From assembly GCA_004138175.2 (NCBI GenBank), contig RYFE02000001.1:124001-188000 (forward strand): a stretch of DNA of 64,000 nucleotides. Direction: 5' to 3'. The translations under genes were made by a program, and so were the position numbers. Positions 1 through 64,000 of the stretch are shown here, piece by piece. The stretch's first letter is position 1, and the number at the start of each line of letters is the position of its first letter. The stretch comes from Chloroflexales bacterium ZM16-3 (lineage in GTDB: Bacteria > Chloroflexota > Chloroflexia > Chloroflexales > Chloroflexaceae). The notes beneath the pieces were generated by a model. It worked only from the letters and a program-made list of their open reading frames with translations. It was not told the origin of the DNA and searched no databases.

Positions 1-1
1 G

Positions 2-1360
2 CGCGCTCGCGCGGCGGCCGAGGCCGAGTCTCCCTATGACGATGAGGAGGCGCTGCTGGCGGCAACGGTGCTGGCGGCGCGCGAGGCGCTGCCGAGCGTG
101 CTGATCAGCGAAGCCCAACTGCGCCAGATTAGTCAGTCGGCCCTGGCCCTAGGGGTTGAGGGCCATCGGGCCGATATCTTCGCCGTGCGCGCGGCCCTGG
201 CCTCGGCGGCCCTGGCTGGGCGCGATGAGGTTGGCGACGAGGATATGGAGCGGGCGGTACGCTTCGTGATGGTGCCACGGGCCACCCGCACGCCCGAGTT
301 TGAGGATGAGGCCCAGCCTGAGCAGCCGCAGCAGCCCCCGCCGCAGCAGGAGGAGCAGCCCCCGCCACCGCCCGATGAGGATCAGCCGGAAGACGAGGAT
401 CAGGAGGATCAGCCCCCGCCGCCGCCTGAGGAGGAGGATCTGAGCGTTGAGGATCTGGTGCTGTCGGCCCTAGACGCCGAGGTGCCGCCCGATGTGCTCA
501 GCACGCCCTTTAGCATCAGACGCAGCGGGCGCAGCGGCTCGCGTGGTAACACCTCGGGCAATCGCGGGCGTCACATTCGCTCCATCCCCGGTCTGCCTGG
601 GCAGGGCCGCCTTGATGTCGTATCCACCCTGCGCGCTGCCGCCCCTTGGCAGAACTCGCGTAAGGACGAGGATGTTCGGCGGGTGGAGTCGGGCCGCCGC
701 GCGCTGAGCCACGCCAGGGCCAGCATCCGCCTGCGCGCCGATGACCTGCATATCAAGAAGTTCCGCAGCAAGGCCGGAACGCTCTTCTGCTTTGTGGTCG
801 ATGCGAGCGGCTCGATGGCCCTGCACCGTATGCGCCAGGCGAAGGGCGCGGTGAACGCCCTGCTCCAGCAGGCATACGTCCACCGCGATCATGTGGCCCT
901 CCTGGCCTTCCGTGGTGATCGTGCTGATCTGCTGCTGCCACCCTCGCAGAGCGTCGAGTTGGCCAAGCGCGCCCTCGATGTGCTGCCCACCGGCGGCGGT
1001 ACGCCTCTGGCCGCCGCGCTCCTGGGGGCCTACCAGGTGGCCGAGCAGGCCCGTGCGCGCGGCATCCACCGCACCACCCTGGTGTTGATCACCGATGGCC
1101 GACCGAACGTGCCGCTCCAGCCAGTCCCTGGCCAGAGCAAGGATGAGCGTATGGAGCAGGCCCGCACAGAGGTGCAGACCCTCTGCGGTCGCCTTAAAGC
1201 CGCCGGGATCGGTGCGGTGGTGATCGACACCCAGCGCAGCTATGTCTCGCGCGGCGAGGCCCAGCAGCTTGCCGCATGGCTCGGCGGGCGCTATGTCTAC
1301 CTGCCCCAGGGCCGCGCCGATGAGATCGCTGGCGCGGTGATCGAGGCGAGCGATCAGTGA
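2..1360 (+). CDS. bchD: Magnesium-chelatase subunit D-like protein (partial, 5' end outside window)
   Basis: The frame is open to the left edge, so the AAA+ part lies upstream. What remains is the helical lid of a ChlI/ChlD-type ATPase, then a long linker rich in P, E, D and Q (about nt 300-450), then a C-terminal VWA domain. Its MIDAS motif DASGS is at nt 800-814, followed by a TGGGTPL loop and ITDGRPN. This order (AAA+, acidic/proline linker, VWA) is that of the D subunit of Mg-chelatase, which with BchI and BchH inserts Mg2+ into protoporphyrin IX for (bacterio)chlorophyll synthesis. Related ChlID pairs also serve cobalt chelatases, so the metal is inferred. The GTG at nt 68 is internal and is not the start. 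Confidence 0.8.
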   Translation, partial: RARAAAEAESPYDDEEALLAATVLAAREALPSVLISEAQLRQISQSALALGVEGHRADIFAVRAALASAALAGRDEVGDEDMERAVRFVMVPRATRTPEFEDEAQPEQPQQPPPQQEEQPPPPPDEDQPEDEDQEDQPPPPPEEEDLSVEDLVLSALDAEVPPDVLSTPFSIRRSGRSGSRGNTSGNRGRHIRSIPGLPGQGRLDVVSTLRAAAPWQNSRKDEDVRRVESGRRALSHARASIRLRADDLHIKKFRSKAGTLFCFVVDASGSMALHRMRQAKGAVNALLQQAYVHRDHVALLAFRGDRADLLLPPSQSVELAKRALDVLPTGGGTPLAAALLGAYQVAEQARARGIHRTTLVLITDGRPNVPLQPVPGQSKDERMEQARTEVQTLCGRLKAAGIGAVVIDTQRSYVSRGEAQQLAAWLGGRYVYLPQGRADEIAGAVIEASDQ

Positions 1361-1362
1361 GA

Positions 1363-1396
1363 TGTGAGGCGTGAGGCGAATTACGCCTCACGCCTT
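1363..1396. repeat. Heptad-repeat hairpin (unit GTGAGGC)
   Basis: Two tandem 7-nt units GTGAGGC are followed, after a short loop, by the complementary arm GCCTCAC/GCCTT. It starts 2 nt after the chelatase stop codon and could act as its terminator. It is one of about ten heptad arrays in the window. Confidence 0.75.
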
Positions 1397-1405
1397 ACTA
1401 TTTTC

Positions 1406-1528
1406 GCAATACCGCAGAAGTAACCCTGTCACCCATGTCACGCTGAGCGCAGCGAAGCGTCCCGGCCGGGATTCTTCGCTGCGCTCAGAATGACAGAACA
1501 CTTCACAGGGTTACTTCTGCGGTATTGC
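1406..1528. repeat. MITE-like element, copy 1 (GCAATACCGC ends)
   Basis: Perfect 24-nt terminal inverted repeats at 1406-1429 and 1505-1528 begin GCAATACCGCAGAAGTAACC. The interior holds a second palindrome, centred on TCCCGGCCGGGA, with arms containing CTGAGCGCAGCGAAG and its complement. The same ends recur at 38574-38751 and 47744-47923 around a different interior. No transposase is encoded, so this is a non-autonomous element. The rest of the gap up to 1725 has no convincing gene. Confidence 0.8.
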
Positions 1529-1725
1529 CTATTTTCGTTAGTGCCCATGCGCGAAGTGGCGATCCTCGTCCCATTCCTCCCCAGCGTCACCCTCACGACC
1601 CTCCTCACCGCGAGCTGATTGGCGAAGCCACCCTGCGGCGGCTCATGCATGCCGCGCAGGCGGCTCTGGCCGATAGGGAGCCCGCGACTTCAGTCGCCGG
1701 GCGAATCGGTGTCTCGAACCCCTTG

Positions 1726-1755
1726 TTTGCAGCGTGCGGCGAAGTCGGCTACACT
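1726..1755 (+). promoter_or_regulatory. Putative promoter of the GT4 glycosyltransferase gene
   Basis: TTTGCA (1726-1731) and TACACT (1750-1755) are separated by 18 nt, about 50 nt before the ATG at 1807. The same TTTGCA/G plus 18-nt pattern precedes nusA and the SAM riboswitch. Confidence 0.45.
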
Positions 1756-1806
1756 AAGTCGTATCATCCTGCAATCTGCTATCTTCTCGAAGTGGCTTCA
1801 TGACGC

Positions 1807-3054
1807 ATGATCGTCTATATCGCCTACCCAACTAGCCTGTCCCTCCAGTCGGCGAATGCGCTGCAGACCTACACAACCCTGCGCGAGCTGCGGGCGCGTC
1901 GGCCTGACACGCTGGCGCTCATCCCGCGCTGGGGCCGTGAGCCGAGCCGCTTTGCTGAGCTTGGTGCGCACCACTTGCCCCGCCCGGCCATCGGCAAGCT
2001 CTCGCGGCTGTATAAGAGCACGTTGCTCTACTACCTTGAGCACAGCGCCTTCGCCCTGATGACGGCCGCCACCCTGGCCCCGCGCGCCCGTGAGATCGAG
2101 GCGGTCTATGTGCGCCAGGTGATCTGTGCTGCATGGTGGGCCGGGCTCTATGGGCCGCTGCTGGGTGTGCCGGTGATCTATGAGGCCCACGACCTGGAGT
2201 CGCGCAACCCCTCGCGGGCCAAAGAGCCCTGGGCCGAGGGGCTGCTGCACCTGATCGACCGGGTCGCCCTAACGCGCTCGGCGGCGGTGGTCTCGCTCAC
2301 CGACGACTTCCGCTGCCTGCTCGGCGCGATCAGCTGGCGGCGGCACGAGGATGTCTTTGTGATACCGGACGCCTACGACGAGCGGCTGTTTGCCCCGCAG
2401 GATCGTGACGCCTGTCGTGCCACCCTCGGCCTGCCTGCCGACGCGCCGGTGATCGCCTATGCCGGGATGACCTTCGCCCACCGCTGGCTTGATGGCCTCG
2501 TGGATGCGGTGGCGAGCCTGGCCGAGCAATTCCCCGGCATCACGCTGCTGCTGGTGGGCGGGCGCGACGCCGAGCGAGAGGCGCTGCGCCGTCAGGCCGA
2601 GGGGCTGGGCCTGGCTATCTGGCAGGGCGAGGGCGCTCCGCCATCTGGCGAGCGCGCCACCCTGGGGCTGTTCGGGCCGCGCCCGCAGGCCGAGGTGCTG
2701 GGGTACCTGGGCGCTGCCGATGTGCTGGCCATCCCCGATACCGTCACCGATGTTACGGCCTCGCCGCTGAAGCTTTTTGAGTATATGGCCCTCGGCCAGC
2801 CGATTGTACTGCCGGACATCCCCGCCCTGGCCGAGATCGTGCCGCCGCAGCTAGGCCACACCTTTGCTCGGCGCGACCCGACGGGACTGCGGGCGGCCCT
2901 TGCGGCGGCCCTGGGCGCTGGCACAGATGCGACCAACAGCGCGGCTCGGCGCGCCCTGGCCCTCGATCACACCTATGGGCGGCGGGCAGAGCGCATTCTT
3001 GAGGCCGTAGAACGCGTATCAGGGAGGGCGTCGCCCTCCCTGATACGCTCGTAG
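1807..3054 (+). CDS. Glycosyltransferase family 4 protein
   Basis: This 415-residue protein has the two-Rossmann-domain layout of GT-B enzymes. The N-terminal half carries the acceptor side, with EAHDLESRN near residue 126. The C-terminal half carries the nucleotide-sugar side, with an AYAGMTF loop and the GT4 signature SPLKLFEYMALGQP near residue 318. It probably transfers a sugar from an NDP- or GDP-sugar to a cell-envelope or exopolysaccharide acceptor; donor and acceptor cannot be read from sequence. No other glycan gene is adjacent. The last residues (SGRASPSLIRS) are encoded by a perfect palindrome at 3014-3048, which suggests the C-terminus was altered by insertion of a repeat. Confidence 0.85.
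   Translation: MIVYIAYPTSLSLQSANALQTYTTLRELRARRPDTLALIPRWGREPSRFAELGAHHLPRPAIGKLSRLYKSTLLYYLEHSAFALMTAATLAPRAREIEAVYVRQVICAAWWAGLYGPLLGVPVIYEAHDLESRNPSRAKEPWAEGLLHLIDRVALTRSAAVVSLTDDFRCLLGAISWRRHEDVFVIPDAYDERLFAPQDRDACRATLGLPADAPVIAYAGMTFAHRWLDGLVDAVASLAEQFPGITLLLVGGRDAEREALRRQAEGLGLAIWQGEGAPPSGERATLGLFGPRPQAEVLGYLGAADVLAIPDTVTDVTASPLKLFEYMALGQPIVLPDIPALAEIVPPQLGHTFARRDPTGLRAALAAALGAGTDATNSAARRALALDHTYGRRAERILEAVERVSGRASPSLIRS
3014..3048. repeat. GGGAGGGC palindrome overlapping the 3' end of the GT4 gene
   Basis: Perfect 16-bp arms (GCGTATCAGGGAGGGC and its complement) flank a 3-nt loop, just before the stop codon. The core GGGAGGGC-nnn-GCCCTCCC also occurs at 19649-19673 and, imperfectly, at 31943-31966 and 56812-56864. 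Confidence 0.8.
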
Positions 3055-3228
3055 GCTTCCACCGGCGGTGCCCCTACGCCGGGAAGAAGGAGATCGCCGC
3101 GATGATTGCGACAATGAGCAAGATCAGTGCGCCGACCCCGCCGGTTTCATCCTGCTGCTGGGCTTAGTTAAACGATGGGAGTTGGGGATTTGCGCGGATC
3201 AAAGCGTTGAAGTGCGCCGAGGGAAACT

Positions 3229-3864
3229 ATGCCTGAGCAACAGCATAAGGATCAGGTGGCATTGCTGATCGCGCTCAACGTGCAACAGGTGAACCCGCCT
3301 GAGTTCACGCTGCGCAACGAGGTCAGCACGATTGGTCGCGAGCCGGGCTGCGATGTGGTCGTGCAGCGACGGGAGGTGTCGCGGCTGCACGCGCGGGTCG
3401 AGCGCCAGGGCCTGCGCTACATCCTGATCGACGCGAACAGTTCCAATGGCACGTATGTGAACGGGCGTCGGCTGAACGAGCCGCACTCGTTGGAGAACGA
3501 TGATCTGATCGGGCTGGGGAGTGGCCCGTCGCTGCTCAAGTTTATCGACCCGCTCGACACGTTCGTGCCCTCGCGCGGGCTGCGCTACGATGACCAGTTG
3601 ATGGTCTTCTTGCTTGATGGGCGAGCCCTTGAGCTGACGCCGGGGCAGGCCAAGCTGCTGCTGATGCTCTACCGCAATACTGGTCGTCTCTGCACGCGCG
3701 ATGAGTGCGCCCAGCAGATCTGGGGGCAGCCCTACGAGGCGGCTCAGCACGCCGCCGCTCTCGATATGCTGGTGGCCGGGTTGCGCGCCCGCATCCGCCA
3801 GGCCGACGCCGACCTCGATCTGATCAAGACGCGGCGCGGCCTCGGCTATGTGCTTGAACAATAA
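3229..3864 (+). CDS. FHA and winged-helix domain regulatory protein
   Basis: The N-terminal FHA domain (about residues 20-100) has the expected GREPGCD, SRLHAR and NGTYVNG motifs, which bind phosphothreonine peptides. The C-terminal part (about 125-211) resembles the OmpR/PhoB-type winged-helix DNA-binding domain: LTPGQAKLLLMLYRN, CTRDECAQQIWG, and the closing TRRGLGYVLE. It is probably a transcription regulator whose activity depends on binding a partner phosphorylated by a Ser/Thr kinase, rather than on receiver phosphorylation. GAGGGAAA precedes the ATG. No kinase gene is nearby, so the partner is unknown. Confidence 0.85.
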   Translation: MPEQQHKDQVALLIALNVQQVNPPEFTLRNEVSTIGREPGCDVVVQRREVSRLHARVERQGLRYILIDANSSNGTYVNGRRLNEPHSLENDDLIGLGSGPSLLKFIDPLDTFVPSRGLRYDDQLMVFLLDGRALELTPGQAKLLLMLYRNTGRLCTRDECAQQIWGQPYEAAQHAAALDMLVAGLRARIRQADADLDLIKTRRGLGYVLEQ

Positions 3865-3865
3865 G

Positions 3866-3920
3866 AATTGCAGATTATAGATTGCAGATTGGGCAATCTG
3901 CAATCTGCAATCTGCAATTC
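3866..3920. repeat. Heptad-repeat hairpin (unit AATCTGC) between convergent genes
   Basis: Units of ATTGCAG on the left face AATCTGC units on the right, forming a long hairpin. The array fills the whole space between the FHA gene stop and the ftsY stop at 3921. It probably acts as a bidirectional terminator. Confidence 0.8.
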
Positions 3921-4889
3921 TCACGCAAAGAGGGCGTCTACAAACGACTGGGCATCGAACATCGCCAGGTCGTCCATCTTCTCGCCGGTGCCGATGTAGC
4001 GGATGGGTCGCTCGATGTCCTGGGCGATGGCGAAGGCGATGCCTCCCTTCGATGTGCCGTCTAGCTTCGTCACGGCCACATCGCTCACCCCAGACGACTT
4101 GAGGAATGCCTTGGCCTGGAGCACGCCGTTCTGGCCGGTGGTCGCGTCGATCACCAGCAGCACCTCGTGGGGCGCGTCGGGCATCTTGCGCTGGATGATG
4201 TTACGGATCTTCTCCAGTTCGACCATCAGGTTGAACTTGGCCTGGAGCCGCCCGGCGGTGTCGATGATCAGCACGTCCACGTCCTGCTCCACAGCGGCGT
4301 CGATGGCCTTGTAGACAACGGCGGCCGAATCGGCACCCTGGCCCATGCTCACGCAGGGCACACCAGCCCGCTCGGCCCACGTCTCTAGCTGCTCGGTGGC
4401 GGCGGCGCGGAAGGTGTCTCCGGCGGCCAGCAGCACCTTCTTGCCGAAGCGGTGCTTGTAGCGGTGGGCCAGCTTGGCGATCATGGTCGTCTTGCCCGCG
4501 CCGTTCACCCCCACCACCAGCACTACATAGGGCCGCGCCGGCGCCTTCTGCTGGCCGGCGAACTCCTGGAAGGTGCGCACCATCTCCGCCTTGAGCATGT
4601 CGCGCACCTCTCTGGCCTTCTTTGTGCCGTGGCGGTTCACCCGATCCTTGGTGCGGTTCACCAGGTAAAGCGTCGTCTCCAGGCCGACATCGCCCTGGAT
4701 GAGCGCCTCCTCAAGATCGTCCCACAGCTCATCCGTAATCGGGTCGTCGTTGGCGAAGAGCCGCGAGATCTGGCCGAAGATGCCCTGGCGGGACTTCTCC
4801 AGGCTCTGGGAGACCTGGGCCTCCTCGGCCTGGGCCTCCTCCTCGGTGCGCGGCGCGTCCTGGCCGCGGCCAAACAGGCGTTTGAACAT
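3921..4889 (-). CDS. ftsY: Signal recognition particle receptor FtsY
   Basis: A 322-residue SRP GTPase. After a short acidic N-terminal segment come the NG-domain helices, then Walker A GVNGAGKTT (127-135), DTAGR (209-213) and the guanine-specificity motif TKLDGTSKGG (274-283). FtsY docks the ribosome-SRP-nascent chain complex at the membrane for co-translational insertion. The start at 4889 (MFKRLFG) was chosen because AGAAGGAAG lies just upstream and homologous SRP receptors start near here; an upstream in-frame ATG at 5000 lies inside the preceding gene. The A domain is short, as in many non-enteric bacteria. It is cotranscribed with the zinc-ribbon gene 16 nt upstream. Confidence 0.96.
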   Translation of the reverse strand: MFKRLFGRGQDAPRTEEEAQAEEAQVSQSLEKSRQGIFGQISRLFANDDPITDELWDDLEEALIQGDVGLETTLYLVNRTKDRVNRHGTKKAREVRDMLKAEMVRTFQEFAGQQKAPARPYVVLVVGVNGAGKTTMIAKLAHRYKHRFGKKVLLAAGDTFRAAATEQLETWAERAGVPCVSMGQGADSAAVVYKAIDAAVEQDVDVLIIDTAGRLQAKFNLMVELEKIRNIIQRKMPDAPHEVLLVIDATTGQNGVLQAKAFLKSSGVSDVAVTKLDGTSKGGIAFAIAQDIERPIRYIGTGEKMDDLAMFDAQSFVDALFA

Positions 4890-4905
4890 GGTGCTTCCTT
4901 CTCTT

Positions 4906-5307
4906 CTATCCCCAGCCGAGGTCGTCGGCCTTCTTGGCGGGTCGGGGGATGGCCCCTTCCTCCACCTTCTCGTCGCCGGCCTCGGCGGACATCTCTTCAT
5001 CTAGCATCTGGTCGACCATCTCGTCCCAGTCTTCACCAGCGTCCTCGCCGAGCTCCTTCCCCATTCGCTTAGCCCAGCGGGCGATCGAGCGCGGGTCGTT
5101 CTCGTCGAGCCCAGAGAAGTTCATGGGGTCGGCCATCATCTCCAGACGGGCCTCCTCGGACTTGAGGGTGGCGAACCGTGAGACGGTGCGGCTCACCTGA
5201 TTGTTGCCGCAGCGCGGGCACGCTAGGCCGGGCGGGTCGCTGAAGCCCCGGACGAGCTTCTGGAATCTGCCGTTGCATGCGGGGCAGAGGTATTCGTAGA
5301 TTGGCAT
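4906..5307 (-). CDS. FmdB-family zinc-ribbon protein
   Basis: A 133-residue protein starting MPIYEYLCPACNGRF, with a second knuckle CPRCGNN. The two CxxC pairs form the small zinc ribbon typical of the FmdB/CxxC_CXXC_SSSS family. The family takes its name from a putative regulator in a formamidase cluster, but its biochemical role is unclear. The remaining 90 residues are acidic and low in complexity (many D/E). The gene lies directly upstream of ftsY on the same strand. Confidence 0.85.
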   Translation of the reverse strand: MPIYEYLCPACNGRFQKLVRGFSDPPGLACPRCGNNQVSRTVSRFATLKSEEARLEMMADPMNFSGLDENDPRSIARWAKRMGKELGEDAGEDWDEMVDQMLDEEMSAEAGDEKVEEGAIPRPAKKADDLGWG

Positions 5308-5311
5308 AGGA

Positions 5312-5365
5312 TTACCCTCAGGCGTGGGGCGTAGGTGTTGTGATACAGCACCTCACATCTTACGC
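5312..5365. repeat. Degenerate heptad-type hairpin
   Basis: GGCGTGG/GGCGTAG-type 7-nt units face a partly complementary arm ending in TTACGCC. It fills the gap between the zinc-ribbon start and the phosphorylase stop, slightly overlapping the stop. It is less regular than the other arrays. Confidence 0.45.
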
Positions 5366-6667
5366 CGTAATAATCTCCTCGACAAGGGCGGGGGCAGGCA
5401 CGGGTGTGTTAGATAATGTGTATGCGGCCAGGAGGCCGGGGGCCACGCGCCGGGCGTCCTCTGCGCTGGCGGCGTGAATGGTCAGCAGGGTTTCGCCTTG
5501 GGCGACGTGTTTGCCCACCTTGGCGGCGAGCACCATCCCCACGCGCGGGTCGATGCTGTCCTCTTTGCGCGACCTGCCGCCGCCGAGGGCGTTGCAGGCC
5601 ATGCCGAGCGCCTGCCCGTCGATGGCAGCCACATGGCCAGCGCGTGCTGCTGGGAGGTCGAGTGTGGCCGGGGCGGTTGGTAGGCGGCTCGGGTGCTCGA
5701 CGTAGTCCAGGTCTCCGCCCTGGCCGACGATCATCCGGGTGAACTTCTCCCATGCCGCGCCGCTCTCGATGGCCTCACGGAGCAGTGATCGGGCTTCCTC
5801 GTCGCTATTGCGCAGGCCAGCCAGTTGCACGAGTTGGCCGCCGAGGGTCAGGCAGAGGTCTACCAAGTCGGTCGGGCCATGGCCGCGCAGGGCACTGATT
5901 GCCTCGCGCACCTCTAGGGCGTTGCCGACCGCGAAGCCGAGGGGTTGCTGCATCGAGCTGAGCGCTGCAGAGACCCGGCGGCCGGCGTGGCTGCCGATTG
6001 CGACCATCATGCGGGCCAGCCGGCGGGCGTCGTCCAGGGTGTGCATAAATGCGCCGCTACCATACTTCACATCAAGGACGATGCAGTCGGCGCCGGCGGC
6101 GAGCTTCTTACTCATCACACTCGCGGCGATCAGCGGGATCGACTCGACGGTGGCGGTCACATCGCGGAGCGAGTAGAGCTTCTTATCGGCGGGGGCGAGG
6201 TCGCCGCTCTGGGCGGCCACCACCAAGCCCACCTCGCGCACGGCGCGGCGGAACTCCTCGGCGCTCAGGTTTGTGCGAAAGCCGGGGATGCTCTCCAGCT
6301 TATCGACGGTGCCGCCGCTGAAGCCCAGCCCGCGCCCGCTCATCTTCGCCACCGGCAGGCCGACGGCGGCGACCATGGGGGCAAGCAGGAGGGTCGTCTT
6401 ATCGCCGACGCCGCCGGTCGAGTGCTTATCAACTGTGAGCGGGGCGATATCGTGCAGGTTGAGCATATCGCCGCTGTGCGCCATCGCGATCGTCAGGTCA
6501 GCCGTCTCACGGTCGTCCATACCGCGCAGCACCACGGCCATCGCCCATGCGCTCATCTGATAGTCGGGGATATCGCCTGCGGCGTAGCCTGCGATCAGCC
6601 AGTGGATCTCCTCGCTGCTCAGGGCGGCCCCGTCTCGCTTCTTTGCGATCAGATCTACAGCCCGCAT
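5360..6667 (-). CDS. Pyrimidine-nucleoside (thymidine) phosphorylase
   Basis: A 435-residue member of the glycosyltransferase-3/nucleoside phosphorylase II family. The signature [20 protein letters not shown] (about 112-131) and the phosphate-binding [12 protein letters not shown] (about 83-94) are intact, and the C-terminal domain is present. It splits uridine or thymidine with phosphate to the base and (deoxy)ribose-1-phosphate. Length and the KLESIPGF motif fit pyrimidine-nucleoside phosphorylase (Pdp) or DeoA; the two cannot be separated by eye. It follows nnr in the same direction, after a hairpin at 6683-6719. Confidence 0.92.
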
Positions 6668-6682
6668 AGGGATGCCTTTCTA

Positions 6683-6719
6683 AGCCTCCGGGATGCTGCC
6701 CTGTAGCGTCCCGGAGGCT
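6683..6719 (-). terminator. Hairpin after nnr
   Basis: Perfect 11-bp arms (AGCCTCCGGGA and its complement) with a 15-nt loop lie between the nnr stop and the phosphorylase start. There is no strong T-tract, so it could be a weak terminator or a processing site. Confidence 0.45.
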
Positions 6720-6721
6720 GT

Positions 6722-8341
6722 TTACCCGCGCAGCGTGCGGATCGCCTGCGGTAGCTGGGGCAGCAGGTCGGATGCGAGGGTGCCGGCCTCGCCGAGAGCC
6801 TCGCGCACGCGCGCGCCGGCCGCGCCGTGAAGGAAGACCGCAAGGGCGGCGGCATCGAAGGCGGGAAGCCCCTGAGCGATGAGGCCGACAATCGCACCAG
6901 CTAGGACATCGCCGGTGCCGGCGGTGGCCAGGGCGGGGTTTGACCCATCGTAGACGAGGCTGCGGCCATCGGGGTTCGCTACCACGGTGGTTGCGCCCTT
7001 GAGCACCACCACCTGGCCCCATGCCTTTGCCGCATCGACTGCGCATGCCACTAGATCGGCGGGGAGCTCGTCCAGCTTCAGCAGGCGGCGCATCTCGCCG
7101 GGGTGTGGTGTGAAGACGAAGTGCCCGTGGGGCAGGTGCTCGGGCCAGTCCTCAATGTCGGCCAGGAGGTTGAGCCCATCGGCGTCGAGGACGGTGGGTG
7201 GCAGATCGAGCGCCTTTCCGCCATCGGCGTGAGCCTCCGCAGAGGGGCCGGACAGAAAGCCGACGCGGGCGCGGGACTTGGGCTGCTCCAGGCCGAAGAC
7301 ACGCTGGATGAACTCCTTCGTCGGGTCGGCCTTGCCGAGGCCAGGGCCGATCAGCAGCGCGGTATAGCCTTCCAGCGCCTTGCCGAGCTCCTCGGCGGCG
7401 GCCGGCCCAATAGCCCCCCACTCGCCCTCTGCTAGGGGCAGCAAGGTCACCTCAGGGCCGCGCCCAGTCGCGCCGAGCACCGTGCGCCCGGCGGCGAGCG
7501 TGACGAGCCCCGCGCCCACCCGTCCGGCGGCGGCGCAGGCCAGGGCTGCGGCACCGGGGTAGTGCAGCGATCCCGCCACAACCAGCGCCTTGCCAAAATC
7601 TCCCTTATGGGCATCGGCGGGCCGCGCAGGCAGCAGCTTGCGGGCATACTCAGCCGTCAGCATCTCACTCATACAAGCCTCCAGGTTCTGTGATGGTATT
7701 CCAATATCGGCGAGGGCGATGGCCCCGACAGCGGCTCGCCCCGGATAAAACAGCGTCCCGCGCTTGATGACGCCGGTGGCGACCGTCAGATCGGCTCTGA
7801 TCGCGACTCCGGCGATGGCTCCGTTGTCTGCGTTGACGCCGGTGGGAAGATCGACAGACAGCAAGACAGAGTCCTTGCCCCGCCTCACCCTCGCCTCGCC
7901 CACCTCGGCGATGATAGCGGCAAGGTCGCCCGTCACCGGGCGCGAGATCCCGGCACCGAGCAGCGCATCCACCACCAGATCGGCCTCTTCCAGGGCTGCC
8001 CGCAGCTCGATCCGGCTCGGGTCTTCCCCCGCGATCAGCGCGGGGATGTCGCGCTTACGGCAGCGCTGCCCGTTAGCGTCGTCCGGAGAATCGGGTCGGT
8101 TCCAGAGGTAGAGCCGTGTGGGGAACCCGGCGTCGTGCAGATGACGGGCCACCACCAGTCCGTCGCCCCCATTGTTGCCGGGGCCGACGAGGATGAGGGC
8201 GCGCCAGCCGTGCCTGAGGCGGCCAAGGGCTACCTGGGCGACGCCCCAGCCGGCCTGCTCCATCAGGCCAGCCCAGGTTGCCCCTGTGTCCACGGCGGCC
8301 CGCTCAAGGGCGCGCATCTCCTGCGTAGTCACAAGCTTCAT
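6722..8341 (-). CDS. nnr: Bifunctional NAD(P)H-hydrate epimerase / ADP-dependent dehydratase
   Basis: A 539-residue YjeF-type fusion. The N-terminal epimerase domain (about 1-215) has the GPGNNGGDGLVVARHL loop. The C-terminal kinase-fold dehydratase domain (about 230-535) has a HKGDFG-type start, LIGPGLGK and the nucleotide loop NPALATAGTGDVLAG. Together they repair damaged hydrated NADH/NADPH: the epimerase equilibrates R and S forms and the dehydratase restores NAD(P)H. The order and length match the bacterial Nnr fusion. The gene lies between acpS and the phosphorylase on the minus strand; the 138-nt gap upstream holds a possible -10 TACAAT close to the start. Confidence 0.95.
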   Translation of the reverse strand: MKLVTTQEMRALERAAVDTGATWAGLMEQAGWGVAQVALGRLRHGWRALILVGPGNNGGDGLVVARHLHDAGFPTRLYLWNRPDSPDDANGQRCRKRDIPALIAGEDPSRIELRAALEEADLVVDALLGAGISRPVTGDLAAIIAEVGEARVRRGKDSVLLSVDLPTGVNADNGAIAGVAIRADLTVATGVIKRGTLFYPGRAAVGAIALADIGIPSQNLEACMSEMLTAEYARKLLPARPADAHKGDFGKALVVAGSLHYPGAAALACAAAGRVGAGLVTLAAGRTVLGATGRGPEVTLLPLAEGEWGAIGPAAAEELGKALEGYTALLIGPGLGKADPTKEFIQRVFGLEQPKSRARVGFLSGPSAEAHADGGKALDLPPTVLDADGLNLLADIEDWPEHLPHGHFVFTPHPGEMRRLLKLDELPADLVACAVDAAKAWGQVVVLKGATTVVANPDGRSLVYDGSNPALATAGTGDVLAGAIVGLIAQGLPAFDAAALAVFLHGAAGARVREALGEAGTLASDLLPQLPQAIRTLRG

Positions 8342-8479
8342 GATAAGGATATTGTACCGTATCTCAGTGCGTTCGACTAAGGATAGCTCTCAAAACTCGG
8401 CTTGTTTTACAGAAGCGAAGATTCTGCGGGTCGCAGGTGCCCCTCTCTATCGGGATGCCACCTATACGGTCATTTACGG

Positions 8480-8899
8480 TCATTCGCCGACCGCCGACAT
8501 AGCCACCACGCTGGCCACGGCGCTGCCGCCGCTGTGCGACATGCTCAGGGCGATCTGGGCAATACCGAGGGCGGCCGCAGCCGCAGCAGCCGGGCCTTCA
8601 AGCCGGAGGGAGGGCCGTCCGTCGGCGGCGCGCACCACCTCAATGTCGGTCATCCCCGGTCGGTCGTTGGGTGAAGCTCCGGCGGCCATCCCGCTCAGCC
8701 CCACCCCCAGCGCCTTGGCCGCAGCTTCCTTGGCCGCCCAGCGCGCCGCGAGCGACTGGTAGCGCGGCGCGGGGCCGGGGAACCCGCAGTCGCACAGCTC
8801 GCTCTCGGTGTAGACGCGGCGCAGAAAACGCTCGCCCCAGCGGCTCGCCGCCCGCCGGATTCGCTCGATCTCAATAATGTCGATGCCGTGGTAGATCAC
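8480..8899 (-). CDS. acpS: Holo-[acyl-carrier-protein] synthase
   Basis: A 139-residue 4'-phosphopantetheinyl transferase of the AcpS type. It starts IYHGIDIIEIERI, with the Mg-binding Asp at residue 7, and contains ARWAAKEAAAKALG with the second metal ligand Glu58. It transfers the CoA phosphopantetheine arm to acyl carrier protein. The start is a GTG at 8899 that overlaps the TGA of the upstream gene (GTGA), which points to translational coupling. A longer in-frame extension to 8998 overlaps the FecR-like gene and does not look like the family. Confidence 0.93.
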   Translation of the reverse strand: MIYHGIDIIEIERIRRAASRWGERFLRRVYTESELCDCGFPGPAPRYQSLAARWAAKEAAAKALGVGLSGMAAGASPNDRPGMTDIEVVRAADGRPSLRLEGPAAAAAAALGIAQIALSMSHSGGSAVASVVAMSAVGE

Positions 8900-10320
8900 T
8901 GCTCGCCAACCAGCGACACATCGGCCACCAGCGAGTTGTAGTCGTGCCCGTTGGCATAGATCTGCACACCCTGGAGGTAGCGGTAGTCCGGCAGCCACTG
9001 CGGGTCGCGCAGATTAAACCGGAAGGATGTCCACTCGGCCTTCTTAACCTGGTAGTACAGGACATCCTTGTCCTTCACGCGGGGCGGCTGGTCGTTGGAG
9101 TCGGTGTAGATGCACACCACCCGCTGCTGGTCAGGGTCGTCGGGGCTATCCTGGCGTGCGAGGATGCGGATCATCACCGGGCACTCGCTGCCGCGGTCGC
9201 CGATATCTTCGAGCGACTGCTCGATCACGCGGGTCCAGAGCGAGAAGGTCAGGCTGCGGTACTCTGAGATATCAATGCCATTGCCGTCAGGCCCGAGCTG
9301 CTGTCTGATCCCGGTCGTGAATCCGCTGGTCTGACCGCCGACGCGGTAGAACCATGCCGCCGTGCGCCGATCAGACGCGGCGCAGGTGTTATCGACATTG
9401 GGCGGGCGGCAGATCGACGAGAGCCGGAACAAACCCTGCTGCTCGACCGGCAGCGGCGGGGTGCCATAGACCACCCAGCTGTCGGATCGGGCTAGTGCTG
9501 GCTCATCGCTGCGCGTGGTATTGTTATACTCTGTCTCGCTAAACTGCGAGAACCCGCCGTCGCGGATGAGCTCCCATCGCGCGGGCACAGGCATTCCTGG
9601 TGTGCTGGCCTGGTCGATCTCGACGCGCTGGCGGGTACCGAGCACCACGCCTGCCCCCTGCGTATTTTTCACCGTTGCCGTGCCGCTGCGGACGGCCACA
9701 TCGGCGGTGAAGGGCTGGATATCGGCCCCCGGCGTTACCTGCACGAGGCGGCTGGTCGGCTCAATGCTGACGCTGTAGCTTCCGCCCGGTGCGAGGTCGA
9801 GGGTGGCGTTCCCTATCAGTACGCGGAAGCGCACCTGCTGGTAGGGCTGCCCGGCCCGTAGATCGTAGCGCACATAGCCGCCGCTCTGCCGGATGGTTAC
9901 CTCTTGGAACTGATCGCTCCAGCGGGTTGTCTGGAGCGCTTCGAGGCGCAGATCGGCACCGGCCCAGAGGTCGAGTTGGCTCTCGTCGAAGAGCCTAATG
10001 CTGGCGATCTGACCATAGCCAGCTTTGGTGACGGCGCGGACGCTATCGCCCTCGCCAACCATCTGTTGCTCGTAGATTCCCTGGAAGACGCTGCGGTTGG
10101 CGGGCTGCCAGCTCACCCACTCGGCTGGGCCGCGCAGGATCACGGTTGCGTCGCGCTGGTTGGTGGCCGAGAGGTAGAACTGGCGCCCGGTGTAGATCGC
10201 CCAGCCAATCAGGAGCAGAAAGATGCTGAAGAATCCGAGCAGGGTTGTCCAGGCAATGCGCAGCGTGCGCCGCTGGGCCGCGCTATGCAGGCTGCCGGAG
10301 GCGATTTCAGTGTGTTGCAT
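8896..10320 (-). CDS. FecR-like membrane-anchored protein
   Basis: 474 residues. A short cytoplasmic N-terminus is followed by one membrane helix (about 22-44). A FecR-like beta domain (about 60-235) follows; its features are GEGDSVRAVTKAGYGQI, a DLAPGGSYSV stretch and VAVRSGTATVKN. The rest (about 250-474) looks like a secreted carbohydrate-binding-like beta sandwich. FecR domains usually relay envelope signals to ECF sigma factors, but no sigma factor is adjacent and the protein is longer than true FecR. The function is therefore a guess: an envelope or surface-binding protein. The 3' end overlaps acpS by 4 nt. Confidence 0.6.
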   Translation of the reverse strand: MQHTEIASGSLHSAAQRRTLRIAWTTLLGFFSIFLLLIGWAIYTGRQFYLSATNQRDATVILRGPAEWVSWQPANRSVFQGIYEQQMVGEGDSVRAVTKAGYGQIASIRLFDESQLDLWAGADLRLEALQTTRWSDQFQEVTIRQSGGYVRYDLRAGQPYQQVRFRVLIGNATLDLAPGGSYSVSIEPTSRLVQVTPGADIQPFTADVAVRSGTATVKNTQGAGVVLGTRQRVEIDQASTPGMPVPARWELIRDGGFSQFSETEYNNTTRSDEPALARSDSWVVYGTPPLPVEQQGLFRLSSICRPPNVDNTCAASDRRTAAWFYRVGGQTSGFTTGIRQQLGPDGNGIDISEYRSLTFSLWTRVIEQSLEDIGDRGSECPVMIRILARQDSPDDPDQQRVVCIYTDSNDQPPRVKDKDVLYYQVKKAEWTSFRFNLRDPQWLPDYRYLQGVQIYANGHDYNSLVADVSLVGEQ

Positions 10321-10355
10321 AGACCAAGGTTTCAGATGCAGGGTGTCAGGAAGCC

Positions 10356-10730
10356 TTACTTTGAGAGGCTGGTCTTGACAATTCGCCGCTGTAAGTCGAC
10401 GGTCACAGCCGCCACGAGCGGGGCCATCGCGCCGTCGGCTGTTTTGCGCTGGCTGGTGAAGGTGAAGGTGTAGGTGGCTGATCGTGCGTGATGGCCAAGC
10501 TCATTCTCTGCCATGCCCAGGCGCGCGATCAGATCGTGGCAGGGCTGGCGGCCATCGTGCTGTCGCGTAACCTCTGGCTCCACCTCGGCGAGCGTGGGCC
10601 AGCGGGCGGCCACAAATCGCGCTGCCACCTGGCGGGCGGCGGCGAGCTCGCTACTGTCGCGGCGGGCAGGGCCATGGTGCTCATTGCGGCCCGGAGTCCG
10701 TGAGCGGGCGTATGTCTGATACTTATGCAT
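10356..10730 (-). CDS. Small hypothetical protein
   Basis: 124 residues starting MHKYQTYARSR, with a strong GGAGGAGC 6-7 nt upstream of the ATG. The N-terminus is basic. The middle holds an ELAAARQVAARFVAARWP helix, and the C-terminal part (YTFTFTSQRKTADG...VAAVTVDLQRRIVKTSLSK) reads like two beta strands of a small alpha+beta fold. There is no signal peptide or membrane segment. I do not recognise the family. It sits in the same minus-strand run as the peptidase-like and FecR-like genes. An upstream extension to 10784 would run into the palindrome at 10747-10782. Confidence 0.6.
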   Translation of the reverse strand: MHKYQTYARSRTPGRNEHHGPARRDSSELAAARQVAARFVAARWPTLAEVEPEVTRQHDGRQPCHDLIARLGMAENELGHHARSATYTFTFTSQRKTADGAMAPLVAAVTVDLQRRIVKTSLSK

Positions 10731-10746
10731 GGCTTGCTCCTCCGTT

Positions 10747-10782
10747 GGGCCGAAACACTCGCCGGGCGAATGCTTTGGCCCC
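10747..10782. repeat. Imperfect 36-bp palindrome
   Basis: GGGCCGAAACACTCGCC faces GGGCGAATGCTTTGGCCCC, with three mismatches. It lies between the peptidase-like gene stop and the start of the small hypothetical gene, and may terminate or process the upstream message. Confidence 0.55.
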
Positions 10783-10783
10783 A

Positions 10784-11881
10784 CTATACCGGCAGGGCCG
10801 GGTCTCCATAGAGCACAAACTCTAGCAGTGTCTTTGTGTCATCGTTGTCGAGCCGTCCCTGGCGGCGGAGCAGATCGCGGAGCACCGCCGCATGGGCCTC
10901 TCGGACGGCCACGCCGAGGCGCTGGCCGGGTTGACGTAGGGCGATCAGTAGCTGGAGTGCCAGGAGGTCGGACTCGCTGGCCGGCGGGTCGGGGGCTCCG
11001 TATGAGATCCCGACAGTGCCGATGAGGGTGGCACCGGCATTGAGCAGGGCCATCGCCATCGACTGTTCGCCGTTGGTTGTGCTTAGCCTGGCCCCGAAGC
11101 ACGCCTGGGTTATAACTACCGTCCTGTCGAGCTGTAGCCCAGCGAGATCAGCGGGGCGCAGTGCCGGGATGAGTTCGCTATCGTCGGGCGACTGACCATA
11201 CCAGGCCGCGCTGCCCGTCACGCCGTGCAGGTTACAGTAGATCCGCCGCGCTTCGGCGAGCCGCTGGCGGTCGATCATCCCCGCCCGCAGGGGCGGTGCC
11301 AGCAGCACGTTCTCAGCAGGCTCGCCAGCTGCGGCGAAGACCTCGGTCGAGACAGCGGCCCAGCGGGCCGTGCTGATCCCAAGGGCCAGCCCCTGCGGTT
11401 GCGGCCCGGCGCGGTGGGCTTTGGCCGTCAGCGACAGCAGATGGGTCAGGCTGGGATGGTTGTCGGCACCCGAGTCGGGCGTGCGGCCCACCGGCCAGTG
11501 CGTCAGCAGATCCTGAGCGTTGGCCATACCGTAGGCAGAGTCGCTCAAGATCGGGCCGTCGCGGTCGCGCATCGGGTTTGGCATGACGCCGAAGGGCACC
11601 GTCTCGGGGCCACCGATCACCCACAGGCTGTCTATCATTATACCATTGTGCTCTCGAAGGGCGCGCTCGATTGTGGCGAGCTGTGTGGTGAGCGCTGCGG
11701 GCGTGAGGGGGGACGGGGCGACGCCGAGCTCTGGCATGCCGTCCTCGGGATCATAGGCCAGTGTGGCGACTCCGGCGTCCGCGCGGGCTGCCAGCGCATC
11801 GTCGAGGGCGGAAGATAATGTATCGTATGTCTGGCTGTAGTGCTGCCGAAGTCGGCGGCGCGGAGTCAGGGCCAGGTGCAT
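10784..11881 (-). CDS. Caspase-fold (clan CD, C25/CHAT-like) peptidase domain protein
   Basis: 365 residues, starting MHLALTPRRR at an ATG that overlaps the ROK kinase stop (TGATG). The N-terminal part resembles the region before the protease core in C25 (gingipain) proteins: SLWVIGGPETVPFG and DSAYG, then VGRTPDSGADN. The putative catalytic His is in YCNLHGV and the Cys in VITQACFGA, spaced as in clan CD peptidases. The close FVLYGDPALP is also typical of C25/CHAT proteins. There is no signal peptide, so it is predicted cytoplasmic. The substrate is unknown. It is linked tightly to a sugar-kinase-like gene and is not part of a recognisable CHAT-TPR defence operon. Confidence 0.65.
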   Translation of the reverse strand: MHLALTPRRRLRQHYSQTYDTLSSALDDALAARADAGVATLAYDPEDGMPELGVAPSPLTPAALTTQLATIERALREHNGIMIDSLWVIGGPETVPFGVMPNPMRDRDGPILSDSAYGMANAQDLLTHWPVGRTPDSGADNHPSLTHLLSLTAKAHRAGPQPQGLALGISTARWAAVSTEVFAAAGEPAENVLLAPPLRAGMIDRQRLAEARRIYCNLHGVTGSAAWYGQSPDDSELIPALRPADLAGLQLDRTVVITQACFGARLSTTNGEQSMAMALLNAGATLIGTVGISYGAPDPPASESDLLALQLLIALRQPGQRLGVAVREAHAAVLRDLLRRQGRLDNDDTKTLLEFVLYGDPALPV

Positions 11882-12819
11882 CAGTGGGCCTCGGCAGCGG
11901 CCAACATCAGCGCGGCGGCCCCGAGCACTTCGGCCCGCTCGCCGAGGCTCGCCGGGAGAATTGGCACCTCGCGGTAGAGGTCGACGATCACTCGCTCGTA
12001 GGCGATCGTGCGGGCGCGGGCGAGCAGATCGGGGTTCTCCAGGGCCACGCTGCCGCCGACGAGCATGATCTCGGGGCTGAAGATATGCAGGATCGAGGCG
12101 AATCCCAGGCCAAGCAGGTGCGCCTCCCGATCCATCAGGCTGCGGGCCAGATCGTCGCCGGCGGCGGCAGCATGGGCCACATGGGCGGCCGTCACCGTCT
12201 GTGGGGCGGCCATGGCGTGCAGGGTACTGTCGGGGCGCGCGGGCATTGCGGCGGCGGCCGCAGCGGCTAGGCCAGAGCCCGAGGCCAGTTCCTCCCAGCG
12301 CAGGCTGTGCTCGGCATCGAGGAAGATCGAGCCTAGTTCGGCGGCGGCCCCAAGGCGGCCAAGAAGCAGCTTTCCGTCCATGATCACCCCGCCGCCGATG
12401 CCCGTGCTTATGGTCAGGTACACCATATGGCGGGTGCCAACCCCCGCGCCAAACCGCCATTCGCCGAGTGCGGCGACGTTGGCGTCGTTGCCGATCACCA
12501 CGGGCAGCCCGGTCGGCACTGCCAGCGAGTCGCGCAGCTGGATACGATACCAGCCGGGCATATTCGGCGGCGCGTAGACCATGCCCGTCTCGGGGTTGAG
12601 CGGGCCGGGCGCGCCTACGCCGATGCCGAGCAAGGTGCCGTCGGCAGGCAGCGCTGCGCGCACATGGCCGATCAGGTCGAGCATGCGAGCGATCACCGCG
12701 TGCGGGCCATCCTCAACGAACGTTCGCGTGCGCTCGTGTGCGATGATCGTCCCGTCAGCGGTGATCAGGGCTGCGCGAAGCTGTGTGCCGCCAATATCGG
12801 CACCAATAACGTGCTTCAT
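11881..12819 (-). CDS. ROK-family kinase/regulator-like protein
   Basis: 312 residues starting MKHVIGADIGGTQLRAAL. It has the ASKHA phosphate motif DIGGT, GVGAPGPLN, the catalytic GNDANVAALGE and STGIGGGVI. ROK kinases usually carry a zinc motif of the CxCGxxGC type after GExGH; here that stretch reads AELGSIFLDAEHSLRWEELASG and has no Cys. A glucokinase- or N-acetylhexosamine-kinase-like activity is plausible but unproven. The start at 12819 was preferred over 12825 because TACAAT (12831-12826 on this strand) abuts the upper ATG. Transcription would then begin near 12819, giving a leaderless message. Confidence 0.8.
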   Translation of the reverse strand: MKHVIGADIGGTQLRAALITADGTIIAHERTRTFVEDGPHAVIARMLDLIGHVRAALPADGTLLGIGVGAPGPLNPETGMVYAPPNMPGWYRIQLRDSLAVPTGLPVVIGNDANVAALGEWRFGAGVGTRHMVYLTISTGIGGGVIMDGKLLLGRLGAAAELGSIFLDAEHSLRWEELASGSGLAAAAAAAMPARPDSTLHAMAAPQTVTAAHVAHAAAAGDDLARSLMDREAHLLGLGFASILHIFSPEIMLVGGSVALENPDLLARARTIAYERVIVDLYREVPILPASLGERAEVLGAAALMLAAAEAH

Positions 12820-12848
12820 GGGCATATTGTAGCATGATCGGGCGAAAA

Positions 12849-12870
12849 AACACTTGACAGCACAAGTGTT
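12849..12870. promoter_or_regulatory. 22-bp palindromic operator candidate between lexA and the ROK gene
   Basis: AACACTTG and CAAGTGTT form a perfect inverted repeat with a 6-nt spacer. It covers the lexA -35 box and lies about 20 bp upstream of the ROK -10 box, well placed for LexA autoregulation. The binding protein is inferred. Confidence 0.55.
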
Positions 12871-12883
12871 TGCTTGCTATAAT
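12854..12883 (+). promoter_or_regulatory. lexA promoter
   Basis: TTGACA (12854-12859) and TATAAT (12878-12883), both consensus, are 18 nt apart. The predicted start near 12890 gives a leader of about 140 nt. Confidence 0.75.
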
Positions 12884-12891
12884 GATCGCCA

Positions 12892-12916
12892 CATACGTTC
12901 TGCCCCACCACGTATG
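12892..12916. promoter_or_regulatory. Second inverted repeat at the lexA transcription start
   Basis: CATACGT and ACGTATG are separated by 11 nt and begin at the predicted transcription start. This could be a second operator or a leader hairpin. Confidence 0.4.
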
Positions 12917-13031
12917 GGCTGTGGTCTGTGGGGTTATCTTGAATGTAGACACTCGCGCCTAGGGCAGAGTTCGTCTAGGGTATGCGTCGCCGCTGGCCGT
13001 TTTGGCTGCGGCCAATGAAAGGACAGGGGCT

Positions 13032-13685
13032 ATGCGAACTGCTGATGGTCTTTCCGTTCGTCAGGAAAAAATTCTGCACTATATCGAGGAGTTCTTCGGG
13101 AAGAAGGGCTACTGGCCGGCGATCCGCGACATCCAGACCGATCTGAAGATCTCGTCCACCTCGGTGGTCGCCTACAACTTGAAGGCACTCCAGGACAAGG
13201 GCAAAATCAATCGTCAGGGCAAGGTTTCGCGCGGGATCACGCTGCCCAACACGCTGACCCCGGCCCTGATCAACCCGTCCTATCAGGTTCCGCTACTCGG
13301 CACCATCACCGCCGGCCAGCCTCTGCCCGACCCGGAGCAGGTAGATGTCAGCGCGGCCGAGAAGGTTGATGTGCCGCCGGATCTTGCCACCGCCGACAAG
13401 CTCAAGGATGTCTACGCACTGAAGGTGCGCGGCCTGTCGATGATTGATGCCTTGATCGACGACGGTGATATTGTGCTGCTGCGCCGCCAGGAGACGGCCA
13501 ACAACGGCGATATGGTTGCGGCGATGCTGGTGGAGGAGAATGCAGTCACCCTGAAGAAGTTCTATCACGAGGGGCTGCGTATCCGCCTCCAGCCGGCGAA
13601 TAGCACGATGCAGCCGATCTTCACGACTTCCGACAATGTACGCATCCAGGGGCGTGTCGTCGGCGTGCTGCGCTCGCTCTTCTAG
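13032..13685 (+). CDS. lexA: LexA repressor
   Basis: 217 residues. The N-terminal winged helix (about 5-70) includes GYWPAIRDIQ and the recognition region ISSTSVVAYNLKAL. The C-terminal S24 peptidase domain has the self-cleavage bond Ala94-Gly95 in TITAGQP, nucleophile Ser136 in VRGLSMIDALI and general base Lys175 in VTLKKF. LexA represses SOS genes until RecA filaments trigger cleavage. The recognition helix differs from E. coli LexA, as expected for another operator. ATG 13032 was chosen because AAAGGACAG precedes it; an upstream ATG/GTG frame is open to 13002. Palindromes in the promoter suggest autoregulation. Confidence 0.95.
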   Translation: MRTADGLSVRQEKILHYIEEFFGKKGYWPAIRDIQTDLKISSTSVVAYNLKALQDKGKINRQGKVSRGITLPNTLTPALINPSYQVPLLGTITAGQPLPDPEQVDVSAAEKVDVPPDLATADKLKDVYALKVRGLSMIDALIDDGDIVLLRRQETANNGDMVAAMLVEENAVTLKKFYHEGLRIRLQPANSTMQPIFTTSDNVRIQGRVVGVLRSLF

Positions 13686-13693
13686 GCGCTCAC

Positions 13694-13727
13694 CAGTCTG
13701 GGCGCAGCGCGTGCTGCGCCCAGACTG
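13694..13727. terminator. Bidirectional hairpin between lexA and the ABC ATPase gene
   Basis: Perfect 15-bp arms (CAGTCTGGGCGCAGC and its complement) with a 4-nt loop separate two convergent genes. It lacks a long T-tract. Confidence 0.65.
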
Positions 13728-13732
13728 CAACG

Positions 13733-14743
13733 TCACGCCGCAGTGAGGCGTAAGAACAACTCCTCAAGGCTCTCTACCTGGGTGCCGAACTCGCTTACCG
13801 CGACACCCTTCGCCATCAGGTAGGCCAGCAGCGCCGCCTGCTGATCCTCATCTACCGCCTCTGTCTCAATGAGGATAACCTGTGGGTCTGTTGGGTCAGC
13901 GATCAGCCTGCGGATCGGCGGCAGCCCTGCTGGTCGCTCGGCCACATCATCGGTCGCCTGCTCCTCTTCGCCCGCATCTGCCTTCTTCGCCTCATTCATC
14001 AACATCCGTAGCGCCGACTCGGCTTGCCGCCGATCCCGCAGAACCTTCATGCGGAGCTTTGCGTTGCCCTGGAGTTGCTGTCGCACTGTCTCGACCGAGC
14101 CGCTCACCACCATCTTCCCGCGCTCGATGATCCCGATTTCGTTACAGATCTCTGCGAGTTCGCTCAGAATATGTGAACTGAGCAGTACGGTCTTACCCAT
14201 CTCGCGCAGCGTACGTAGCAGCTCGCGCAGCTCCACGCGCGCCCGTGGGTCAAGCCCGCTGGCCGGCTCGTCGAGCAGCAGCACAGGCGGGTTGTGTACC
14301 AGGGCGTGTGCGAGCGAGAGCCGCTGCTGCATGCCGCGTGAGAGATTCTGCACGAAGGCGTCGCGCTTTTCGGTTAGCCCGACCAGATCGAGCAGCTGCC
14401 TTACCGTATTTTGGCGCTCGGCGGCGGCCATCCCATAGCAGCGGGCGAAGAAGTCGAGGTACTCTCGAACGCGCAGGTCATCATAGACGCCTGAGACATC
14501 GGGCATATAGCCGACCAGGCGTTGGGCACTGCCGACGCTCTGGGGCTGGCCCATAAGACGTACCTCGCCGGAGCTGGGCGCGAGCAGACCAGCGAGCAGG
14601 CGCAGCGTTGTCGTCTTTCCGGCACCGTTTGGCCCGATGAATCCGTAGATGCTGCCCTCTTGTACCGTCAGGTTGAGGTTGTCGAGAGCGATCTCCCGGC
14701 CGTAGCGCCGGGTTAGATGAAGAGTCTCGATGGCCGGGGGCAT
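13733..14743 (-). CDS. ABC transporter ATP-binding protein (CcmA/DrrA type)
   Basis: 336 residues. Walker A GPNGAGKTT, the signature LSRGMQQRL and Walker B LLLDEPASGLD are intact, and SSHILSELAEICNEIG forms the switch region. The C-terminal 120 residues are an extra domain with a charged segment (MNEAKKADAGEEEQATDD) and a closing ESLEELFLRLTAA, as in ATPases of ABC-2 exporters. No permease gene is next to it: the 3' neighbour is convergent lexA. The start at 14743 (MPPAIETL) has AGAAGGA upstream; the extension to 14800 was rejected. The 43-residue membrane peptide upstream may be cotranscribed. Confidence 0.88.
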   Translation of the reverse strand: MPPAIETLHLTRRYGREIALDNLNLTVQEGSIYGFIGPNGAGKTTTLRLLAGLLAPSSGEVRLMGQPQSVGSAQRLVGYMPDVSGVYDDLRVREYLDFFARCYGMAAAERQNTVRQLLDLVGLTEKRDAFVQNLSRGMQQRLSLAHALVHNPPVLLLDEPASGLDPRARVELRELLRTLREMGKTVLLSSHILSELAEICNEIGIIERGKMVVSGSVETVRQQLQGNAKLRMKVLRDRRQAESALRMLMNEAKKADAGEEEQATDDVAERPAGLPPIRRLIADPTDPQVILIETEAVDEDQQAALLAYLMAKGVAVSEFGTQVESLEELFLRLTAA

Positions 14744-14881
14744 GGGCTCAATCCTTCTGAAGGCTGGCACTTGTGGGCAAAGCAATCGGCGCGGCCACAT
14801 ATTGGAGTGGCCGCGCCGAAGAGGAGGTGCCCTATCATCGCGAACGCCGATAGAACTTTATGCGGGCGGGAACCTGTCGGA

Positions 14882-15013
14882 TCAGCGACGGCGGCGCAGA
14901 CGCTCAACGTCGTCGATACGGACGCGAACCGGGGTCGGCTCGACCTTGAGCAGCGTGGCAGCAGCCGCGAGAGCCAGTAACATGGCGAGAACGATAACGA
15001 GGAGCAGGATCAT
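14882..15013 (-). CDS. Small single-span membrane protein (43 residues)
   Basis: An open frame from ATG 15013 to TGA 14882, with AAAGGAA about 9 nt upstream of the start. Residues 1-23 form a very hydrophobic helix (MILLLVIVLAMLLALAAAAT...). A cytoplasmic-looking tail PTPVRVRIDDVERLRRRR follows, with seven positive charges in the last 14 residues. It lies about 140 nt upstream of the ABC ATPase on the same strand. The function is unknown; a small membrane accessory peptide is the simplest reading. Coding status is inferred from the ribosome site and amino-acid composition. Confidence 0.6.
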   Translation of the reverse strand: MILLLVIVLAMLLALAAAATLLKVEPTPVRVRIDDVERLRRRR

Positions 15014-15436
15014 GGCGGGGTTCCTTTCCGCGGTTTATGCTACGCCAGGCTCATCGAAACGGGTCGGCGAAGATGGTACCTATAGTATAGCGAAAAATAA
15101 TTACGCCGTCCATACCAGTTTGGTGAGAATTCCGTCAAGGATGCTCGGGTCACGCCCTGGTGCGCGATGTGCGATGTTTGCAAAACATAATTCAAGGTGC
15201 TATACTACGAGGCGGGTAGCAAAGGGGTGCGAGCCGCATGTGCGTGCCTTCGCCCTAAACTACGAGGCAATGTTTTGGCTGGATCGTGCGGACGACAGTC
15301 TCATCAGAATGTTCAGGAACGCTCATAATGAACACTTTGTGAGTTCTGATTCCTGAAATCGCTGCTCACCTGCGGTCGTGTCGGCCTTTCCGGCCTTCTC
15401 GCTGGTGGTATCAAGCAGTCTGTGGCGTGTGTTTGT
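15014..15436. other. Intergenic region upstream of nusA
   Basis: I see no convincing gene here. The usual rimP is absent. The stretch holds the promoter at 15177-15206 and, near 15300-15356, an imperfect inverted repeat built on TCAGAATGTTCAGG and its near complement. Confidence 0.5.
15177..15206 (+). promoter_or_regulatory. Putative promoter of the nusA operon
   Basis: TTTGCA (15177-15182) and TATACT (15201-15206) are 18 nt apart, about 280 nt before the nusA ATG. They resemble the promoters at 1726-1755 and 23973-24002. Confidence 0.5.
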
Positions 15437-15461
15437 GAAAAGTGGGTATCCCCCACTTTTC
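15437..15461 (+). terminator. Hairpin (possible attenuator) 25 nt before nusA
   Basis: A perfect 10-bp stem GAAAAGTGGG/CCCACTTTTC with a 5-nt loop is followed by TTGTTGTTG. It lies inside the nusA leader, 24 nt before the start codon, so it must be read through or regulated for the operon to be expressed from the upstream promoter. Confidence 0.6.
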
Positions 15462-15485
15462 TTGTTGTTGTAGGCGAGTGAGGGT

Positions 15486-16811
15486 ATGAAGAGCGATTTT
15501 TATACAGCGATCTCACAGATTGCGGCGGAGCGTGGCATCCCAAAAGAGGCGATCATTGATGTCATGGAGAAGGCGCTGATCACCGCCTACAAGCGCACGC
15601 TTGGCAATAACCCGCCGCCGATGGAAGTGACGGTAAAGCTTGACTCGCAGACGGGGTCGGCGAGGGTGTTCGCTGAGAAGCAGGTGGTCGATGAAGTCTA
15701 TGATGATCGCTTTGAGGTTGAGCTGACGGACGCGCAACAGGTTCGTCCCGATGTTCAGATCGGCGAGACGGTGATCATGGAGAGCACGCCCAACGACTTC
15801 GGGCGGATCGCCGCGCAGACGGCCAAGCAGGTTGTTCTACAGGGGATCAAAGAGGTCGAGCGCGAGTATATCTATGGCGAGTATATGGATCGCGAGGGCG
15901 AGCTGATCACCGCCACGGTGCAGCGGATCGCCAAGGGGAATGTGATCCTGGAGATGGGTAAGGCCGAGGCGATCTTGCCGCCGAAGGAGCAGGTCGATAA
16001 CGATCGCTACTACCACGGGCAGCGCCTGAAGGTCTACCTGATGGAGATCCGTAAAGAGGATCGCGGCCCGCGGCTTATCGCCTCACGCTCCCATAAGAAC
16101 CTGATCGTGCGCCTCTTCGAGATGGAGGTGCCCGAGATCTTCAACGGCACGGTGGAGATCAAGTCGATCGCCCGCGAGCCCGGCCTGCGCACGAAGGTGG
16201 CGGTGGCTGCGCGACAGGAGGGTATCGACCCGGTTGGCTCCTGTGTGGGTATGCGTGGCATTCGCATCCAGAATATTGTTAATGAGCTGAATGGCGAGAA
16301 GATCGATGTCGTCCAGTGGTCATCAGATCCCAAGGATCTGATCGCTAATGCGCTCTCGCCGGCCCAGGTCGTTGAGGTTCATCTGGATGAGGACGACCAT
16401 GTGGCGCTGGTGATTGTGCCGGATAAGCAACTCTCGCTGGCGATCGGAAAAGAGGGCCAGAATGTGCGTCTGGCGGCTAAGCTCTCGGGCTGGCGCATCG
16501 ATATCAAGAGCGCCACGGCGCTGCTTGAGGAGGAGCGGGCATCCGCTGAGGTGCGCGGCTATGCCGAGGCTGAGGCGATGGCAACTGAGGTTGAGCTGAC
16601 GAACGCCCGCGTCGAGTCGCGTAAGGTGCAGCCGAATGGGATGATCGTCTACCAGAAGGCTTCGTATGGCCCGCTTGGCAACGATCTGGTCGGTGATTCG
16701 GTGCAGCTGCGGGCGACCTCGCAGAAAATCTATATCTACTATCAAGATCGGCTGATCGCCTCGTATATCCTGGTGGAGGCTGAGGATAAGGCTGAGGCAG
16801 AAGAGGTTTAG
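15486..16811 (+). CDS. nusA: Transcription termination/antitermination factor NusA
   Basis: 441 residues. The N-terminal RNA-polymerase-binding domain (about 1-125) is followed by an S1 domain (about 135-200) and two KH domains ([13 protein letters not shown]-like GxxG loop near 255; [18 protein letters not shown] near 320). The C-terminal 90 residues are an extra segment without the E. coli acidic repeats. NusA binds elongating RNA polymerase and modulates pausing, termination and antitermination. It heads the conserved nusA-ylxR-infB-rbfA-truB order. The ATG at 15486 has GAGTGAGGG upstream. Confidence 0.97.
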
Positions 16812-16856
16812 GCTGGGTGCCGCCGCACGATGAGCGCTGGTGGCTGAAGGAGCGGT

Positions 16857-17222
16857 ATGGCAAAGGCGGGCGAAAGCCAGGGGGCCGGGCGAGTGAAGCA
16901 TGTGCCACAGCGTACCTGTGTCGCTTGCCGCCGCACCGATGCGAAACGTGGGCTCATCCGGCTGGTGCGAACCCCAGAGGGGCTCGCCGAGGTTGACCTT
17001 ACCGGGAAGCGTAACGGGCGCGGTGCCTACCTGTGCCATACCGTATCTTGCTGGGAGGTGGCGATCAAGCGCCACGCCCTGGAGCGAGCGCTACGTGTCG
17101 GGCCACTCTCTGCTGAGAATCAGCGCGACCTGCTGGCGTATATTCGTGGGTTAGATGGAGCCGAAGATCCTCGATCTGATGCTCATGCTGTTGATATGCC
17201 GCCGCACGATGTCAGGGTCTGA
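16857..17222 (+). CDS. ylxR: YlxR-family nucleic-acid-binding protein
   Basis: 121 residues. The conserved family core is present: RTCVACRRTDAKRGLIRLVR near the start and GRGAYLCHTVSCW in the middle, with the Cys and Arg positions of the YlxR/RnpM fold. In other bacteria the protein binds RNA, and RNase P RNA has been reported as a ligand. Its place between nusA and infB is the usual one. The last 25 residues are variable. Start ATG 16857 follows GAAGGAGCGGT. Confidence 0.9.
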   Translation: MAKAGESQGAGRVKHVPQRTCVACRRTDAKRGLIRLVRTPEGLAEVDLTGKRNGRGAYLCHTVSCWEVAIKRHALERALRVGPLSAENQRDLLAYIRGLDGAEDPRSDAHAVDMPPHDVRV

Positions 17223-17322
17223 TGTGTTACCTCATGCGTGATCCGTTGCTTGTAGGGCACGGTTCGTCTGCAATTGTCTCATGCGCCTGGCGTCGCGCGT
17301 TAGAACGAGAAAGGAAGTTTCA

Positions 17323-19635
17323 ATGCTGCAGAAGGGTGATTCGCTAAAAGATATACAAGGATCTGCTGTTTCTATGCGTGGTGGTCGTGGGGGTAGCGGC
17401 GGTGGGGGCGGTGGTGGTAGCGGCGGTGGCGGCGGTAGCCGTCCCGGCGGCAGTAGCGGTGGCGGCGGTAGCCGTCCTGGCGGCAGTAGCGGCGGCGGCG
17501 GCGGTGGTAGCCGTCCTGGCGGCAGTAGCGGCGGCGGCGGCGGTGGTAGCCGTCCTGGCGGCGGCGGTGGCGGCGGTCGTCCCGGCGGCAGCAGCGGCGG
17601 TGGCGGCGGTAGCCGTCCCGGCGGCGGCGGTGGCGGCGGTCGTCCCGGCGGCAGCAGCGGCGGCGGCGGCGGCGGACGCCCCGGCGGCGGTGGCGGTGCC
17701 CGACCTGGCGGACGCCCCGGCGGCGGTGGCGGCGGGCGCCCCGGCGGCGGCGGGCGCCCCGGCGGCGGTCGACGTCCCGGCGGCTCGGACGGTGACGGTG
17801 GCTCGATGCGTGGCCGAGGCCGTGGTGGTGCTCCCGCGCCGAGAATTCCCGTTCGTCCGCGCGGCATCGTTGAGCTTCAGAGCATCATGACTATCCGTGA
17901 GCTCTCGGAGGCCACCGGCATCGGCGCGTCCGAGATCCTCAAGGCGCTGATGAAAAGCGGTGTGCTGGCGACCATCAATCAGCAGATCGACTATGAGACA
18001 GCGGCGCTGATCGTCGCAGACTTCAATATCGAGACGCACGAGACGGTGCCCGCGCAGCTCGCCGGTATTGTTGATAATGTTAAGGATGTGCTGTCTGCCC
18101 AGACCGAGGACGACATGCGGACGCGCCCGCCTGTGGTGACGATCATGGGCCACGTCGACCATGGCAAGACGAAGCTCCTCGACGCGATCCGCTCGGCACG
18201 GGTGGCCGAGGGCGAGGCCGGCGGTATCACTCAGCATATCGGTGCCTACCAGATCGAGGTGAACCACCGCAAGATCACCTTCCTGGACACCCCCGGCCAC
18301 GAGGCGTTCACCGCAATGCGCGCCCGTGGGGCACAGGCAACGGATATCGTCATCCTGGTGGTTGCCGCCGATGACGGCGTGATGCCCCAGACGGTCGAGG
18401 CGATCTCGCACGTGAAGGCGGCCGGTGTGCCGATGATCGTTGCGGTCAACAAGATCGATCTGCCGACGGCGAACCCCGACCGGATCAGGCAGCAGCTCGC
18501 CGCGAACGATGTGATCCTTGAGTCTTATGGCGGCAATGTGCCCTCGGTTGAGGTCTCGGCTAAGTCGAGGATCAATATCGAGGGCCTGCTGGAGATGATC
18601 CTGCTGGTGGCTGACCTTGAAGACTTCAAGGCGAACCCCGAAGCCCCTGCGCTGGGCACGATCATCGAGGCTGAGCTGGATAAGAACCGTGGCCCGGTGG
18701 CGACGGTGCTGATTCAGAACGGCACCCTGCGCCCCGAGGACAATGTGCTCGTGGGCGGCGTGGCTGGCAAGATCAAGACGATGTTCAACGATAGCGGCAA
18801 GCGCCTGCGGTTCGCTGACCCGTCGACCCCGGTGGAGATCCTCGGCCTTGATGGGGTGCCCCAGGCTGGCGATATTCTACAGGTGGTGGACGACCTGACG
18901 GTCGCCCGCGATATTGCGCTCCAGCGCCAGCGCCAGACCCGTATGGAGGCGGTGGGGATGGTGCGAGGCACCACGCTGGAGGATCTGTTCAGCAAGGTGC
19001 AGCAGGGGCAGGTGAAGGATCTCAATGTGATCCTGAAGGCTGATGTTCAGGGCTCAATCGGCGCGATCGAGCATCAGCTCGGCCAGCTCAGCAACTCGCA
19101 GAACGAGGTGCAGATCAAGATCCTCCACAAGGCCACTGGCGCGATCACTGAGGGCGATGTGAATCTGGCGTCAGCCAGCCAGGCGATCATCATCGGCTTC
19201 AACGCCCGGCCCGACCCGGCGGCGCGGCGGGCGGCTGAGCAACAGGGCATCGATATCCGCTTCTACAACATCATCTACCAGCTCACCGATGATATTAAGA
19301 AGGCTATGGTCGGTATGCTGGCGCCCACCTACAAAGAGGTGGTCGAGGGCTACGCCGATGTGCGTAACACCTTCCGGTTGCCCTCGCGCGAGGTGGTGGC
19401 GGGCCTGTACATCACCGATGGCAAGGTGACGCGCACCGGGCAGAGCGTGCGTGTGCTGCGCAGCGGCGCGGTGCTCCACGACGGGAAGATCAGCAGCCTC
19501 AAGCGCTTTAAGGATGATGTGCGCGAGGTGACGTCGGGCTACGAGTGTGGCCTTGTCGTCGAGAGCTTCACCGATGTCCAGGTGGGCGACAACATGGAGT
19601 TCTATCGCCAGGAGCGGGTTGAGGCTAGTCTGTAG
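17323..19635 (+). CDS. infB: Translation initiation factor IF-2
   Basis: 770 residues. ATG 17323 has AAGGAAG upstream; a longer frame to 17281 is unlikely. The first ~165 residues are nearly pure Gly with Ser, Arg and Pro ([12 protein letters not shown]-type repeats), in place of the usual charged helical N-terminus. Then come the short N2 helical domain ([19 protein letters not shown]) and the GTPase domain with [10 protein letters not shown] (about 275), DTPGHEA (about 322) and NKIDL (about 375). Domains II, III and IV follow. IF-2 positions initiator tRNA on the 30S subunit and drives subunit joining. The Gly-rich arm resembles an RGG-type RNA-binding tail. Confidence 0.97.
17377..17815 (+). 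repeat. Gly-rich codon repeat tract in infB
   Basis: Tandem GGC/GGT-rich units encode GGGGSRPGG-like repeats of varying length. The near-identical 30-60 nt blocks suggest expansion by slippage or unequal recombination. The antisense frame is also open and is a shadow. Confidence 0.8.
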
Positions 19636-19648
19636 TTACAGGGGAGAG

Positions 19649-19673
19649 TTTGGGAGGGCGAGGCCCTCCCAAA
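19649..19673. repeat. GGGAGGGC palindrome between infB and rbfA
   Basis: Perfect 11-bp arms (TTTGGGAGGGC and its complement) with loop GAG are followed by a run ending TTATTTTT. It has the same core as the palindromes at 3014, 31943 and 56812, and may act as a partial terminator within the operon. Confidence 0.75.
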
Positions 19674-19693
19674 TCCTCCCTTATTTTTACCCT

Positions 19694-20074
19694 ATGTCAA
19701 AACAACGGCTCCAGCAAGTCGCCGATCGCATTCAGAAAGTGCTCGGCGCGGTGATCCAGTCTGAGATTAAAGATCCGCGGGTGGGCTTTGCCACGGTGAC
19801 GGGCGTGGAGGTGAGCGCGGATCTTCAGCACGCGACGGTGCGGATCTCGGTGATGGGCGATGAGACGGAGAAGGCTGAGACGATGGCCGGCCTCAAGCGC
19901 TCGCGTAGCTTTCTGCGTCGGCGGGTGGCCGATGAGATGCGCCACATGCGCTTTATTCCTGAGCTCCACCTTGTGGAGGATACCTCGCTCGACTACAGCC
20001 TGCGCATCGATCAGGTGCTGCACGAGGTCGAGCAGGAGCGCCGGGCGAACCCGCCTAAGATTGATGATGAGTAG
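19694..20074 (+). CDS. rbfA: Ribosome-binding factor A
   Basis: 126 residues with the KH-like RbfA fold: [17 protein letters not shown], then [27 protein letters not shown], then [19 protein letters not shown] and [11 protein letters not shown]. RbfA binds the 30S subunit and assists 16S rRNA 5'-end maturation, especially in the cold. The start at 19694 (MSKQRLQ) fits the family; the open frame upstream overlaps infB and the palindrome. It is in the canonical position after infB. Confidence 0.95.
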
Positions 20075-20154
20075 GGGTTGGGGGTTGGGGGCTGGGGGCT
20101 GGTTATGGCTCTGCCCCTAACCCCCAACTCCTAACCCTCAACCCTTCAACCCCC
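20075..20154. repeat. Heptad-repeat hairpin (unit GGGGTTG)
   Basis: Four G-rich 7-nt units (GGGGTTG twice, GGGGCTG twice) face CCCCTAA/CCCCCAA/CTCCTAA/CCCTCAA units. It fills the whole gap from the rbfA stop to the ATG of the next gene and leaves no Shine-Dalgarno sequence for it. The G-runs could also form quadruplexes. Confidence 0.8.
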
Positions 20155-20745
20155 ATGGACGAACTCGACTCCTACTATAAGAAGCGCATCCCCTACAGCT
20201 TGCGCGGCCAGCAGTTCCAGTTCGATATTGGCCATACGATCTTCTCCTCGTTTGAGGTGGACGATGGCACGGATCTGCTGCTGCGTAGCCTGGAGCCGAC
20301 AGATGCTCCCTCCCGCATCCTCGACCTCGGCTGTGGCTGTGGGGTGATCGGCATTGCGATGGCCCGGCGCTTCCCTGATTCCGTCGTGGTGCTGGCCGAT
20401 AAGGATCTGCTCGCTGTGCGCTATGCTCGACATAACGCAGAGCTCAACAAGGCTCCCAATGCGCAGGTTCTCGGCAGCGTGGGCCTTGAGTCCGTCCCTC
20501 CCGGCCCCTACGATCTGATTCTCTCAAACATCCCGGCTAAGATTGGCGATGCGGCGATTGAGCATGAGTTCGTGCTCGGCCCGCTCGCTCAGCTCCGCCC
20601 TGGCGGCGAGTACTGGTTTGTCGTCATCAGCGGGCTGAATCACCTGATCCCGCGTATCGGCGTGCGCAATCAGATCAAGCTGAAAGAGATTAAGAAGCGA
20701 TCTGGGTATACGGTCTACCGCCTGATCAGGCCGTTAGATGCCTGA
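20155..20745 (+). CDS. Class I SAM-dependent methyltransferase (RsmC-like MTS domain)
   Basis: 196 residues. Motif I ILDLGCGCGVIGIAMARR (about 60-77) and motif IV SNIPAK (about 123-128, a variant of the NPPF motif) define the MTS family, to which the 16S rRNA m2G enzyme RsmC and related nucleic-acid N-methylases belong. The start lies directly after the heptad array and has no ribosome-binding sequence. Its place among translation genes (after rbfA, before nrnA) supports an rRNA or tRNA substrate, but the exact target is unknown. Confidence 0.8.
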   Translation: MDELDSYYKKRIPYSLRGQQFQFDIGHTIFSSFEVDDGTDLLLRSLEPTDAPSRILDLGCGCGVIGIAMARRFPDSVVVLADKDLLAVRYARHNAELNKAPNAQVLGSVGLESVPPGPYDLILSNIPAKIGDAAIEHEFVLGPLAQLRPGGEYWFVVISGLNHLIPRIGVRNQIKLKEIKKRSGYTVYRLIRPLDA

Positions 20746-20752
20746 ATAATTC

Positions 20753-20780
20753 GTAGGGATGCAGCGCGCTGCGTTCCTAC
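20753..20780. repeat. 28-bp GTAGGG palindrome
   Basis: GTAGGGATGCAGCG faces its complement with two mismatches. It includes the upper candidate ATG (20759) of nrnA, so that start is probably not used. Confidence 0.7.
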
Positions 20781-20791
20781 ACGCGCACCAT

Positions 20792-21784
20792 ATGATTTAT
20801 ACAGACCCTACTGAAGCCGCATCCGCCTTTGCAGCGCAGATCGTCCAGGCCCAGCGTATTCTGCTGCTGACCCACATCAACCCCGATGGCGACGCGATTG
20901 GCTCGCTGCTGGGGGCGTATCACGTTCTGCGGGCGCTCGGCAAGGAGCCGATCCCGGTCGCCGCATCGGCGCTGCCTAGCTATAGCGGGGTGATGCCCGG
21001 TATCGAGCAGGTGACGATCTATCAGCGCGGTGATGCGCTGCCTGACTGCGACCTGATCTGGATGCTTGACACCGCCGCTCTGGAGCGGGTCGGCCAGATC
21101 TATCACGACCACGGCGAGGCGATGGTTGCTCGCCCGCTGATAATCGTTGACCACCATGTGACGAATGACGGCCTGGGGACGATCAATCTAATCGAGCCGC
21201 ATGCCGCGTCTTGCGCCGATCTGCTTTTCCGGCTGCTGCGGGCGATGGAGTTGCCGATCTCGCCGGAGGCCGCCACCTGCATGCTCCTGGGAGTCACCAC
21301 GGACACCCAGAGCTTTCAGACGAGTGCGACAACCCCGCAGACGCTGCGCACGGCTGCGGAGATGCTCGACGCTGGGGCTGACCAGCGCCTGGTGGTAAAC
21401 GCGGTCTACTTCTCGGTGCCTGCCACGACGGCGACGCTGGTGGGGCTCGCCCTCAGCCAGATGCAGCGCGAGGGCGGGCTGCTCTGGGTGAAGGTCTCGC
21501 AGGCGATGATGCGCGAGTCAGGCGCGGCCGATGAGGCGACCGATGAGGCGATGACCCGCATCCAGCGTGTGGCCGGGATGCGCGCGGCTGTCTTGTTTAA
21601 GGAGCGGGCCAACGGCAAGGTGAAGATCAGCCTGCGCTCGGTGCCAGGGGTCAATGTGGCCGAGATCGCGCGCACCTGGGGCGGCGGCGGCCACACCCAG
21701 GCCGCCGGGGCCGACCTGCCGGTGGGGCTGGATGAGGCCGAGGCGGTGGTGCTGCCCCTTCTGCGACAGGCGATTGGGTTATAG
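20792..21784 (+). CDS. nrnA: DHH-family nanoRNase / PAP phosphatase
   Basis: 330 residues. The DHH domain has THINPDGDAIGS (residues about 28-39), MLDTA and VDHHV (about 118-122), which are the manganese ligands. The DHHA1 domain ends with the substrate loop GGGGHTQAAG (about 296). NrnA degrades 2-5-mer RNAs and dephosphorylates pAp. It sits between the methyltransferase and truB, a placement common in Firmicutes and Chloroflexota. ATG 20792 is preferred over 20759 because the latter is inside a palindrome. Confidence 0.92.
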   Translation: MIYTDPTEAASAFAAQIVQAQRILLLTHINPDGDAIGSLLGAYHVLRALGKEPIPVAASALPSYSGVMPGIEQVTIYQRGDALPDCDLIWMLDTAALERVGQIYHDHGEAMVARPLIIVDHHVTNDGLGTINLIEPHAASCADLLFRLLRAMELPISPEAATCMLLGVTTDTQSFQTSATTPQTLRTAAEMLDAGADQRLVVNAVYFSVPATTATLVGLALSQMQREGGLLWVKVSQAMMRESGAADEATDEAMTRIQRVAGMRAAVLFKERANGKVKISLRSVPGVNVAEIARTWGGGGHTQAAGADLPVGLDEAEAVVLPLLRQAIGL

Positions 21785-21788
21785 GGTA

Positions 21789-21841
21789 GGGGCGACGCAC
21801 GCGGGTTCGGCGCATTGTGCCGAACCCGCGTGCGTCGCCCC
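21789..21841. repeat. 53-bp palindrome between nrnA and truB
   Basis: Perfect 23-bp arms (beginning GGGGCGACGCACGCGGGTTC) surround a 7-nt centre. It starts 4 nt after the nrnA stop and ends 12 nt before the truB start. It is related by its GTAGGGGCG-type end to the palindromes at 56234 and 52938. Confidence 0.85.
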
Positions 21842-21853
21842 TGCGATTTGGAT

Positions 21854-22720
21854 ATGCACGGTTTTTTGAATATCGACAAGCCAGCGGGCATAACCTCGCA
21901 CGATGTGGTGGCGCGGGTGCGCCGCCTGGCCGGGCGGGGGGTGAAGGTTGGCCACGCGGGAACCCTCGACCCTGCGGCGACAGGTGTGCTGCCGATCGCC
22001 CTCGGCCACGCCACGCGCCTGATCGAGTACCTGGGCGATGCCCGCAAGGGCTATCGTGGTCTGGTGCGTCTGGGTGTCACGACGAGCACTGAGGACGCCG
22101 AGGGCGAGGTGACGGCGACATCCCCGGTGCCGCCGCTGTCGTCCGAGCTGATCGAGGCGGCGGTGGCCCCGCTGCGCGGCGCGATTATGCAGGTGCCGCC
22201 GATGTATTCGGCGCTGCACCACCAGGGCCAGCGGCTCTACGACCTGGCGCGGGCCGGGAAGACCGTGGATCTGGAGGCCCGCCCGGTGGAGATTGATGAG
22301 CTGACCTGGGATCTGGAAGGTGCTGACGCACTGGTGATCGATGTGGTCTGCGGGAAGGGCACGTACATCCGCTCGCTGGCCCGCGACATTGGGGTTGCCC
22401 TGGGCTGCGGGGCGCATCTGGCGGGCCTGCGGCGCACCTTTGTCGGGCCGTTCGCCATCGGCGAGGCGGTGCCCCTGGCCGATCTCCAGGCCGAGCCGGG
22501 CCGGCTGGCCCCCGCCCTCCTCTCGCCCGAGATTGCCCTGGCCGACTGGCCGACGGTGGATCTGGATGACGAGGGCGCGCGTAGGGTGCGCAACGGCTTG
22601 CCGGTGGATCTGGACGACCTTGCCGGGGATTATGTCTGCTCGCGCGACTCATCGGGCGCGCTGCTGGCGGTGCTGCGGCGCGAGGGCGGGGTCTGGCGTC
22701 CGGCGAAGGTGTTTTTATAG
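21854..22720 (+). CDS. truB: tRNA pseudouridine(55) synthase TruB
   Basis: 288 residues starting MHGFLNIDKPAGITSHDVV. The catalytic Asp is in GHAGTLDPAATGVLP (about 34-48), and the KxYxGxxxLGxxTxTxDxxG region reads KGYRGLVRLGVTTSTEDAEG. KGTYIRSLARDIG is also present, followed by a PUA-like C-terminal part. It makes Psi55 in the T-loop of tRNAs. The start at 21854 was preferred to an upstream frame that runs through the palindrome. Confidence 0.95.
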   Translation: MHGFLNIDKPAGITSHDVVARVRRLAGRGVKVGHAGTLDPAATGVLPIALGHATRLIEYLGDARKGYRGLVRLGVTTSTEDAEGEVTATSPVPPLSSELIEAAVAPLRGAIMQVPPMYSALHHQGQRLYDLARAGKTVDLEARPVEIDELTWDLEGADALVIDVVCGKGTYIRSLARDIGVALGCGAHLAGLRRTFVGPFAIGEAVPLADLQAEPGRLAPALLSPEIALADWPTVDLDDEGARRVRNGLPVDLDDLAGDYVCSRDSSGALLAVLRREGGVWRPAKVFL

Positions 22721-22757
22721 GCAAGGAGGGGCGCGTCGTGATGCGCACCTACGGGGT

Positions 22758-23990
22758 ATGGACACATTCCACTCCACTGAGCGGCTGTACTATGCCGACT
22801 CCTATCTGCGCACGTTTGTGGCGACGGTGGTCGCTCACGGTGAGATCGGCGGGCGTCCTGCGGTGGCTCTGGATCGCAGCGCGTTCTACCCGGAGGGCGG
22901 CGGGCAGCCGGCTGATGGCGGTACGCTGAATGGTATGGCTGTGGCCGATGTGCAGGCCGAGGGCGGGGTGGTCTGGCATTCCCTGGTGCGGGCTGAGGAT
23001 CTGGTGGCTCTGCCGGTTGGTGCGGCGGTGGACGGGCTGATCGACTGGACACGTCGGCTCGACCATATGCAGCAGCATTGCGGGCAGCACCTGCTCACGG
23101 CGGCCTTTGTGGCGGCCTGTGGGCTGGCGACGACCTCGTTCCACCTGGGCGACGCTGCCGTGACGATCGACCTGGATGTGTCGGATCTGACGGCGGCGCA
23201 GGCGCGGGCGGCTGAGGATCTGGCGAACGCGGTGATCTGGGAGGATCGCTCGGTGACGGCGCGCTTTGTGAGCGCTGATGAACTGGCGTCCCTGCCCCTG
23301 CGCAAGCCGCCGACGGTCACAGCGCATGTGCGGGTGGTGAGCATCGCCGACTTCGATCACTCGGCGTGCGGGGGCACGCACCCGCGCAGCACCGGCGGGG
23401 TGGGCGCGATCCGGCTGCTGCGCTGGGGGCGACAGCGCGGCGGGGTGCGGGTGGAGTTCGCCTGCGGTGTGCGGGCGCTGGCGGCCTTTCGTCGGCTGAG
23501 CGCGGCGGCGGGCGGGGCGGCGGCGGCGCTCAGCGTGGGCGCGGATGAGCTGCCCGCTGCGGTGGATCGGCTTCAGGCTAGCCTGCGCTCCGCCCAGAAG
23601 GAGCTTGAGCATGCCCAGATCGCCCTCGATGCCGCCGACGCTGCCGCACGCTACAGCGAAGCAGAGCAGGTTGGGGCGGCGCGGGTTGTCTGCGCCAGTC
23701 TGCTCGATCTCAGCGTCGAGCGGCTGCGCCGTGTCGCCCAGGCCATCGCCGGGCGGCCGGGCGGCGTGGCCATCCTCGGGGCCTCTGGCGACCGCGCCCA
23801 GCTGGTGGTTGCCTGCGCCCCTGACAGCGGGCGCGACGCCCGGCAGATCCTGCAGGCCGGCCTGCCCCTGCTCGACGGGCGGGGCGGCGGGGGGCCGACA
23901 CTGGCCCAGGGTGGCGGGCCGCGCACCGAGGCGCTCGACGCCGCCCTCGACGCAATGAAGGTGGCGGTGCGGTTTGCGCCCCTTCGGTAG
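22758..23990 (+). CDS. Alanyl-tRNA editing protein, AlaX-L type
   Basis: 410 residues. The editing domain has YPEGGGQPADGG (about 36-47), the zinc/active-site HxxxH in QHCGQHLLTA (about 107) and CGGTH (about 204-208). A helical linker and a C-terminal DHHA1-like domain (GGGPTLAQGGGP) follow. This is the long stand-alone AlaX layout, which hydrolyses mischarged Ser- or Gly-tRNA(Ala). It is the last gene of the translation operon, 37 nt after truB. Its 3' end contains the promoter of the SAM riboswitch. Two tRNA-Ala genes lie elsewhere in the window. Confidence 0.9.
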   Translation: MDTFHSTERLYYADSYLRTFVATVVAHGEIGGRPAVALDRSAFYPEGGGQPADGGTLNGMAVADVQAEGGVVWHSLVRAEDLVALPVGAAVDGLIDWTRRLDHMQQHCGQHLLTAAFVAACGLATTSFHLGDAAVTIDLDVSDLTAAQARAAEDLANAVIWEDRSVTARFVSADELASLPLRKPPTVTAHVRVVSIADFDHSACGGTHPRSTGGVGAIRLLRWGRQRGGVRVEFACGVRALAAFRRLSAAAGGAAAALSVGADELPAAVDRLQASLRSAQKELEHAQIALDAADAAARYSEAEQVGAARVVCASLLDLSVERLRRVAQAIAGRPGGVAILGASGDRAQLVVACAPDSGRDARQILQAGLPLLDGRGGGGPTLAQGGGPRTEALDAALDAMKVAVRFAPLR

Positions 23991-24002
23991 GCGTGCTATA
24001 AT
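23973..24002 (+). promoter_or_regulatory. Promoter of the SAM-riboswitch operon
   Basis: TTTGCG (23973-23978) and TATAAT (23997-24002) are 18 nt apart. The -35 lies in the 3' end of alaX, and transcription would begin about 35 nt before the aptamer. Confidence 0.65.
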
Positions 24003-24046
24003 CGCGGCCAATGTTCACCCGGCGCAAAACCGGTGACTTTATACAA

Positions 24047-24212
24047 CTCATCTAGATGGGCAGAGGGACTGGCCCTGTGAAGCCCGGCAACCACCCTGAG
24101 TAATGATGAATGCTGAATGCTGAATGCTAAATTCAACATTCACAGTTCAATATTCCAAAGGTAACGGTGCTAATTCCTGCGGCGGTATTTTTTTTGCCCG
24201 CCGAAAGATGAG
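24047..24212 (+). ncRNA. SAM-I (S-box) riboswitch aptamer
   Basis: P1 is CTCATCT (24047-24053) with AGATGAG (24206-24212). The conserved core GATGGGCAGAGGGACTGGCC, then TGAAGCCCGGCAACC, GGTAACGGTGCTAATTCC and the final CCGAAAGATGAGAG are all present in order. This class binds S-adenosylmethionine and turns off downstream methionine genes. The variable P3 stem is enlarged by a heptad array (TGAATGC units, 24100-24157). It controls mtnA and probably the whole following operon. Confidence 0.95.
24100..24157. repeat. Heptad array (unit TGAATGC) inside riboswitch P3
   Basis: TGAATGC is repeated three times and faces ATTCAAC/ATTCACA units, which extend P3. The unit is almost the same as that of the array at 55628-55755. 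Confidence 0.75.
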
Positions 24213-24240
24213 AGGTGCGCCTCACCTGTTTAGGAGTTAG

Positions 24241-24270
24241 GAGCCTCTCGCCTTGCGAGCGGCTCTTTTT
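24241..24270 (+). terminator. Riboswitch-controlled terminator
   Basis: GAGCC-t-CTCGC pairs with GCGAG-c-GGCTC, followed by TTTTTGT. GAGAGG (24210-24215), at the 3' side of P1, can instead pair with CCTCTC (24244-24249), giving a mutually exclusive antiterminator when SAM is low. Confidence 0.85.
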
Positions 24271-24284
24271 GTCGCGGTGGAATT

Positions 24285-25340
24285 ATGAGTGAAGAACTGC
24301 GCACGGTCTGGTGGGAGCAGGGGGCGGTCTGCCTGATTGATCAGCTCCGGCTGCCGCACGAGCAGCTGGTTGTCCGCTGCGAGGATGTGGCGACGGTGGC
24401 GAAGGCGATCAAGACCATGCAGGTGCGCGGCGCCCCGGCGATCGGCTGCACTGCCGCCTACGGCATGGCCCTGGCTGCGCTGGTGTCGCCCGCCGCCGAT
24501 GTGGTGGCCCTGCTGGCGGATCTGGAGACGGCGAAGGTATTTCTGGATAGCCAGCGGCCCACGGCGGTGAATCTGGCCTGGGCCACCGAGCGGGTGCTGG
24601 CGAAGGCTCGGCAGCTTGGCCCTGAGGTAGATGGGCCGCGCGCCCTGGCCGAGGCTCTGCTGGAGGAGGCCCACGCTGTTCTCACCGAGGACCTGGCGAT
24701 GTGCCACGCCATCGGTGACCACGGCGCACCGCTCATCCCGGCGGGCGGCCGTGTGCTGACCCACTGCAACGCCGGTGGCCTGGCCACGGCTGGCTACGGC
24801 ACCGCCCTCGCGCCTATGCGCAGCGCCTTCGCCCAGGGCCGGTCGATCCACGTCTGGGTCGATGAGACTCGGCCCTTCCTCCAGGGTGCCCGGCTCACCG
24901 CCTGGGAGCTGCACCAGTCTGGCATCCCGCTCACGCTGATCACCGACAACATGGCCGGTTATATGATGAAGAGCGGCAAGGTGGACTGTGTGATCGTCGG
25001 GGCCGACCGGATCGTGGCCAACGGCGACACGGCCAATAAGATCGGTACCTACAGCCTGGCTATCCTGGCCCGCTTCCACGGCATCCCCTTCTATGTGGCC
25101 GCGCCAACGTCTACCATCGATCTGAGCATGGAGCACGGCGATCTGATCCCGATCGAGGAGCGATCCTCGGATGAGGTGACGCACCTAGCTGGCCAGCTGA
25201 TCGCCCCGGTGGGGGTGAATGCGGCCCACCCGGCCTTCGACGTTACCCCGGCTGAGCTGATCACGGGGATCATCACGGAGCGTGGGGTGGTTACTCCTCC
25301 ATTTGTGCCGGGCCTCCGGCGCGTCAAGGAAGGCGCATAG
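24285..25340 (+). CDS. mtnA: Methylthioribose-1-phosphate isomerase
   Basis: 351 residues of the eIF-2B-like MtnA family. MQVRGAPAIGCTAAYG (about 46-61), the active-site Cys in THCNAGGLATAGYGTALAP (about 159-177) and the Asp in GADRIVANGDTANKIGTY (about 239-256) are intact. It converts methylthioribose-1-phosphate to methylthioribulose-1-phosphate in the methionine salvage pathway. It is the first gene behind the SAM riboswitch. No mtnB, mtnC or mtnD genes follow in this window, so the rest of salvage lies elsewhere or is replaced. Confidence 0.95.
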   Translation: MSEELRTVWWEQGAVCLIDQLRLPHEQLVVRCEDVATVAKAIKTMQVRGAPAIGCTAAYGMALAALVSPAADVVALLADLETAKVFLDSQRPTAVNLAWATERVLAKARQLGPEVDGPRALAEALLEEAHAVLTEDLAMCHAIGDHGAPLIPAGGRVLTHCNAGGLATAGYGTALAPMRSAFAQGRSIHVWVDETRPFLQGARLTAWELHQSGIPLTLITDNMAGYMMKSGKVDCVIVGADRIVANGDTANKIGTYSLAILARFHGIPFYVAAPTSTIDLSMEHGDLIPIEERSSDEVTHLAGQLIAPVGVNAAHPAFDVTPAELITGIITERGVVTPPFVPGLRRVKEGA

Positions 25341-25345
25341 CGTCT

Positions 25346-26395
25346 ATGCCTCTTGCGTTTGCGCCGGCCTGTCGGCCTGTGCTCCGGGGCGGCCTCCCCC
25401 ACGCCACCGCTCACGATGCGGTCGCCCTGGTGGCTACAGTCACGCCGGATATTCCGGCATGGCCGGCGGTGCCCGAGCGCAGCTTCCGCGAGACGCCAAT
25501 GGCGCAGGCGGCCGCCGGCTTCCCTGGCCTGACGATCGACCCGGCCTATGAGCGGATCAGCGTGAACCATGCGGCCGCTGAGATCGGTCTTGATCATCTG
25601 GGCCTGGCCTACCTGCGCAGCGAGCCGGGCGCAGGCGCGCTGCCCGCCGATCACGCCGCTGGCCTGGGCGAGCTGCTGCGCCTGGTGGGCCACGGACATC
25701 GCGCCCTCGCCCTCAAGGGTGAGGTGCGGGGCCCGGTGAGCCTGTCGCTTCAGCTGACCGATGAGGATGACCGGCCCCTGGCCTACGACCCGGCCCTGCG
25801 TGAGGCGCTGCTCCACCATCTCTCGCTGCGGGTTGCCTGGCACTACGAGCAGCTTAGCACCTACACCGACAGTGTGATCTTCTGTCTGGATGAGCCCTTC
25901 CTTGATGCGCTGAGCCTGCCGCTCTGCCCGATCGACCGTGACGAGGGCATTGATATGATCGACCGGCTGCTTGATACGATGTCGGGCTGCCGGGGGATCT
26001 GTGTCGGCCCCGGCGTAGACTGGGAGGCGTTGCTGATGACCTCGGTGGATCTGGTGATGTTCGACGCCTATGATCATATGGCTGAGCTTACCCAATCCGC
26101 AGGGCTGGTGTCGCAGTTTTTTGATCGGGGCGGCTTCCTTGGCTGGGGGGTCGTGCCTGTAGACCCAGGTGCGCTCGCGCTGGAGCGGGCCGATGCCCTG
26201 GTCCAGCGGATCGAGCGGGCCGCCGAGCAGATCGCCTCGGCGGGCGATGTGAGTCGGCAGAGCATTCTGGAGGCATCGCTGATCACCAGCAGCGGTGATC
26301 TGGCTTCCCTGCCGGTGGATGTTGCTGAAGGAACTCTCGGCATGTGCGCCGCCGTCTCGCAGCTGCTGCGTGAGGCTCACGGCCTTGGGGAATAG
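25346..26395 (+). CDS. MetE/UroD-superfamily protein (methionine-synthase-like)
   Basis: 349 residues resembling a single TIM-barrel of cobalamin-independent methionine synthase or uroporphyrinogen decarboxylase. EVRGPVSLSLQL, CLDEPFLDALSLPLC and GWGVVPVDPG match barrel landmarks of MetE (GPVT, DEPALREG, GVYDIHSP). The MetE zinc ligands are not all kept: by eye the HxC motif reads GIC, the Glu position reads Asp, and the NPDCG Cys reads Ser. Catalysis as a classical methionine synthase is therefore doubtful. It starts 5 nt after mtnA within the SAM-regulated operon, so a role in homocysteine or methylthio chemistry is likely but unproven. Confidence 0.65.
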   Translation: MPLAFAPACRPVLRGGLPHATAHDAVALVATVTPDIPAWPAVPERSFRETPMAQAAAGFPGLTIDPAYERISVNHAAAEIGLDHLGLAYLRSEPGAGALPADHAAGLGELLRLVGHGHRALALKGEVRGPVSLSLQLTDEDDRPLAYDPALREALLHHLSLRVAWHYEQLSTYTDSVIFCLDEPFLDALSLPLCPIDRDEGIDMIDRLLDTMSGCRGICVGPGVDWEALLMTSVDLVMFDAYDHMAELTQSAGLVSQFFDRGGFLGWGVVPVDPGALALERADALVQRIERAAEQIASAGDVSRQSILEASLITSSGDLASLPVDVAEGTLGMCAAVSQLLREAHGLGE

Positions 26396-26399
26396 CCGA

Positions 26400-26431
26400 T
26401 AGTACGATTAGCCGATAGTACGATCTACGAG
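26400..26431. repeat. Two tandem copies of a 16-bp unit
   Basis: TAGCCGATAGTACGAT occurs twice in tandem (approximately 26401-26432), just before the ribosome site of the PfkB gene. Confidence 0.6.
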
Positions 26432-26438
26432 GAAAAAT

Positions 26439-27422
26439 ATGCGGATTGTAGTGACTGGCTCGCTGGCGTTTGATTACATTATGGACTTCCCGGGGCACTT
26501 TAAAGACCACCTGCTGATGGAGAAGCAGCACATTCTCTCGGTCAGCTTCTTGGTCGACTCGATGAAGCGCCTGCGCGGCGGTGTGGCCGGGAACGTCGCC
26601 TACAACCTGGCGCTGCTGGGCGAGCGCCCGCTGATGGTGGGCACGGTCGGCCAGGATTTTGGTGAGTACCGGGCCTGGCTGGAGGGCCACGGCGTCGATA
26701 CCAGCGGGCTGGTGGAGATCGCCAATGAGTTTACGGCATCGTGCTTCATCAACACCGACCGGGCGAACAACCAGATTGTGGCCTTCTACCCCGGCGCGAT
26801 GAACCACGACCATAAGCTCTCGCTGGCCGACCTCGGCCTGACCGGCGAGGATCTGGTGCTGATCTCGCCGACCACGCCCGAGGCGATCCTGAGCTACGCC
26901 GTTGAGTGCCAGCGGCTTGGCATCCCCTACATTTTCGATCCGGGCAAGCAGTCGCCCCGTCTATCGGCGGATCATATTCGCACCGGCCTGTCGGGGGCGC
27001 GGGTGTTTGTGGGCAACGACTATGAGTTCGGCATGATGGCGAAGATGCTGGAGATCAGCGAGGTTGAACTGATCGCGAGCGTGCCGCTGACGGTGGTGAC
27101 GAGGGGCGAGGCCGGATCGCTGATCTATGTTGACGGGAATCTGGCGGCGACCATCCCCACTGCGCCGGTGAGCGATGTGGTGGACCCCACCGGCGCTGGC
27201 GATGCCTACCTGGCCGGCCTGGCCCTGGGCATCGCTCACGACCTGCCGATCGAGGTTACTGGGCGGGTGGCGGCGCTAGCGGCGGCCTTCGCGATTGAGG
27301 AGCGTGGCTGCCAGGAGCACGGCTATACCTTCGACGCCTTTGTCGAGCGCTACCGGGACGCCTTTGGCCAGGAGCTGTCAGTGGGAAGCTTTCGGGAAGC
27401 TGTGAGCGCCCCGGAGGCTTAA
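26439..27422 (+). CDS. PfkB-family carbohydrate kinase, probable adenosine kinase
   Basis: 327 residues. It starts MRIVVTGSLAFDYIMDFPG and has GGVAGNVAYNLALLG (about 47-61) and the PfkB signature 2 with catalytic Asp, DPTGAGDAYLAGL (about 249-261). Members with this start and genomic place next to ahcY and metK are usually adenosine kinases. Removing adenosine would pull the S-adenosylhomocysteine hydrolase reaction forward. Substrate specificity is inferred from context; ribokinase-like activity is the alternative. GAGGAAAAAT precedes the ATG. Confidence 0.82.
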   Translation: MRIVVTGSLAFDYIMDFPGHFKDHLLMEKQHILSVSFLVDSMKRLRGGVAGNVAYNLALLGERPLMVGTVGQDFGEYRAWLEGHGVDTSGLVEIANEFTASCFINTDRANNQIVAFYPGAMNHDHKLSLADLGLTGEDLVLISPTTPEAILSYAVECQRLGIPYIFDPGKQSPRLSADHIRTGLSGARVFVGNDYEFGMMAKMLEISEVELIASVPLTVVTRGEAGSLIYVDGNLAATIPTAPVSDVVDPTGAGDAYLAGLALGIAHDLPIEVTGRVAALAAAFAIEERGCQEHGYTFDAFVERYRDAFGQELSVGSFREAVSAPEA

Positions 27423-27528
27423 ACACACCGCCACCTCCTCACATGAAAGGGGCGGATGGATCGGGCGGATACTAGGGTTCGCCCATTTAAAGATGCCTTT
27501 GTGAGGCGTCTCAACCAGGAGATACTAA

Positions 27529-28794
<1,266 letters not shown>

Positions 28795-28799
28795 TTCCT

Positions 28800-28880
28800 A
28801 AGACAAAAGGTAAAAGGTAAAAGGCAAAAGCCGCACAGTTTTCACTTCTTTACCTTTTACCTTTTACCTTCTACCTTTAC
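28800..28880. repeat. Heptad-repeat hairpin (unit AAAAGGT)
   Basis: Four AAAAGGT-like units on the left face TTTACCT units on the right, a hairpin of about 30 bp per arm between ahcY and metK. The metK ribosome site GAGGAG lies just outside it. Confidence 0.8.
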
Positions 28881-28898
28881 CGATAGAGGAGCACAGGT

Positions 28899-30113
28899 AT
28901 GTCAACAACATTCACAACGTCGCCGAAGTTTGTCTTTACAAGCGAGTCGGTTAGCGCGGGGCACCCGGATAAGCTGTGCGACCAGGTGAGCGACGCGATC
29001 CTGGATGCATTTCTTGCGCACGACCCGCGTGCGCGCGTGGCGGTGGAGACGGCCACCACCACCGGCCTGATCGTGGTGCTTGGCGAGGTGACCTACGCTA
29101 AGGGCTATATCCCGATCGAGGAGATCGTCCGCACCACGGTGAAGGAGATCGGCTACACCGACGCGAGCTTCGGCTTCGACGCCGACACCTGCGGCGTAAT
29201 GGTTGCCATCCACGGCCAGTCGCCCGACATTGCCCAGGGCGTCGATAAGGCGCTTGAGGTCCGCACCGGCGAGATGAGCGACGCCGAGGTTGACTCGGTG
29301 GGCGCCGGCGACCAGGGCATGATGTTCGGCTTCGCCTGCAATGAGACGCCCGAGTTCATGCCGGCATCGAGCGCGCTGTCGCACCGGCTGATCCGCAAGA
29401 TCACCGAGCTGCGGAAGAACGGCACTCTGCCCTACCTGCGCCCCGACGCGAAGAGCCAGGTGACGGTGGAGTACGCTTACGGCAAGCCGGTGCGCGTGGA
29501 CACGGTGCTGATCAGCACCCAGCACGCCCCCGAGGTCAGCCAGGAGCAGATCAGCGCGGATGTGATCGCTCAGGTGATCAAGGCCGAGATCCCCGCCGAG
29601 TGGATCGATGAGAACACGAAGTACTTCGTGAACCCGACCGGTCGCTTTGTGGTGGGCGGCCCGATGGGCGACAGCGGCCTGACCGGGCGCAAGATCATTG
29701 TGGACACCTACGGCGGCGTGGCTCGCCACGGCGGCGGCGCCTTCTCGGGCAAGGACCCGAGCAAGGTGGACCGCTCGGCCGCCTACGCGGCGCGCTGGGT
29801 GGCCAAGAATGTGGTGGCCGCCGGTCTGGCCGAGCGCTTCGAGCTTCAGCTGAGCTACGCTATCGGCGTGTCCCGCCCGCTCTCGATCAGCGGCGAGACC
29901 TTCGGCACCGGCAAGGTTGCCGATGAGATGATCTTCAAGGCGATCAACGAGGTGTTTGACCTGCGCCCCGGCGCGATCATCCGCGACCTGGGTCTGCGTC
30001 GGCCGATCTACCGCCAGACGGCGGCCGGCGGCCACTTCGGCCGCACCGACATTAATCTGCCCTGGGAGCAGACGAATAAGGTTGAGGAGCTGCGCCGGGC
30101 GGCTGGCCTGTAG
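28899..30113 (+). CDS. metK: S-adenosylmethionine synthetase
   Basis: 404 residues. The ATP/methionine-binding [19 protein letters not shown] (about 21-39), [12 protein letters not shown] (about 136-147) and the P-loop-like [19 protein letters not shown] (about 285-303) are intact. It makes SAM from ATP and methionine. It is the last gene of the SAM/methionine operon and ends before a strong hairpin at 30149-30188. Regulation of the distal genes by the S-box depends on read-through from mtnA. Confidence 0.97.
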
Positions 30114-30148
30114 GGGCTGTCTGGATCGCGAAGGATGTGAACTGGCGC

Positions 30149-30188
30149 GACGAGGCGGATGGGGCCGGAAGGCTCTATCCGCCTCGTC
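30149..30188 (+). terminator. Terminator after metK
   Basis: Perfect 12-bp arms (GACGAGGCGGAT and its complement), a 16-nt loop, then TTGTTGT. Confidence 0.75.
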
Positions 30189-30284
30189 TTGTTGTGCCCG
30201 ACAAGATCTTACGAATGTGTAACGGCGGGGTGTGGCGGCAGACTAAGAAGCGTGCCACGATTGGTGCAGGAGTGGGGGCGCGCG

Positions 30285-30554
30285 ATGGATGATTATACGG
30301 GTTTAGAGGATGAACTGCGCTGCCAGGAGCTTGTGGAGCTTGTCACCCTGTACCTTGAGCGCGAGCTGGGTGAGCGCGACCATATGCGGTTTGAGTCGCA
30401 TCTGGCCGAGTGCGAGCACTGCCGGATCTACCTTGACCAGATGCGGCGTACGATCTGGCTGACCGGCCAGATCAGGGCACCCCAGTTGTGCCTTGAGGAG
30501 CGAGCCCAGTTGCTGGCGCTGTTCGGCGGGCTGGCGGCCAGACCTGAGCGTTAG
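30285..30554 (+). CDS. Anti-sigma-factor-like zinc-finger (zf-HC2) protein
   Basis: 89 residues. The core ELVTLYLERELGERDHMRFESHLAECEHCRIYLDQMRRT carries the HxxxCxxC zinc signature of ZAS-type anti-sigma factors. There is no membrane helix, so it would act as a soluble sensor. Such genes normally follow an ECF sigma factor, but none is present here: metK is upstream and a membrane protein downstream. Start ATG 30285 follows CAGGAGTGGGGG; a longer frame from 30159 overlaps the terminator. Confidence 0.75.
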   Translation: MDDYTGLEDELRCQELVELVTLYLERELGERDHMRFESHLAECEHCRIYLDQMRRTIWLTGQIRAPQLCLEERAQLLALFGGLAARPER

Positions 30555-30575
30555 GTGAGAGCCTCCGCCTTGCCG

Positions 30576-30605
30576 TTGACGCTGCATCATCGGGCCGGGT
30601 ACAAT
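30576..30605 (+). promoter_or_regulatory. Promoter directly abutting the membrane-protein gene
   Basis: TTGACG (30576-30581) and TACAAT (30600-30605) are 18 nt apart. The start codon at 30614 is at the expected transcription start, so translation may be leaderless. Confidence 0.65.
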
Positions 30606-30613
30606 ACCAGAGC

Positions 30614-31927
30614 ATGCGGAACTCCCTACACATTCAGCTCGATCAGTTAGCCAGCGACCGCTGGGCTCGACGCGGTGTGCGTATCCTGGTGCGCTCGGTC
30701 TGGCTCGGACTCTCGCTTTGCTGCGTTGGCATGGGCGTCAGCCTGTTCTTTGGCGTGCCGCTACGCTGGCAGTGGCTGGCAGCTGTTGGCCTTGCCTGTG
30801 TGGCCGGTGGCGCCCTGATCGTCCTGCGCCCGCGCATGTCTGCCGGCGAGGTGGCCCGGCGGCTCGACCGGCGCTTCCAGCTGAATGAGCAGATTGCTAC
30901 CGCGCTGGAGCTCGGCGCGGCCCCGGCTGGGGTGGAAGTATATCTGCTGGACGAGTCGCGCCGGGCGCTCGGCCAGATCCGTCGCTACACTGGCAGGCGC
31001 CAGGGCTTCCCCTGGTCAGAGGTTGCCCTGATCATGGCCCTGCTGATCATCCTTGGCGGCATGGCCGCCCTGCTTGGTATTGGCGCGCAGGGGCCGCTTG
31101 CCGCGACTGAGCCGCTGCCGCCTCTGGCTCAGCCCCAGGACCCGGCCGCCCAGTTCCCCGACGAGCCATTCAGCGCGCCCGGCACCCAGCAGACTGGCCC
31201 CGGTACTGGCCAGGCCCCAGGGGTCGGCGACCCGGCCGCCCTCCAGGCGCTCGCCGACGCTCTGCGCGACCAGAGCGTCACTCGGCAGGCCGCCGAGTCG
31301 CTTGACCAGGGCGACCTGGCGGGCGCGGCGCAGAGCCTGCGGGCGCTGGCTGATCAGGCCGGGCAGATCTCGCAGCAGGCCCGCAATGATCTTGGCAGCG
31401 CCCTGCGCCAGGCGGCTAGTCAGGTCGAGGGCAGCAGCCCCGGCCTTGCCGAGCAGCTTCGCAGCAGCGCCGATGGCCTTCAGTCGGGCAGTGACACGCA
31501 GGCGGCCCAGGCGCTTGAGGATCTGGCCGGTGCGGTTGAGCAGATGGGCACGGGTCAGGCGGCGCAGCCGGGGGCGGGCCAGCAGCCCGGTACGGCCCAG
31601 AGCCCTGGCCAGGGCGAAGGCCAGCAGGGCGAAGGCCAGCAGGGCGCGGGCGGCGGGGCCGGTGACGCAAGCCTTCCCGGCGAGCAGCGCGCCCAGCCCT
31701 CACCGCGCCTCGGCGTCGATGGCGTGCCGCTTGAACTCGACGCCCAGGGCGATGGCACAACTCCAACTCAGGGTCAGGCCAATGGCAGCGCCGGTGGCAC
31801 CGGCGATAGCGGCAACTTCTCGCAGGGCGGCGCGAGCCCCGGCACCGACCCGGTGCAGGCCGCAGACGACCCCCTGCGCATTCCGGCGGATCTGCGCGAT
31901 GTGGTTCAAGACTATTTTTCGCCCTAA
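30614..31927 (+). CDS. Membrane protein with Gln/Gly-rich tail (DUF4175-like)
   Basis: 437 residues. Three predicted membrane spans lie at about 24-48, 53-72 and 137-157, with MSAGEVARRLDRRFQLNEQIATALEL between the second and third. The remaining 270 residues are Ala/Gln/Gly-rich with helical stretches (AAQSLRALADQAGQISQQARN). The layout recalls DUF4175 proteins found next to DUF58 and Bat genes. Start ATG 30614 lacks a ribosome-binding site and lies 8 nt after a -10 box. It leads a four-gene operon that ends with two large VWA proteins. Confidence 0.65.
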   Translation: MRNSLHIQLDQLASDRWARRGVRILVRSVWLGLSLCCVGMGVSLFFGVPLRWQWLAAVGLACVAGGALIVLRPRMSAGEVARRLDRRFQLNEQIATALELGAAPAGVEVYLLDESRRALGQIRRYTGRRQGFPWSEVALIMALLIILGGMAALLGIGAQGPLAATEPLPPLAQPQDPAAQFPDEPFSAPGTQQTGPGTGQAPGVGDPAALQALADALRDQSVTRQAAESLDQGDLAGAAQSLRALADQAGQISQQARNDLGSALRQAASQVEGSSPGLAEQLRSSADGLQSGSDTQAAQALEDLAGAVEQMGTGQAAQPGAGQQPGTAQSPGQGEGQQGEGQQGAGGGAGDASLPGEQRAQPSPRLGVDGVPLELDAQGDGTTPTQGQANGSAGGTGDSGNFSQGGASPGTDPVQAADDPLRIPADLRDVVQDYFSP

Positions 31928-32867
31928 CCGGAGTGGAGGGTCTCAGGGAGGGCAAGCCCTCTCTGAAAAGCCCTCCTCGCGCGGCGAGGCCCCGCTTTTC
32001 GACGAGGCATTTCTGCGCCGCATGGAGCGCATGAGTCTGCAGGCCCAGCGCACACTGCGCGGCAACCCCTCTAGCGGCGAGCACCCCAGCCGCCACCAGA
32101 TCCCCACCAGCATTTTTAGCGACCATCGGCCGTACAGTAGCGGCGATGACTTGCGCTATGTGGACTGGAACGCCTACGCCCGCCATGATCATGTGCTGCT
32201 GCGTCTGGGCGAGGCCGAGCAGGATGTGAATGTCCACCTGCTGATCGATGCCTCGCGCAGCATGATGATCGGGCGACCGCCGCGCATGCGGCTGGCCCAG
32301 CAGCTGGTGGGCGCGCTCGGCTATCTGGCGCTGGCCCATAGCGACCGCCTACAGGTTGTGCCCTTCGGTCCATCCGCTATGCCCGTCTTCGGGCCGACCC
32401 AGGGCAAGGCGCGTATGATCGAGATGCTGCGCTTTATCGAGGGGCTCACGCCTCAGCCCGCTACTGGGCTGGCCTCGGTGATCCGCCAGCACGCCCGGCG
32501 CTTCCCACAGGGTGGGCTGATCGTGATCTGCTCTGACCTGCTCTCGCCCGAGGGGCTGGCCGAGGCGCTGCGCTCGCTGGCCCCGCCGCGCTGGCAGACG
32601 CTTGTGCTGCATCTGATCGACCAGCGCGACCTTCAGCCTGGCCTGCAGGGGCCGCTTGAGCTGGAGGATAGCGAGACTGGCCAGCGCCTGGAGCTGACGT
32701 TGGATGATGAGACTCTGGCGGCGTACCGGCGGAGCGTGGCGGAATGGCGCGAGGGTCTGGCCCGCGCGTGTGCTGGCCGGGGCGCTACCTATGCGCCGAT
32801 CATGAGCCACTGGCCCCTGGAGCAGCAGGTGGTGCCCTATCTACGCGCGCGGCGGCTGCTGCGCTAG
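31899..32867 (+). CDS. DUF58 domain protein (degenerate VWA)
   Basis: About 322 residues. The signature HRPYSSGDDLRYVDWNAYARHDHVLL and the following VHLLIDASRSMMIG are typical of DUF58 proteins, which usually work with MoxR ATPases. The conserved N-terminus LFDEAFLRRMERM lies upstream of ATG 32022, so that ATG looks too late. The only upstream start in this frame is ATG 31899, overlapping the previous gene by 29 nt; the stretch between includes the palindrome 31943-31966. The start is therefore uncertain, and the repeat may have displaced the original one. Confidence 0.8.
   Translation: MWFKTIFRPNRSGGSQGGQALSEKPSSRGEAPLFDEAFLRRMERMSLQAQRTLRGNPSSGEHPSRHQIPTSIFSDHRPYSSGDDLRYVDWNAYARHDHVLLRLGEAEQDVNVHLLIDASRSMMIGRPPRMRLAQQLVGALGYLALAHSDRLQVVPFGPSAMPVFGPTQGKARMIEMLRFIEGLTPQPATGLASVIRQHARRFPQGGLIVICSDLLSPEGLAEALRSLAPPRWQTLVLHLIDQRDLQPGLQGPLELEDSETGQRLELTLDDETLAAYRRSVAEWREGLARACAGRGATYAPIMSHWPLEQQVVPYLRARRLLR
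31943..31966. repeat. GGGAGGGC palindrome at the DUF58 gene start
   Basis: TCAGGGAGGGC faces GCCCTCTCTGA with a 2-nt loop and one mismatch. It is the same family as 3014 and 19649. Confidence 0.65.
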
Positions 32868-32869
32868 CC

Positions 32870-32969
32870 GCGGGGCGCAGCCCCGCACCCGTCTTTTGTT
32901 GTATATGGGCGGCAAAGCCGCCCATATACAACAAAAAATAGTGTGGGGGCGACGAAGTCGCCCCCACAC
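32870..32969. repeat. Three-hairpin element, copy 1
   Basis: There are three consecutive perfect hairpins. The first is GCGGGGC-gca-GCCCCGC (32870-32886). The second is a 43-bp hairpin with 20-bp arms running from TTTTGTTG to CAACAAAA (32894-32936). The third has 13-bp arms GTGTGGGGGCGAC (32941-32969). A related set is at 63683-63787 and a two-hairpin version at 54193-54271. Confidence 0.85.
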
Positions 32970-32988
32970 CCCCACTGGGGAGTGAAGG

Positions 32989-34875
32989 ATGACCTTTCTG
33001 GTGCCCCTGGGCCTGCTGGCCCTGCTCACGCTCCCGCTGATCCTTCTGCTCCACCTGATGCGTGAGCGGCGGCGGCGTGTGGTGGTGCCCTCGCTGCTGC
33101 TCTGGCAGCTGGTGCCGCGTCGCCAGGAGGCTCAGCGCCGTCGCCGCCTTCCCCTGACTCTGCTGCTGCTGCTGCATCTGCTGGCCGCAGCCCTGTTGGC
33201 CCTGGCCTTGGCTCACCCCCAGTGGCTCACCGACCTGCTTGGTCGCGAGCGGCATCTGGTTGTGGTGATTGACACCTCGGCCAGCATGGCCGCGCCGATC
33301 GGCGGGGTCAGTGTGGGCAGCCGGCTTGATGCCGCCCGCGCTCGCGCCCGCGCCCTGGTTGGCGGCCTCGGCGGGCGCGATACGCTGACCCTGATCGCCG
33401 CTGGGCCAGAGGCCCGCCTGCTCGATAGCGCTGGCCCAGCTGGGGCTGCCCGCCTGCTGGCCGCGCTCGATGGCCTGGAGGCGGGCGGGGTCGGCAGCGA
33501 TATGGCCAGCGCGCTGACTCTGTCCGCCGCCGATATGCAGGGACAGCCCGCCGGACAGGTGATCGTGATCACGGATGCAGCCCTTCCCACCCTCGATGCT
33601 GACCTGCGCCGTGCCCCCGAGCGCCTCGCGCTGAGCTGGGAGCAGGTTGGCTCGGCGCTGCCGAACCGCGCTCTGATCACGCTCTCCGCCCGCCCGAACA
33701 GCGGCGGGCCGACCGATGTCTACGCTAGGGCCACAAACTACAGCGGTGCCCCCGTCCGCAGCGTTGTCAGGCTCTATGGCGATGGTCGGCTTCTCGACAC
33801 GCGCCAGGTGAGCTTCCCGGCCCAGGGCGATGTCGAGCTGACCTGGACGGTTCCGGCTGGCGTGGGCATGCTGCGCGCCGAGGTTGATGGCAACGATAGC
33901 CTGCCCGCCGATGACACGGCCTGGCTTAGCCTCGTCTCCGCCCGCCCCCTGCGCGCCCTTCTGGTGAGTGCAAGCCCTGCGTCCATCGAGCGCGCCCTGC
34001 GGGCCGTCCCAGGCATGAGCCTCCAGGTGATCGACCCGGCCGACTATGTGGGCCAGGAGTCGCCCAACATAGACCTAACTGTCCTCGACGGCGTCCTGCC
34101 AGAGCGCTGGCCCCCCGGCGCGGTGCTGGCGATCAACCCGCCTGGAAAAAATAACCTGCTGGATGTTGGCGGGCTCTCTGGTAGCCTTGCGTCAGAGGCG
34201 GATCAGCTGCGCTCTAGCTCCGATACGACGATCTTCGATGGCGTGAGCCTGGGCAGCGTGGACTTCGGCCCGATCCACGCGATCACTCCGCCCGACTGGG
34301 CGCAGACCCTGCTCTCGCGTGGCGGGCGACCGCTCATCCTGCGCGGCAGCGTGGATCGCAGCGAGGTGGCGGTCTGGGCCTTCGACCTGGGCCAGGGCAA
34401 CCTGACCACGCGCCTGGCCTTCCCGCTGATGCTTGTCCGCACTGTGCGCGATCTGACCCCGGCGGCGCTGCCGGCCTCGGCGCTCGCTGGCCAGCCTGTG
34501 GGGCTGCGGCTGGACCCGCGCACCGATGTGGTTGAGATCACTGCGCCCGATGGCTCTGTTCGCAGGCTGGCGGCGCCCGAGGGCGAGGCTTTGCCGATCT
34601 CCCTGGATGCGCCGGGTGTCTACGCCCTGCGCGAGCTCGCTGGCGCGGACGAGGTCTTCGCCGGGCAGCTGCCGGTGAACGCGGGGGCCGCCCGCGAGTC
34701 TGACCTGACGCCGCGACGGCTGCCCGCCGCCACAGCGGCCCCGCCCTCGGCTTCCAGCGACTCCGAGCGCGATAGCCGACCGCTCTGGCCGGGGCTGGCC
34801 GCCGCCGCCCTTATCGTGATGCTTGGCGAGTGGGTGTATGTCCACGCCCGCCGTACTGCTGTGAGGAGCGCGTAG
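32989..34875 (+). CDS. BatA-like VWA membrane protein
   Basis: 628 residues. The N-terminal BatA module (two membrane spans, about 1-24 and 54-77, with a basic MRERRRR loop) precedes a VWA domain (about 90-230) with MIDAS DTSAS. A C-terminal Ig-like/aggregation-type region and a last membrane span (about 597-620) follow. Such proteins are found with MoxR ATPases and DUF58 proteins and are thought to help assemble or quality-control envelope complexes. The MoxR gene is not in this operon. ATG 32989 has GTGAAGG right upstream; the preceding gap is filled by hairpins. Confidence 0.8.
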   Translation: MTFLVPLGLLALLTLPLILLLHLMRERRRRVVVPSLLLWQLVPRRQEAQRRRRLPLTLLLLLHLLAAALLALALAHPQWLTDLLGRERHLVVVIDTSASMAAPIGGVSVGSRLDAARARARALVGGLGGRDTLTLIAAGPEARLLDSAGPAGAARLLAALDGLEAGGVGSDMASALTLSAADMQGQPAGQVIVITDAALPTLDADLRRAPERLALSWEQVGSALPNRALITLSARPNSGGPTDVYARATNYSGAPVRSVVRLYGDGRLLDTRQVSFPAQGDVELTWTVPAGVGMLRAEVDGNDSLPADDTAWLSLVSARPLRALLVSASPASIERALRAVPGMSLQVIDPADYVGQESPNIDLTVLDGVLPERWPPGAVLAINPPGKNNLLDVGGLSGSLASEADQLRSSSDTTIFDGVSLGSVDFGPIHAITPPDWAQTLLSRGGRPLILRGSVDRSEVAVWAFDLGQGNLTTRLAFPLMLVRTVRDLTPAALPASALAGQPVGLRLDPRTDVVEITAPDGSVRRLAAPEGEALPISLDAPGVYALRELAGADEVFAGQLPVNAGAARESDLTPRRLPAATAAPPSASSDSERDSRPLWPGLAAAALIVMLGEWVYVHARRTAVRSA

Positions 34876-34878
34876 CCA

Positions 34879-37434
34879 ATGATCCTGCGCAACCCACAAA
34901 TGATCTGGCTGCTGCTGCTGCTCCCCACCTTCGCCCTGCTCTGGCGCTGGCGCGGGGTGCGTGTGTCCCTGTCGGCCCTGCTGCTGCGCCTGGGCGCGGT
35001 GGCGGCCCTGGTGCTGGCGCTGGCCGACCCGTCGCTGGGCGCTGAGCCGCCGCCTGTCGGCCCGCTGGTGATCCTGGTCGATCAGTCTGACAGCTTGAGT
35101 GTCGCCGGGCGGGCCGCCCTGCTCGCCGAGGCTGAGCGCCTCGCCTCCGAGGCCAGCCCGCACGCCCGCCTGCTCACCTTCGGGGCCAATGTAGTCGCCG
35201 ATGACCCGGCCCAGGCACCTGACCCGGCTGGCAGCGACGTGGCCGCCGCCCTGCGCGCCGCCCGCGCCCTGCTGCCCGGCGGCGGCCGTGTGGTGCTGCT
35301 CTCCGATGGTGTGCAGACAACGGGCGACGCCCTGGCTGAGGCGCGGCTCGCCGCCGAGGCCGGGATCAGCATCGACGTGGGCACCGCCGATGTCGCCACA
35401 CTCCCCGATGCCGCCATCACCTCCGTGACCGCGCCGCGCCTCCTGCGGGCTGGCGAGGAGTTTCCGATCACCATTGGGGTGCGCTATGACCCCGGCTCCG
35501 GCGGGCTGGCTGGAGACCTGTCCGCGCGCCTGCGCCTGTGGAACGGCGCGGAGCTTCTCGGCGATCAGCAAATTTCCCTTAGCCCCGGCGACGATAGCTT
35601 CACCTTCCGCCATGTTGCTGGCGACCCTGGCGTGCTCCAGCTGCGGGCCGAGCTAACGGTGCCGACGGGCGACACCTTCGTGGCCAATAATGGTGGCGGG
35701 GCCACCGCCATCGTCGTCCCGCCGCCAAATATCCTGCTGGTGACGGGCCGACCCGGAGATGGCGTGGATCTGGCGGCGGCCCTGAATCGTCAGGGCGTGC
35801 AGACCAGTCAGATCGACGCCGTGCGCCTGCCCTCGCGACTCTCGGAGCTATCTCCCTACGACGGCATGGTGCTGATCGATGTGCCGGCGGCCTCGCTCTC
35901 GCTCGATCAGATGGCGGGCGTGCGCGAGTTTGTGCGCAGCGAGGGCCGTGGCCTGGTGGCAACTGGCGGGCGCAACTCCTTCACCCTGGGCTCCTACAAG
36001 GGCACCCCGCTGGAGGACGTGCTGCCCGTGACGATGGAGCCGCCGCCGCGCCCCCAGCGCACCAATATTGCTCTGCTGCTGATTGTGGATCGCTCGGCTA
36101 GCATGACCGCAGCCCTCGGTGTGAGCAAGCTCGACATGGCCAAGGAGGCCGCCCAGCTCGCCACCGATAGTCTCCAGGCCGATGATCGCATCGGCATCCT
36201 GGGATTCGATACGGGGACGCTCTGGGTGGTGCCCTTCCAGCAGATCGGGGCTGGGCTCAGCGTGGCCCAGATTCAGGAGCAGATCGCTAACCTGCCCAGC
36301 GGCGGCGGCACCGACATCGAACGCGCCCTAGACACCGGCCTGCCCGCCCTGGCCCAGCAGCCATCCGAGGTGCGCCACGCCGTGCTGCTCACCGATGGGC
36401 GCTCTTATAGCAACAACTTCGGCAGCTACCAGCAGCTCGTCGAGACGGCCCGCGCCCAGCAGATCACCCTCTCCACCATTGCCATCGGCGCGGACTCCGA
36501 CACCGCCCTGCTCGACCAGCTGGCCCAGTGGGGCGGCGGCCGCTACTACTACGCCGGCAGGCCCGAGGATATCCCCCGGCTGACTCTGCTGGAGAGCGAG
36601 ATCGCCCGCGCCGACCCGGTGGTCGAGGAGCCGCTGCGGGCCAGCCTCGCCGAGGTCCACCCGATTATGCGTGACTTCGCGCCGGCCGACCTGCCCGAGC
36701 TCGGCGGCTACGTGGCCGTCACCGAGCGCGACAGCGCCGATGTGGTGCTGCGCTCGCCCGAGGGCGACCCGCTGCTGGCCGCATGGCAGTACGGCCTGGG
36801 TCGAGCGGTGGCCTGGCTGCCCGGCGTCAGTGCCCCATGGGCTAGCCAGTGGCCAGCCTGGGATGGCTATGATCGCTTCTGGGCGCAGCTGGTGCGCTAT
36901 ACGCTGCCCGACCAGGATAGCGGCCCGCTTCAGGTGCGACTCGTACAGCAGCCCGGCGGTGCCCGCCTGATGGTGGATGCCATCCAGGCCGGTGGCAACC
37001 CGCTGAACCTGGCGACAGTCAACGCTCGCATCACTCTGCCAGACGGGACGGCGCGTGGCTTCGATGTGCGCCAGACGGCGCCCGGTCGCTACACCCAGGA
37101 TCTCAGCCTGCCCGCTTCAGGCCCCTACGTGATCTCGGTGGTGCTCCAGCAGAATGGGCAGCGCCAGCAGCGCGATGTGGGTTATGTGCAGCCGGTGCCC
37201 GCCGAGTACCTGCCCTCCGCCGACGATGGCCGCCCGCAGGGCGCGGCGCTGCTCCGGGCTATCGCTGATGCGACCGGCGGCAGCGCGCTTGATCAGATCG
37301 CCGTGTCGGCTGATGCGCCCGCCGAGGATGCGCCCGCCGCGCCCGCCACAGACCTCTGGCCCTGGCTGATCGGACTGGCGCTTGGCCTGTGGGTGCTAGA
37401 GGTCGCGGTGCGGCGCGGGTTGTTTATACGATAA
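34879..37434 (+). CDS. Large membrane protein with two VWA domains and an amidotransferase-like domain
   Basis: 851 residues. Two N-terminal spans (about 8-24 and 31-53) are followed by a first VWA domain with a degenerate MIDAS (VDQSDS, about 63). Then come a class I glutamine-amidotransferase-like domain (NILLVTGRPGDG...GRGLVATGGRNSF, about 285-390) and a second VWA with intact MIDAS (IVDRSASM, about 402). A C-terminal span ends the protein. The gene starts 3 nt after the BatA-like gene. Proteins of this layout accompany BatA/DUF58 sets, and a role in envelope protein complexes is inferred. No catalytic Cys is visible in the amidotransferase-like part, so it probably binds rather than hydrolyses. 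Confidence 0.8.
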   Translation: MILRNPQMIWLLLLLPTFALLWRWRGVRVSLSALLLRLGAVAALVLALADPSLGAEPPPVGPLVILVDQSDSLSVAGRAALLAEAERLASEASPHARLLTFGANVVADDPAQAPDPAGSDVAAALRAARALLPGGGRVVLLSDGVQTTGDALAEARLAAEAGISIDVGTADVATLPDAAITSVTAPRLLRAGEEFPITIGVRYDPGSGGLAGDLSARLRLWNGAELLGDQQISLSPGDDSFTFRHVAGDPGVLQLRAELTVPTGDTFVANNGGGATAIVVPPPNILLVTGRPGDGVDLAAALNRQGVQTSQIDAVRLPSRLSELSPYDGMVLIDVPAASLSLDQMAGVREFVRSEGRGLVATGGRNSFTLGSYKGTPLEDVLPVTMEPPPRPQRTNIALLLIVDRSASMTAALGVSKLDMAKEAAQLATDSLQADDRIGILGFDTGTLWVVPFQQIGAGLSVAQIQEQIANLPSGGGTDIERALDTGLPALAQQPSEVRHAVLLTDGRSYSNNFGSYQQLVETARAQQITLSTIAIGADSDTALLDQLAQWGGGRYYYAGRPEDIPRLTLLESEIARADPVVEEPLRASLAEVHPIMRDFAPADLPELGGYVAVTERDSADVVLRSPEGDPLLAAWQYGLGRAVAWLPGVSAPWASQWPAWDGYDRFWAQLVRYTLPDQDSGPLQVRLVQQPGGARLMVDAIQAGGNPLNLATVNARITLPDGTARGFDVRQTAPGRYTQDLSLPASGPYVISVVLQQNGQRQQRDVGYVQPVPAEYLPSADDGRPQGAALLRAIADATGGSALDQIAVSADAPAEDAPAAPATDLWPWLIGLALGLWVLEVAVRRGLFIR

Positions 37435-37500
37435 AGGCGCGAGCAATTTCGCCGCTGCTATCTTGATGTGGCGTAGCGACGCCGCAGCTCTGGAGGCACG

Positions 37501-38562
37501 ATGCTATCCGCTAGAATCGACGCCCTCGCGCTCACGGCGATCAACGAGCGGATCTTCCCCGGCTGTGTGGTGCTCGCCCAGCGTGGCGGGCGTGTCGTGC
37601 ATCACGCGGCCTATGGCAGTACCATGTACGGCGACCCCGGCTCGCGGCCGGTGGCTCGCGACACGATCTACGACATCGCCTCGCTGACCAAGCCCATTAC
37701 GGCGACGGCGGCGCTGGCCCTGATGGATGCCGGGCAGATCGGGCTGGACGACCCGGCGGCTCGCTACCTTCCCGCTATGCGTGCCTCTGGGGTGACGCTG
37801 CGCCACCTGCTGACCCACAGCTCCGGCCTGGACATTCGACTCTCGGCCCTGCGCGAGCGCGGCGCAGAGGCGATCCGCGAGGCCGCCTATGATCTGGTGC
37901 CGATCCGTCCGCCCGGCAGCTACACGATGTACGCCAACATCAGCACGCTGTTGCTGGGCGATGTGGTGGCTGCGGCCTTCGGCGCGCCGCTGGATGTGGC
38001 TGTGGGCGAGCTGGTGATCGGCCCGCTAGGCATGGCCGACACTGGCTACCGCCCGTCCGAGGGGCTGCGATCACGGATCGCCCCCAGCGAGTGGGATGAG
38101 GAGTGGCGCGGCGGGCTGGTTCACGGGGTCGCCCACGACGAGAGCGCCTATGCGCTGGGCGGGGTGGCTGGCCACGCCGGGCTGTTCAGCACCGCTGCCG
38201 ACATGGGCCGCTTTGTCGCCATGTGGCTCCAGGGCGGGGCATGGGGTGGCCGCCAGATCCTGCGCGAGTCGACCGTCGCTCTGGCATGGCGCGACCACAC
38301 CGGGCATATGGCGACCCCCAGCGGCCTACCGCTGCGCAGCGGGCTGGGCTGGGCGCGTGACCGATCCAACTACATGGGCGCGGCCCCCGAGGGTACGCTT
38401 GGCCACACCGGCTTCACCGGCACAGCCATCGTTATGCTGCCCGGCCAGCAGGCATCCCTGGTGGTGCTCACCAACCGCACCTACCCCCGGCGCACCCCGC
38501 CGCCCTACCCGCACCATGCCGTCATCGCCGCGATGGTGACGGCGCTGGTCGGGGAGGGATGA
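37501..38562 (+). CDS. Beta-lactamase-fold serine hydrolase (class C / esterase family)
   Basis: 353 residues. The SxxK motif SLTK is at 61-64, YxN (YAN) at about 144 and HTG at about 302, the three motifs of penicillin-binding-protein/class C beta-lactamase folds. GLDDPAARYLPAMRASGVTLRHLLTHSSGL is characteristic of the family's esterase/D-aminopeptidase branch. No signal peptide is visible, so it is predicted cytoplasmic. The substrate is unknown; esterase or peptidase is more likely than antibiotic resistance. It starts 66 nt after the VWA gene. Confidence 0.87.
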   Translation: MLSARIDALALTAINERIFPGCVVLAQRGGRVVHHAAYGSTMYGDPGSRPVARDTIYDIASLTKPITATAALALMDAGQIGLDDPAARYLPAMRASGVTLRHLLTHSSGLDIRLSALRERGAEAIREAAYDLVPIRPPGSYTMYANISTLLLGDVVAAAFGAPLDVAVGELVIGPLGMADTGYRPSEGLRSRIAPSEWDEEWRGGLVHGVAHDESAYALGGVAGHAGLFSTAADMGRFVAMWLQGGAWGGRQILRESTVALAWRDHTGHMATPSGLPLRSGLGWARDRSNYMGAAPEGTLGHTGFTGTAIVMLPGQQASLVVLTNRTYPRRTPPPYPHHAVIAAMVTALVGEG

Positions 38563-38573
38563 TAAGAATGATC

Positions 38574-38751
38574 GCAATAGCGCAAAACTCGCCCGGTGTG
38601 GCGTCGCCCGGCGGCTGAAGCCGCGGGCTCCTAGCGACGAAGGCCGCCTGCGCGGCCTCGGCCAGCCCGCGAAGGCGGGCTTCGCAGACCGTAGCCCGCC
38701 CGTTTACGGGCCGTGCCCGCGAGGGTGACAGCGTTCCTTTTGCGGTACTGC
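38574..38751. repeat. MITE-like element, copy 2
   Basis: The ends GCAATAGCGCAAAA and the complement of GCAGTACCGCAAAAGG are inverted. The interior shares GTCGCCCGGCGGCTGAAGCC and CCCGCCCGTTTACGGGCC with copy 3 (47744-47923), but the roughly 50-bp core between them is in the opposite orientation. It fills the gap between two convergent genes. Confidence 0.8.
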
Positions 38752-38754
38752 GAA

Positions 38755-40698
38755 TCATCCCTTCCCGACTAGCGTTGTGAAGGCGTGAACGACCTGTGGG
38801 TCGAACAGCTTGCCCGCGTGCTCCTGGAGGTAGCCGAGCGCTCGCTCTGTGTCCCAAGCCTCGCGGTAGGGCCGGTCATTCGTCAGCGCGTCCCAGACAT
38901 CCACCACGGCGAAGATGCGGGCGGCGAAGGGGATATCCTCGCCGCGCAGCCCTGCCGGGTAGCCGCTGCCGTCCCAGCGCTCGTGGTGCGCCAGGGGAAT
39001 GTCTAGGGCCGGGCTGAGGTAGGCGATCGGCGCCAGGATGTGGTAGGCGTCGGTGGGGTGGCGCTGGATCACGGCGCGCTCCTCATCGGTGAGCGGGCCG
39101 GTCTTATTGAGGATCGCGTCCGGCACGCCCATCTTGCCGATGTCGTGGAGCAGGGCACCGCGCCGCAGGTGCTCGATCTCTGGCGCAGGGACGCCGATCT
39201 GCCGCGCCAGGGCAACGGTGAGCTCGGCCACGCGTCGGCTGTGATCCTCAGTCTCGCGGTCGCGCAGATCAAGGGCGCGCGCCCAGCCAGCGATCGTCGC
39301 GTCATATGCCTCGCGCAGGGCGATGTTTGCCTGCTCCAGGCGCTCGCTCCACTGCGCCCGGCGCAGGGCGCTCGCCCCGACCTCAGCGAGAGATGTCAGC
39401 AGCCGCCGGTCGCTCGGGCTAAACGCCTCCCCTCGACCGACCCAGAGCACCCCGATGTGCTGCTGGTGGACCGAGAGCACGATGCTGGTGATCATAACGT
39501 CTTTGGTATTGAGTATAGCCGGAGCCGTGTCGTCAGAAGGATCGCTGTGTGACAGACACAGCTCTAGCGCCGCAGCCTGGTCGGCCTGATCGCCAAGCTT
39601 CGCCCACGCCCCGCGCGCGCAGACGATCTGAACTCCCCCGCTCTGCTCGTCGCAGAGCAGCAGGACAAGATGCGGCACCAGCAGCCGTGTGCTGATCTGG
39701 TCGGTGAGGGTTGTAGCGAGATCGACGCTGTTGGTTGTGCTCCGAAGGGCGCTGGTGAACTCCACCAGCACCTGCTGCTCGCGCTCGTGCTGGAGCCGGT
39801 CGCTCGCATCGCGCACAATCGCCGTCGTGATCTGCTGGTGGTCGGTGTGGGTCGTGGTCAGCGAGATCTCAACCGGGATTGTCGCCCCGTCGCTCCGGCG
39901 GGCGGTGAGAATCGGTGGGTTTTTGTGGCGGCGGGCTGTGATCCCTGATTGTATGAACTCGCGGATATGGATGTTGTGTCGTGATCGTGACGACTCCGGA
40001 ATCAGCATCTCAAGCGGCTGCCCGATCAGCTGCACGGCCGGGTAGCCGAACAGCTCCTCTGCGGCAGTGTTTACCAGGGTGATCTGCTGGTTGCTGTTGA
40101 TCTGGATGATGCCGTCCATCGCAGCGGCGACCATCGCCGCTAGGTGGCTCGCGCGTTTGGCGTCCGGGGTCACATCCTGGATTATGGCGTAGCGGAGCGA
40201 CGGGCCGACCCAGGGGATCGGCTTGACGGTGACCTCGATATTGCGTAGCTCGCCCCCCGCTCGTCGCACTTGCTGACGCGTGGGGTTGCCCATGGGCGTG
40301 TCGTAGTCGCGGATTGTCGGCGGGAGATCGAGATCGATAATATTGCGACCGCGCAGCTCATCGCGCGTTTGGCCGTAATGCTGCGCCGCCATCGTATTCA
40401 CATCGAGGATCATCCCGTCGTGTACGCGGAAGAGCACCAGGGCCGAGGGGCTCTCGTCGAAGAGCGCGCGCATGTTCAGGGTCGGATTGGGCACCGATGG
40501 GCCGAGTCCATCGCCCGGCTGGCTAGGGATCTTTCGGAGGAGTTGGCTTGCCGCCGCGCCGATCAGCAGTCCGCCGAGGCCAAGGGCCGCGCCGATCAGC
40601 AGACCCTCGGGTAAATCTACGTTGGTAAGCAGGTAGACCTCGCCCAGGAGCCAGATCACACTGCCGATTATGAAGGTGATGCGAAAAGCGGAAGTCAT
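38755..40698 (-). CDS. PAS-PAS-GAF-HD-GYP sensor phosphodiesterase
   Basis: 647 residues. Two N-terminal membrane spans (about 7-25, 31-50) are followed by two PAS domains (about 72-185 and 190-300) and a GAF domain (about 315-450). A C-terminal HD-GYP domain (about 460-645) has HDIGKMG, the GYP motif in HHERWDGSGYPAGL, and ARIFAVVDVWDALT. HD-GYP proteins hydrolyse c-di-GMP to pGpG or GMP, so this is a membrane sensor that would lower c-di-GMP. The metal ligands appear intact. RBS AAAGAGG precedes the ATG. It is divergent from mgtE. Confidence 0.92.
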   Translation of the reverse strand: MTSAFRITFIIGSVIWLLGEVYLLTNVDLPEGLLIGAALGLGGLLIGAAASQLLRKIPSQPGDGLGPSVPNPTLNMRALFDESPSALVLFRVHDGMILDVNTMAAQHYGQTRDELRGRNIIDLDLPPTIRDYDTPMGNPTRQQVRRAGGELRNIEVTVKPIPWVGPSLRYAIIQDVTPDAKRASHLAAMVAAAMDGIIQINSNQQITLVNTAAEELFGYPAVQLIGQPLEMLIPESSRSRHNIHIREFIQSGITARRHKNPPILTARRSDGATIPVEISLTTTHTDHQQITTAIVRDASDRLQHEREQQVLVEFTSALRSTTNSVDLATTLTDQISTRLLVPHLVLLLCDEQSGGVQIVCARGAWAKLGDQADQAAALELCLSHSDPSDDTAPAILNTKDVMITSIVLSVHQQHIGVLWVGRGEAFSPSDRRLLTSLAEVGASALRRAQWSERLEQANIALREAYDATIAGWARALDLRDRETEDHSRRVAELTVALARQIGVPAPEIEHLRRGALLHDIGKMGVPDAILNKTGPLTDEERAVIQRHPTDAYHILAPIAYLSPALDIPLAHHERWDGSGYPAGLRGEDIPFAARIFAVVDVWDALTNDRPYREAWDTERALGYLQEHAGKLFDPQVVHAFTTLVGKG

Positions 40699-40834
40699 AG
40701 CAGTGCCTCTTTATGAGGTATCCGCTCATACTAACGATATCATAACCCTTTGTCTCAACTGCGTGCGGATGATCATTCTCACCGCTCGTGCTACCATAGC
40801 GCGGGAGATCGCCGATGTCCGAGGGGGAAGAGCG

Positions 40835-42220
40835 ATGATCCGACTGACCAGTGAGATTGAGCAGGGTCTGCGGGCGCTGCTGGATGGCGGCGACCCGGCG
40901 GTTATCGCCGAGCGGGTGCGCAGCCTTCCGGCCGACCAGATCGCTGATCTGATGGCCGCGCTGCACCCGGCCGATAGCGCCGATGTGCTTGAGGAGCTGC
41001 CCAGCGAGCAGCAGCGCGAGGTGATCGATGAGCTTGAGCCTGATGACGCCGCCGAGGTGCTGTCCTACCTCGATGTGGAGGACGCCGCCGAGATGGTGGC
41101 GGATCTGCCCGCCGATCAGCTGGCCGACATCCTCGACGAGATGGAGCCTGATGACGCCGCCGATATTCTGGCTGAGCTGAGCGACGCGCAGGCCAGCGCG
41201 GCCCTGGCCGATATGGAGGCCCCCGCCGATGTGCGGGCGCTGCTCGACTACGAGGAGGAGAGCGCCGGTAGCCTGATGACCCAGCACGTCATCACGCTGC
41301 GGGCGACGGCCACGGTTGGCCAGGCGCTCAGCCTGCTGCGCCAGCTCCAGCTCGACGAGGAGATCGCCTACTACCTGTTCGTCACCGATGAGGCGGGGCG
41401 GCTGGTGGGCGTGGTCAGCCTGCGCCAGCTCGTCACGGCTGAGCTGAGCACGCTGATCGCTGCGATTATGAAGCCGGATGTGATCAGCGTGGCGGTCGAT
41501 GTGGATCAGGAGGAGGCCGCGCGCACCCTGGCCCGCTACAGCCTGCCGGTGCTGCCCACTGTCGACGCCGAGGGCCGCCTGGTGGGCGTGATCACCGCCG
41601 ACGATGTGATCGATGTGATTCAAGAGGAGGCCACTGAGGATATCTATCGGCTGGGCGGTCTCGACTCTGAGGAGACGGTGGACCAGTCGGTGCTGACCAC
41701 CTCGCGGCAGCGGCTCACCTGGCTGCTGGTGAACCTGCCCACGGCGATATTGGCGAGCTGGGTGGTCAGTATCTTCGAGGGCACTGTGCAGCGGGTGGCC
41801 GTGCTGGCTGTGTTCATGCCGATCATCGCCGGCATGGGCGGCAACGCGGGCATCCAGACCCTGACCCTGATCGTGCGCAGCATCGCCCTGGGCGAGATCA
41901 GCCTGCGCGATGGCTGGCGCACCCTGGGCCGCGAGCTGGTGGTTGGCCTGATCAACGGGGTCTGCTTCGGGGTGGTGGTGGGGCTGCTGGGGCTGATCTG
42001 GCAGGGGATGCCCATCCTCGGTCTGGTGGCGGGGGTGGCCATGCTGGCGAACATGATCGCGGCGGCGGCGGCCGGCACGATCGTGCCGCTGGTGCTGCGC
42101 CGCATCGGCGCGGACCCGGCCCTGGCCTCGGGCGTGATCGTCACCACCTTCACGGATGTCACCGGCTACTTCAGCTTCCTGGGGCTGGCGACGTTGCTGA
42201 TCGCCTATTTTGTGCGGTGA
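40835..42220 (+). CDS. mgtE: Magnesium transporter MgtE
   Basis: 461 residues in the MgtE order: an N-terminal acidic helical domain (LHPADSADVLEELPSEQQ..., repeated DDAAEVLSYL units, about 1-135), a CBS pair (about 140-260), and a C-terminal channel of five spans with PIIAGMGGNAGIQTLTLIVR. MgtE is a dimeric Mg2+ channel whose cytoplasmic domains close it at high internal Mg2+. The start at 40835 was chosen for GAGGGGGAAG upstream; the longer frame from 40670 crosses the divergent promoter region. A magnesium supply role would suit a chlorophyll producer, but that is inference. Confidence 0.95.
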   Translation: MIRLTSEIEQGLRALLDGGDPAVIAERVRSLPADQIADLMAALHPADSADVLEELPSEQQREVIDELEPDDAAEVLSYLDVEDAAEMVADLPADQLADILDEMEPDDAADILAELSDAQASAALADMEAPADVRALLDYEEESAGSLMTQHVITLRATATVGQALSLLRQLQLDEEIAYYLFVTDEAGRLVGVVSLRQLVTAELSTLIAAIMKPDVISVAVDVDQEEAARTLARYSLPVLPTVDAEGRLVGVITADDVIDVIQEEATEDIYRLGGLDSEETVDQSVLTTSRQRLTWLLVNLPTAILASWVVSIFEGTVQRVAVLAVFMPIIAGMGGNAGIQTLTLIVRSIALGEISLRDGWRTLGRELVVGLINGVCFGVVVGLLGLIWQGMPILGLVAGVAMLANMIAAAAAGTIVPLVLRRIGADPALASGVIVTTFTDVTGYFSFLGLATLLIAYFVR

Positions 42221-42221
42221 G

Positions 42222-42256
42222 GTGGGGCTTGGGGGTTGGGGGTTGGGGGTTGGGGG
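42222..42256. repeat. Heptad array (unit GGGGGTT), single arm
   Basis: About four GGGGGTT/GGGGCTT units start 2 nt after the mgtE stop. No complementary arm is present, so it is a direct repeat only. Its G-runs could form a quadruplex. Confidence 0.7.
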
Positions 42257-42268
42257 CGGCCTACATAC

Positions 42269-42308
42269 AAAGTGCGGGGGATGTCTGTGAAGACATCCCC
42301 CGCACTTT
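42269..42308 (-). terminator. Terminator of the tRNA-Ala transcript
   Basis: Perfect 17-bp arms (AAAGTGCGGGGGATGTC) with a 6-nt loop lie 5 nt after the 3' end of the distal tRNA. It could also stop mgtE transcription from the other side. Confidence 0.75.
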
Positions 42309-42312
42309 CTTC

Positions 42313-42388
42313 TGGTGGAGCTTAGGGGGTTCGAACCCCTGACCTCGACACTGCCAGTGTCGCGCTCTCCCAACTGAGCTAAAGCCCC
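42313..42388 (-). tRNA. tRNA-Ala (anticodon GGC)
   Basis: The 76-nt cloverleaf includes an encoded CCA. The acceptor GGGGCTT pairs with AAGCTCC including the G3-U70 pair that marks alanine tRNAs. The anticodon loop is CTGGCAG and the T-loop is TTCGAAC. All arms pair. Confidence 0.97.
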
Positions 42389-42395
42389 GTACGTT

Positions 42396-42471
42396 TGGTG
42401 GAGGTGAGGGGGCTCGAACCCCTGACCTCGACAGTGCGATTGTCGCGCTCTCCCAGCTGAGCTACACCCCC
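42396..42471 (-). tRNA. tRNA-Ala (anticodon CGC)
   Basis: A 76-nt cloverleaf with encoded CCA, acceptor GGGGGTG/CACCTCC with G3-U70, anticodon loop ATCGCAC and T-loop TTCGAGC. It is separated from the GGC tRNA by 7 nt and is very similar to it, probably by duplication. Confidence 0.97.
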
Positions 42472-42554
42472 GCACGCACCTGCGGAGTATAGCATGAGGT
42501 ATTGGGGCTGTCAAATTTTGGAGGGGGCGGTCATTTCAGGCCGCCCCCATGCGC

Positions 42555-43364
42555 TCACACGATCCGACCGCCGGGGAGTGGCGGGAAGACGGGCTCCTCC
42601 TTGGCAGCGAAGGCGGCGAGCCCGATCTTGTAGTCTTCCGAGGCTAGGGCCGCGCGGATGGCCGCCGTCTCATAGCGCAGGCCCTGCTCGATCGAGCTCT
42701 CGACGCCGACGTCGATAGCTGCCTTTGCGTAGGCGATCGCCAGCGGGCTGCGCCGGGCGATCTCCGAGGCCAGCTCGTAGGCTGCTGGCAGCAGATCATC
42801 AGTGCTTGTCACCCGGCTCACCAGGCCCCACTCCAGGGCCAGGTCGGCGCTGATGCGGCGGCCGGTGAAGATCATCTCTTTGGCGCGGGTGGGGCCGATC
42901 AGACGGGGCAGGCGCTGGGTGCCGCCGGCCCCAGGGATGATGCCGAGGCCCACCTCGGGCAGGCCGATCTCGGCGTGCTGGACGGCTATGCGAAAGTCGC
43001 AGGGCAGCGTGATCTCACAGCCGCCGCCCAGGGCTAGGCCGTTGATCGCCGCGATGGTGGGGATGGGCATGCGTGCCAGCTGGCTCGTGCAGTCGGTGAT
43101 CGCCCGGTTATGCGCCCAGCGCCCGGCCGCGTCTAGGGCCGCCCGCTCCTTCAGGTCGGCCCCAGTGCAGAATGCCCGCGACCCCGCGCCGGTCAGGATC
43201 AGCGCCCGGGCCTCGCGCATCGCCTCGACTTCCTCCAGGGCCGCCAGCAGTTCGGCGGAGAGCCGCACGCCTATCGCGTTCAGGCGCTCTGGTCGGCTCA
43301 GGGTGATCGTCGCGACTCCGTCCGTGATCGTCAGCGTAAGCTGCTCGTATACGTTCTTGTGCAT
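42555..43364 (-). CDS. Enoyl-CoA hydratase/isomerase family protein
   Basis: 269 residues of the crotonase fold. The oxyanion-hole region AINGLALGGGCEITLPCDF and the second catalytic loop LPEVGLGIIPGAGGTQRLPR (with the expected Glu) are present, and CTGADLKER follows the canonical CAGxDL position. It probably hydrates 2-enoyl-CoA esters in fatty acid or related acyl-CoA breakdown. The start at 43364 (MHKNVYEQL) has GAGAGAAAAG upstream. It lies 35 nt after the SDR gene on the same strand and is likely cotranscribed. Confidence 0.92.
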   Translation of the reverse strand: MHKNVYEQLTLTITDGVATITLSRPERLNAIGVRLSAELLAALEEVEAMREARALILTGAGSRAFCTGADLKERAALDAAGRWAHNRAITDCTSQLARMPIPTIAAINGLALGGGCEITLPCDFRIAVQHAEIGLPEVGLGIIPGAGGTQRLPRLIGPTRAKEMIFTGRRISADLALEWGLVSRVTSTDDLLPAAYELASEIARRSPLAIAYAKAAIDVGVESSIEQGLRYETAAIRAALASEDYKIGLAAFAAKEEPVFPPLPGGRIV

Positions 43365-43399
43365 TGGCTTTTCTCTCTTCGTTGATTGCAGATAGTGGA

Positions 43400-44353
43400 T
43401 CACCGGGCGGGTGTCATCGTCGCAGCGAAGTCGTAGGACACGCCGGTGAGCCGCTCGGAGACATCCCAGAGCCGCTGGGCGGTGGCCCCGTCGTAGGAGC
43501 GGGCGCTTGATCGCGCCTTGGCCGGGTAGCCGCGCCAGCCGCCGAAGTCCTTCGGGCCGATGTAGTCGCATCCATAGGCGTCGGGCGAGGTCGCGGCGTA
43601 GAGCGTGGGCAGGGCGCCCATCTCGGCGCTCTGGGCGAAAATCGTATTGGCAAAGCCCATAATCCGCTCGCCGATGGCTGACCCATCCATGCGCGGGCCG
43701 GTCTGCTGAAGGTTGGTGGAGGCATAGCCGGGGTGGCAGCCGAGGCTGATCGCGCTCGCCCCGGCGGCGACGAGGCGGCGGTGCAGCTCGTAGGCGAAGA
43801 GCAGGTTGGCCAGCTTGCTCTGGCTGTAGGCCCGCTGGCGGTCGTAGCCCCGTGCGCCATCCAGGTTCTCAAAGTCGATCACGCCGCTGCGGTGCAGGGC
43901 GCTGCTCACCGTCACCACCCGCGCGCCGGGGGTGGACAGGATGGCCGGCAGGAGCAGGCCGGTGAGCGCGAAGTGGCCCAGGTGGTTTGTGCCAAACTGC
44001 ATCTCGAAGCCGTCGGCCGTCCTACGGAGGGGCAGGGCCATCACCCCGGCGTTGTTGATCAGCAGCGGCAGCAGGTCGTGCCGGGCCAGGAATGCCTCGG
44101 CGAAGCGGCGCACGCTGGCGAGGTCGGCCAGGTCGAGGGCCATCACCTCGACGCTCGCCCCTGGGTGCGCTGTGCGGATGGCTGCGGCGGATGCGCTGGC
44201 CTTCTCCATGCTGCGGGCCGCGATGATCACGCGGGCGCCCTTGCCGGCCAGCACCTTCGCGGCCTCGAAGCCGATCCCGCTGTTGCCCCCGGTGACAATG
44301 GCAAGGTTGCCGCTCTGCTCGGGGATGCGATCTATCGTCCAGTTGTCAGTCAT
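43400..44353 (-). CDS. SDR-family oxidoreductase (retinol-dehydrogenase-like)
   Basis: 317 residues. Cofactor motif TGGNSGIGFEAAKVLA (about 21-36), NNAGVMALP, catalytic YxxxK as YSQSK and the Ser in VTVSSALH are intact. The length and CHPGYASTNLQ resemble the RDH/WWOX-like SDR branch, usually NADP-dependent. The substrate is unknown. It is upstream of enoyl-CoA hydratase; a joint lipid or acyl-CoA role is possible. RBS AGAGGAGC lies upstream of the ATG. Confidence 0.88.
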   Translation of the reverse strand: MTDNWTIDRIPEQSGNLAIVTGGNSGIGFEAAKVLAGKGARVIIAARSMEKASASAAAIRTAHPGASVEVMALDLADLASVRRFAEAFLARHDLLPLLINNAGVMALPLRRTADGFEMQFGTNHLGHFALTGLLLPAILSTPGARVVTVSSALHRSGVIDFENLDGARGYDRQRAYSQSKLANLLFAYELHRRLVAAGASAISLGCHPGYASTNLQQTGPRMDGSAIGERIMGFANTIFAQSAEMGALPTLYAATSPDAYGCDYIGPKDFGGWRGYPAKARSSARSYDGATAQRLWDVSERLTGVSYDFAATMTPAR

Positions 44354-44436
44354 ATCGGCGCTCCTCTGTATGTCTATATGATGAGGCGCACACTACGGTG
44401 CCTCTCTCATCATGATGTGCCGTTTCAGCCTGTAGG

Positions 44437-44520
44437 TCAACGCCGGTTGAACGGCAGGTCAGCCTCGGCGAAGTGGCGCACCCGCAGATGCGCCGTCTCG
44501 ATCTGGGTGAATGGTGACAT
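44437..44520 (-). pseudogene. N-terminal fragment of a GNAT acetyltransferase
   Basis: A 27-codon frame encodes MSPFTQIETAHLRVRHFAEA and then DLPFNRR. This reads like the first strand and helix of a GNAT (RimJ/RimL-type) acetyltransferase (IETARLRLRPFREADLP pattern). The rest of the domain is missing; 70 nt further down is the SDR start region. It is probably a remnant, unless a very short peptide. Confidence 0.45.
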
Positions 44521-44547
44521 CGGTGATGGGTGATCGGCGGCCACGTA

Positions 44548-47499
44548 TCAGAGTCCCTCTTCATCATCATCTTCAGCATTTGCCGCGCGCACCAGCCGCA
44601 CCGCGCTCACCGCCGTGTCGATCGTCAGGTCGCCGTGGTCGGCGAAGGAGACCAGCATCAGCTCGCGGTCGTCCTCGATCTGGCTTGATCGCACCTCGCC
44701 GGTGCCCCAGGGCATGCAGAAGACCGTGTCGCCCGGCATGAATCGCGGCTCGACCAGCTCGCGCGGGCCTGCGGGCCGGCGTGGGGATGGCGGTGACGAT
44801 GGGCTGCGCCGCTCGCGCTGCTCGCGCATGCTGCGCAGGCGGGCCGCCATCGCCGTCGGGTCGGGCAGCGGCTCGCTCGGCGGAGGCGGCTCCGGCGGGC
44901 GTGGCTCGCTCGGCGGAGGTGGCTCCAGCGGGCGTGGCGTCTGCTTGCCGCGAGGAACTGCCGGAGCCTTATCTGCGGCCTTCTTGCGGCGCGGCTGGGC
45001 AGCTTCACGCGGGGGCTTTGGCTCGGCCGGTGGCGTCTTTCGTGCGGCCGACGGCTCCTTGCGCGGCGGCGTCTCTCGCTTCGGTGTCGCACGTGTCTTT
45101 TGTGGCGGCGGCTCACGCACCGGCTCAGGGATGCTTGGCGGCGTCTCTCGCTTCGGTGTCGCACGTGTCTTTTGTGGCGGTGGCTCACGCACTGGCTCAG
45201 GGGTGATCGGCGGCGCGGGCTCACGTCGCGGCGGCTCAGGGATGCTTGGCGGCGCGGGCTCACGTCGCGGCGGCTCACGCACCGGCTCAGGGATGATCGG
45301 CGAAACTACGTACTGTGGCTTCTCCGGCCTCCGACTCCCATCCCCCGACCCCCGACTTCCAGCCCCCGACTCCCGACTCCTGCCCCCCGACTCCTGCCCC
45401 CCGACTCCCGACTCCTGCCCCCCGACTCCTGCCCCCCGTCCCGCCGGCTGACGGATCGGCTTGGGCGTGATCGCGCCACCGAGCAGCGCCAGCAGCCAGT
45501 CCATATCGGCGCGGGCCAGCGGCTCTAGCAGCGGGTCGCTGCGACAGTCGAGGGCGATGTCGTAGGCCAGCGGCAGCAACTCCTCGATGCCCGTATAGAG
45601 CCATGCGGCCAGGCCATTCCCGCCGGGCTGGGCGTCCACCATATAGATCCGCCGGGCCTCGGCGTCATAGGCCGGCACGGCATCGGTCAGCGTGAGGAGC
45701 GTGCGCACCGCGACGGCCGCCGCCATCGACCAGCCGATGAGCTGGCCGGTGGCCCCCACCGCCATGGGCAGATCGACCCACGCCGCCGGCGCGCTCCAGC
45801 TCGTGGTAAGTGCTGGCGTCAGAACGCGATCCAGCGGCGCGCCGCCGGGGCTCACCTCGCGATAGCCGTAGACTTCCTCGTCGACCACCACCCGGCCCCA
45901 TGCCACCTCCCGCCCGCGCAGATCGCGGCGCTCGCGGCAATCACGCACGCGCACCGTGCAGCGCCTCAGCGGGAAGGTGCGTCTGCCCTCGCTGGCGGCG
46001 CGGATCGTCAGGCTCAGCTCGCCCTCGTCGCGCTCGATCACCCGGTAGCCGCCGCGCAGGGGCGGCAGGGCTGCGCCGGGGAAGGCCCAGCGGTCGAATG
46101 CCGCCGGGTCAAGGGCGACCAGGGCGCGCCCCTGGTCGTCCAGGATGATCGGCGGGGAGGCACCCGCCGCATGCAGGTCAAAGCCCTCGTAGGGGTCGCC
46201 GCCGCCAGGGAGCGGCTGCCAGGCCGGATCGGCCTCGGGGAGCGGAGCGATCTGCTGGTGCGCCTCTAGGCGAGCGATAATCGACCCGGCCTGCCAGGCA
46301 TCCACCTCTGCGGCGCTGATCGGGCGCTCGCTGGCGGCGCAGATCAGGTGCTGAGCGACCACGTAGGCATTGGCGGGCGCGGCGACCCATGCTGGCGGCG
46401 GGTCATCGAGCATCGGCAGGTGGGCGGGGTCGCGGGCGCAGAGCCGGGTGATCGTCCGCTCGGCAGGCTCGTCGCCGAGCAGCAGGATGCTCAGGGCCGC
46501 CCCGCTCTCGGTGGCCTCGTGGAGGGCCGCCGCGCCGCAGGCCGCCCCGGCCAGGATCTGCACCTGTGCGATCTGTGCGCCAGCGCTCACGCTCACCTGG
46601 GCCGTGTCGGGGCCGAGGAGCGCGCGCAGCAGGGGCACCTCCAAGGGCAGGCACACGATATGGACGCTCGCGCCGGCCCGCTGCATGCCCAGCGCCAGGG
46701 CCACCGCCTCGCGGGCGCGGTCGCCGGTAGGCCGCCAGAGGGCCAGGCTCGACGCGGGGCGCGGCAGATCATCTACGGCGATCATCCGCCATGGGCGGCC
46801 CGCCACCTGGGACAGCACATCTGCCGCATCCTGAGCCTCGGCCATGGTCGCGCCGAGGAAGGGCGGCGGATCGGTCGGGGCGAGCCGCTGGGCGCGCAGG
46901 AGCAGCGATGAGAGGTGACCGGCGGCCACCCCAGCGTAGCGGTGGACGTCGGCGATCAGAATCAGCTGGAGGTGCGACCAGAACCCATGCCATGCCCGGT
47001 CGTGGTGGCGCAGCAGCCGCTCGTGGAGGGCGGATGGCGTGGCGGCCACCAGGCGCGCGCCAAACGCGGCCCGCAGACCGTCGCCCTGAGCCGCCGCAAC
47101 ACGTAGGGGCGTTGCGAGGGCCGCCTCCAGGTGCTTCAGATCACTGAGGTGCCTGGCGACGCTGTCAGCCTCGGGGGCGATCAGGAGCGCCGTGCCATGC
47201 GGTTCGCCGCGCAGCAGCTCGAAGGCCAGCAGGTGCAGAGTCTGCCGCGCCGCCGGCCCGCCGCCCACGAGGGCGAAGGGTTCGCCTCGGCGCAGGGCCG
47301 AGAGCGAGAGCGACTGGTGCTGACGGAAGGGCTGTCCGGTGAGCGAGATCCATGCCTGTGAGAGCCGCTGGCTGATCGGCAGGTGGCTGATGCGGCTGCC
47401 TGCGCGCTCGGGTATGGCACGCAGGGCAAGCAACGGGCTTGCGTCGCCACGCCCGCGCTGCCGGGCCAGGTTGTGGAGCGCCTCGATGAGATCGGCCAT
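44548..47499 (-). CDS. Degenerate MrfA/YprA-like DEAD helicase with proline-rich tail and Tudor-like C-terminus
   Basis: 983 residues. The order of landmarks follows MrfA/YprA helicases: VAATPSALHERLL for TNPDMLH (about 151-163), ANAYVVAQHLICAASERP for the DPxNPYVLxxHLxCAAxExP segment, VYGYREV and WVDLP. The ATPase motifs are lost. Walker A reads GGGPAARQT (79-87, no GKS/T), motif II reads IADVHRY (about 182-188) instead of DExH, and motif III reads GAT (about 216). A low-complexity tail (about 690-900) holds two 24-residue repeats and heptad-encoded GGQESG-type repeats. The last 55 residues (GDTVFCMPWGTGEVRSSQI...) resemble the UvrD/PcrA C-terminal Tudor-like domain. It probably acts as a non-catalytic DNA-binding scaffold. 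Confidence 0.6.
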   Translation of the reverse strand: MADLIEALHNLARQRGRGDASPLLALRAIPERAGSRISHLPISQRLSQAWISLTGQPFRQHQSLSLSALRRGEPFALVGGGPAARQTLHLLAFELLRGEPHGTALLIAPEADSVARHLSDLKHLEAALATPLRVAAAQGDGLRAAFGARLVAATPSALHERLLRHHDRAWHGFWSHLQLILIADVHRYAGVAAGHLSSLLLRAQRLAPTDPPPFLGATMAEAQDAADVLSQVAGRPWRMIAVDDLPRPASSLALWRPTGDRAREAVALALGMQRAGASVHIVCLPLEVPLLRALLGPDTAQVSVSAGAQIAQVQILAGAACGAAALHEATESGAALSILLLGDEPAERTITRLCARDPAHLPMLDDPPPAWVAAPANAYVVAQHLICAASERPISAAEVDAWQAGSIIARLEAHQQIAPLPEADPAWQPLPGGGDPYEGFDLHAAGASPPIILDDQGRALVALDPAAFDRWAFPGAALPPLRGGYRVIERDEGELSLTIRAASEGRRTFPLRRCTVRVRDCRERRDLRGREVAWGRVVVDEEVYGYREVSPGGAPLDRVLTPALTTSWSAPAAWVDLPMAVGATGQLIGWSMAAAVAVRTLLTLTDAVPAYDAEARRIYMVDAQPGGNGLAAWLYTGIEELLPLAYDIALDCRSDPLLEPLARADMDWLLALLGGAITPKPIRQPAGRGAGVGGQESGVGGQESGGRSRESGAGSRGSGDGSRRPEKPQYVVSPIIPEPVREPPRREPAPPSIPEPPRREPAPPITPEPVREPPPQKTRATPKRETPPSIPEPVREPPPQKTRATPKRETPPRKEPSAARKTPPAEPKPPREAAQPRRKKAADKAPAVPRGKQTPRPLEPPPPSEPRPPEPPPPSEPLPDPTAMAARLRSMREQRERRSPSSPPSPRRPAGPRELVEPRFMPGDTVFCMPWGTGEVRSSQIEDDRELMLVSFADHGDLTIDTAVSAVRLVRAANAEDDDEEGL
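45071..45208. repeat. 72-bp tandem duplication in the helicase-like gene
   Basis: Two near-identical blocks with a 72-nt period encode KTRATPKRETPP-containing 24-residue repeats in the tail. Adjacent proline-rich repeats (REPAPP) are related. Confidence 0.75.
45345..45439. repeat. Heptad array (units CCGACTC and CTGCCCC) inside a coding region
   Basis: About thirteen 7-nt units alternate CCGACTC and CTGCCCC. Three units equal 21 nt, so the reading frame is kept and the array encodes repeats such as GVGGQESG on the minus strand. Only one arm is present. Confidence 0.8.
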
Positions 47500-47743
47500 G
47501 GCGGCAGGGTATGGCTACGTCTAGATCACCTGCCGATGGGGTGGGGCGATAAAGCCGCCCAGCGCTATCTCTGGTTGGGTCTGGGGCACATCCCCGGCGG
47601 CAGGTTGCAGAGTCCACGCTACAGGCATTGTAGCATAGACGAGGGCTCAGGAGTCTGGGGGCGGGAAGCAGCGACGCCGCATCAGCAAGCCATGCACGCC
47701 ACCAAACGGTAATGTACGCTGAAACCGTGCCATAGCCAAAAAG
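47500..47743. other. Intergenic region upstream of the helicase-like gene
   Basis: No gene is recognised. A TACAAT box on the minus strand (47632-47627) could be the -10 of the helicase-like gene, but no -35 is evident. Confidence 0.35.
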
Positions 47744-47923
47744 GCAATACCGCAGAAGTCACGCGGTGCGGCGTCGCCCGGCGGCTGAAGCCGCGGGCTA
47801 GCGTCTGCGAAGCCCGCCTACGCGGGCTGGCCGAGGCCGCGCAGGCGGCCTTCGCAGAACCATAGCCCGCCCGTTTACGGGCCGGGCACGTGCAGGGTGA
47901 CAGCGTGACTTTTGCTGTATTGC
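47744..47923. repeat. MITE-like element, copy 3
   Basis: Inverted ends GCAATACCGCAGAAGTCAC and the complement of GCAATACAGCAAAAGTCAC. The interior shares the outer blocks with copy 2, but the central segment is inverted relative to it. Confidence 0.8.
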
Positions 47924-48003
47924 CCAAAACGGCAGGGCTGGTGTGATCATCCGCACTACCTTGGCCTCCCGTGCTATACTCTGGGCAGCCCAGCAGTATA
48001 GTG

Positions 48004-49044
48004 ATGACGAGCCCCACCATGACCCACCCGACTGGCGGCATCAAGCGCAGCTCCTGGCTGACCTTCAGGCGACGGCTTCTGCTGGTGCGCATGCTGATGC
48101 GCGGCCCGGCTGGCAGCGCTGATCTGGTGGCCGCCATCAACCGCGAGCTAGGCGCGCAGGGCTACCCCGAGGCTGCTGCTGCCGCCCTCAAGCACGATTT
48201 CGACTCGCTCAAGAGCGAGTACGGCTGCCGGATTAGCTACAACCGGGCCACGCGTCGCTACGCACTGGAAGATATGGGCGAGCTGGCGCTGCTCGACCTG
48301 CCGGACGAAAGCATGGAGGCGCTGTCCTTCCTTGACGCCAGCTTTCCCGAGGGAGGCGGGCTGCCCGAGCACGCCAATATCCGCAACCTGCTGGAGCGGG
48401 TGCTGCTCCTGCTTCCGCCGGCCCGCCAAGCCCAACACCGTCGGCAGCGCGGCTCTATGCGCTTGGGCATTGGCTCTGGGTCGGCCAAGATCGACCCGCA
48501 GACGCTCGATGTGGTCAAGCGGGCGATCTCCGGGCGGCGCGAGCTGTCCTTCGCCTACCTGAGCAGCTTCGATGGCGACCAGCCTCGCCAGCACCGCGTC
48601 GCCCCCTACGGCATCACCTTCCGGCCCGAGGGCCAGGGCTACCTTGATGCGACTCTGCTGGAGGTGACGCCGAGGGGCGGCGAGACCATCCGCGCCGCGA
48701 TCGACTATCGCCTCGACCGGATCGTGCCGGGGAGCGCGACGGTGCTGCCGACCATGCTCCCGCCGCAGCGCGCGCTGCCGCTAAGCTACCGCCTGCGCTA
48801 CACCTTGGTGCCGCAGGTGGCCCGCCGCCGCGACCTCGCCGCCGTCTTTCCCAATACCCAGATTGTCTACCGGGACGACGGCAGCGCCGAGGTGACGGCC
48901 GAGGTGACGAACCTCTGGCAGGCCCGCCAGCTGCTGCTGCGCTACGGCGACGCCTGCACCGTCCACGAGCCGCCCGAGCTGGTCGAGCTCTTCCGCAAGA
49001 CGGCGCGTGGCCTGGCCGAGATCTACGGGCTACCGCCTGCGTAG
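48004..49044 (+). CDS. WYL-domain transcriptional regulator
   Basis: 346 residues. An N-terminal winged-helix region (about 15-90; FRRRLLLVRMLMRG, FDSLKSEYGCRISYN) is followed by a WYL domain (about 165-250; ISGRRELSFAYLSSFDG..QHRVAPYGITFRPEGQGYLDATLLE) and a C-terminal extension. WYL regulators sense nucleotides or nucleic acid and often control defence or repair genes. A TATACT box at 47975-47980 lies just upstream. The neighbours are a helicase-like gene (divergent) and a nucleotidyltransferase island, which fits a mobile or defence setting, though no complete system is recognised. Confidence 0.82.
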   Translation: MTSPTMTHPTGGIKRSSWLTFRRRLLLVRMLMRGPAGSADLVAAINRELGAQGYPEAAAAALKHDFDSLKSEYGCRISYNRATRRYALEDMGELALLDLPDESMEALSFLDASFPEGGGLPEHANIRNLLERVLLLLPPARQAQHRRQRGSMRLGIGSGSAKIDPQTLDVVKRAISGRRELSFAYLSSFDGDQPRQHRVAPYGITFRPEGQGYLDATLLEVTPRGGETIRAAIDYRLDRIVPGSATVLPTMLPPQRALPLSYRLRYTLVPQVARRRDLAAVFPNTQIVYRDDGSAEVTAEVTNLWQARQLLLRYGDACTVHEPPELVELFRKTARGLAEIYGLPPA

Positions 49045-49149
49045 GGAGACTCGCCCTGCGCGCTTCTGTGTAGCTAGAATCTACGTTGGTTTACCGTATC
49101 TCGTATGGCGCATTTCGGAAAGAAATTCAGATCACTTTTCTTATTCACA

Positions 49150-49178
49150 TTGTATTTTAGCGCATGACACGGTACACT
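49150..49178 (+). promoter_or_regulatory. Putative promoter of the nucleotidyltransferase gene
   Basis: TTGTAT (49150-49155) and TACACT (49173-49178) with a 17-nt spacer, in AT-rich DNA. The ATG at 49189 is only 10 nt from the -10. Confidence 0.45.
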
Positions 49179-49188
49179 ATCATCTGGT

Positions 49189-49884
49189 ATGTCAGACATG
49201 GAACAGGAGGTATCACACGATATTATGACGACGACACCTGTTCATATTGGTCATGTGATTCGGAATGCGCGTGTATTTAATGCACAGCGGTGGCAAGGAG
49301 TGCCATGTACGATGGACGAATTACTCAAAACCGTTGATGATCTTTTCGCACTCCTTGATCAGCGCAACATGAAATATACGCTTGTTGGGGGCATCGCCAT
49401 TCTTCAGTATATCCAAGGGCGGAATACGGAAGATATCGATTTTATCATCAATACAACTGCATTAAAGAAGTTGCCAGAAATCACGATTACGAGCCAAGAC
49501 GCTTTTTTTACGCATGGCCGCTACCATGATTTGCAAATAGATTTCCTGCTCACAAAGAATCCATTATTTGCACATGTTCAAAAAAGATACACCACAAAAC
49601 AGCCATTCTTTGAGCGCATAATTACCTCGGCGACGGTTGACGGACTCATTTTATTAAAGCTCTATGCGCTTCCATCGCTATATCGACAAGGCGATTTTGC
49701 GCGTGTTGGGTTATATGAAAATGATGTTGCGACTCTGATGTTTTATCATCGTCCTGCAATCACCGATCTTGTCGATGAATTACGCACCTATATGAGTGGA
49801 CAAGATATGGCTGCCATACAAGATATTGTCGCGGATATTGCGCAGCGCATTCAACGGTTTCAGCGCAAGCCAAAAGCGGAATAA
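49189..49884 (+). CDS. AbiEii/MNT-like nucleotidyltransferase, probably acquired
   Basis: 231 residues. LVGGIAILQYIQGRNTEDIDFII (about 63-85) matches the GGxA...R.TxDID nucleotide-transfer core of DUF1814/AbiEii-like proteins, and QIDFLLTKNPLF follows. Such enzymes are often toxins of toxin-antitoxin or abortive-infection modules. No antitoxin is adjacent: the next gene is 267 nt away and unrelated. The gene is clearly richer in A+T than everything around it, in codon third positions and in the flanks, so recent horizontal acquisition is likely. An AGGAGGT inside the frame allows an alternative start at 49225. Confidence 0.72.
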   Translation: MSDMEQEVSHDIMTTTPVHIGHVIRNARVFNAQRWQGVPCTMDELLKTVDDLFALLDQRNMKYTLVGGIAILQYIQGRNTEDIDFIINTTALKKLPEITITSQDAFFTHGRYHDLQIDFLLTKNPLFAHVQKRYTTKQPFFERIITSATVDGLILLKLYALPSLYRQGDFARVGLYENDVATLMFYHRPAITDLVDELRTYMSGQDMAAIQDIVADIAQRIQRFQRKPKAE

Positions 49885-50071
49885 GCCGGACTCCGGGCAT
49901 AGCGTAGAGCCAAACCCCCGGCCCAACAATGTCTCGCAGGTGACTCTGCTGGCGCGGATTGAAATTTGGCACCTTTTTCATACGTGTGGCGTGCTTACAT
50001 TGTGGTGTCATCTATCAAAGCTGCCAGCGGCGCAATTGAGGCGCAGCGTATAGAACGTCAGTCTATTTAGA
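49885..50071. other. Intergenic region after the nucleotidyltransferase
   Basis: Mixed-composition DNA without a recognisable gene. Composition returns to GC-rich near 50100. Confidence 0.4.
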
Positions 50072-50101
50072 TTGACAGCTCCCTCTTGCAGACGCTATAC
50101 T
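50072..50101 (+). promoter_or_regulatory. Promoter of the LRV-repeat gene
   Basis: TTGACA (50072-50077) and TATACT (50096-50101) are 18 nt apart, about 50 nt before the ATG. Confidence 0.65.
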
Positions 50102-50151
50102 GACGGCGGTTGTGCGCTACCACCTATCGCAACGTGGAGGCGGCTTCGCCG

Positions 50152-51684
50152 ATGAGCTACCCGAACCCGCGCGTCTACGGTGAATTTACCCGCGAGATCT
50201 TGGGTGAAGTGACATTCGCCCGCATGATCGCGGCGATCCCCGAGCTCGCTCACCTGCCCACATATAATCTGACGGCGGTGCCGGCGCTGCTCCGCCAGTT
50301 TGGCGACGTGATCGACCTCGCTGACCTGGCCCGCCGCGCCGCCGACCCGAACACCCCTCCCGACGCCCTGATCTTCCTGGCCGGGATCTGCCCCGCTGAG
50401 TTCTGCGCCAACCCGGTGCTGCCCCTCCTGATGCTTGATGACCCCGGTCTGCCCGCTCGCTTTGAGCCAACCTCGCTTGGGCGACTGCTGAGCTACGACG
50501 GCGTGCCCGCCGACCTGCTGGCGGCTGTGGCTAAGCTCGGCCAGCCCGAGATGTCTCACGCCGCCCGCCTGCACGTCGGCCTCGCCGGTGAGGTCGCCGC
50601 CAGCTGGCGCGATGAGTTTGAGCGGGCCGTCGCCGACCTGCCGGCCATCCCCGAGGATGATCTGCTGCCGCTGCTGCTATCGCTCGGGCGGGTGCCGGGC
50701 TGGCTCGCCAGCTCGCGGCCTCCCGCGTCGGGCCGCGCCGGACGCCGGACGCCCGCGCAGATCTGGCGGGCACCCTGGCGGTTGAGGATCTCGCGCGGAT
50801 GCTCGACAGCGAGCTGCCGGTCGAGCGTGCGCAGGCTGCCGCCGACCCGCGCACGCCGCCGCATCTGCTGGCCCAGGCGCACCTGCGCGAGACCTGGGCC
50901 GACGGCGACCCACGGATCTACGAGGCGCTGGCCGCCAACCCGAGCAGCCCGCCCGAGGTGCTGCTGGCGATCTCCGCCGACCGCATCGCGCTCAACACCG
51001 CCGCCCGCCGCGCGGTGGCCCACAACCCGAGCGCGCCCGCCGAGGCGCTGGCCCTGCTCGCCGACGAGCCCTACGCCATGGACATCCCCCTGGCCCTGGC
51101 CGCCCACCCGAACACGTCGGCGCAGCAGCGCGAGCGCATGGCCGAGATCGCCCTTGATAATGCCTGGGAGGGCTGCCAGCCCTTCTACCGCGCGATCGCG
51201 CTCGCCCATCCGACCACGCCCGCCGAGCGGCTGGCCGCGCAGGCCCGCTCCCCCTACTGGATCGAGCGCCTGTCGGTGGCGCTCCACCCCCACATCCCCG
51301 TGGCGGCGCGGGACACGCTGGCCAATGACGGCAACCGCCTCGGCGGCGGCAGAGTTCATGGCCTTTGTCGATCTCTACGCGGGCCTGGTGGATATGGAGG
51401 CGATCCTGCGCGGCGACGGCGGCGGGCTGGCCTTCCCCAGCGAACCCTCGCAGCGCTACGCCCTGACGATCGGCCTGGGCATGCGCTCCCGCGACGCGCG
51501 GGCCGCCCACCACGCCTTCCGCTGGATCGCCGACCGGGCCAGCGGCGAGTGGGCGCAGCTCTTCGCCATGGATCTCTTCCGTCAGATGCGCGCCCACGGC
51601 CAGATGGGTGAGCTGGCCCAGCTGGTGCAGCAGGACGAGCAGCTCCAGGGGTTCCTGCGCGAGTACCGCAGCCTGCTGATGTAG
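50152..51684 (+). pseudogene. LRV (leucine-rich variant) repeat protein gene with two compensating frame changes
   Basis: Coding similarity to one repeat protein runs in frame 1 from ATG 50152 to about 50700, in another frame from about 50700 to 51345, and back in frame 1 to 51684. The joined product (about 510 residues) has units such as ADPNTPPDALIFLAG, ANPSSPPEVLLAIS, HNPSAPAEALALLAD and AHPNTSAQQRERMAE, the xNPxxPxxxLxxLA pattern of LRV solenoids. The first change fits loss of one G in the run at 50697-50699; the second lies near 51340. Either the gene is a pseudogene or these are sequencing errors in G/C runs. It precedes a DUF2201 gene and is probably cotranscribed. Confidence 0.6.
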
Positions 51685-51689
51685 AAGGC

Positions 51690-51760
51690 CCTCACCCCCG
51701 CCGCTGGCGCGGCCCCCCCTCTCCCGCACGCGGGAGAGGGGGATGGGGGGTGAGGGCCGG
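51690..51760. repeat. Nested palindrome between the LRV and DUF2201 genes
   Basis: Outer arms GGCCCTCACCCCC/GGGGGTGAGGGCC enclose inner arms CCCCTCTCCCGC/GCGGGAGAGGGG. This type of CCCTCACCCC/CTCTCCCGC palindrome is common in many bacterial genomes. Confidence 0.7.
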
Positions 51761-51771
51761 GAGACCCACCC

Positions 51772-52941
51772 ATGACCGACCCCGCCTTCGAGCGCCAGAT
51801 CAGCGCGAGCCTGCTGCGGCTGCGCGTCCGCGCGCCCTTCTTCGCCACGCTGGCCCTCTTCGCTCCGGTGCGCCCGAGCGGCGAGGTGCCCACCGCCGCC
51901 ACCGATGGCCGCGATATCTTCGTCAACCCGGCCTATCTGCTGTCGCTCGGCCCGCGTCAGCAGGACGCGCTGCTGCTCCACGCCGTGCTCCACGCCGCCC
52001 TGCTGCACCCGAGCAGGCGCGGCGTGCGCGATGAGTATGTCTGGAATATCGCCGCCGACATCGTGGTGAACGGGATCATTGCCGCCCAGGGCGACTTTGA
52101 CATCCCGCCTGACACGTCCCAGGATGCCGATCTGGCTAAGCTGAGCGTCGAGGAGGTGTACGAGCTGCTGCAGTTTAGCCCCGAGCGCCAGCCGCCGCTG
52201 CCCGGCCTCGACCTGATGAACAACGTGGTGGCTGGCGGCGCGGGCGACCGGCAGGGCGGCGATGGCCAGGAGAGCAGCCGCCAGTCGAGCGGCTCGCTCG
52301 CCGAGCTGGAGAGCCACTGGCGGAACGCCTTCCAGCAGGCCAGCGTGCTGGCCCGCACCGTTGAGCAGGGCGGCATGCTCGACGGCGTGCGCCGCGAGCT
52401 GGACGCGCTCTCGCCGGCGCGCATCGACTGGCGGGCCTACCTCTGGCGCTTCCTGGTGCAGACGCCGACCGACTTTCAGGGCTTCGACCGGCGCTTTGTG
52501 GGGCGCGGGCTCTACCTGGAGGCGCTGGAGGGCGAGAGCGTGCGGGTCTTTGTCTATGTCGATACGTCGGGCTCGGTGAACGACGCCCAGGTGCGGGCGC
52601 TGGTCAGCGAGGTGCAGAGCATTCTGCGCAGCTACCCGCACCTCAAGTGCGACCTCTACTACGCCGATGATCAGCTCTATGGCCCGTTCTGGCTGACTGC
52701 TGAGGGCGCGATCCCGCCGCCGTTGGGCGGCGGCGGGACGGACTTTCAGCCCTTCTTCGCGGTAGTCGAGGCCAGCCACTCGCCCCACGAGAGCAGCCTG
52801 GCGATCTACCTCACCGACGGCTGGGGCATGTTCCCGAAGCTCGCGCCGCACCTGCCGACGCTGTGGGTGGTGACGCCGGGCGGGCGCGCCGCCGAGGAGT
52901 TCCCCTTCGGCGAGGCGGTGCGGCTGGTCGGTGTGGCGTAG
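51772..52941 (+). CDS. DUF2201 family protein (metallopeptidase-like plus VWA-like)
   Basis: 389 residues. The N-terminal part has an HxxxH motif, HAVLHAALLHPSRR (about 72-85), typical of the DUF2201 putative metallopeptidase domain, followed by EYVWNIAADIVVN. A charged Q/S-rich linker leads to a VWA-like domain with VYVDTSGSVND (about 262) and YLTDGWG. These proteins normally act with a MoxR AAA ATPase encoded upstream; here the upstream gene is an LRV repeat gene instead. The stop codon lies in the palindrome 52938-52965. Confidence 0.82.
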   Translation: MTDPAFERQISASLLRLRVRAPFFATLALFAPVRPSGEVPTAATDGRDIFVNPAYLLSLGPRQQDALLLHAVLHAALLHPSRRGVRDEYVWNIAADIVVNGIIAAQGDFDIPPDTSQDADLAKLSVEEVYELLQFSPERQPPLPGLDLMNNVVAGGAGDRQGGDGQESSRQSSGSLAELESHWRNAFQQASVLARTVEQGGMLDGVRRELDALSPARIDWRAYLWRFLVQTPTDFQGFDRRFVGRGLYLEALEGESVRVFVYVDTSGSVNDAQVRALVSEVQSILRSYPHLKCDLYYADDQLYGPFWLTAEGAIPPPLGGGGTDFQPFFAVVEASHSPHESSLAIYLTDGWGMFPKLAPHLPTLWVVTPGGRAAEEFPFGEAVRLVGVA

Positions 52942-52965
52942 GGACGCAGCGCGCTGCGTCCCTAC
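52938..52965. repeat. 28-bp GTAGGGACGC palindrome carrying two stop codons
   Basis: Perfect 14-bp arms. The TAG near its left end is the stop of the DUF2201 gene (52939-52941), and the mirrored TAG near its right end (52964-52962, minus strand) is the stop of the glycosyltransferase. It probably terminates both convergent transcripts. Confidence 0.85.
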
Positions 52966-53660
52966 GGCGTCGCCTGCATCTCCGCGCCGCGCCGCTCGTA
53001 GCTGCGGGCGATCTCGTGGGGCGAGACCCCGACGACGTACTGTAGCCAGAGCCAGAGGTCGTGCAGGAGCTGCGGGAGCACTCCATTGGCCTCGAACCTG
53101 CGCGCCGATGTGACCACCTCGGCCGGAACCACGTAGATCTCCGTCCGCGCACGGGCCAGCTCGAAGAGGCGCACATCCTCGAAGAGCGGCCAGTCGGGGA
53201 ATCCGCCCAGCTCGGCGAACAGCTCCCGCCTTATCACGATGCCCTGGTCGCCGTAGCTGGTCAGCAGCGAGTCGCGCCACATCAGGCGGGCGGCGATGGC
53301 GAGCAGCCAGTCGCCGCTGTCGAAGCTCAGGCGAAACTTGGCGGCCTGCACGCCCGGGTCGGCGAGGACTGCGTGCAGCAGCGGGAAGGCATCGGCGGGC
53401 AGGCGGGTGTCGGCGTGCAGGAAGATCAGCACCTCGCCCGTGGCGCGGGCGGCCCCGGCGTTACACTGCGGCCCGCGCCCGCGCGGCCCCCGCACGACCA
53501 CGGCGCCCGCAGCGGCGGCCAGCTCGGCGGTGCGGTCGACGCTGCCCCCGTCGGCGACGATCACCTCCACATCTGGGTCGAAATCGCGCACGGCGGCCAC
53601 GCATCCGGCGATCCCGGCCTCTTCGTTCAGGGCCGGGATGATCACGCTGAAGATTGACAT
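52962..53660 (-). CDS. Glycosyltransferase family 2 protein, TIGR04283-like
   Basis: 232 residues with a GT-A fold. It starts MSIFSVIIPALNEEAGIAGC; VIVADGGSVDRT and LIFLHADTRLP give the DxD-like region, and YGDQGIVIRRELFAELGGFPDWPLFEDV follows. This matches the family called rSAM/selenodomain-associated transferase 2, related to dolichyl-phosphate-type GT2 enzymes. The substrate is unknown. Its stop codon is in a palindrome shared with the convergent DUF2201 gene. A small hypothetical gene lies 12 nt upstream. Confidence 0.88.
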   Translation of the reverse strand: MSIFSVIIPALNEEAGIAGCVAAVRDFDPDVEVIVADGGSVDRTAELAAAAGAVVVRGPRGRGPQCNAGAARATGEVLIFLHADTRLPADAFPLLHAVLADPGVQAAKFRLSFDSGDWLLAIAARLMWRDSLLTSYGDQGIVIRRELFAELGGFPDWPLFEDVRLFELARARTEIYVVPAEVVTSARRFEANGVLPQLLHDLWLWLQYVVGVSPHEIARSYERRGAEMQATP

Positions 53661-53672
53661 AACAATAACCTA

Positions 53673-54164
53673 TTAAGAGAAGACGGGCAGGCTGGCGGCC
53701 ACGCGGGCCAGCTCGACGGGGGAGATGCGCCCGCCGACCAGCCAGCAGCTGTCGGGGCCGGCGCGAACGACGAGGAGCGGCAGCCGCTCGCGGCTCGCGG
53801 CGCTCCATGCGGCGGACATAAAGGCGGCCGGGCGACCGCCCAGGCTGAGCGCCTGGAGCGTCGGCACCGGCCCGTCGGATGCGTCCCAGGCCATGGTGAG
53901 CGTCTCGTGTGGCAGGAGCGGGAGGGCGATCCAGGATACCGCCAGCTGGCCAGACTCGTCTACGGCGCAGTAGCCCTCGCCGAGGCGGCGCGGCTCCAGG
54001 TCGGCGGGCAGGTCGGCGGGCAGCGGGTGCGGCCCGTCTGTTGGCAGCGGCTCGATCAGCGGCATCGCGCCGGGGATGAAGGCCGCCGCCGGCCCGGAGA
54101 TGGCCACCAGGGCCACCCGCAGGCCAGGCATATCGAGGACAGCCAGGGTGGAGTTATCGCTCAT
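53673..54164 (-). CDS. Hypothetical protein (163 residues)
   Basis: An Ala/Leu/Pro-rich soluble protein starting MSDNSTLAVLDMPGLRVALVAI. It has VDESGQLAVSWIALPLLPHETLTMAWDASDG in the middle and ends LVVRAGPDSCWLVGGRISPVELARVAASLPVF. It looks like a small alpha/beta or roadblock-like fold, but I do not recognise a family. GAAAGAT-like RBS is weak. It is between the VWA gene and the GT2 gene on the same strand. Confidence 0.6.
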   Translation of the reverse strand: MSDNSTLAVLDMPGLRVALVAISGPAAAFIPGAMPLIEPLPTDGPHPLPADLPADLEPRRLGEGYCAVDESGQLAVSWIALPLLPHETLTMAWDASDGPVPTLQALSLGGRPAAFMSAAWSAASRERLPLLVVRAGPDSCWLVGGRISPVELARVAASLPVFS

Positions 54165-54192
54165 AGACGATCTTTCTCTCTAGAAACATGGC

Positions 54193-54271
54193 TTGTAGTG
54201 CTGCGATGTGCCAGCTTCGCTGGCACATCGCAGCACTACAAAAACAGTGTAGGGGCCGCAGGCCCCTACAC
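54193..54271. repeat. Two-hairpin element related to the three-hairpin family
   Basis: A perfect palindrome with 23-bp arms (TTGTAGTGCTGCGATGTGCC...) lies at 54193-54241. It is followed by a 25-bp hairpin GTGTAGGGGCC-gca-GGCCCCTACAC (54247-54271). The second hairpin contains the TAG stop of the VWA gene. Spacing and the AAAAAnAGTGT junction match the element at 32894-32969. Confidence 0.8.
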
Positions 54272-55627
54272 CTCGTGCTCGCCGAGGCGGCGGGTGGCGT
54301 AGGTCAGCTCGCGTCGGCCGACCCCGCTGGTCTGTCCGGTGGCCTCCAGGGATGCGGCCTCGCGCAGGGCGGCCTCGGCCAGGGCGGGCTCGCCGAGCTC
54401 GCGCAGGCGGGCGGCGGCGGCGCGCATCAGGCGGGCGGCGGCAGCGTGATCGCCCTTGCCGGCGGCCTCAAGGGCGCGGCGCTGGAGGCGCATGGCATTG
54501 GCCCTGCCGACGGCGTCGAGCAGGGCGGCGGGCGGCGGCGGGGCGGCGGCGCTGTAGTGGGCCACTACATCGGCGCTGGCCTGGGATTGGCCGCTGGAGG
54601 CGCTGAGGGCGCAGAGGCGGCGGCGGGCGCCGCCGACAGGCGGGCGGGGCGGCTCGGGCGGAGCCAGCAGCTCAAGCAGCAGCCGGATGGGCGCGCCGCG
54701 CTCCAGGTCGCCCAGGTGGATCGTCTGCATACGCGGGCTCTCGCCGGAGGGCTCCAGGGGGGCTAGGCTCGGGCTAATCCGGGTGGCGCGGCGCAGCGAA
54801 ACCCCCTGGGGCAGGGCGATCTCCAGACTGAGCGCCTGGGCGGCCACGCCGCGTGCGGCGTCGAGCTCGGCGGCCACGGCGGCGGGGATCAGCTCGGCGC
54901 GGCGCAGGAAGCTGGCCCGCCCGCCGCTCAGGTCGGCCAGGGCGGTGAGCAGATCGTCCTGAAACTCACCGCCGAGGCCGAGGGTGCTCACGCTCACGCC
55001 AGCCTCGGCGGCCTGGCGGGCCAGGGCCATGCATGCCTCGGGGCTCTCGGTGAAGCCGTCTGTGAGCAGGATCAGCCGACGCACCGAGCCCAGGGCCGCG
55101 CTGTGGGCCAGCTCGGCCAGGCCCAGCCGCATGCCGCCAGCCAGGTCGGTGCCCTCGCCGAGCCGTAGGCCACGCAGCCGCGAGATGCCGGCCACCAGGG
55201 ATGCCCGCTGGTCGCCTCCGGCGCTAGGCACCAGGGTCAGCGCCTGCTCGGCGCAGGCCACTAGGCTAAAGCGGTCGCCCCGGTCGAGCCGCTCGACGAC
55301 GCTGTGCAGCGCGCGCGCGGTGTAGTCGAGCGCGCTGGGAGCGCTGGCCCTGATCTCATCAGGGACGGGGCCTGTGAGCTGCCAGACGGGCACGCCGTCC
55401 ACCAGCACCTCCTGGGCACCGCCGGCGCGCACCAGCTCGCGGAACTGCTCCTCGCTGACGATCGGGATGCGCATCGAGCGGCTGGCGTCGGCCACGAGCG
55501 CCCAGCTCACCGGCGCGCCCACACCCCCGGCGTCTGCGGCGATTGAGACCATCGCATAGCAGATCTGGGCATCGGCGCGCGTGGGCAGGGCGATCAGGTT
55601 GGGCTGGGTGCGGAGGATAAGGCTCAT
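54266..55627 (-). CDS. VWA-domain protein
   Basis: 453 residues. A VWA domain (about 40-220) has MIDAS ADASRSM, GTDLAGGM and LLTDGF. A beta-rich middle (LEIALPQGVSLRRATRISPS) and a C-terminal helical, TPR-like region (RLQRRALEAAGKGDHAAAARLMRAAAARL) follow. It has no membrane span, so it is predicted cytoplasmic. Proteins of this type interact with other phospho- or forkhead-type proteins, but no partner is evident. The ATG is preceded directly by a heptad array with no ribosome-binding site. The stop is inside a hairpin. Confidence 0.8.
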   Translation of the reverse strand: MSLILRTQPNLIALPTRADAQICYAMVSIAADAGGVGAPVSWALVADASRSMRIPIVSEEQFRELVRAGGAQEVLVDGVPVWQLTGPVPDEIRASAPSALDYTARALHSVVERLDRGDRFSLVACAEQALTLVPSAGGDQRASLVAGISRLRGLRLGEGTDLAGGMRLGLAELAHSAALGSVRRLILLTDGFTESPEACMALARQAAEAGVSVSTLGLGGEFQDDLLTALADLSGGRASFLRRAELIPAAVAAELDAARGVAAQALSLEIALPQGVSLRRATRISPSLAPLEPSGESPRMQTIHLGDLERGAPIRLLLELLAPPEPPRPPVGGARRRLCALSASSGQSQASADVVAHYSAAAPPPPAALLDAVGRANAMRLQRRALEAAGKGDHAAAARLMRAAAARLRELGEPALAEAALREAASLEATGQTSGVGRRELTYATRRLGEHEV

Positions 55628-55755
55628 GAAGAATGTTGAACGCTCAATGCTGAATGTTGAATATCGCACAGTCCTGCGAGTGCGGCTTTCACCCATTCTA
55701 CTCGCTCAGGACGTAATTCTCAATTCAACATTCAACATTCAACATTCAACATTGA
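55628..55755. repeat. Heptad arrays (unit TGAATGT) flanking a 50-nt centre
   Basis: Units like TGAATGT/TGAACGC face CAACATT units at the other end. The arrays fill the whole gap between the stop of the upstream small membrane gene and the VWA start codon. Confidence 0.8.
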
Positions 55756-56118
55756 TTATGGGCACGCATTGGTCAGGGTGGGGGCACCGCTGAACACAAC
55801 TTCGAGGCTGGTGCCGTCGCGGAAGGTGAGCGTGCGGCGGGTGCGGGTGACGGCGCGTGGGCCATTGGTGCCGGGGATCTGGACGCAGCCGTCTACATAC
55901 GTCTCCTCGGCGGTGTCGGCAACCCCGCCGTGGATCAGGCTGAGGACGCGCTCCTGGGGGGCGGCTAGGCTGGCTGGGGCGAAGATGCCGAGCCCGGCGA
56001 GCGTGATCGCGCCGACGACAATAAAGAGCAGGAGCAGAATAATGGCTGCGCCTCCCGCCGAACCTCGGCGCGGCTTGATCACAACCGAGCCCTTGGGGAG
56101 ATCTTTACTCGTGACCAT
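55756..56118 (-). CDS. Single-span membrane protein (120 residues)
   Basis: A basic N-terminus (KDLPKGSVVIKPRRGSAGG) is followed by a hydrophobic helix (about 22-46; AAIILLLLFIVVGAITLAGLGIF). The C-terminal domain of about 70 residues has two Cys and GTNGPRAVTRTRRTLTFRDGTSLEVVF. By the positive-inside rule the C-terminal part would be outside the membrane. Not recognised. It is upstream of the VWA gene on the same strand, separated only by the heptad arrays. Confidence 0.65.
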   Translation of the reverse strand: MVTSKDLPKGSVVIKPRRGSAGGAAIILLLLFIVVGAITLAGLGIFAPASLAAPQERVLSLIHGGVADTAEETYVDGCVQIPGTNGPRAVTRTRRTLTFRDGTSLEVVFSGAPTLTNACP

Positions 56119-56233
56119 CGTAGGTTATCTTTCCAATGCGGGGCACACGGGCGGCCCCCTTTACATTATTCTAACCTTTGATGGTGTCCATGTCTATCGG
56201 GTAGATAGTCCCGTTCTTCTCCTGGTTCCCCTA

Positions 56234-56261
56234 GTAGGGGCGGCTCGCGAGCCGCCCCTAC
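56234..56261. repeat. 28-bp GTAGGGGCG palindrome
   Basis: Perfect 14-bp arms GTAGGGGCGGCTCG and its complement, located 10 nt after the biotin-carboxylase stop. It is the same family as 20753, 52938 and 58278. Confidence 0.8.
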
Positions 56262-56271
56262 GTTCGCTCCC

Positions 56272-58257
<1,986 letters not shown>

Positions 58258-58277
58258 CGGTGTTCCGGTTTCATATA

Positions 58278-58306
58278 GTAGAGACGCCCCGCCGGGGCGT
58301 CTCTAC
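58278..58306. repeat. 29-bp GTAGAGACGCCCC palindrome
   Basis: Perfect 13-bp arms with a 3-nt centre lie between the oxidoreductase stop and the biotin-carboxylase start. Confidence 0.75.
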
Positions 58307-58317
58307 GGCGTTTCCAA

Positions 58318-59298
58318 TTATTTTAATCGGGGAATGACATGCTCGCCATACGCCTTGATCCACGTCTCCTGGTTGCGGCCCACGTTATGCACATAGATCT
58401 CGTCGAAGCCGAGGTCAATGAACCCCTGGAGGTGCTCGCGGTGCTGCTCAAGGTCGGCGGAGATCAGGACGCGGCCCGCGAAGTGCTCGGCGCGCACCAG
58501 CTTCGCCATGGCCGCGAAGTCGTCGGGCGAGCGGACATCCTGCTTGGGGAAGTTCATGCCGCCGTTGGGCCACTCGCTGAGCGCGCTCTGCATAGCCTCC
58601 GCATCGCTCTCGGCCCAGGAGACGTGTAGCTGGAGCAGCTTCGGCATCGTGTCAGGGTTCTTCCCCGCCGCGCGGGCGCCCTGGGCGAAGTTCTCCAAAA
58701 TACCCTTCAGCTTCTCGTGGCTGGCCCCTGGCGTGATCAGGCCGTCGCAGACCTTCCCGGCCCAGCGCAGGGTCTGCGGGCCGGTGGCGGCCACGTAGAT
58801 CGGCACCGGCTGCTCGGGCAGCGTCCACATACGCACCTTGTTCATCTGGAAGTGCTTGCCCCGGTGGCGCACATCCTTGCCGCTGAAGAGCTTCTGGATG
58901 ATCTCGACGGCCTCCTGGAGCATCTCGAAGCGCTCCAGCGCCTCGGGCCAGACCCCGCCGACCACATTCTCGTTCAGGGCCTCGCCGCTGCCCAGGCCGA
59001 GCCAGAAGCGGCCGGGGTACATCGCGCCGAGGGTGGCGGCGGCGTGGGCGATCACCGAGGGGTGGTAGCGGAAGCTCGGACAGGTGACGCCGGGGCCGAA
59101 GCTGTGGCCGGTGGATGCGCCGAGCGCGCCCATCCAGGCGTAGGCGAAGGCGTTGTGGCCCTGCTGGGGAACCCAGGGCTGGAAGTGGTCGGCGGCCATC
59201 ACGCCGTGGAAGCCGTGCGCCTCGGCCAGCTTGCTGTGGGCGATAAGATCCGTGGGGTGGAACTGCTCAAGGGCGGCCGAGAGGCCGATGGTGGTCAT
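58318..59298 (-). CDS. F420-dependent LLM-class oxidoreductase (FGD-like, TIGR03557)
   Basis: 326 residues of the luciferase-like TIM-barrel family. MAADHFQPWVPQQGHNAFAYAWMGA near the start, GRFWLGLGSGEALNE in the middle and VYVAATGP-type IYVAATGPQTLRWAG fit the TIGR03557 group, which is related to F420-dependent glucose-6-phosphate dehydrogenase. The product probably uses F420 to oxidise an unknown alcohol or sugar phosphate. F420 biosynthesis genes cofC and cofD lie 1.6 kb away, supporting cofactor use. ATG 59298 was chosen because AAGGAG lies 8 nt upstream; the TTG at 59304 is less likely. Confidence 0.88.
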   Translation of the reverse strand: MTTIGLSAALEQFHPTDLIAHSKLAEAHGFHGVMAADHFQPWVPQQGHNAFAYAWMGALGASTGHSFGPGVTCPSFRYHPSVIAHAAATLGAMYPGRFWLGLGSGEALNENVVGGVWPEALERFEMLQEAVEIIQKLFSGKDVRHRGKHFQMNKVRMWTLPEQPVPIYVAATGPQTLRWAGKVCDGLITPGASHEKLKGILENFAQGARAAGKNPDTMPKLLQLHVSWAESDAEAMQSALSEWPNGGMNFPKQDVRSPDDFAAMAKLVRAEHFAGRVLISADLEQHREHLQGFIDLGFDEIYVHNVGRNQETWIKAYGEHVIPRLK

Positions 59299-59462
59299 GG
59301 GCAATACTCCTTACATCGCGTGGCGGCCAGCTGAGGCCGACGCGGCGGTTCGCATACAGAGGGGGCGCATATCGCATATATAGTATAGCAGCATCGGGCG
59401 GGGCACTCAGAACTCAGCTACGCTGGATCCATCCCGCATACACGATGGGGGGATTTCACGAA

Positions 59463-59557
59463 CTGAATTCCGAAAATAAGCGAACGCCAAGTATATGGCG
59501 ATGCTGCGGTAAAGCCGCAGCATCGCCATAATAGCAACCAATACGTTTCGGGAATTG
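59463..59557. repeat. Nested inverted repeat (MITE-like)
   Basis: Outer arms AATTCCGAAA and TTTCGGGAATT enclose a perfect inner palindrome (TATGGCGATGCTGCGG, 59494-59509, with its complement at 59515-59530). No gene is recognised in this 280-nt gap. Confidence 0.6.
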
Positions 59558-59580
59558 CGCTCGCGCTGCTCCAGGCAGCC

Positions 59581-60135
59581 CTACGCGGGCTGCGCCGCAT
59601 CGACGTGGGCACCGGCCCGCGCGTCGCGGGCGACCCAGTTGGTGATCTGGGTGACTGCGGCCGCAGTCAGCGCAGTGAGCAGGGCGTTGGCGGCGGCGGC
59701 GCGTGGCAGGCTCAGCCCCTCCTGAGGGGCGAACGTCGGCCTGCCGGTGAGGCGGGCGGCTAGGCGCATGCTGCCGATCACCAGGGCGAACGGCAGCAGC
59801 GAGCCGATCATGGCACGGGCGGCCGTGCCCAGCACGTTGCCGTTGTTGCCGGCCGCGCCGAGCTGATCGCGGGCCTGCTCGGCGGGCGTCTTGTTGGTTA
59901 GCGCCGAGGCGGCCGCGATCAGCAGCGCACCTAGCCCGACGAATCCGCCGACGAAGACCCCGGCTCCGGCCAGCAGCGTGTCGCTGCGCACCTCAGCCGG
60001 CCGCTTGCGGAAGGTGACCAGCTGGCTGATGAAGCTCAGCAGGTAGAAGATTGCGCCCCAGAAGCCCGAGAAGACCAGGCTCCGGCTCAGTCCCTCGCCT
60101 GTGATCGCTGATCGCCGCATATCATGCTTTTCCAT
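59581..60135 (-). CDS. Multi-span hypothetical membrane protein
   Basis: 184 residues starting MEKHDMRRSAITGEG, with GGAGCAAC-like RBS. Predicted spans are at about 22-42, 55-80 and 120-136, with a possible fourth near 155. A polar loop (TNKTPAEQARDQLGAAGNNGN) connects the second and third. It is Ala-rich with no motif I recognise. The longer frame to 60483 overlaps cofC in another frame and is rejected. It follows cofC on the same strand, but no F420 link is apparent. Confidence 0.65.
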   Translation of the reverse strand: MEKHDMRRSAITGEGLSRSLVFSGFWGAIFYLLSFISQLVTFRKRPAEVRSDTLLAGAGVFVGGFVGLGALLIAAASALTNKTPAEQARDQLGAAGNNGNVLGTAARAMIGSLLPFALVIGSMRLAARLTGRPTFAPQEGLSLPRAAAANALLTALTAAAVTQITNWVARDARAGAHVDAAQPA

Positions 60136-60199
60136 AGTTGCTCCATTTCTGTAATCGCTGACGATACGCAGAGCAACTAGCAGAATCTGTGCCAGCCTG

Positions 60200-60865
60200 C
60201 TACGGGCGGCACTCGGGGCGGTCGCCGACCTTCTGCCCCAGCGCCGAGAGCAGACCCGAGGCCCCGCTGTCCCTGGAGACATAGCGGGCCAGGCTCTCGG
60301 GGTCGTCCACGTCGAGGGCCAGCGTGGGCGACCAGTAGACCTGGGCGAGCATGTCGCGCGCGTCGGCCTCGGCGAGGTGCAGTCCGGCGCTGCGCTCGCC
60401 GAAGCGGAAGGGCAGGTCGCTGGGCAGGCGCAGCCCGAGGGCGTTTGTCCCGTCGCCATGGCGGTCGGTCGCCATGGCCACATCGGCGCCGGCGGCGAGG
60501 GTGCGGGCCAGGGCGGCCACGTCGCCGGGCGTGATCAGCGGTACGTCGGCGGGGATGACCAGCATGGCAGCGGCGTCCTCGCCTTTCAGGGCAGATCTGG
60601 CCTGCTCCAGGGCACCGTTCAGGTCGCCGGCGTGGTCAAACATCGTGTGGGCACCCGCAGACTCGGCCAGGAACAGCACCTCGGGGTCGGCGCTGATCAC
60701 CCAGACCTCGGCGAGGGCTGCGCCCCGGCATGCCAGCAGGGTCGCCAGGACCCGGCCCAGCATCTCAAGCACCAGATCGTGGCGCTCGGCCGGGCTCAGT
60801 TGCTCGGCCAGGCGGCTCTTGGCGCGGGCCAGCGCTTTGACGGGCACAACGGCGTGGATCTGCAT
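60200..60865 (-). CDS. cofC: 2-phospho-L-lactate (or phosphoenolpyruvate) guanylyltransferase CofC
   Basis: 221 residues of the nucleotidyltransferase-like fold. It starts MQIHAVVPVKALARAKSRLAEQLSP and has LVIPADVPLITPGDVA (about 97-112) and DRHGDGTNALGLR (about 134-146). CofC activates 2-phospholactate (PEP in many bacteria) with GTP for coenzyme F420 synthesis. The ATG at 60865 overlaps the cofD TGA (TGATG), which indicates translational coupling. A GTG 3 nt upstream is possible but less likely. Confidence 0.93.
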   Translation of the reverse strand: MQIHAVVPVKALARAKSRLAEQLSPAERHDLVLEMLGRVLATLLACRGAALAEVWVISADPEVLFLAESAGAHTMFDHAGDLNGALEQARSALKGEDAAAMLVIPADVPLITPGDVAALARTLAAGADVAMATDRHGDGTNALGLRLPSDLPFRFGERSAGLHLAEADARDMLAQVYWSPTLALDVDDPESLARYVSRDSGASGLLSALGQKVGDRPECRP

Positions 60866-61806
60866 CACACCGCCGCCGGCCGGGCCTCGGCGAGCTGAAG
60901 CGCCACGCGGGCCAGGTTGGCCTTCTCGGCCGGGCCGCGCATGATCGTGTCGGTGACGGCCACCCGCACGCCGAGCGCCTCGATCTGCTGCGCCAGATGT
61001 GCATCCACCTGGTCGATCACGATGCCGTCGAGCAGGCCAGCGTAGGCTTTGGCCGCGCCCACGGCGGAGACCTCCAGCCCCACGGCGCGCATGAGCGGGG
61101 CGGCCGGCCCCTTGATCGCTGCGCCGCCGACGATTGGGCTGACGGTGACGACGGGGGCCGGGCTGGCCATGATCGCCTCGCGCACGCCGGGGATGGCCAG
61201 GATCGGGCCGACGCTGACCACCGGGTTGCTCGGGGCGATCAGGATCACCTCGGCGGTGGCGATCAGCTCAAGCAGGCCAGGGGCGGGGCGGGCCTTCCCC
61301 ACGCCCACGTAGCGCACGCCGCGCACCTCGTTCTGGGCGCGGTGCCTGACGAAGTACTCCTCGAAGTGCATCTCGCCCGCATCGGTGAGGATGTGGGTCG
61401 GCACCGGGTCATCGCTCATCGGCATGATCCGCACGGCCACGCCGAGGGCCTGGCGGAAGCTGTCGGCCACCTCGCTGAGTGTGCGCCCCTCGCGCAGCAT
61501 AGCGGTGCGGCGGATGTGCAGGGCCAGGTCGCGGTCGCCCAGCTTAAACCAGCCCGGCCCGCCCAGCTTCACCAGCCAGGACATGCACTCGTCGGTGTCG
61601 CCGATAATGCCCCAGCCCTGCTCGCGGTCGATCAAGTCAGCCAGGGTGCAGGTGACGATGTCGAGGTCGGGCGAGATCTTCAGGCCGTGCAGTTCCATAT
61701 CGTCGCCGGTATTCACCACAGCGGTGATCGTCTCGGGTGGCACGACCTGGACGAGGCCCTCGATAAAACGGGCAGCACCCACGCCGCCGGCAAGGACAAG
61801 GATCAT
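60865..61806 (-). CDS. cofD: 2-phospho-L-lactate (PEP-type) transferase CofD
   Basis: 313 residues starting MILVLAGGVGAARFIEGL. VVNTGDDMELHGLKISPDLDIV (about 30-51), GDTDECMSWLVKLGG and LIAPSNPVVSVGPILAIPGV are the family's phosphate/Fo-binding segments. CofD transfers the activated phospho-lactate/enolpyruvyl unit to the deazaflavin Fo, giving F420-0 (or its dehydro form). Start ATG 61806 follows AGAGGGT; a longer frame to 61869 is rejected. The promoter would lie in the region of the 18-bp palindrome at 61863-61880. Confidence 0.95.
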   Translation of the reverse strand: MILVLAGGVGAARFIEGLVQVVPPETITAVVNTGDDMELHGLKISPDLDIVTCTLADLIDREQGWGIIGDTDECMSWLVKLGGPGWFKLGDRDLALHIRRTAMLREGRTLSEVADSFRQALGVAVRIMPMSDDPVPTHILTDAGEMHFEEYFVRHRAQNEVRGVRYVGVGKARPAPGLLELIATAEVILIAPSNPVVSVGPILAIPGVREAIMASPAPVVTVSPIVGGAAIKGPAAPLMRAVGLEVSAVGAAKAYAGLLDGIVIDQVDAHLAQQIEALGVRVAVTDTIMRGPAEKANLARVALQLAEARPAAV

Positions 61807-61862
61807 GGGAGAACCCTCTATATCAGGATGCGTATGGGTATCGTACCACAACGGGCACAGGA

Positions 61863-61983
61863 GGGGCACAGCTGTGCCCCATGCGCATCAAGGTAAGTCC
61901 CGGGCTCCCCCAGGGCCATCGCATCTTATTCTGCATTGTAGTGCCGTAGGTGATTGGAATGAGGAATTAGATGCGATGGCCCT
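61863..61983. repeat. Perfect palindrome and inverted repeat upstream of cofD
   Basis: GGGGCACAGCTGTGCCCC (61863-61880) is a perfect 18-bp palindrome. Next to it AGGGCCATCGCATCTTATTC (61912-61931) faces its complement at 61964-61983 with one mismatch. No gene is recognised between cofD and the thioredoxin-fusion stop. Confidence 0.6.
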
Positions 61984-62003
61984 GCGGGCTCCCCGGAATT
62001 TCT

Positions 62004-62936
62004 CTAGCCAATCCGCTCGCGCACGGCGGCGATGATCGTCTCGTGCTCGGGGAATCCGCCCTCGCGGTACATCGAGTGGATGAGGTCGCCGTCCACCACC
62101 ACATCGAAGGAGCCATCCTGCCAGGGGATCAGCTCGATCGCGGCCAGGTCGTAGACGAAGGCGTTCATCAGGGCCGAGGCCAGGGCCAGAGTCTGCGGCT
62201 CGTAGCCGCAGGCCGCGCAGTAGGTGATGCTGACCTTGATCGGATTGCCCGCGCTGCGCTCACGCTTCTGGGGAAGGCCCGCGCGGGCCGGGGCGGCCGG
62301 GGCTGGGGGCGCCTCCTTGGGCTGCGCGCCGCCCGACACCACCAGGCGCAGCTCGCGCACCACCTCGCGGTCGGAGGTATGGCGGTTCTCCGCGCGGAAT
62401 TCCTGGAACGCCTGCATCAGCCGAAGGCGGGCCGGCTCAGGCAGTTCGCCGAACGCCGTGCCCGGGGCGACATCGGCGAAGGCCGGGTCCTCGGCGTAGA
62501 GCTTCGCGCTCATCTGGGCCTGGAGCGCGCTCATGCTCGCCGGGCGCTCGATCCAGTGGCCGATCGGGTTGAAGGACTCGTCGAGGAAGGCGAAGACCGG
62601 GATCGAGCGATGCTTGCCCTCCTTGAGGTAGGGCTCGGTCAGATCGAGGTTCTGGTCGCGCAGGAAGATGCGCACGTTCAGCTTGCCGCTGGCCGCCGCC
62701 AGGCCATTCAGCACCGGCAGGTTGTTGATCACATCGCCGCACCAGTCCTCGGCCAGCACCAGCACATTCAGCGGCGCTGGCAGGTCCGTGAAGAACTCCA
62801 GGTCGTCCCCACCCAAGTCAAGCGACTGCTCGTTGGCCTCAAGCCGCTCGCGGTTGCGGGTCATCTGGGCCTTATATGCCTCGTAGCGCATCCCCTGGGC
62901 GAAGCGCTCTGCCGTGATCGTCATCATGCTCTCCAT
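62004..62936 (-). CDS. Thioredoxin-like / Rdx (SelW-like) fusion protein
   Basis: 310 residues. The N-terminal thioredoxin-like domain (about 30-170) has LVLAEDWCGDVINNLPVL, with a single Cys in WCGD rather than CxxC, as in thioredoxin-family proteins lacking the second Cys. A proline-rich linker (about 205-230) leads to an Rdx/SelW-like domain (about 235-305) with VSITYCAACGYEPQTLALA, a CxxC where selenoproteins have CxxU, and GGFPEHETI. The joint product suggests a thiol redox or selenium-pathway role. The start is ambiguous between 62936, 62927 and 62924. A heptad array lies upstream. Confidence 0.78.
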   Translation of the reverse strand: MESMMTITAERFAQGMRYEAYKAQMTRNRERLEANEQSLDLGGDDLEFFTDLPAPLNVLVLAEDWCGDVINNLPVLNGLAAASGKLNVRIFLRDQNLDLTEPYLKEGKHRSIPVFAFLDESFNPIGHWIERPASMSALQAQMSAKLYAEDPAFADVAPGTAFGELPEPARLRLMQAFQEFRAENRHTSDREVVRELRLVVSGGAQPKEAPPAPAAPARAGLPQKRERSAGNPIKVSITYCAACGYEPQTLALASALMNAFVYDLAAIELIPWQDGSFDVVVDGDLIHSMYREGGFPEHETIIAAVRERIG

Positions 62937-62982
62937 CGCTAAGATTCTTATCTATCTTGCTCAGCATGATGTACTATACCAT

Positions 62983-63103
62983 GATAGGGGAGTCGGGGAT
63001 CAGGAGTCAGGAGTCGGGGATCAGGAGCCGACTCCCGACCCCTGACTCCCGACCCCTGACTCCCGACTCCCGACTCCCGACCCCCAACCCCCAACTCCCT
63101 ATC
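62983..63103. repeat. Large heptad-repeat hairpin (GGAGTCG/GGGATCA units)
   Basis: Six to seven G-rich 7-nt units face about ten C-rich units (CGACTCC, CGACCCC, CAACCCC), with outer ends GATAGGG and CCCTATC. It overlaps the trpG stop codon. It is the largest array in the window. Confidence 0.85.
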
Positions 63104-63665
63104 ACGCCAGAAAGTTCTTGAGCAGATCCTTGCCCGATGTCGTCATGATCGACTCGGGGTGGAACTGCACGCCCTGGACGGGGTGCTCGCGGTGGCGCAT
63201 GCCCATAATCAGGCCGTCGTCCGTCCACGCCGTCACCTCCAGCTCGGCGGGCAGGTCCTCGCGGCGGACGATCAGCGAGTGGTAGCGGGTGGCCGCGAAG
63301 CCGTCGGGCAGGTCGGCGAAGACGCCCTGGCCAGCGTGGCGGATGGGCGAGACCTTGCCGTGCATCACCTGGGGCGCGCGCACCACCGCGCCGCCGTAGG
63401 CCGCGCCCAATGCCTGGTGGCCCAGGCAGACCCCCAGGATGGGCACGCTGGGCGCCAGCTCCTGGATGAGCGTGATGCTGATCCCGGCCTCGTTCGGCGT
63501 ACACGGCCCGGGGCTGATCACGATCCGGTCGGGCCGCATGGCCGCGACCTCGGCCACGCTGATCTGGTCGTTGCGATGCACTTCGACCGTGGCCCCCAGC
63601 TCACAGAGGTACTGGTAGAGGTTGTAGGTGAACGAGTCGTAGTTATCGAGCAGCAGCACGCGCAT
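63102..63665 (-). CDS. trpG: Anthranilate/aminodeoxychorismate synthase glutamine amidotransferase
   Basis: 187 residues of the class I amidotransferase family. It starts [20 protein letters not shown] and has [12 protein letters not shown] (about 50-61), the nucleophile in [10 protein letters not shown] (Cys about 79) and HPESIMT (catalytic His/Glu). The HGKVSPI and GxFxxLPxxxxxxRYHSL patterns are those of TrpG/PabA. It delivers ammonia to the chorismate-binding partner for tryptophan or folate synthesis. The partner gene is not in the window. The stop is covered by the heptad array. Confidence 0.94.
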
Positions 63666-63682
63666 TGGCTATCTCCCTCCCG

Positions 63683-63787
63683 GCGGGGGCGCGGCGGCGG
63701 CTGCGCCGCCCCCGCATATTTTTTGTTGGGTGTTGGCGGCGAAGCCGCCAACACCCAACAAAACGCGACCTGGGGTTACGCCCCAGG
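63683..63787. repeat. Three-hairpin element, copy 2
   Basis: A GC-rich imperfect hairpin (63683-63715) is followed by a 43-bp palindrome with perfect 20-bp arms TTTTGTTGGGTGTTGGCGGC (63721-63763) and then CCTGGGG-ttacg-CCCCAGG (63769-63787). The 43-bp hairpin has the same ends and centre as that at 32894-32936; the 6-bp middle of each arm differs but is complementary within each copy. Confidence 0.85.
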
Positions 63788-63843
63788 CTGACCAGCTCTC
63801 TTGGTGGAGCAAGTATAGCGGCGGAGGGCCGGGCTGGCAAGGC

Positions 63844-64000
63844 TCAGCCCAGCGTCAGGATCGCGTCGCCGTCGCGCTGGGCCTCGGGCCGGTGGCTGAT
63901 CAGCAGGGTGGTGCGGCCACGCTGGAGCTCGGCGAGCGCGGCGAGTACCTCGCGCTCGGCCTCGGCATCCAGGTGGGCGGTCGGCTCGTCGAGCAGCAGG
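63844..64000 (-). CDS. ABC exporter ATPase C-terminus (CydC/CydD-like, partial)
   Basis: The last 52 codons of an ABC ATPase that continues beyond the right edge. Walker B is LLLDEPTAHLDAEAE, followed by LAELQRGRTTLLISHRPEA and a short end DAILTLG. DEPTAHLD with ISHRP is typical of CydC/CydD thiol-exporter ATPases, but other exporter ATPases are possible. Confidence 0.7.
   Translation of the reverse strand, partial: LLLDEPTAHLDAEAEREVLAALAELQRGRTTLLISHRPEAQRDGDAILTLG

Follow-up and report, generated by a model that had tools for sequence, protein, structure and literature searches.

A zinc-less relative of the core methionine synthase MesB is retained in the SAM-recycling operon of the order Chloroflexales

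The SAM-recycling operon of Chloroflexales bacterium ZM16-3 carries a gene for a MesB-like protein, here called X, that has lost the zinc site of its relatives but is kept in every genome of the order that we sampled. X is under purifying selection, chiefly in its N-terminal half, while the C-terminal, formerly zinc-binding half is relaxed in several genera. We lean, with modest conviction, toward the view that X is a remnant of MesB that now serves the SAM cycle as a binding or regulatory protein without catalysis. Price et al. (2021, PMC7857596) have already published a zinc-less group of this kind from sister genera, and X is a further member of it. What we add is its retention across the order, the drift of its zinc positions within a genus, the asymmetry between its N and C halves, and its MetH/CdhD context.

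Results

The window, the whole stretch of DNA that was analyzed, is 64,000 nucleotides long. X is a 349-aa open reading frame at 25346-26395 (+) that begins 5 bases past the mtnA stop. A SAM riboswitch (S box, RF00162; 24045..24214, +; cmscan 71.4 bits, E 1.1e-14, gathering 44.4) heads the operon. It is followed by mtnA, encoding methylthioribose-1-phosphate isomerase (24285..25340, +; NCBIfam TIGR00512, 445.5 bits, cut-off 279), X itself, a PfkB-family kinase (26439..27422, +; Pfam PF00294, 137.5 bits), ahcY for adenosylhomocysteinase (27532..28794, +; TIGR00936, 642.7 bits), and metK for methionine adenosyltransferase (28899..30113, +; TIGR01034, 577.3 bits). An earlier note on this DNA had put X between mtnA and an adenosine kinase under an S-box. 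The riboswitch and mtnA were borne out, but every named kinase model fell under its cut-off, and the kinase is confirmed as a PfkB family member alone. The 6.27-Mb genome has one copy of X. In the collection scanned, the nearest named relatives of this genome are Oscillochloris, and X is 83% identical to a protein of Oscillochloris sp. ZM17-4. Elsewhere in the window, 17281-19635 encodes what by eye is translation initiation factor IF-2, with a long glycine-rich terminal tract.

Searched as a single sequence, X had no match at E <=0.001 in Pfam or NCBIfam and none of note in the PDB. PF01717 (Meth_synt_2) matched neither X nor anything else in its genome, and it was found in 0 of the 23 genomes of family f1. 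Relatives of X at E <=0.001 were present in 88 of the 400 genomes of our phylum sample, and those fetched yielded a family alignment of 92 proteins, including the X of the window. The weak or partial matches in G065, G342, and G349 and a second match in G162 were not fetched, and five intact-site genomes (G020, G186, G263, G393, and G256) lay outside the family searches. X is 28-34% identical to the 24 rows from outside the order in alignment A2, and most relatives outside the order carry an intact H-C-D-C set, as does Dehalococcoides mccartyi MesB.

When the zinc-less family of the order was compared with the intact MesB-type family, hhalign gave 100%, E 7e-77, over 338 columns. The two families together matched MetE and core-MetE proteins of the same phylum at 94%, E 1.2e-7; the zinc-less family alone reached 52% against MetE-type proteins of the phylum. 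These profile comparisons place X in the MetE superfamily by way of MesB, and in this the earlier note, which had called X MetE-like, was right. The kinship with MetE is so distant that single-sequence tools miss it, but it holds by profile. Synteny and profile together identify X as the ortholog, by operon position, of the Dehalococcoides core methionine synthase MesB. A search with a 39-member profile reached only 3rpd (E 1.4), a MesD-type structure (Price et al. 2021, PMC7857596). In the tree, X groups with the zinc-less copies of the order; one such copy (G142, on a very long branch) falls outside the clade of the order, a placement that the tool flags as unsure.

The zinc ligands of D. 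mccartyi MesB are given as H214, C216, D235, and C311 in DET0516 (Price et al. 2021, PMC7857596) or as His215, Cys217, Asp236, and Cys312 in the work that showed methionine formation from methylcobalamin (Deobald et al. 2020, PMC7005905). In the 92-sequence alignment, with residues numbered from the start at 25346, codons 219-221 of X (C V G; 26000..26008, +) occupy the place of the His-x-Cys pair, so that C219 stands for His and G221 for Cys. Codon 317 (G317; 26294..26296, +) holds Gly in place of the last zinc-binding Cys. Only D240, in the Asp/Glu column (26063..26065, +), is still filled as in MesB. Gly16 replaces the homocysteine-binding Ser of MesB, and the homocysteine Asp, D182 of a DEP motif, is kept. 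The earlier note had described the zinc ligands of MetE as partly missing, pairing GIC with HMC and a Ser with the last Cys by eye. The incomplete site stands, in stronger form, since only the Asp is in place, but both pairings are shifted in the alignment.

This loss is common to the order. Among the 39 full-length zinc-less copies used for conservation counts (one fragment, L087, was excluded from the 40), position 1 is His in 0, position 2 is Cys in 6, position 3 is Asp or Glu in 20, and position 4 is Cys in 0; no operon copy in the 40 sampled genomes has a complete ligand set. The homocysteine Asp is retained in 25 of the 39, with f2 and f4 among those that have lost it, and in most copies the homocysteine Ser is replaced by Gly, Asp, or Ala. 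Each of the five genomes in the window's genus has a ligand set of its own: CGDG (the window copy), SGDG, CGDA, SGDD, and ANDQ. A complete alternative zinc site, which would have refuted the earlier note, was not found; the variation between congeners argues against another metal site having taken over these positions.

We then examined how the gene is distributed. An operon copy of X is present in 40 of 40 sampled genomes of the order. In a neighborhood survey of the kind suggested by the earlier note, the arrangement mtnA-X-pfkB-ahcY-metK was found at 37 of the 40 loci, and the remaining three are interrupted by contig ends; 12 of the 17 loci examined, the window included, have a SAM riboswitch ahead of the operon. 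At one locus (L094, G238), metK 3′ of ahcY is split into two open frames by a frameshift that is either genuine or due to draft assembly. Elsewhere in the same class, X is absent from all 14 genomes listed, of which 9 have an mtnA match and 13 a PF02574 match. Five of these loci were read: one (G281) is mtnA-pfkB-ahcY-metK, and four from f5 are mtnA-ahcY-metK. Relatives in the class thus have such an operon without X, and retention of X is not forced. In another family, the G011 locus (L035) reads riboswitch-mtnA-X-pfkB-ahcY-metK with an intact-ligand X; that genome has a full-length CdhD, and its sole PF02574 frame is 298 aa long.

Outside the order, at L039 (G382), a zinc-less copy with QSDA at the ligand positions lies at 4944-6068, immediately behind a SAM riboswitch. 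In this genome PF02574 matches two frames, and no CdhD match passes the cut-off. Its copy does not join the order in the tree, a sign of a second, seemingly independent loss of the zinc site, although the branch is long and its placement uncertain.

Three f3 genomes of the order have, in addition, an intact-site (HCDC) MesB-like paralog directly behind the gene for magnesium chelatase subunit H (L086, L084, and L081). At L086, the paralog/chelatase pair occupies 4983-6059 and 6085-9816, and the chelatase is BchH (TIGR02025, 862 bits). At a fourth f3 paralog locus (L083), the contig start is too close for the upstream gene to be seen. A zinc methyltransferase-like protein adjoining bacteriochlorophyll synthesis deserves another look.

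The methionine synthase background of the order is that of MetH. PF02574 (MetH-type) was found in 39 of the 40 order genomes, the exception being a 96% complete draft (G316), and full-length CdhD (PF03599; CoFeSP) in 0 of 40. Some order genomes gave weak PF03599 matches, mostly within MetH-sized frames, with G370 just above cut-off; the genome of the window gave none. That genome encodes MetH (TIGR02082, 1075 bits, above cut-off) and MetF. The cysteine and B12 motifs of MetH were present in 20 of 20 MetH proteins fetched.

In 40 other genomes that we searched, PF02574 was absent from 30 and CdhD was strong in 33; 29 of the 30 genomes lacking PF02574 have CdhD. These counts come from related genomes and are not independent events. 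The thirtieth, a 1.0-Mb genome (G154, L065), has an intact MesB-like protein, and neither CdhD nor PF02574 was found in it. The pattern is not clean. Intact but more distant copies occur together with PF02574, and without full-length CdhD, in three f73 genomes, G283, and G334; G011, G367, and G397 have intact copies with both CdhD and PF02574; and G081 is also an exception. In this last genome, which has CdhD and PF02574, the MesB-like copy (L069) reads HEDC at the ligand positions.

To follow selection on X, we computed pairwise dN/dS with our own NG86 script, taking residues 1-195 as the N half. Within the genus, X gave 0.10-0.31 (10 pairs) and mtnA 0.08-0.20, and X gave 0.06-0.29 in the other groups tested. 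In the four pairs that include the window gene, dN/dS was 0.09-0.12 for the N half and 0.21-0.38 for the C half; dS exceeds 1, near saturation, in the G012 pairs. The C/N ratio of differences was 2.56 in the window's genus, and two further groups gave 1.89 and 2.44. It was 1.12, 1.10, and 0.68 in three more, where the asymmetry is absent, and this counts against a non-catalytic reading of X. Intact pairs above 60% identity had median C/N ratios of about 0.5-1.1. Total tree length gave a C/N ratio of 1.64 for zinc-less copies (29 taxa) versus 0.86 for intact ones (36).

The conserved residues follow the same pattern. C9, D139, R162, and E183, all in the N half, are conserved at >=95% in the 39 zinc-less copies, and S132 and W165 of X are kept as well. 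Counting residues of the HCDEKRYNQ type at >=95%, zinc-less copies have 4 in the N half and 0 in the C half, and the 36 intact copies have 7 and 9. Conserved positions divide N:C as 15:2 in the zinc-less set versus 28:20 in the intact set (Fisher p 0.036, which for related sequences is indicative only). The intact set of 36 rows is without families f13, f24, f29, and f73, the second G242 copy, the HCDC paralogs of the order itself, and the rows lacking an exact HCDC (G081 and G382).

A structure predicted by AlphaFold from a four-sequence alignment had a mean pLDDT of 50.8, with an unreliable N half, and Foldseek found no match at E <=0.001 with this low-confidence model. VIA-align with the same poor model ranked MetE structures at the top (Z up to 8.1, about the tool's "weak" level), with UroD structures below them (Z about 6.5-7.0).

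Evolutionary rates singled out no partner for X. Among 15 pairs compared over 20 taxa, X-pfkB scored highest (rho 0.54). With 29 of the 39 zinc-less taxa, near duplicates and incomplete operons having been dropped, and several filters, X-pfkB gave 0.19-0.44 and X-mtnA 0.37-0.42, with pfkB-ahcY equally high in places. Over all runs, rho with X was 0.29-0.42 for mtnA, 0.19-0.54 for pfkB, and -0.13 to 0.06 for ahcY; for MetH it was 0.00, which lends MetH no support as a partner. We do not take the covariation as pointing to any partner, since the signal is weak and unstable and some other neighboring gene pairs covaried equally.

Discussion

Price, Deutschbauer, and Arkin described a zinc-less offshoot of MesB in Chloroflexus and Roseiflexus, in which FSHG, YCDQ, or YREQ replaces the HCEC/HCDC set (Price et al. 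2021, PMC7857596). They saw no Wood-Ljungdahl pathway in this lineage and proposed another function for the protein (PMC7857596). X belongs with that group: it is MesB-like, comes from the order Chloroflexales, has lost the zinc set, and its genome gave no CdhD match. The lineage and the defect are the same, and the order loci analyzed here include FSHG, YCDQ, and YCEQ; the window copy differs in having CGDG and in coming from an Oscillochloris-like genome. The main text of that paper contains mtnA 0 times, and we found no mention there of within-genus drift, half-barrel asymmetry, or the mtnA-X operon. Among later open-licence PMC literature, we recognized no work on zinc-less MesB-like proteins of the Chloroflexales. 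The earlier note, judging by eye, set X apart from the core MetE types already described, whose ligands are intact; this is correct as worded, but the group to which X belongs had already been described.

D. mccartyi MesB was itself found via its operon with SAM synthetase and SAH hydrolase (Deobald et al. 2020, PMC7005905). X resembles it in length, in homology over the whole length, and in SAM operon context, but keeps only the Asp ligand in place and has lost the Ser that contacts the substrate. CoFeSP (AcsC/AcsD) is present in genomes with MesB, and none was found in the genome of X. Tandem-repeat MetE, with two homologous barrels and about 750 aa, shares with X the superfamily and, remotely, the catalytic barrel; X has a single 349-aa domain and lacks both the folate-binding half and the zinc set.

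Judged from its residues, X can hardly still make methionine. Since the zinc-less protein is kept in the same SAM-recycling operon across the order, it probably does some other job there. A MesB core methionine synthase would once have closed the SAM cycle in the mtnA-X-pfkB-ahcY-metK operon. The CoFeSP methyl donor would then have been lost, with reliance on MetH, and X would have lost its function, presumably in that order. The protein has, more likely than not, been kept as a binding or regulatory protein without catalysis under SAM riboswitch control, its N-terminal half (C9, Y89, S132, D139, R162, W165, and E183) perhaps contacting a small molecule or a SAM-cycle enzyme. A more specific form of this proposal is tentative, and we would not call it probable: X may be a pseudoenzyme, descended from methionine synthase, that serves the SAM cycle as a sensor or regulatory subunit under riboswitch control, with one half-barrel selected as a binding module and the catalytic half decaying. 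By analogy, X might be likened to the trypanosome AdoMetDC prozyme, a catalytically dead relative kept in a related pathway beside an active enzyme; X is a sole copy with no active paralog known in its own genome.

It is also possible, though we think it rather doubtful, that X has been repurposed as a zinc-independent enzyme for another substrate, using N-half residues, for example around C9, D139, R162, and E183. This idea would suit the purifying selection, the conserved N-half residues, some of which are new, the retention throughout the order sample, and the position in a metabolic operon. With E183 kept, and the homocysteine Asp in 25 of the 39 copies, the old pocket might conceivably still bind a ligand or take part in catalysis, a point that weighs against the non-catalytic reading. 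However, the active site of such a barrel normally uses both halves, and the C half of the 39 zinc-less copies has no chemically active residue conserved at >=85%. The homocysteine residues speak against it as well, with the Ser changed in most copies and the Asp gone from f2 and f4. The earlier note suggested a methylthio-sugar or another methyl carrier as the substrate. We rejected a methylthio-sugar methyltransferase, as nothing here favors it, and the drifting catalytic half speaks against a methyl transfer at the former site.

That X is a functionless, decaying relic kept merely by its place in the operon is improbable. Its catalytic residues are lost and drifting, its tree is the longest among the six proteins compared (13.99; the others, 2.30-6.84), and relatives in the class manage without it. 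We rejected this explanation on the strength of purifying selection, the low dN/dS holding both within the genus and elsewhere. In addition, frames are open in all 39 full-length copies used, retention is complete, and the X-less operons of relatives show that it is not forced.

Still less likely is that X remains active as a methionine synthase, or as a different zinc methyltransferase, by means of an alternative metal site. Membership in the MetE superfamily, an operon place that suits a methionine synthase, and the ligand Asp of the window copy would fit. This was rejected because the zinc ligands are lost and drift even among congeners, with neither the first His nor the last Cys in any of the 39 copies, and because the genome has MetH. 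A UroD-type decarboxylase of the same superfamily would have refuted the earlier note, and the UroD structures in the VIA-align comparison speak for it. It is scarcely credible and was rejected, since X has no URO-D family match, its nearest relatives are MesB, and MetE structures scored above UroD, though with a poor model and weak Z values.

These findings caution against annotating zinc-less X genes as methionine synthase. If the sensor or regulatory subunit proposal is true, X would be a new kind of regulator of the bacterial SAM cycle. At one and the same place in the operon, Wood-Ljungdahl genomes have an intact methionine synthase and a whole MetH-bearing order has a zinc-less relative, a natural example of an enzyme that has outlasted its reaction.

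Follow-up and report, generated by a model that had tools for sequence, protein, structure and literature searches.

Mfd combines a catalytically dead, helicase-like UvrB-like module and a Tudor-like RNA polymerase (RNAP)-interaction domain (RID) in one protein. Pseudo-helicases are also known from other bacteria, a precedent being the Deinococcus PriA pseudohelicase, which keeps DNA binding and partner binding (PMC4504706). Innovation within the YprA family of helicases has likewise been surveyed (PMC12458937); Tudor domains are not mentioned in the main text of that survey, and in its relevant passages the term 'inactivated' refers to nucleases and a CnuB homologue. RNAP binding by PcrA is severely impaired when H681, W684, K712 or L714 is mutated (PMC5397179). 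A search of the open-access literature returned no description of an order-wide inactive MrfA joined to a PcrA-type Tudor domain, which subscription papers may mention, and no account of an inactive Chloroflexus helicase with a Tudor domain or of DUF1998 in Chloroflexi. Here we describe such a gene in the window, by which we mean the whole 64,000-nucleotide stretch of DNA that was analysed.

The gene, its surroundings and the fold of the body

The source genome (6.27 Mb, listed as 100% complete) has Oscillochloris as its nearest named relatives. The start codon of the gene is backed by two relatives (L009, L017), in which the N-terminus likewise reads MADLIEAL.

44548..47499, (-): full pseudo-helicase coding sequence (983 aa), from its ATG at 47499 to its stop at 44548
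47971-49044, (+): WYL-domain regulator, one neighbour
43400-44353, (-): short-chain dehydrogenase, the other neighbour

Neither the WYL regulator nor the dehydrogenase is kept beside the pseudo-helicase gene in the loci compared, and the flanks compared across Chloroflexales hold no conserved gene neighbourhood; flanks are shared in one small genome group alone (L059, L066, L067, L075). As neighbours differ even within the genus, an operon-based guess at function was dropped. The mrfB/yprB exonuclease gene is not adjacent, the sole RNase_H_2 match in the genome lying more than 100 kb off on the contig. A location typical of a defence operon was not seen either, since conserved neighbours are lacking and the gene is not patchy in the order (59/60 genomes). 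A defence-system protein of the DISARM, Dpd or Druantia type was rejected, PADLOC having returned one weak match (SngC, E 5e-4).

The profile, an AlphaFold model and structural comparison agree that residues 1-680 form a complete MrfA/YprA fold. With the single sequence the match to MrfA was weak (E 2.6e-10), WHD_HRQ1 and MZB were both sub-threshold, and TIGR03817 DECH_helic scored 106.9 bits, below its curated cut-off of 874.1. A body profile built from a 51-sequence alignment matched the solved MrfA (6znp) over both halves with an E value of 1.7e-46, and Pfam detected MZB in 50 and WHD_HRQ1 in 49 of the 51 members. The body model (pLDDT 94.4, pTM 0.93) had MrfA as its best PDB match in Foldseek (E 4.3e-40) and was aligned by VIA to 6znp with a Z of 32.8 over 599 residues (rmsd 6.4), the next structural families, Lhr (Z 23.8) and Hel308 (Z 23.6), standing well below. 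Comparison with 6zns, an entry titled without DNA, gave an rmsd of 3.5 over 570 residues; the high whole-chain rmsd of the model suggests a domain movement relative to the DNA-bound MrfA crystals. By fold and by descent the protein is a full-length member of the MrfA/YprA family, winged-helix domain (WHD) and DUF1998 canopy included. The preliminary description had recognised this framework, and had offered the absence of any helicase fold from residues 70-480 as the result that should overturn it; the profile search was run, and the MrfA match in both halves, together with the structural Z of 32.8, upheld the assignment. The N-terminal region (NTR) below is named after the family survey (PMC12458937).

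47380..47499, (-): N-terminal region, residues 1-40, the counterpart of the MrfA NTR; the VIA alignment with 6znq begins at residue 1, and the boundary is approximate
46765..47379, (-): RecA1-like domain, residues 41-245; MrfA 6znp profile, pLDDT 91-98, boundaries approximate
46384..46764, (-): shortened RecA2-like domain, residues 246-372, with motif VI (GRAGR) deleted
46240..46383, (-): winged-helix-like region, residues 373-420, where conservation is highest; Pfam WHD_HRQ1 in 49/51
45700..46239, (-): OB and connector beta-sheet 'canopy', residues 421-600; 6znp profile and structure, boundaries approximate
45460..45699, (-): MZB/DUF1998-like domain, residues 601-680, without the four-cysteine Zn loop; Pfam MZB in 50/51

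Residues N377, A388, A389, E391 and P393 of the winged-helix-like region are invariant.

Catalytic motifs, descent and selection

Motifs were compared between 56 aligned family members, this protein included, and five active paralogues, in which they read TATASGKT, DEAH, SAT, QxxGRAGR and CPC..GCPSC.

47239..47265, (-): degenerate Walker A, residues 79-87, reading GGGPAARQT where active MrfA has TATASGKT; lysine in 0/56
46942..46953, (-): degenerate motif II, residues 183-186, reading ADVH where active MrfA has DEAH; first aspartate in 0/56
46846..46854, (-): degenerate motif III, GAT, residues 216-218, from the motif alignment

The glutamate of motif II is retained in just 6/56 family members. 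The GRAGR of motif VI is a gap in 55-56 of the 56, with its Gly-Arg deleted, and the distance from motif III to motif VI is 108-111 aa in the four members measured, versus 162-165 aa in the active paralogues. The C-x-C...C-x-x-C Zn loop of MZB/DUF1998 is a gap in all 56. The features of an active helicase, namely the Walker A lysine, DExH and the motif VI arginines, are consequently absent together with the four-cysteine Zn cluster. The degenerate Walker A, motif II and motif III had been located correctly in the preliminary description, and the losses recur throughout the 56 aligned members, well above anything chance would give; that account had missed the deletions of motif VI and the Zn loop and the shortening of RecA2 by about 50 residues. 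A sequencing or frameshift artefact behind the odd motifs was rejected, given the identical losses in the 56 members.

A second residue comparison set the pseudo-helicases against 24 active-type proteins. Among the positions invariant in these 24, 61 are lost in the pseudo-helicases, some of them in motifs Ia, Ib, IV and V, whose residues contact nucleic acid in SF2 helicases. Of the positions common to the active and dead groups, 23 in all, most belong to the WHD, motif Ib, the DUF1998 GG loop or the RecA1 helix that follows motif II. The body is acidic, with a median net charge of -10 versus -1 in active relatives. Judged from the missing residues, the pseudo-helicase would not hydrolyse ATP. 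Degenerate P-loops occasionally bind nucleotide, and the protein may bind nucleotide without hydrolysis. Loss of the four-cysteine Zn cluster is likewise reported for Dpd-type YprA homologues (PMC12458937).

The pseudo-helicase was found in 40/41 genomes of the family and in 59 of the 60 sampled Chloroflexales genomes. When 115 genomes of the class were searched with the profile, the best match per Chloroflexales genome scored 376-974 bits, except in the fragmented assemblies G001 and G019, and the best match outside the order reached 121.6 bits within the class and 149.8 bits within the phylum. The last of these (G238) was rejected as a pseudo-helicase, being an active-type MrfA with GKT, DELH, GRVGR and the cysteine cluster. 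The other homologues examined, 26 in number, all keep motif VI and all lack the Tudor pattern; outside Chloroflexales only ATPase-competent MrfA-type helicases were seen. In a quick tree with flagged long branches, of which only this split is relied on, all 51 pseudo-helicases fall on one side of a branch with an SH-aLRT of 100. The dN/dS of the body (0.14-0.24) indicates purifying selection; that of the Tudor domain is 0.19-0.62, from just 58-60 codons. Twenty columns are invariant in the 51-sequence alignment. Active-type MrfA (E below 1e-100) occurs in only 15/60 genomes of the order and is absent from the source genome, so the pseudo-helicase works without it. The pseudo-helicase has a single origin, is retained across the order under purifying selection and is independent of active MrfA. 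The preliminary description had judged the gene probably functional from its long, intact frame, a view that gains strength from this order-wide conservation and a dN/dS of about 0.2.

Linker, Tudor domain and candidate partners

44749..45444, (-): Pro/Arg-rich low-complexity linker, residues 686-917; net charge +17, tandem repeats in part
44566..44748, (-): PcrA/UvrD-type Tudor domain, residues 918-978; five-stranded barrel, from Foldseek and a 42-member alignment

The linker measures 104-831 aa in relatives; in one Chloroflexales clade (L092 880-5562, L069 3267-7163) the body-to-Tudor distance extends up to 566-831 aa. Many relatives' contigs end within the linker, perhaps because of its tandem repeats. 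The GGQESG/SRESG part (window 45324-45438) is encoded by a C-rich, CCGACTCCCGACTCCTGCC-like tandem repeat, and the translation of this repeat also finds matches at about 20 further genomic sites (L002-L008), some with in-frame stops; the coding linker has apparently taken up a dispersed simple repeat. In Oscillochloris sp. ZM17-4 the gene is split into L011 8001-9668 (residues 1-556) and L018 8001-8558 (residues 788-979), the two halves lying about 25 kb apart on the same scaffold in an order impossible by simple insertion. Faulty scaffolding at the repeat-rich linker is the probable cause, a real rearrangement the alternative.

Detection of the Tudor domain required a profile and a model, as the single-sequence search against the PDB gave no match. 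In Foldseek the model retrieved PcrA/UvrD Tudor chains at ranks 1-7 (best E 2.6e-3, target TM 0.82), with a chromo domain, CarD and Mfd in lower rows. VIA gave a Z of 7.9 against 5dma, a level that common folds also reach, so the assignment by this method rests on all four top rows being PcrA/UvrD. The closest fold to the five-stranded barrel is accordingly the PcrA/UvrD Tudor, which agrees with the UvrD/PcrA-like end on a proline/basic linker proposed in the preliminary description. The Tudor profile returned CarD at E 0.013 and UvrD at E 0.32, neither significant alone; Pfam PF21196 matched 10/42 members at E up to 1 (best 0.0016), and the query Tudor itself matched DUF3553 alone (E 0.006). 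The source genome encodes two PcrA/UvrD-type helicases with Tudor ends, L106 (C47) and L107 (C55), the latter being much the closer: local alignment to its Tudor scored 55, against 20.6 +/- 4.1 for shuffles (maximum 44 of 500), although the similarity stops before the last strands. The L106 Tudor did not score above shuffles.

G923, C928, P930, G932 and G934 are invariant in the 42-member Tudor alignment, and the domain is acidic (median pI 4.8). The PcrA residues were placed on it by our own mapping through the shared pattern. The equivalent of W684 is Tyr/Trp/Phe in 39/42 members (His in 3) and that of L714 is Ile/Val/Leu in 42/42; the equivalent of H681 is Cys and that of K712 Leu/Ile/Val, each in 42/42, so that the PcrA RNAP-binding set is incomplete. 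By this mapping the Tudor fold and half of the PcrA interface are kept, with the two basic/polar anchors gone. The polymerase binding put forward in the preliminary description is a tentative proposal, its aromatic and hydrophobic positions being kept and the histidine and lysine lost. The most diverged members (L063, L096; small-genome genus of f4) have a Tudor that is barely recognisable, at 31.7-49 bits; near motif III they carry a SATP/TATP stretch, and they are possibly drifting further.

We consider it likely that Chloroflexales keep this MrfA/YprA-type pseudo-helicase as a non-motor scaffold that is docked to a partner through its Tudor domain. The RecA domains would have lost ATP hydrolysis, a state fixed once in the Chloroflexales ancestor. 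The rigid RecA-WHD-OB-canopy body would be tethered by the long, disordered Pro/Arg-rich linker to the PcrA/UvrD-type Tudor, which in turn would dock the protein onto a partner in the transcription or repair machinery, with RNAP as the leading candidate and UvrB as the alternative. RNAP comes first as the target of the bacterial domains that match best (PcrA/UvrD, CarD, Mfd), and by this analogy it is a plausible partner; the partner is perhaps a different one, because two of the four PcrA RNAP-binding residues are replaced in all members and the Tudor is acidic. The Tudor fold would also fit UvrB or another protein. The fuller picture of an order-specific, near-universal transcription/repair scaffold, made of a frozen MrfA and a PcrA-type Tudor whose partner surface was rewired (an invariant Cys and hydrophobics for His and Lys), has in our view not quite an even chance of being right.

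A sharper version of the scaffold reading makes the protein an RNAP-bound factor of transcription or transcription-coupled repair, its Tudor binding RNAP beta in the PcrA/UvrD or CarD/Mfd manner and its dead body touching nucleic acid near the exit channels. We hold this only tentatively. The top-ranking structures (7egs being UvrD on the RNAP lobe), the CarD and UvrD profile matches and the retained aromatic and hydrophobic positions all point that way, as does the similar long disordered linker that carries the PcrA Tudor (PMC8318588), but RNAP shares this Tudor face with UvrB and other proteins (PMC8318588), the H681 and K712 equivalents are replaced throughout, and both PcrA/UvrD Tudors of the source genome show, by eye, Arg and Lys near that place.

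Rather unlikely, though nearly as well placed, is an ATP-independent DNA-binding protein that senses damage or junctions like Deinococcus PriA, with binding by the WHD, OB canopy and basic linker (+17). The WHD and parts of motif Ib and the RecA1 helix (H195, R202, R205) are indeed conserved in active and dead proteins, whereas motifs Ia, Ib, IV and V have lost canonically invariant SF2 nucleic-acid contacts. These losses and the acidic body weaken the DNA-binding scaffold that the preliminary description had also offered.

A role as accessory partner of an active helicase in a heteromer, like that of DrmB with DrmA in DISARM or of AddB/RecC with their active partners, is improbable. YprA-family canopy modules act in trans in DISARM (PMC12458937), and the source genome has three helicase-like open frames of 1.7-1.9 kaa; yet active MrfA was not found in 45/60 genomes of an order in which 59/60 have the pseudo-helicase, no neighbouring helicase is conserved, and SngC was a weak match in the defence library. 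The three frames (contigs C77, C68 and C46; L019-L021) span 1734-1886 aa with DEAH-helicase-like matches and are possibly large YprA-family or other SF2 helicases. A decaying pseudogene without function, as the loss of all catalytic motifs might suggest, is refuted by the conservation data and can hardly be entertained, since the frame is intact in the relatives aligned, 59/60 genomes keep the gene, dN/dS is about 0.2 and 20 columns are invariant in 51 sequences.

Chloroflexales thus appear to have made a non-motor scaffold out of a helicase motor. The persistence of a pseudo-enzyme across a whole order shows that its fold serves some purpose other than catalysis, and the MrfA family's WHD and OB-DUF1998 canopy, together with a transplanted docking domain, become open to study without the motor. 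As an order-wide protein of filamentous, partly phototrophic bacteria, the pseudo-helicase is a promising candidate for a component of transcription or repair particular to this lineage.

Comparison with known systems

To our knowledge, Deinococcus radiodurans PriA has no Tudor domain. It resembles the pseudo-helicase in that its helicase motifs were lost lineage-wide, with binding functions retained in PriA (PMC4504706), and differs in deriving from another helicase family. With MrfA/YprA (6znp, 6znq, 6zns) the pseudo-helicase shares the N-terminal region, RecA1, RecA2, WHD, OB, connector sheet and DUF1998 canopy; unlike MrfA it is without ATPase motifs, has a RecA2 about 50 aa shorter and a deleted Zn-Cys loop, carries the extra linker and Tudor domain and has no mrfB alongside. 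Five strands, a long disordered linker and the aromatic and hydrophobic interface positions are common to its Tudor and those of PcrA/UvrD (5dma, 7egs, 9dqs). Its Tudor sits on an SF2 pseudo-helicase rather than an SF1 helicase, and the His and Lys needed for RNAP binding have become Cys and Leu/Ile/Val. The pseudo-helicase is like Mfd in joining a dead helicase-like module to a Tudor-like domain, whereas Mfd also has an active translocase, and its dead module comes from UvrB, not MrfA.
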